From Bacteroidales bacterium (GTDB lineage: Bacteria > Bacteroidota > Bacteroidia > Bacteroidales > UBA932): a DNA stretch of 12,978 nt. The DNA is taken from assembly GCA_017551405.1 (NCBI GenBank), contig JAFZLP010000058.1, positions 1 through 12,978 on the forward strand, written 5' to 3'. Numbering within the stretch: position 1 is the first letter of the stretch; each line of letters starts with the position of its first letter. A program made the position numbers and the translations under genes. The notes under the pieces were generated by a model. That model searched no databases. It was not told where the DNA came from and was given only the letters and a program-made list of their open reading frames with translations. Below, in pieces: positions 1 to 12,978 of the stretch.

Positions 1-921
1 AGGCATCCGCGCGATAGCTACTACCTTGCCACCAAGCTGAATGCGGCCTCCTGGGCGGCCAAAAACGAGGAGGAAGCAAAGTCGGAGTTCCGGCAGAGCC
101 TGGAAAGGACGGGCGCAGGTTATTTCGATTTCTATCTCCTTCATTCCCTGGAAAGCAGCAACGTGCAGCTATACGATTCCTACGGGCTCTGGGACTATGT
201 GAAGGGCCTGAAGGAGCAGGGCCTTATCCGCCACTGGGGATTCTCGTTCCACGACGGTCCAGAGCTGCTCGACCGCCTTCTCACCGAGCATCCCGACGCC
301 GAATTCGTCCAGCTCCAGATAAACTATGCCGACTGGGAAGACACCAATATCCTCAGCCGCGCCAATTACGAGGTAGCCGCAAGGCACGACGTGCCCGTGG
401 TGGTCATGGAGCCGGTCAAGGGCGGCACCCTCGCAGCACCTCCCGTTCCGGTAGAAAAGGTCCTGAAGGAAGCAGATCCCGACGCATCCTGCGCCTCCTG
501 GGCCATCCGTTTCGCGGCTTCCCTCCCCCAGGTCATGATGGTCCTGAGCGGGATGTCCTCGCCCGGGCAGATGAGGGACAACCTGTCGTTCATGAAGGAC
601 TTCAAGCCCCTCTCCGAAGCCGAATCCGCCGTAATCGAAAAGGCCCGCGCGGCCCTGCTCGAAACGGACCACATCAAGTGCACGGCCTGCCACTACTGCA
701 CCCCGGGCTGCCCCATGGGCATACACATCCCCGAAATCTTCTCGGTCATGAACCTCTACAAGATGTACGGAGACCTCCAGCTGGCAAAGAACGACTATTC
801 GTGGCGGCCCGGAGGCCCGAAGGCGTCAGTATGCGTGCAATGCGGCCAGTGCGAAGAGGCCTGTCCCCAGCATCTGCCCATCATTTCCCTCCTCGAAGAG
901 GTGGTCCGCACCCTGGAATGA
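1..921 (+). CDS. Aldo/keto reductase with C-terminal double 4Fe-4S domain (5' end missing)
   Basis: The reading frame is open from the first base and ends in TGA at 919-921, giving the last 306 residues; the N-terminus, including the catalytic Asp and Tyr, lies outside the window. Seen: ATKLN around fragment residue 12, which fits the catalytic lysine of the aldo/keto reductase (AKR) barrel; YLLH ending at residue 48, which fits the catalytic histidine; and MEPVKGG near 136-142. After the barrel come two cysteine clusters, C227/C230/C233/C237 and C278/C281/C284/C288, each CxxCxxCxxxCP, which should hold two [4Fe-4S] centres. This is the architecture of the COG1453-type predicted oxidoreductases. 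The substrate is unknown; it probably couples reduction of a carbonyl compound to an iron-sulfur electron route. A GTG at 163 could be mistaken for a start, but AKR motifs upstream of it show the gene begins earlier. It is separated from hypB by 81 bases containing a promoter-like site, so it is probably a different transcription unit. Confidence 0.9.
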   Translation, partial: RHPRDSYYLATKLNAASWAAKNEEEAKSEFRQSLERTGAGYFDFYLLHSLESSNVQLYDSYGLWDYVKGLKEQGLIRHWGFSFHDGPELLDRLLTEHPDAEFVQLQINYADWEDTNILSRANYEVAARHDVPVVVMEPVKGGTLAAPPVPVEKVLKEADPDASCASWAIRFAASLPQVMMVLSGMSSPGQMRDNLSFMKDFKPLSEAESAVIEKARAALLETDHIKCTACHYCTPGCPMGIHIPEIFSVMNLYKMYGDLQLAKNDYSWRPGGPKASVCVQCGQCEEACPQHLPIISLLEEVVRTLE

Positions 922-939
922 CGGCTGCGCTTTTCCGTT

Positions 940-970
940 TTTGAAAGTCGCGAAAAAGTTCGTATATTGC
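940..970 (+). promoter_or_regulatory. Bacteroidota-type promoter upstream of hypB
   Basis: A TTTG box at 940-943, inside a T run from 938, is followed after 19 bases by TATATTGC at 963-970. This resembles the Bacteroidota -33 TTTG and -7 TAnnTTTG elements at their usual spacing, although the -7 box is one base short of consensus. It lies in the only long gap before hypB, with the ATG at 1003, so it would give a short leader of about 25-30 bases. Confidence 0.45.
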
Positions 971-1002
971 AGAGATTAACCACAAGCGCACTAAACCGGA
1001 CA

Positions 1003-1671
1003 ATGAAAGTCATCGAAATCAAAAAAAGTGTCTTTGCCGACAACGACATGGACGCTGCCAAACTGCGCGCTGAACTCAGGCAGAAGGGGGTCTTCCTCCT
1101 CAACCTGATGTCTTCTCCCGGCAGCGGCAAGACCACCACCCTCATCGGCACCATCAATCTGCTCAAAGACAAGATAAACGTGGCGGTGATGGAGGCTGAC
1201 ATCGACGGCGACGTGGACGCCGTCAAAATCAAGGAAGCCACCGGCATCCAGAGCATCCAGCTCCACACGGGCGGCATGTGCCATCTCGACGCGGAAATGA
1301 CCCGCCAGGGCATCGACAACCTCGACCTGGGGGGCACCGACCTCGTCATCCTCGAGAATGTGGGCAACCTTGTCTGCCCGGCCGAATTCGACACCGGCGC
1401 TTCCGCAAACGCGATGATCCTTTCAGTCCCCGAAGGCCACGACAAGCCGCTCAAATATCCCCTCATGTTCAGCGTCTGCGACCTCGTGCTCGTAAACAAA
1501 ATCGACGTGCTCCCCTACTTCGACTTCGACATGTCCAAATGCGAGGAATACGTGCACATGCGCAATCCTAAGGCGCAGATCATCCCCGTATGCGCAAAAA
1601 CGGGGGAAGGACTCGACAGATTTGCCGCCTGGCTGCTTGAAAAAGTGAAACAACAGAAATCAAACGAATAA
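1003..1671 (+). CDS. hypB: Hydrogenase/nickel-enzyme maturation GTPase HypB
   Basis: This 222-residue protein is a SIMIBI-class GTPase that, with HypA, delivers nickel to [NiFe] hydrogenases or, in some bacteria, to urease. Seen: a P-loop SSPGSGKTT (residues 37-45), the HypB metal motif GMCH (C93, H94), ENVGNLVCPAEF with C125, and the guanine-specificity motif NKID (165-168). C93/H94/C125 match the conserved metal site at the GTPase dimer interface. The N-terminus has neither the CxxCGC high-affinity nickel motif of E. coli HypB nor a histidine-rich tail, so this is the minimal form that relies on HypA. An in-frame TTG at 967 could add 12 residues, but it overlaps the -7 box; the ATG at 1003 gives the normal family N-terminus. 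The next gene starts 11 bases downstream, so they are probably cotranscribed. Confidence 0.95.
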   Translation: MKVIEIKKSVFADNDMDAAKLRAELRQKGVFLLNLMSSPGSGKTTTLIGTINLLKDKINVAVMEADIDGDVDAVKIKEATGIQSIQLHTGGMCHLDAEMTRQGIDNLDLGGTDLVILENVGNLVCPAEFDTGASANAMILSVPEGHDKPLKYPLMFSVCDLVLVNKIDVLPYFDFDMSKCEEYVHMRNPKAQIIPVCAKTGEGLDRFAAWLLEKVKQQKSNE

Positions 1672-1682
1672 ACCCGAGCCTT

Positions 1683-4508
1683 ATGCCCGAAATGTCCAAG
1701 AAATTTGTCCCCAAATATTTTGGCGACAAGAACCCGAACCCCAAGCTCATCCGTCTGGTGCGCAAGATTACCGACCGCGTCCCCGGCAAAATCAAAATGA
1801 CTACCGAGGCCCCCGAGTACTGGGGCTATGCCTGCCTGTTCTACGACGAAATGGACGAAAAGACCAGGGAGGCCGCCCTCGACTTCCTCTGGGACCTCAT
1901 CTCCAAGAAGCCTTTCACGGTCCGCGAGCATCACGCCTACACAGAGCTTCTCGAGTGGAACCGGAAGAACCATTACGTCGAGAGCGACGAGGCTTTTGCC
2001 GAATTCATCGACAAACTTTCGTACCTCGGCCTCATCGAGTACGACTACGGCGACAAATACACCAAGGACGGCCCCGTTCCCGGCACCACGTACAACCGTG
2101 AAGACCGCATCTACTGGGTGCCTCTCTTCGTTCCAGGCAGCGCCGAGTACACCAACATGAACACCGAGCTCATGGACAGGCATCCCGAGCTCGCCATGTT
2201 CTTCGAGCGCATGACCTTCCTCCCGCTGGAGAAGATCACGCCCCTGGTTCCGATGGGCGGCAGCGGCATAGGCATGCACGTCATCCCGGTGGAAAAGGCC
2301 ATCAGCATGGAAAACCAGACCGTGGATATCGAGCATCTTTCCTACTGGCTCAAGCGCTATGAAGGCCATCTCGGCGTGGGCATCTGCTCGTGCCGCTACG
2401 GCCGCAAGAAGCTCGACGAGGGCTGCGCCGACGACTACCGCGACTGGTGCATAGGCGTGGGCGACATGGCCGACTACTGCCGCGAGACGGGCCGCGGCCA
2501 CGACATCACTTACGACGAGGCAATGGCCATCCTCAAAAAGGCCGAGGACCACGGTTTCGTCCATCAGATAACCAACATCGACGGCGAGGGCAAGATCTTC
2601 GCCATCTGCAACTGCAACGTCAAGATCTGCAACGCCCTCCGCACCAGCCAGCTCTTCAATACCCCCAACATGTCCCGCAGCGCCTACGTTGCCGAGGTAG
2701 ACCCGAAGAACTGCGTCGCCTGCGGCCGCTGCGTGGAGTACTGTCCCGCCGGCGCCGTCAAGCTCGGCCAGAAGCTCTGCACCAAGAGCGGCCCGCAGAC
2801 CTATCCCAAGCAGGAGCTGCCTGACGCCTCAAAGTGGGGTCCGCACAAGTGGAACGAAGACTACCGCGACCGCAACCGCATCAACTGCTATCCCACAGGC
2901 ACGGCGCCCTGCAAGACAGCCTGCCCCGCGCATATCGCCGTCCAGGGCTATCTGAAGAAGGCCGCCGAAGGCAAATACACCGAGGCACTGGAGCTTATCA
3001 AGAGGGAGAACCCCTTCCCGGCAGTCTGCGGGCGCGTCTGCAACCGCCGCTGCGAAGACGCCTGCACCCGCGGCACCATCGACCAGCCGATCGCAATCGA
3101 CGCGGTCAAGAAATTCATCGCGGAGCAGGACCTCAAGGCCGAAACCCGCTTCATCCCCGAAGTGAACATCTGCTCCAACGTGCAGGACCGTTGGGAAGAG
3201 AAAATCGCCATCATCGGCGGCGGCCCGGCAGGCCTGAGCTGCGCCTATTACCTGGCCACCATGGGTTACAAGCCCACGGTTTTCGAACGCAACGAGGAGC
3301 CCGGCGGAATGCTCCGCTACGGTATCCCTTCCTATAAACTGGACAAAGACGTCATCAAGGCCGAAATCGACATCATGCGCGAAATCGGCGTGGATATCCG
3401 CTGCGGCGTGGAGGTCGGCAAGGACGTTACCATCGCCGGCCTGCGCAAAGAGGGCTACAAGGGCTTCTACGTGGCCATCGGCTGCCAGGGCGGCCGTCTC
3501 CCCGGCATCCCCGGCGAGACCCTTACCGGCACCACCACCGCCATCGACTTCCTCCGGGAGGCCAACTGCGGCAAGGTGAAGCTGAACGGAAAGGTGGTGG
3601 TCGTCGGCGGCGGCAACGTCGCGATCGACGCGGCCCGCGTGGCCAGGCGCAGCGGTGCATCCGAAGTCACCATGCTCTCGCTCGAGACCGAGGACATCAT
3701 GCCCGCATCCCCCGAAGAGCGGCGCGAAGCCCGCGAGGACGGCGTGGTGCTCAATCCCGGCTGGGGCCCGAAGGAAGTTCTCGGCGACGGCAAGGTAAGC
3801 GGAATCGTGTTCAAGAAATGCACTTCCGTCTATAATTCCGAGCACAAGTTCGCCCCCGAATACGACGAAAACGAGCTCATCACGCTCGATGCCGACATGG
3901 TCATCTTCGCCATCGGCCAGACGGTCATGCTCAAAGACCTCCTCAAAGACACTAAAGTGGAGTTCTTCCGCGGCGTATATCCCGTCGCCGACAAGCTCAC
4001 CTACCAGACGGCGGAGCCCGACATCTTCGTGGGCGGCGATGTCTACACCGGGCCGAAGTTCGCCATCGACGCCATCGCGGCGGGCAAGGAGGCCGCCGAA
4101 AGCCTGCACCGCTTCGTGCAGCACGGCCACATGACCATAGGCCGCAACAGGCGCGATTTCATCGAACTCGACAAAAGCGACATACTGGTTGAATCCTACG
4201 ACAACTCTTCCCGCCACGAGGCGGAGGACGTGGCCGCAAAGGGCAAGTTCGAGGAGTATCACGGCACCCTCACCGAAGAACAGGTGCGGGCGGAGACCGC
4301 AAGGTGCCTGAGCTGCGGCGCATCCGTCGTGGACGAGAACCGCTGCATCGGCTGCGGAATCTGCACCACCAAGTGCGGCTTCGACGCCATCCACCTCTAC
4401 AGGGTGCATCCCGAGGCCAGCGTCATGCGCACTTCCGAAGACAAGTTCGACGGAATCCTGCCGTACATGATCAAACGCACCGGAAAGATACTGTTCAAAA
4501 AGAAATAA
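1683..4508 (+). CDS. Large iron-sulfur flavoprotein with GltD/NfnB-like FAD and NAD(P) domains
   Basis: The 941-residue protein is about twice the length of GltD. Residues 1-330 form a poorly known N-terminal part containing CSC (235-237), C248, C256, C266 and CNCNVKIC (309-316); the latter resembles the cysteine-rich stretch preceding ferredoxin motifs in some 4Fe-4S proteins. A ferredoxin motif follows (C344/C347/C350/C354). Next is the GltD-type iron-sulfur helical domain with C410, C414, C449, C453, C457 and C461. The FAD site is GGGPAG (512-517), the NAD(P) site GGGNVAIDAAR (642-652) followed by RR at 655-656, which would suit NADPH, and the FAD-closing motif is GGDVYTGP (784-791). The C-terminus adds C875/C878 and a further cluster C888/C891/C894/C898. 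It probably moves electrons between NAD(P)H and ferredoxin-like partners. It sits between hypB and hypA with 11 and 16 base gaps, so it is likely in the same operon. The true electron partner is unknown. An alternative start is M4 (1692). Confidence 0.85.
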   Translation: MPEMSKKFVPKYFGDKNPNPKLIRLVRKITDRVPGKIKMTTEAPEYWGYACLFYDEMDEKTREAALDFLWDLISKKPFTVREHHAYTELLEWNRKNHYVESDEAFAEFIDKLSYLGLIEYDYGDKYTKDGPVPGTTYNREDRIYWVPLFVPGSAEYTNMNTELMDRHPELAMFFERMTFLPLEKITPLVPMGGSGIGMHVIPVEKAISMENQTVDIEHLSYWLKRYEGHLGVGICSCRYGRKKLDEGCADDYRDWCIGVGDMADYCRETGRGHDITYDEAMAILKKAEDHGFVHQITNIDGEGKIFAICNCNVKICNALRTSQLFNTPNMSRSAYVAEVDPKNCVACGRCVEYCPAGAVKLGQKLCTKSGPQTYPKQELPDASKWGPHKWNEDYRDRNRINCYPTGTAPCKTACPAHIAVQGYLKKAAEGKYTEALELIKRENPFPAVCGRVCNRRCEDACTRGTIDQPIAIDAVKKFIAEQDLKAETRFIPEVNICSNVQDRWEEKIAIIGGGPAGLSCAYYLATMGYKPTVFERNEEPGGMLRYGIPSYKLDKDVIKAEIDIMREIGVDIRCGVEVGKDVTIAGLRKEGYKGFYVAIGCQGGRLPGIPGETLTGTTTAIDFLREANCGKVKLNGKVVVVGGGNVAIDAARVARRSGASEVTMLSLETEDIMPASPEERREAREDGVVLNPGWGPKEVLGDGKVSGIVFKKCTSVYNSEHKFAPEYDENELITLDADMVIFAIGQTVMLKDLLKDTKVEFFRGVYPVADKLTYQTAEPDIFVGGDVYTGPKFAIDAIAAGKEAAESLHRFVQHGHMTIGRNRRDFIELDKSDILVESYDNSSRHEAEDVAAKGKFEEYHGTLTEEQVRAETARCLSCGASVVDENRCIGCGICTTKCGFDAIHLYRVHPEASVMRTSEDKFDGILPYMIKRTGKILFKKK

Positions 4509-4524
4509 GACCCACGGTCAGGTC

Positions 4525-4872
4525 ATGCACGAACTCGGTATTGTGTTCTACATCATCCGCGACGTCAAGCAGACGGCGCAGGAGCACGGTGTGGAGCACG
4601 TCAGCGGCGTGGTCATGAACATCGGGGAGGTATCGACCATAGTCCCCGAATACCTGACCGACTGCTGGAAATGGGCCTGTTCGAAGGAAGAGATGCTCAA
4701 GGGATGCGAACTCAAGATCAACACCATCCCCGCCGTCACTTTCTGCGAAGACTGCAAGTCCGAATACGGCACTGTCGCCCACGGCAGGACCTGTCCCCGC
4801 TGCGGGAGCCAGCACACCTGGCTCCTGAGGGGGAACGAAGTGGAAATCAAAGAGATAGAAGTTCAAGAATAA
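4525..4872 (+). CDS. hypA: Nickel metallochaperone HypA
   Basis: This 115-residue protein matches the whole HypA family length. The N-terminus is Met-His-Glu, whose His2 (with the N-terminal amine and Glu3) forms the nickel site, so the start at 4525 is firm: any longer N-terminus would destroy that site. The zinc-finger domain is CEDC (C74, C77) and CPRC (C90, C93). HypA binds nickel, forms a complex with HypB and passes the metal to a target apoenzyme. It follows the flavoprotein by 16 bases. In most operons hypA is directly next to hypB; here a 2.8-kb flavoprotein gene separates them. No nickel enzyme is encoded in the window, so its client is elsewhere or is unknown. Confidence 0.95.
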   Translation: MHELGIVFYIIRDVKQTAQEHGVEHVSGVVMNIGEVSTIVPEYLTDCWKWACSKEEMLKGCELKINTIPAVTFCEDCKSEYGTVAHGRTCPRCGSQHTWLLRGNEVEIKEIEVQE

Positions 4873-4887
4873 TTAAAATCAATAGAC

Positions 4888-5241
4888 ATGTCCTGTTTCA
4901 TTGTACCCCTGATGGAAGCGATAGCGGTTACCGCCGTCCGCAAATCCGTCCGCTCCGCCGATAAAGCGGAGGCGTCGCTCGTCATGAGAAACCTTCCCTC
5001 GCTGGAGAAGATGCTCTGGGGAGGCACCATCATGCTTGTAGTCGACCATATCGTCAACGGAGAGCTCACCTGGAGATTCCCGTTCTTCACCGCCCTCGAA
5101 ACCGGAGGGTGGGATGCCATGCTCCGCGAGCTGCTCACCGTGGGCGTTCCGATGGCTGCCGTACTGACCGCCGTCTGGGCCGTCTGGGCCCTTCTCAGGG
5201 AGCGCCGGGCCAAGAGATCAGCTTTTGCGAAAAACGCTTGA
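4888..5241 (+). CDS. Small predicted membrane protein of unknown function
   Basis: The protein has 117 residues and I do not recognise a named family. Seen: a mostly hydrophobic N-terminus (residues 2-17, CFIVPLMEAIAVTAV core), a charged stretch rich in Lys/Arg/Glu (18-41), a probable membrane segment at about 42-58 (MLWGGTIMLVVDHIV), an aromatic stretch at 62-68, and a clear membrane helix at about 83-103 ending in a basic tail LLRERRAKR. The positive tail suggests a cytoplasmic C-terminus. It starts 15 bases after hypA, so it is likely the last gene of the hyp operon, and its TGA stop overlaps the -33 box of the hydrogenase promoter. Coding is supported by C/G-rich third positions like its neighbours. 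It could anchor or support one of the neighbouring redox complexes, but that is only inferred from position. Confidence 0.7.
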   Translation: MSCFIVPLMEAIAVTAVRKSVRSADKAEASLVMRNLPSLEKMLWGGTIMLVVDHIVNGELTWRFPFFTALETGGWDAMLRELLTVGVPMAAVLTAVWAVWALLRERRAKRSAFAKNA

Positions 5242-5267
5242 TAAATGAAAACAATTGCGTAAATTTG
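5237..5267 (+). promoter_or_regulatory. Bacteroidota-type promoter of the hydrogenase operon
   Basis: CTTG at 5237-5240, a 19-base spacer, then TAAATTTG at 5260-5267, an exact fit to the TAnnTTTG -7 consensus. It lies 60 bases before the first hydrogenase gene and marks a new transcription unit. The -33 box overlaps the stop codon of the preceding membrane-protein gene. Around it are three TTGCG copies (5225-5229, 5255-5259, 5265-5269) and an inverted CAATT/AATTG pair (5252-5256 and 5270-5274) that flanks the -7 box and could be an operator. Confidence 0.6.
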
Positions 5268-5270
5268 CGA

Positions 5271-5327
5271 ATTGGAAAAATCTTATATCATTTATAATTA
5301 TTAACACTTTTAAATTGTAGGAACCCT
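5271..5327 (+). promoter_or_regulatory. AT-rich untranslated leader of the hydrogenase operon
   Basis: These 57 bases contain only about 21% G+C, in sharp contrast to the GC-rich genes around them. The stretch holds the palindrome ATAATTAT (5294-5301) and a weak TAGGA close to the ATG at 5328. Unstructured A/T-rich leaders are typical of well-translated Bacteroidota genes that use little Shine-Dalgarno pairing, so this leader probably supports high expression of the hydrogenase. I see no riboswitch fold. Confidence 0.5.
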
Positions 5328-5717
5328 ATGGATAAAATCAAGAATCTTGCGGATCTGCGCAAGATGAAGGAGGGTATGCAGTCGAAGATGTCGATGCGTG
5401 AAAACAGCAACTCCGACGAAGCTATCATCCAGATCAAGGTCGGAATGGCCACCAGCGGTATCGCCTCGGGAGCCAAGGAGACCATGAACTATCTCATTAC
5501 GGAACTTGACAAGCGCCAGATCAAGGCGCTGGTCATGCAGGTTGGCGATATGGGTTACAGCTATGCGGAACCCACCGTCGAGGTCACCATTCCCGGCAAG
5601 GATCCCGTCGTCTTCGGAGACGTCAAGATCCCGCGCGCCCAGGAAATCATCGAGAAGTACATAATCGGTGGTGAACTCATCGAGGGCATTCTGCCTGCAA
5701 ATTACAGAAGTATCTAA
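5328..5717 (+). CDS. hndB: HndB/HydD-like accessory subunit of NAD(P)-linked [FeFe] hydrogenase, cysteine-free
   Basis: This 129-residue protein has the length and motifs of the HndB-type subunit with a thioredoxin-like [2Fe-2S] ferredoxin fold: VGMATSGIASGAKET (38-52), VMQVGDMGYSYAEPTVEV (69-86) and EKYIIGGELIEG at the C-terminal side. It contains no cysteine at all. Aligned with the ferredoxin domain at the N-terminus of HydB (next gene), the ligand positions are occupied by S43, D74 and S78, so it cannot hold the usual [2Fe-2S] cluster. Acetobacterium woodii HydD is, as I recall, a comparable small hydrogenase subunit without predicted cofactors; whether they are orthologues needs alignment. 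It is the first gene of the hydrogenase operon, 24 bases before hydB. Likely a structural or docking subunit of the complex; the function is not established. Confidence 0.8.
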   Translation: MDKIKNLADLRKMKEGMQSKMSMRENSNSDEAIIQIKVGMATSGIASGAKETMNYLITELDKRQIKALVMQVGDMGYSYAEPTVEVTIPGKDPVVFGDVKIPRAQEIIEKYIIGGELIEGILPANYRSI

Positions 5718-5741
5718 CCCTAACCTCCCACAAGAGCGATT

Positions 5742-7535
5742 ATGGCAGTAAAAATGCATATCCTGGTATGCGGTGGAACAGGTTGCTCCGCATCCCAAAG
5801 CCATGAGATCGTTGCTGAACTCAACAAGGAACTCGTGGCCCACGACCTGACCGATTTCGCCAAAGTGGTCGTCACCGGCTGCTTCGGATTCTGCGAAAAG
5901 GGTCCCATCGTGAAAATAATCCCCGACAACACCTTCTATACTAGGGTGAAGCCTTCCGACGCTAAGGAAATCATCGAGGAACACATCATCAAGGGCCGTA
6001 AGGTCCAGCGCCTCCTTTACGTGGCTCCGGACACCAACCAGAGCGTGTCCGACTCCAAGCACATGGAGTTCTACAAGAAGCAGCTCCGCATCGCGCTCCG
6101 CAACTGCGGTTTCATCGATCCCGAAAACATCGAGGAATCCATTGCCCGCGACGGCTATGCCGCTTTGGGTAAGTGCCTTACCGAGATGACTCCGGTACAG
6201 GTCATAGAAGAAATCAAGAAGTCCGGCCTCCGCGGCCGCGGCGGTGCCGGCTTCCCCACCGGCCTCAAATGGGAGATTGCATCCAAGAGCCGTCCCGGCG
6301 AGCAGAAGTATGTGGTCTGCAACGCCGACGAAGGTGACCCGGGCGCATTCATGGACCGTTCCCTCCTCGAGGGCGACCCCCACTCCATCCTTGAGGCAAT
6401 GGCCATCTGCGGCTACTGCATCGGCGCCAGCAAGGGTCTGATCTATATCCGTGCCGAGTATCCGCTCGCAATCCACCGCCTCCAGGTCGCCATCAAGCAG
6501 GCTGAGGAATACGGACTGCTGGGCAAGAACATATTCGGTACCGGCTTCGATTTTGATATCGAACTCCGCTATGGCGCAGGCGCATTCGTCTGCGGTGAGG
6601 AAACCGCCCTCATCCACTCCATGGAAGGCAAGCGCGGCGAACCCACCTTCAAACCGCCGTTCCCCGCCCAGTCCGGTTATCTCGAGAAGCCTACCAACGT
6701 GAACAACGTCGAGACCTTCGCCAATATCCCCGTCATCATCAACAAGGGCGCCGACTGGTTCGCCAGCATCGGCACCGAGAAGTCCAAGGGTACCAAGGTC
6801 TTCGCCCTCGCCGGCAAGATCAACAACGTCGGCCTCATCGAGGTCCCGATGGGCATCACCCTCAGGGAGATCATCTATGAGATCGGCGGCGGCATCAAGG
6901 GAGGCAAGAAATTCAAAGCCGTCCAGACCGGCGGTCCCTCCGGCGGCTGCCTCACCGAAAAGCACCTCGACACTCCCATCGACTACGACAGCCTCGTAGC
7001 TGCCGGTTCCATGATGGGCTCCGGCGGTATGATCGTCATGGACGAGGACGACTGCATGGTCGCCATCGCCAAGTTCTACCTCGGCTTCACCGTCGACGAG
7101 TCCTGCGGCAAGTGCACCCCGTGCCGTGTCGGCAACAGGCGCCTCCTCGAAATCCTCACCAGGATCACCGACGGCAAGGGCACCATGGCAGACCTCGACG
7201 AACTCAAGAACCTTTCCGCGGTCATCAAGGACACCGCTCTCTGCGGCCTCGGCCAGACTTCCCCGAACCCGGTTCTCTCCACCATCAACAACTTCTGGGA
7301 CGAATACGTGGAGCACGTCACCGAAAAGAAGTGCCGTGCCGGCCAGTGCAAGGCCCTGAAGAAATATGTCATCGATCCCGACAAGTGCAAGGGCTGTACG
7401 GCCTGCGCCAGGGCATGCCCTGCCGGAGCGATCAACGGCACCGTCAAGAACCCGCACGCCATCGATCAGGACAAGTGCATCAAGTGCGGCACCTGCATCG
7501 AGAAGTGTAAATTCGGAGCAATCAGCATTCAATAA
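5742..7535 (+). CDS. hydB: HydB, NuoF-like FMN/NAD(H)-binding subunit of [FeFe] hydrogenase
   Basis: This 597-residue cytoplasmic subunit exchanges electrons with NAD(H) and is the candidate bifurcating flavin subunit. Domains in order: thioredoxin-like [2Fe-2S] domain (C10, C15, C47, C51; about 1-95), NuoF core with the FMN/NADH glycine-rich motif GRGGAGFPTGLKW (165-177) and CNADEGDPGAF (193-203), an SLBB region (about 345-440), the NuoF [4Fe-4S] site (C455, C458, C461, C501), a C531/C536 pair in a linker, and two ferredoxin motifs at the C-terminus (C549/552/555/559 and C579/582/585/589). This order is that of HydB/HndC and differs from respiratory NuoF, which lacks both terminal ferredoxin-like parts. 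It lies between the HndB-like gene and hydA, 14 bases from the latter. Confurcation with ferredoxin versus simple NADH use cannot be decided from this sequence. Confidence 0.95.
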   Translation: MAVKMHILVCGGTGCSASQSHEIVAELNKELVAHDLTDFAKVVVTGCFGFCEKGPIVKIIPDNTFYTRVKPSDAKEIIEEHIIKGRKVQRLLYVAPDTNQSVSDSKHMEFYKKQLRIALRNCGFIDPENIEESIARDGYAALGKCLTEMTPVQVIEEIKKSGLRGRGGAGFPTGLKWEIASKSRPGEQKYVVCNADEGDPGAFMDRSLLEGDPHSILEAMAICGYCIGASKGLIYIRAEYPLAIHRLQVAIKQAEEYGLLGKNIFGTGFDFDIELRYGAGAFVCGEETALIHSMEGKRGEPTFKPPFPAQSGYLEKPTNVNNVETFANIPVIINKGADWFASIGTEKSKGTKVFALAGKINNVGLIEVPMGITLREIIYEIGGGIKGGKKFKAVQTGGPSGGCLTEKHLDTPIDYDSLVAAGSMMGSGGMIVMDEDDCMVAIAKFYLGFTVDESCGKCTPCRVGNRRLLEILTRITDGKGTMADLDELKNLSAVIKDTALCGLGQTSPNPVLSTINNFWDEYVEHVTEKKCRAGQCKALKKYVIDPDKCKGCTACARACPAGAINGTVKNPHAIDQDKCIKCGTCIEKCKFGAISIQ

Positions 7536-7541
7536 GGAAGG
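7536..7541 (+). promoter_or_regulatory. Strong Shine-Dalgarno site for hydA
   Basis: GGAAGG lies directly after the hydB stop codon and ends eight bases before the hydA ATG at 7550. It is the clearest Shine-Dalgarno-like site in the window; most other genes here have none. It should help set efficient translation of the catalytic subunit. Confidence 0.5.
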
Positions 7542-7549
7542 AACAAGTT

Positions 7550-9328
7550 ATGGACACTATAAAATTAACCATAGACAACAGAGTAGTGGAAGTGCCCCGC
7601 GGTACTACCATCCTGAAAGCAGCCGAGCAGATCGGCATCAAGATCCCTACCCTCTGTAATTTCGAACTCGACGGCCTCGCCCTCAAGAATCATCCCGGCG
7701 GATGCCGCGTGTGCGTGGTGGAGGTTGTAGGACGCAGGAACCTTGCTCCTGCCTGTATCACCGAGTGTATGCCCGACATGGTCGTCAAGACCAATTCGTT
7801 CCGCGCGCTCAACGCCCGCAGGACCGTCGTCGAGCTCATGCTCAGCGACCATCCCAACGACTGTCTCCAGTGCGCCAAGAGCGGACAGTGCGAACTGCAG
7901 GCCCTGGCATCCCACCTGGGCATCCGCGAGATTCCCTTCAAGGGCGCCCAGTCGGAATATGCCAAGGAGACTTCGTCCCCGTCCATCGTGCGCGATGCCA
8001 ACAAGTGCATCATGTGCCGCCGCTGCGAATCCGTATGCCATGAGTACCAGAGCGTAGGTGCCATCGGCGCGGTCGAGAGGGGCTTCCCCGCAGTGGTCGC
8101 CACCGCATTCGGCAAGGGCCTCATCGACACCAACTGCGTGATGTGCGGCCAGTGCGTCGCAGTCTGCCCGACCGGAGCCCTCACCGAGGTCGACAACACC
8201 GGCAGGATTCTCCGCGACATCGCCAATCCCGACGTCAAGACCTGCGTCCAGGTTGCTCCCGCAGTCCGCGTGGCCCTCGGCGAAGAGTTCGGCATGCCTG
8301 CCGGCAGCATCGTTACCGGCAAGATCGCAGCCGCCCTCAAGGCCATCGGCTTCGATTACGTATTCGACACCGACTGGTCGGCCGACCTCACCATCATGGA
8401 GGAAGGCACCGAGGTCATCGGCCGCCTCAAGGCATTCCTCGCCGGCGACAAGAACGTCAAGATTCCTATCATGACTTCCTGCTGCCCGGCATGGGTCAAC
8501 TTCTACGAGAAGTTCTATCCCGAGCTCCGCGAATATCCCTCCACGGCGAAATCCCCGCAGGGCATGTTCGGCGCCACCGTCAAGACATACTTCGCCGACA
8601 AGATCGGCGTTCCGCGCGAGAAGCTGATTTCCGTCTCCGTGATGCCCTGCGTCGCCAAGAAATATGAGTGCGAACGTGAGGAACTCGGCGCGAACGGCGA
8701 TCCCGACGTGAACTATTCCATCACCACCCGCGAGCTCGCCCGCCTCATCAAGATCTGCAACATCGACTTCAACAGTCTCCCCGACGCTGAGTTCGACTCC
8801 CCGCTCGGAGCTTCCACCGGTGCTGCTGTCATCTTCGGTGCCACCGGCGGCGTTATGGAGGCAGCCCTCCGTACGGCCGTTGAAATCCTGACCGGCAAGA
8901 CCCTCCCGAGGATCGACTTCGAAGAGGTCCGCGGTCTGGACGGCATCCGCGAGGCTACGATTCCGGTTCCCGGCGTCGCCGACCTCAAGGTCGCGATCGT
9001 CTACGGCCTTAAGAACGCCCGCGTGATCATGGAACAGATCAAGGCCGGCAACTGCCCCTACCACTTCGTGGAAGTAATGGCCTGCCCCGGCGGCTGTATC
9101 GACGGCGCAGGACAGCCTTACCATCACGGCGACGCGTCCATCGTCAAGGCACGTCACGCCGCCATCTACGAGGCTGACAGGCAGATGCCCATCCGCAAGT
9201 CCCACGAGAATCCCGAGATCATCTCGATCTACAAGGAGTTCTACGGCGAGCCTTGCTCCGAGAAGTCGCACCACCTGCTTCACACGCATTACTTTGACAA
9301 GAAAATCAAGTTTGACATCGAAAAATAA
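7550..9328 (+). CDS. hydA: HydA, catalytic [FeFe] hydrogenase subunit (group A, NADH-linked type)
   Basis: This 592-residue subunit carries the H-cluster and makes or oxidises H2. N-terminal NuoG-like part: [2Fe-2S] ligands C36, C52, C55, C69; a His/Cys [4Fe-4S] site H101, C105, C108, C114; then two ferredoxin clusters C153/156/159/163 and C196/199/202/206. The H-cluster domain has all three signatures: TSCCPAW (309-315; C311 is the expected proton-relay cysteine, C312 a cluster ligand), MPCVAKKYE (365-373; C367), and ACPGGCIDGAGQP (511-523; C512, C516). The C-terminus holds the small-subunit-type segment with SHENP (551-555) and LLHTHY (576-581), which in the large fused forms closes over the active site. 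All catalytic residues I can check are present, so it should be active if matured by HydE, HydF and HydG, none of which is in this window. It lies between hydB and hydC, the latter eight bases away. Confidence 0.97.
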   Translation: MDTIKLTIDNRVVEVPRGTTILKAAEQIGIKIPTLCNFELDGLALKNHPGGCRVCVVEVVGRRNLAPACITECMPDMVVKTNSFRALNARRTVVELMLSDHPNDCLQCAKSGQCELQALASHLGIREIPFKGAQSEYAKETSSPSIVRDANKCIMCRRCESVCHEYQSVGAIGAVERGFPAVVATAFGKGLIDTNCVMCGQCVAVCPTGALTEVDNTGRILRDIANPDVKTCVQVAPAVRVALGEEFGMPAGSIVTGKIAAALKAIGFDYVFDTDWSADLTIMEEGTEVIGRLKAFLAGDKNVKIPIMTSCCPAWVNFYEKFYPELREYPSTAKSPQGMFGATVKTYFADKIGVPREKLISVSVMPCVAKKYECEREELGANGDPDVNYSITTRELARLIKICNIDFNSLPDAEFDSPLGASTGAAVIFGATGGVMEAALRTAVEILTGKTLPRIDFEEVRGLDGIREATIPVPGVADLKVAIVYGLKNARVIMEQIKAGNCPYHFVEVMACPGGCIDGAGQPYHHGDASIVKARHAAIYEADRQMPIRKSHENPEIISIYKEFYGEPCSEKSHHLLHTHYFDKKIKFDIEK

Positions 9329-9336
9329 TCTCAGCC

Positions 9337-9822
9337 ATGTGTGGACCCAAAGTACATATTTCTGAAGCCAATTACCTTAAAATCAAGGAAATCTGCGCTT
9401 CCTTCGACAACAACCCCGGAGAACTGATCAACGTTCTCCACAAGACGCAGGGCCACTTCGGCTATCTTCCCGAAGAAGTCCAGCAGGTTGTGGCTGACTG
9501 CCTTGGCATTCCCGTGGGCAGGGTTTACGGTGTCGTTTCCTTCTACAGCTTCTTCACCATGAAGCCGAAGGGCAAATACGCGATCTCCGTATGTCTTGGT
9601 ACGGCGTGCTATGTCAAGGGTGCCGAGAAGGTGCTTGACGCTCTCAAGAGCGAGCTCAAGATCTCCGAAGGCGAAGTTACCCCCGACGGCAAATTCTCGC
9701 TGGACGTCCTCCGCTGCGTGGGCGCCTGCGGTCTTGCTCCGGTGATGACCATCAACGGCAAGACCTACGGACGTCTCGCTCCCGAGAGCGTCAAGAAGAT
9801 CCTTGCCGAGTACGCAGATTAA
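9337..9822 (+). CDS. hydC: HydC, NuoE-like [2Fe-2S] subunit of [FeFe] hydrogenase
   Basis: This 161-residue protein has the usual NuoE/HydC length: a helical N-terminal half (about 1-75, with LHKTQGHFGYLPEEV) and a thioredoxin-like half binding one [2Fe-2S] cluster through C86, C91 (CLGTAC) and C127, C131 (CVGAC). It pairs with the NuoF-like HydB to complete the NADH-side electron entry of the hydrogenase. The gene starts eight bases after hydA and is the last structural gene before a GC-rich hairpin. In many related operons hydC comes first; here it is last. Nothing suggests loss of function. Confidence 0.95.
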   Translation: MCGPKVHISEANYLKIKEICASFDNNPGELINVLHKTQGHFGYLPEEVQQVVADCLGIPVGRVYGVVSFYSFFTMKPKGKYAISVCLGTACYVKGAEKVLDALKSELKISEGEVTPDGKFSLDVLRCVGACGLAPVMTINGKTYGRLAPESVKKILAEYAD

Positions 9823-9842
9823 GACTGTCTCTTATTTCAACC

Positions 9843-9876
9843 ATTCGGGCCGGCTCCCGCGGGAGGCGGCCCGAAT
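9843..9876 (+). terminator. GC-rich hairpin after hydC, terminator or attenuator
   Basis: Perfect 10-base arms ATTCGGGCCG (9843-9852) and CGGCCCGAAT (9867-9876), a single G/G mismatch, then an inner CTCCC/GGGAG stem (9854-9858 with 9861-9865). The RNA hairpin should be very stable. The following bases (ATATAATTCC) are only moderately U-rich, so termination may be partial. It lies between the hydrogenase structural genes and the putative sensory genes, with no clear new promoter after it. Confidence 0.65.
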
Positions 9877-9890
9877 ATAATTCCAGAACA

Positions 9891-10235
9891 ATGACTATCA
9901 GGGAAATAGCCTCCCTCGTGGACGGCGAGATCGTGGGAGCACCCGTCGATGAAAGCTACGATGTGAAGAAGGCCTTCGCATCTGACCTCATGAGCGACGT
10001 GCTGCGCTTCCATATGGACGATACCGTCCTCATTACCGGACTCTGCAACAACCAGACGATGCGCACCAGCGACATGGCAGACCTGCGCGTGGTCCTGATC
10101 GGCCGTGACAAGCAGCCAGACGAAGACATGCTCGAACTTGCCGAGGACAGCGACATCACCATCATCAAGTGCAAGTACAGCATCTTCAAGATCAGCGGAA
10201 TCCTTTACGCCGCCGGAATCCAGCCCCTTTACTAG
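9891..10235 (+). CDS. DRTGG-domain-like small protein (first copy)
   Basis: This 114-residue protein resembles the DRTGG domain also found in some phosphotransacetylases and in stand-alone proteins near hydrogenase genes. Seen: an N-terminal helix with TIREIASLVDGEIV, the conserved AFASDLMSDVL (residues 28-38), hydrophobic strands VLITG (46-50) and LRVVLIG (65-71), DEDMLELAEDSDITII (77-92), and a C-terminal strand-turn with ISGILY. It has no membrane segment or catalytic motif that I recognise. Its closest relative in the window is the second small protein at 12007, which shares the ASDL-SDV block and the D-DMLE block. It follows the hairpin after hydC and stops two bases before the RsbW-like gene, so translational coupling is likely. 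A regulatory or ligand-binding role in the sensory module is an inference. Confidence 0.75.
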   Translation: MTIREIASLVDGEIVGAPVDESYDVKKAFASDLMSDVLRFHMDDTVLITGLCNNQTMRTSDMADLRVVLIGRDKQPDEDMLELAEDSDITIIKCKYSIFKISGILYAAGIQPLY

Positions 10236-10237
10236 CC

Positions 10238-10651
10238 ATGCATTACACCTTCAACATCGAACGCGGCAATTTCACCGACGCCGGCCAGGCATCCAGCAGC
10301 GTCAAGCGCACGCTCAAGCAGCTGGGAGTGAATCCCGCCGACATAAAGCGCACCGTGGTGGCTTTGTTCGAGGCGGAGATAAATGCCGTCGCGCACGCCT
10401 ATGGCGGCACAATCGACGTGGACATCGACGGGCAGAAGATAGTGATGGTGGTCGCCGACCAGGGCCCCGGCATTCCCGACCTCGATCTGGCCATGCAGGA
10501 GGGCTGGTCCACCGCCTCACCCCAGGTGAGGGAGATGGGTTACGGCGCCGGCATGGGCCTCCCGAACATCAAGAAGAATACGGACGAGCTCAAGATCGAC
10601 ACAAAGGTCGGCGTAGGCACCACCGTTACCATGACAGTTTACCTTGCATGA
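10238..10651 (+). CDS. RsbW-like HATPase, probable anti-sigma/serine kinase-type regulator
   Basis: This 137-residue protein is a single GHKL ATPase domain of the anti-sigma-factor kinase type (RsbW/SpoIIAB/RsbT-like). N-box: FEAEINAVAHAY (residues 44-55; E and N are the expected metal and ATP residues). G1 box: VADQGPGIPD. G2 box: GYGAGMGLPNI, followed by GVGTTVTM. I chose the ATG at 10238 because residues upstream in the same frame come from the preceding gene's coding region and lack family similarity; this start leaves two bases after the previous stop. It has no dimerisation/phosphoacceptor domain of a classic histidine kinase. In known systems such proteins bind a sigma factor or phosphorylate a STAS partner; no sigma factor, STAS or PP2C gene is visible here, so its target is unknown. 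It lies directly before the sensory hydrogenase-like gene. Confidence 0.88.
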   Translation: MHYTFNIERGNFTDAGQASSSVKRTLKQLGVNPADIKRTVVALFEAEINAVAHAYGGTIDVDIDGQKIVMVVADQGPGIPDLDLAMQEGWSTASPQVREMGYGAGMGLPNIKKNTDELKIDTKVGVGTTVTMTVYLA

Positions 10652-10655
10652 CTTT

Positions 10656-12005
10656 ATGGCCCAGGAAATCTATTTCAGACATTCTCTCAGGGTAAACGAC
10701 TACCTGTGCAAGGGCTGCACCACCTGTATGCGCACCTGCCCGACGGCAGCCATCCGCATCCGTGACGGCAAGGCTGTCATCAGCGACAACAAGTGCGTGG
10801 ATTGCGGCGAGTGCATCAAGGCCTGTCCCCACAAGGCCATATACATCAAGCAGGACGACTTCGGCCGCCTGTTCAATTACCGGTACAGGGTATGCCTGGT
10901 GCCCACCACCTTCATCGGGCAGTTCGAGGAAAAGTACAAGACCAGGGCTATCTATTCCTGCATCAAGAAGCTGGGATTCACCCACATCTACGAGGTGGAG
11001 CATGAGATGGACCGCATGGTCGAGCTCTACAACCGCTACATGGACGAGCATCCCGAGATCACTACCTTCATCTCCCCCTACTGTCCTGCGGTAACCCGGC
11101 TCATCCAGGTGCGTTTCCCCTCCCTGGTAGACAACGTCATCCACGTGAGGGCGCCGCTTGAACTCGCGTCCCGCGTCATTACCAAGCGCCTGATGGATGA
11201 AGGCGCCAGCCGCGACTCCATAGGCGTCTTCTACGTTACGCCCTGCGCGGCCAAGATTGCCGCGGTGAAATACCCCGTGAGCGGCAAGGAAACCTACGTT
11301 TCCGGCGTGATCAACATGGACTTCCTTTACAACAAGGTGCTCCTCATGCTTCACGACTCCGACAAAAACGCCCAGCCCATCAACCACGCCCTCACTTCGC
11401 GCGACGTGCTGTGGCCTCTCACCGGTGGCGAAGCCTCCCGTTTCAAGGGCTCGCAATTTGCCGTGGACGGCCTCACCAACGTGCTGCAGTTCCTGGAAAA
11501 GCTGGAAGACGAGGCCGTGGACGCCCCGGGTCTGGTGGAGATGCGCATCTGCGACCAGGGCTGCGTGGGCGGTGTCCTCACCACCAACAACCGTTTCGTG
11601 GCCAGGAAGCGCCTGGAATACAGGGCGAGGCTGTTCGAGCGTCTTGAACGCAGCAACATGCGCGAGACTGCAACGGATGACGAACCCCTCACCGACGAGA
11701 TGGTTGACGTCATGACCATTCCCGAAATCAAGCCGCGTTCCATACTCAAACTCAACGATGATTTTCACGAGGCATTCAAGATGGCCGAGCGCATGAAAAC
11801 CATCGAGAAGGCCCTTCCGGGCGTGAACTGCTCGGCGTGCGGGGCGCCTTCCTGCGCGGCCCTGGCCGAGGACATAGTGCGCGGAGATGCCCGCATCAGC
11901 ACCTGCATCTTCATCAACCGCAACACCAAGGCCTCCGAAGACGCCATTCACAGCATCTGGGGAGACCGCATCAAAACCAAGGAAACAAATAAAGACGACA
12001 AGTGA
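10656..12005 (+). CDS. Divergent [FeFe]-hydrogenase-like protein, probable H2/redox sensor
   Basis: This 449-residue protein begins with two ferredoxin clusters (C18/21/24/28 and C47/50/53/57), followed by an H-cluster-like domain. The four cysteines expected to bind the H-cluster cubane are kept: C143 in SPYCPA, C197 in TPCAAK, and C299 and C303 in RICDQGC. The cysteine before C143, the proton relay in catalytic enzymes, is Y142, and the ACPGGC/GGGQP signature is altered. The C-terminus adds a Fes-type [4Fe-4S] motif, LPGVNCSACGAPSC with C392, C395, C400 and C417. Such changes are known from group C/D putative sensory hydrogenases, so I call it a sensor, not the main catalyst. No PAS or kinase domain is present; the adjacent RsbW-like gene may supply the output. 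A TTG at 10644 would extend it by four residues and overlap the previous gene; the ATG at 10656 is preferred. Confidence 0.85.
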   Translation: MAQEIYFRHSLRVNDYLCKGCTTCMRTCPTAAIRIRDGKAVISDNKCVDCGECIKACPHKAIYIKQDDFGRLFNYRYRVCLVPTTFIGQFEEKYKTRAIYSCIKKLGFTHIYEVEHEMDRMVELYNRYMDEHPEITTFISPYCPAVTRLIQVRFPSLVDNVIHVRAPLELASRVITKRLMDEGASRDSIGVFYVTPCAAKIAAVKYPVSGKETYVSGVINMDFLYNKVLLMLHDSDKNAQPINHALTSRDVLWPLTGGEASRFKGSQFAVDGLTNVLQFLEKLEDEAVDAPGLVEMRICDQGCVGGVLTTNNRFVARKRLEYRARLFERLERSNMRETATDDEPLTDEMVDVMTIPEIKPRSILKLNDDFHEAFKMAERMKTIEKALPGVNCSACGAPSCAALAEDIVRGDARISTCIFINRNTKASEDAIHSIWGDRIKTKETNKDDK

Positions 12006-12006
12006 T

Positions 12007-12336
12007 ATGACAGTTAAGGAAATCATTGAAAAACTGGACCTGCAGTGCCTCAACGAGGCCAACCTCGATGCAGAGGTCACCGGCGCCTATGCCTCCGACC
12101 TTCTGAGCGACGTAATGGGCAACGCCCGTTCCGGCCAGGTCTGGATCACCATGCAGACACATAAGAACGTAACTGCAATCGCCTCCCTCAAGGACATTCC
12201 CGCGGTGATTCTGGTCCGCGGCGGCGTTCCCGACCAGGACATGCTTGAGCATGCCGCCGAAGAGGACATCTGCATCCTCGTCAGCAAGGACGCGACCTTC
12301 GAGGTCTGCGGCAAGCTTTACGAACTCCTGGCATAG
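12007..12336 (+). CDS. DRTGG-domain-like small protein (second copy)
   Basis: This 109-residue protein is a distant paralogue of the small protein at 9891. Shared blocks are AYASDLLSDVM (residues 27-37) and PDQDMLEHAAEEDICILV (75-92), ending in a similar strand-turn (FEVCGKLYELL). VRGGVPDQD (70-78) is the nearest equivalent of the domain's name-giving motif. It has two cysteines (C89, C101) in addition to C14. The start at 12007 is one base after the sensor's stop, and its own stop is one base before the PHP gene, so the three are tightly coupled. It may bind a nucleotide or small ligand and link the sensor to the output proteins; this is inferred from position and from the domain's presence in regulatory proteins. 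Confidence 0.75.
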   Translation: MTVKEIIEKLDLQCLNEANLDAEVTGAYASDLLSDVMGNARSGQVWITMQTHKNVTAIASLKDIPAVILVRGGVPDQDMLEHAAEEDICILVSKDATFEVCGKLYELLA

Positions 12337-12337
12337 G

Positions 12338-12978
12338 ATGCAGTTCAAGGCCGATATGCACATCCACTCGGTGCTCTCCCCCTGCGGAGACCTTGAGATG
12401 AGCCCCTCAGCCATCGTCGCGAAGGCGAAGGAGAAGGGCTTGGACATAATCGGCATTACCGACCACAATTCCACCCTGAACGCCGAAGTCACCCGGCGTC
12501 TCGGGGAAAAGGCGGGGCTTTGCGTCCTGATGGGGGCGGAGGTTACCACCAAAGAGGAGGTCCATTGCCTGAGTTTCATGCCCAATGCAGAGAAACTCGC
12601 TGAATTCCAGGCGTTTCTGGACTCCAAGGTCATATTTTTTGAGAACGATGTCGACAAGTTCGGCTATCAGCTGGTGGTGGACGAAGAGGAGAATGTGCTC
12701 GACCAGGTTCCGCATCTGCTCATCAACGCCCTCGACCTTCCGATGCTGGAACTCCAGCAGAAAGTCTACGAGATGGGCGGCATCTTCATCCCGGCCCACG
12801 TAGATCGCCCCACTTTCAGCATCAGTTCGCAGCTGGGCTTCATCCCCTCGGGGCTCAAGTTCCACGCCCTCGAACTCAGCTATTACTGCAAAAGGGACGG
12901 TTACAAGTTCCTCGAGAACTGCCCCTGGTTCAGCGACTTCAATTTCATCCAGAGCAGCGACGCCCATTTTGTCGACGA
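12338..12978 (+). CDS. PHP-domain phosphoesterase-like protein (3' end missing)
   Basis: The gene starts at ATG 12338, one base after the preceding stop, and runs open to the window end, giving 213 complete codons. Seen: DMHIHSVLSPCGD (residues 6-18), the first PHP metal motif HxH; ITDHN (46-50); GAEVTTKEEVH, with the expected Glu and His; PAHVDR; and SSDAH near the visible end, the conserved DxH motif. These metal-binding residues suggest a working PHP fold, the class of histidinol phosphatase-like hydrolases. The LSPCGD form of motif I is, as I recall, typical of PHP proteins found next to hydrogenase genes. The substrate is unknown; a phosphatase or nucleotide hydrolase serving the neighbouring kinase module is a reasonable guess. 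It is cut only by the window edge and shows no sign of decay. Confidence 0.88.
   Translation, partial: MQFKADMHIHSVLSPCGDLEMSPSAIVAKAKEKGLDIIGITDHNSTLNAEVTRRLGEKAGLCVLMGAEVTTKEEVHCLSFMPNAEKLAEFQAFLDSKVIFFENDVDKFGYQLVVDEEENVLDQVPHLLINALDLPMLELQQKVYEMGGIFIPAHVDRPTFSISSQLGFIPSGLKFHALELSYYCKRDGYKFLENCPWFSDFNFIQSSDAHFVD

Follow-up and report, generated by a model that had tools for sequence, protein, structure and literature searches.

A group D [FeFe]-hydrogenase-like putative sensor of Bacteroidales with an aromatic/arginine pocket beside conserved DRTGG and HATPase genes

HydS, encoded in a 12,978-nucleotide stretch of DNA from a Bacteroidales bacterium (contig JAFZLP010000058.1; the window), is by its sequence a member of group D (M2e) of the [FeFe] hydrogenases; its architecture is already published and its pocket is unusual. 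The novelty is this pocket, shared by the main Bacteroidales clade to which HydS belongs: Tyr or Phe at the site of the relay cysteine (C299 in CpI) and Arg or Lys at the site of CpI M497. As judged by the residues at homologous positions, the relay of group A is gone in this clade and the proton path of group D is intact.

The HydS protein

The coordinates of HydS, its motifs and the flanking genes are collected in Table 1. All the residues that an earlier note on this DNA had named (Y142, C143, C197, C299, D300, Q301, C303 and C392/C395/C400/C417) are found in the translation, and the catalytic HydA that it had placed 1.3 kb upstream is there too, carrying TSCCPAW and CPGGC and ending 1.3 kb before HydS; its list did not include two more changes in the pocket, where the CpI M353 site is T195 and the CpI M497 site is R297. 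Pfam finds Fe_hyd_lg_C (2e-19), the FeS domain PF04060 (3.8e-12) and Fer4 domains in HydS, with no PAS domain at E <= 0.001 and neither a C-terminal PAS nor any other fused signalling domain, the group C trait; the C-terminal Fe-S site and the absence of PAS are thus as the note had them. A fold search with a model of HydS returns the FeFe hydrogenase fold over the whole chain, the solved FeFe hydrogenases among the best 47 matches listed being 16-21% identical to it. The cubane cysteines C143, C197, C299 and C303 are present in 183/183, 182/182, 181/181 and 181/181 of the main-clade rows that cover them. The invariance of key residues in relatives rules out that HydS is a chance ORF, a damaged gene or a pseudogene.

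Table 1. Coordinates of HydS, its sites and its neighbouring genes in the window
Feature	Position	Strand	Basis or remark
HydB, HydA (catalytic, A6), HydC, bifurcating-type hydrogenase	5742..9822	+	HydA, HydC by family; HydB from translation
DRTGG protein 1, 114 aa	9891..10235	+	PF07085 21.2 bits, below cut-off 25.2; conserved neighbour
HATPase_c_2 protein, RsbW/SpoIIAB-like	10238..10651	+	PF13581 4.5e-15; TIGR01925 58.3 bits, below cut-off 135
HydS, group D [FeFe]-hydrogenase-like putative sensor	10656..12005	+	ATG-started ORF, 449 aa
Two N-terminal [4Fe-4S] motifs, C18/C21/C24/C28 and C47/C50/C53/C57	10707..10826	+	Pfam, residues
Y142 (CpI C299 site) and cubane ligand C143	11079..11084	+	alignment
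T195 (CpI M353 site) and cubane ligand C197	11238..11246	+	alignment
T256 and E259 (TamHydS S249 and E252 counterparts, group D proton path)	11421..11432	+	alignment to clostridial relatives, residue spacing
D271 (TamHydS D265 counterpart)	11466..11468	+	alignment to clostridial relatives, residue spacing
E295 (TamHydS E289), R297 (CpI M497 site), C299-D300-Q301-G302-C303	11538..11564	+	alignment
C-terminal Cx2Cx4Cx16C site, C392/C395/C400/C417	11829..11906	+	PF04060
DRTGG protein 2, 109 aa	12007..12336	+	PF02603 27.9 bits (cut-off 24); PF07085 19.9 bits, below cut-off
PHP-domain phosphoesterase, runs off window	12338..12976	+	PF02811 4.7e-9

Placement in group D

In a tree of 86 rows, HydS lies inside a clade of 56 group D rows with support 100/100, and all other rows fall outside it: 13 carry the label A, 9 the label C and 3 the label B, and 5 are MCP-fused proteins, two of which were domain-scanned; the labels C and B are presumptive, from scores and architecture. 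HydS groups with 18 clostridial group D rows at 100/100, and the 38 Bacteroidota group D rows form one clade at 99/99. When 12 pocket columns are removed (73 chosen rows), the group D clade with HydS stays at 100/100, the main Bacteroidales clade stands at 100/100, the clostridial rows at 98/99 and a third clade at 100/99. Both trees are built from homologue rows, the characterised TamHydS, TmHydS and CpI being absent from them, and the clostridial rows were gathered with a bait that carries Ala at the CpI C299 site; identity between HydS and 24 of the clostridial group D proteins is 31-39%. Of 25 rows first labelled group A, two (L169 and the first L176 row) turned out to be group C-like and do not enter the group A count, which comprises 24 rows, 23 of them homologues and the last the HydA of the window; label A needs two changes on the 86-row tree because the C-like L176 row stayed labelled 'A' there.

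The reading of HydS as sensor-type and outside catalytic group A is therefore upheld by tree and motifs alike, HydS grouping with group D at 100/100. A catalytic group A identity is ruled out by the tree and by the lack of the counterparts of CpI C299, M353 and M497 and of CPGGC; a group C identity is ruled out by the lack of PAS or fused output and by a position outside the C-labelled rows. The proposal that the architecture defines a distinct sensor subtype does not survive, nor does any claim to a new domain architecture: group D/M2e is published as having two N-terminal [4Fe-4S] clusters, an H-domain, Cx2Cx4Cx16C, a replaced relay cysteine and no PAS (PMC8163306), and the combination seen in HydS is the one described there and in PMC10407848.

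Some of the other rows carry fused output domains. Among the rows that were domain-scanned, L214 is a HisKA-HATPase fusion, and L212 and L217 show no output domain. In L093 and L097, both from Bacteroidota, the H-domain is fused to a methyl-accepting chemotaxis signalling domain; such proteins are of a known kind, because HydDB already lists a chemotactic class C2, which they match, beside the histidine-kinase-linked C1 and the phosphatase-linked C3 (PMC5037454).

The proton path and the pocket

For TamHydS, a proton path E252-E289-S249-D265 has been proposed from models and conservation, and is described as supported by mutation of E252 and E289 (PMC10407848). Mapped onto HydS through an alignment with clostridial relatives and the spacing of the residues, without the TamHydS sequence itself, E252 corresponds to E259, E289 to E295, S249 to T256 and D265 to D271. 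The main clade has 184 distinct rows; of those that cover the position in question, E259 is found in 183/183, D271 in 183/183 and E295 in 181/181; position 256 is T in 145 and S in 19 of 183 (T/S 164/183). Five group D rows (L089, L090, L091, L209, L210) had been set aside before the 183-row counts for their motifs and for forming a clade of their own (100/99); as G462 and G537, the source genomes of L209 and L210, belong to the same order as the window, the invariance holds for the main clade and not for every group D protein there. The earlier note had HydS lose its proton relay while keeping its cysteines. This stands for the group A relay, which is gone with Y142, but not for the group D path, whose counterparts are all present.

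The pocket itself is just as constant. The CpI C299 site is aromatic in 183/183 main-clade rows (F 129, Y 54), so Y142 is no peculiarity of this locus but one of two residues fixed throughout the clade; the CpI M497 site is R in 178 and K in 3 of 181, the CpI M353 site is T or S in 181/182, a hydroxyl residue being a published M2e trait at this site (PMC8163306), and the first residue after the Cys of the CxxxC loop is D in 169/181. Clostridial rows show Ala at the CpI C299 site in 120/120 and Asn/Leu/Asp in 115/3/2 at the CpI M497 site, these being the best 120 for the Ala-carrying bait. Group D is described as 'mostly' alanine at the CpI C299 site (PMC10407848), a tendency and no criterion, which HydS with Y142 does not follow. 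Published 'sensory' sequences carry 17% Cys, about 43% Ala, about 10% Pro, about 10% Ser 'etc.' there (PMC10055695), and aromatic members may already sit among them. No description of the aromatic/Arg pocket was found among the papers listed by the literature searches, as judged by title and start of abstract.

In CpI, the bridgehead amine of the diiron subsite has the side chains of C299 and M497 close by (PMC11803613). By homologous positions, Y142, R297 and E259 should be neighbours, and on the geometry of CpI an aromatic ring and an Arg beside the kept Glu should therefore alter the protonation and redox behaviour of the diiron subsite.

The neighbouring genes

HydS sits in the gene order DRTGG-HATPase-HydS-DRTGG-PHP, downstream of the bifurcating-type hydrogenase genes, whose HydA (7550-9328) matches the NCBIfam group A6 model NF040763 at 851 bits (cut-off 765). 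Counting the 149 distinct loci with 3.5 kb on either side of HydS, a few of which belong to the other clade, 148 have an HATPase and at least one DRTGG gene on the same strand within 4.5 kb, L152 being the single locus without the HATPase, and 123 have the HATPase, two DRTGG genes and PHP. The PHP protein keeps HxH and DHN in 158/160 relatives, the remaining 2 being gapped.

In the HATPase protein (scanned from 10241, one codon short), E44, E46, N48, D73, G75, G77 and the GxGAGxGL glycines are found in 191/191 relatives, P76 in 188/191 and M105 in 190/191; these residues we take to be those of the N, G1 and G2 boxes. The score lies below the curated cut-offs for the SpoIIAB/RsbW anti-sigma kinase family (TIGR01925 and RsbW models), and with the key motif residues intact the protein may work like a SpoIIAB/RsbW kinase. 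DRTGG and HATPase are fused in one protein in L210 and L229, the DRTGG part scoring 24.2 and 23.2 bits, just under the cut-off of 25.2. A like fusion is apparent, by length only, in L209 and L232; the fused proteins of all four loci have 265-287 aa.

Before the FeFe hydrogenase genes lie genes named by eye from the translation as HypB-like (967-1671) and HypA-like (4525-4872) nickel chaperones. HypA and HypB homologues occur near HydS in 3/157 and 2/157 loci, and a search of the window's own genome (90% complete) gave no [NiFe] large subunit. Between the two, a 941-aa protein (1683-4508) looks by eye like a fusion of Fe-S and pyridine-nucleotide oxidoreductase. A small protein before HydB (5328-5717) resembles, again by eye, thioredoxin-like [2Fe-2S] ferredoxins; it is without cysteines, which homologues in other hydrogenase loci carry, and 23/106 homologous ORFs are likewise without.

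Distribution, HydA and maturases

HydS is present at >= 311 bits in 110/393 genomes of the order, with three more at 190-200 bits. An A6 HydA match at E <= 1e-150 is found in 108/110 HydS-bearing genomes versus 131/283 others, and 131/239 HydA-bearing genomes are without HydS; HydF is found in at least 97/110 HydS-bearing genomes and at least 137/283 others. These order-wide HydA and HydF counts are lower bounds, only 3 or 4 first-look candidates having been scored per genome, and the 13/110 HydS-bearing genomes in which HydF was not found are to be read with the same limited scoring. The window's own genome carries HydF (449 bits, cut-off 326). HydS was not found in G402 and G757, two genomes of the same genus (4 candidates scored each); G402 has HydF and A6 HydA, so HydA does without HydS there as far as detected.

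Two near-complete genomes, G347 (a main-clade genome with HydA) and G180, have an extra PF02906 hydrogenase besides HydS, and neither HydF nor HydG was found in them with all candidates scored; possibly they use another maturation route or a diverged maturase set.

A related clade without the path

HydS-like proteins that fall outside the main clade came up in a survey of the phylum. One of these, used as the query of a protein search, gave 5327 relatives, the best 120 of which were examined; six of the 120 are named by taxon, four as Ignavibacteria(e) and two as Bacteroidota. All 120 have Gln at 259, Ala, Gly or Ser at 271 and a hydrophobic residue at 256; position 142 is Phe in 119 and Tyr in 1, and 297 is His in 113. 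E295, C143, C299, C303 and the four C-terminal cysteines are found in 120/120 and C197 in 119/120. In the class of G172, 15 of 192 genomes have a related-clade HydS at >= 325 bits; these 15 loci together with L209 and L210 have E at 259 in 0/17, D at 271 in 0/17 and Ser/Thr at 256 in 3/17. It is this Ignavibacteria/Bacteroidota clade, and not the HydS of the window, that 'cysteines kept, relay lost' fits. With the pocket columns removed, the branch that unites this clade with the Bacteroidales one has support 87/61, and the tree requires two changes; the related clade may have lost the proton path, which the common aromatic residue fits, or may never have had it.

For 13 of the 15 class loci the sequence reaches far enough to show the gene order up to the catalytic genes; L224 and L227 stop short of them. 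Eleven of the 13 read, on one strand, HydS ... HATPase2-HydC-TRX-HydB-HdrA/NuoG-like-FlpD-[NiFe] small-[NiFe] large. In ten of these 11, HydS is preceded by DRTGG-HATPase and followed by DRTGG-PHP; in L222 none of the four genes was seen. The remaining two, L229 and L232, have HydC-HydB followed by a protein of 844-865 aa, which in L229 has molybdopterin oxidoreductase domains by Pfam, in L210 has a counterpart with weaker matches to these domains and in L232 is assigned by homology; the HydS-like proteins of both L229 and L232 have His in place of the third cubane cysteine. The 587-aa protein of G172 looks like HdrA2 with a NuoG-type N-terminus attached, and the [NiFe] large subunit there looks like VhuA, both below curated cut-offs. 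More widely, L089, L091 and L221-L235 carry a group D-like HydS without the path Glu and Asp; where the operon can be followed far enough, it mostly continues into [NiFe] Vhu/Mvh-like hydrogenase genes accompanied by HdrA/NuoG-like and FlpD genes and a second HATPase. No description of an [NiFe]-linked HydS was found among the papers listed by the literature searches, judged by title and start of abstract; an [NiFe]-HydABCSL operon of A. mobile is described with the extra genes HydD, HydP and HisK (PMC8880783).

HydF and HydG were not found in G172, G180 and G337 (98-99% complete; E <= 1e-30, all first-look candidates scored). The phylum survey shows no other PF02906 protein in G172 and G337, and one of 646 aa in G180. 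None of the 15 HydS-bearing genomes of the class is among the 25/192 with HydF, a lower bound with 9 candidates scored in each. The missing maturases hint at an absent diiron site, without proving it. That no maturase is found is no proof of a missing H-cluster, because G347 and G180 have an FeFe hydrogenase yet neither HydF nor HydG, and because the HydF control is weak: 9/20 listed genomes with a PF02906 match > 280 bits (G031, G051, G124, G156, G180, G184, G216, G263 and G267) are also without a HydF match. G462 and G537, the genomes of L209 and L210, do carry HydF, HydG and A6 HydA elsewhere.

What HydS might sense

HydS of the window is probably a low-turnover, H-cluster-bearing sensor of H2 or redox state with slow proton exchange, reporting to the DRTGG/HATPase pair; group D sensing itself is putative. 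The sensor reading is supported by sequence, fold, phylogeny, the full set of cubane ligands, the path counterparts, HydF in the genome and the conserved module with a kinase-like ATPase. An H-cluster would be installed in HydS, and H2 or a reduced partner would set its redox or protonation state; Y/F142 and R297 near E259 would retune or slow proton exchange, such that one reduced state persists as the signal; the persisting state would change the contact of HydS with its DRTGG/HATPase partner, which would in turn, through phosphorylation or partner switching, govern the neighbouring HydBAC enzyme or the genes for it.

The gene orders of the related clade suggest that the constant partner of the module is the HydB/HydC diaphorase rather than an H2-active site; the module may go with the NuoE/NuoF-type diaphorase and be able to do without H-cluster chemistry. 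The strongest rival, because of this constant partner, is that HydS is mainly a ferredoxin/NADH redox sensor on HydB/HydC, the H-domain being a scaffold and H2 binding incidental. It draws on the module accompanying HydC/HydB where an [NiFe] enzyme (11/13 loci with enough flank) or a molybdopterin protein replaces FeFe HydA, and on HydF and HydG not being found in G172, G180 and G337; for the HydS of the window it is nonetheless unlikely, as the invariance of E259 and D271 in its clade would be hard to explain with an idle diiron site. A broader reading, which we put forward tentatively, gives both clades a share: DRTGG-HATPase-HydS might be a general regulator of NuoE/NuoF-type (electron-bifurcating) diaphorases, using an H-cluster and the group D proton path with FeFe-HydABC, and [2Fe]-free with [NiFe] Mvh/HdrA-like or molybdopterin complexes of Ignavibacteria and other Bacteroidota, where it would read redox via its Fe-S clusters. 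The [2Fe]-free part draws on the absent path Glu and Asp, from HydF and HydG not being found in three genomes and from the Cys-to-His change at the cubane in two loci.

That the aromatic residue and Arg exclude the [2Fe] subsite even in Bacteroidales, leaving the cubane alone, is improbable: bulky residues do stand in place of Cys and Met beside the diiron site, and exchange of M497 for Leu in a prototypical enzyme is described as leaving it without a properly integrated [2Fe] cluster (PMC10055695), but TmHydS and TamHydS, which carry other residues at these sites, incorporate [2Fe] all the same by their published descriptions (PMC8163306; PMC10055695), E259 and D271 are invariant in the main clade, and the window's own genome has HydF. 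We give very little weight to HydS being a slow catalytic hydrogenase with a metabolic role and no sensor, for although TamHydS is described as turning over slowly in both directions (PMC8163306) and the path counterparts are present, the module is of signalling type, 108/110 genomes also have an A6 HydA, and at three sites that matter for fast turnover in group A, HydS has Tyr, Thr and Arg instead.

Comparison with known systems

The HATPase_c_2 neighbour is like the RsbW/SpoIIAB modules in its intact N, G1 and G2 box residues, and differs in falling below the TIGR01925 and RsbW cut-offs and in having no sigma factor or STAS protein among the named genes of the window. The authors of work on HydS have called finding its interaction partner critical (PMC13104023); the conserved DRTGG/HATPase neighbours, together with the natural DRTGG-HATPase fusions, provide a concrete candidate for a signalling partner.

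The A6 HydA of the same operon shares with HydS the H-domain and the four cubane cysteines, but has the counterparts of CpI C299, M353 and M497 and CPGGC. TmHydS (Thermotoga maritima, group C) is, by its published descriptions, like HydS in its sensor-type replacement of CpI C299, M353 and M497 and in its C-terminal cluster, and unlike it in having PAS and in that the E252/D265 path is described as unconserved in group C (PMC10407848). In the related clade, the joint absence of counterparts of E252 and D265, and mostly of S249, would put the proposed group D path to a natural test; with its genes beside those of [NiFe] or Mo enzymes, this clade also lets one ask whether sensing depends on proton-coupled turnover, or on an H-cluster in the first place.

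The closest system is TamHydS (Thermoanaerobacter mathranii, group D/M2e). By its published description it is like HydS in domain order, absence of PAS, C-terminal Cx2Cx4Cx16C, a hydroxyl at the M353 site and the path residues, and its gene too adjoins those of a bifurcating HydABC and an HATPase (PMC8163306). Compared in the same way, HydS differs in having Tyr versus Ala at the CpI C299 site and Arg versus Leu at the M497 site (PMC11803613), and in its CDQGC loop; the Bacteroidales pocket thus presents natural variants at positions that have been engineered in TamHydS (PMC11803613).
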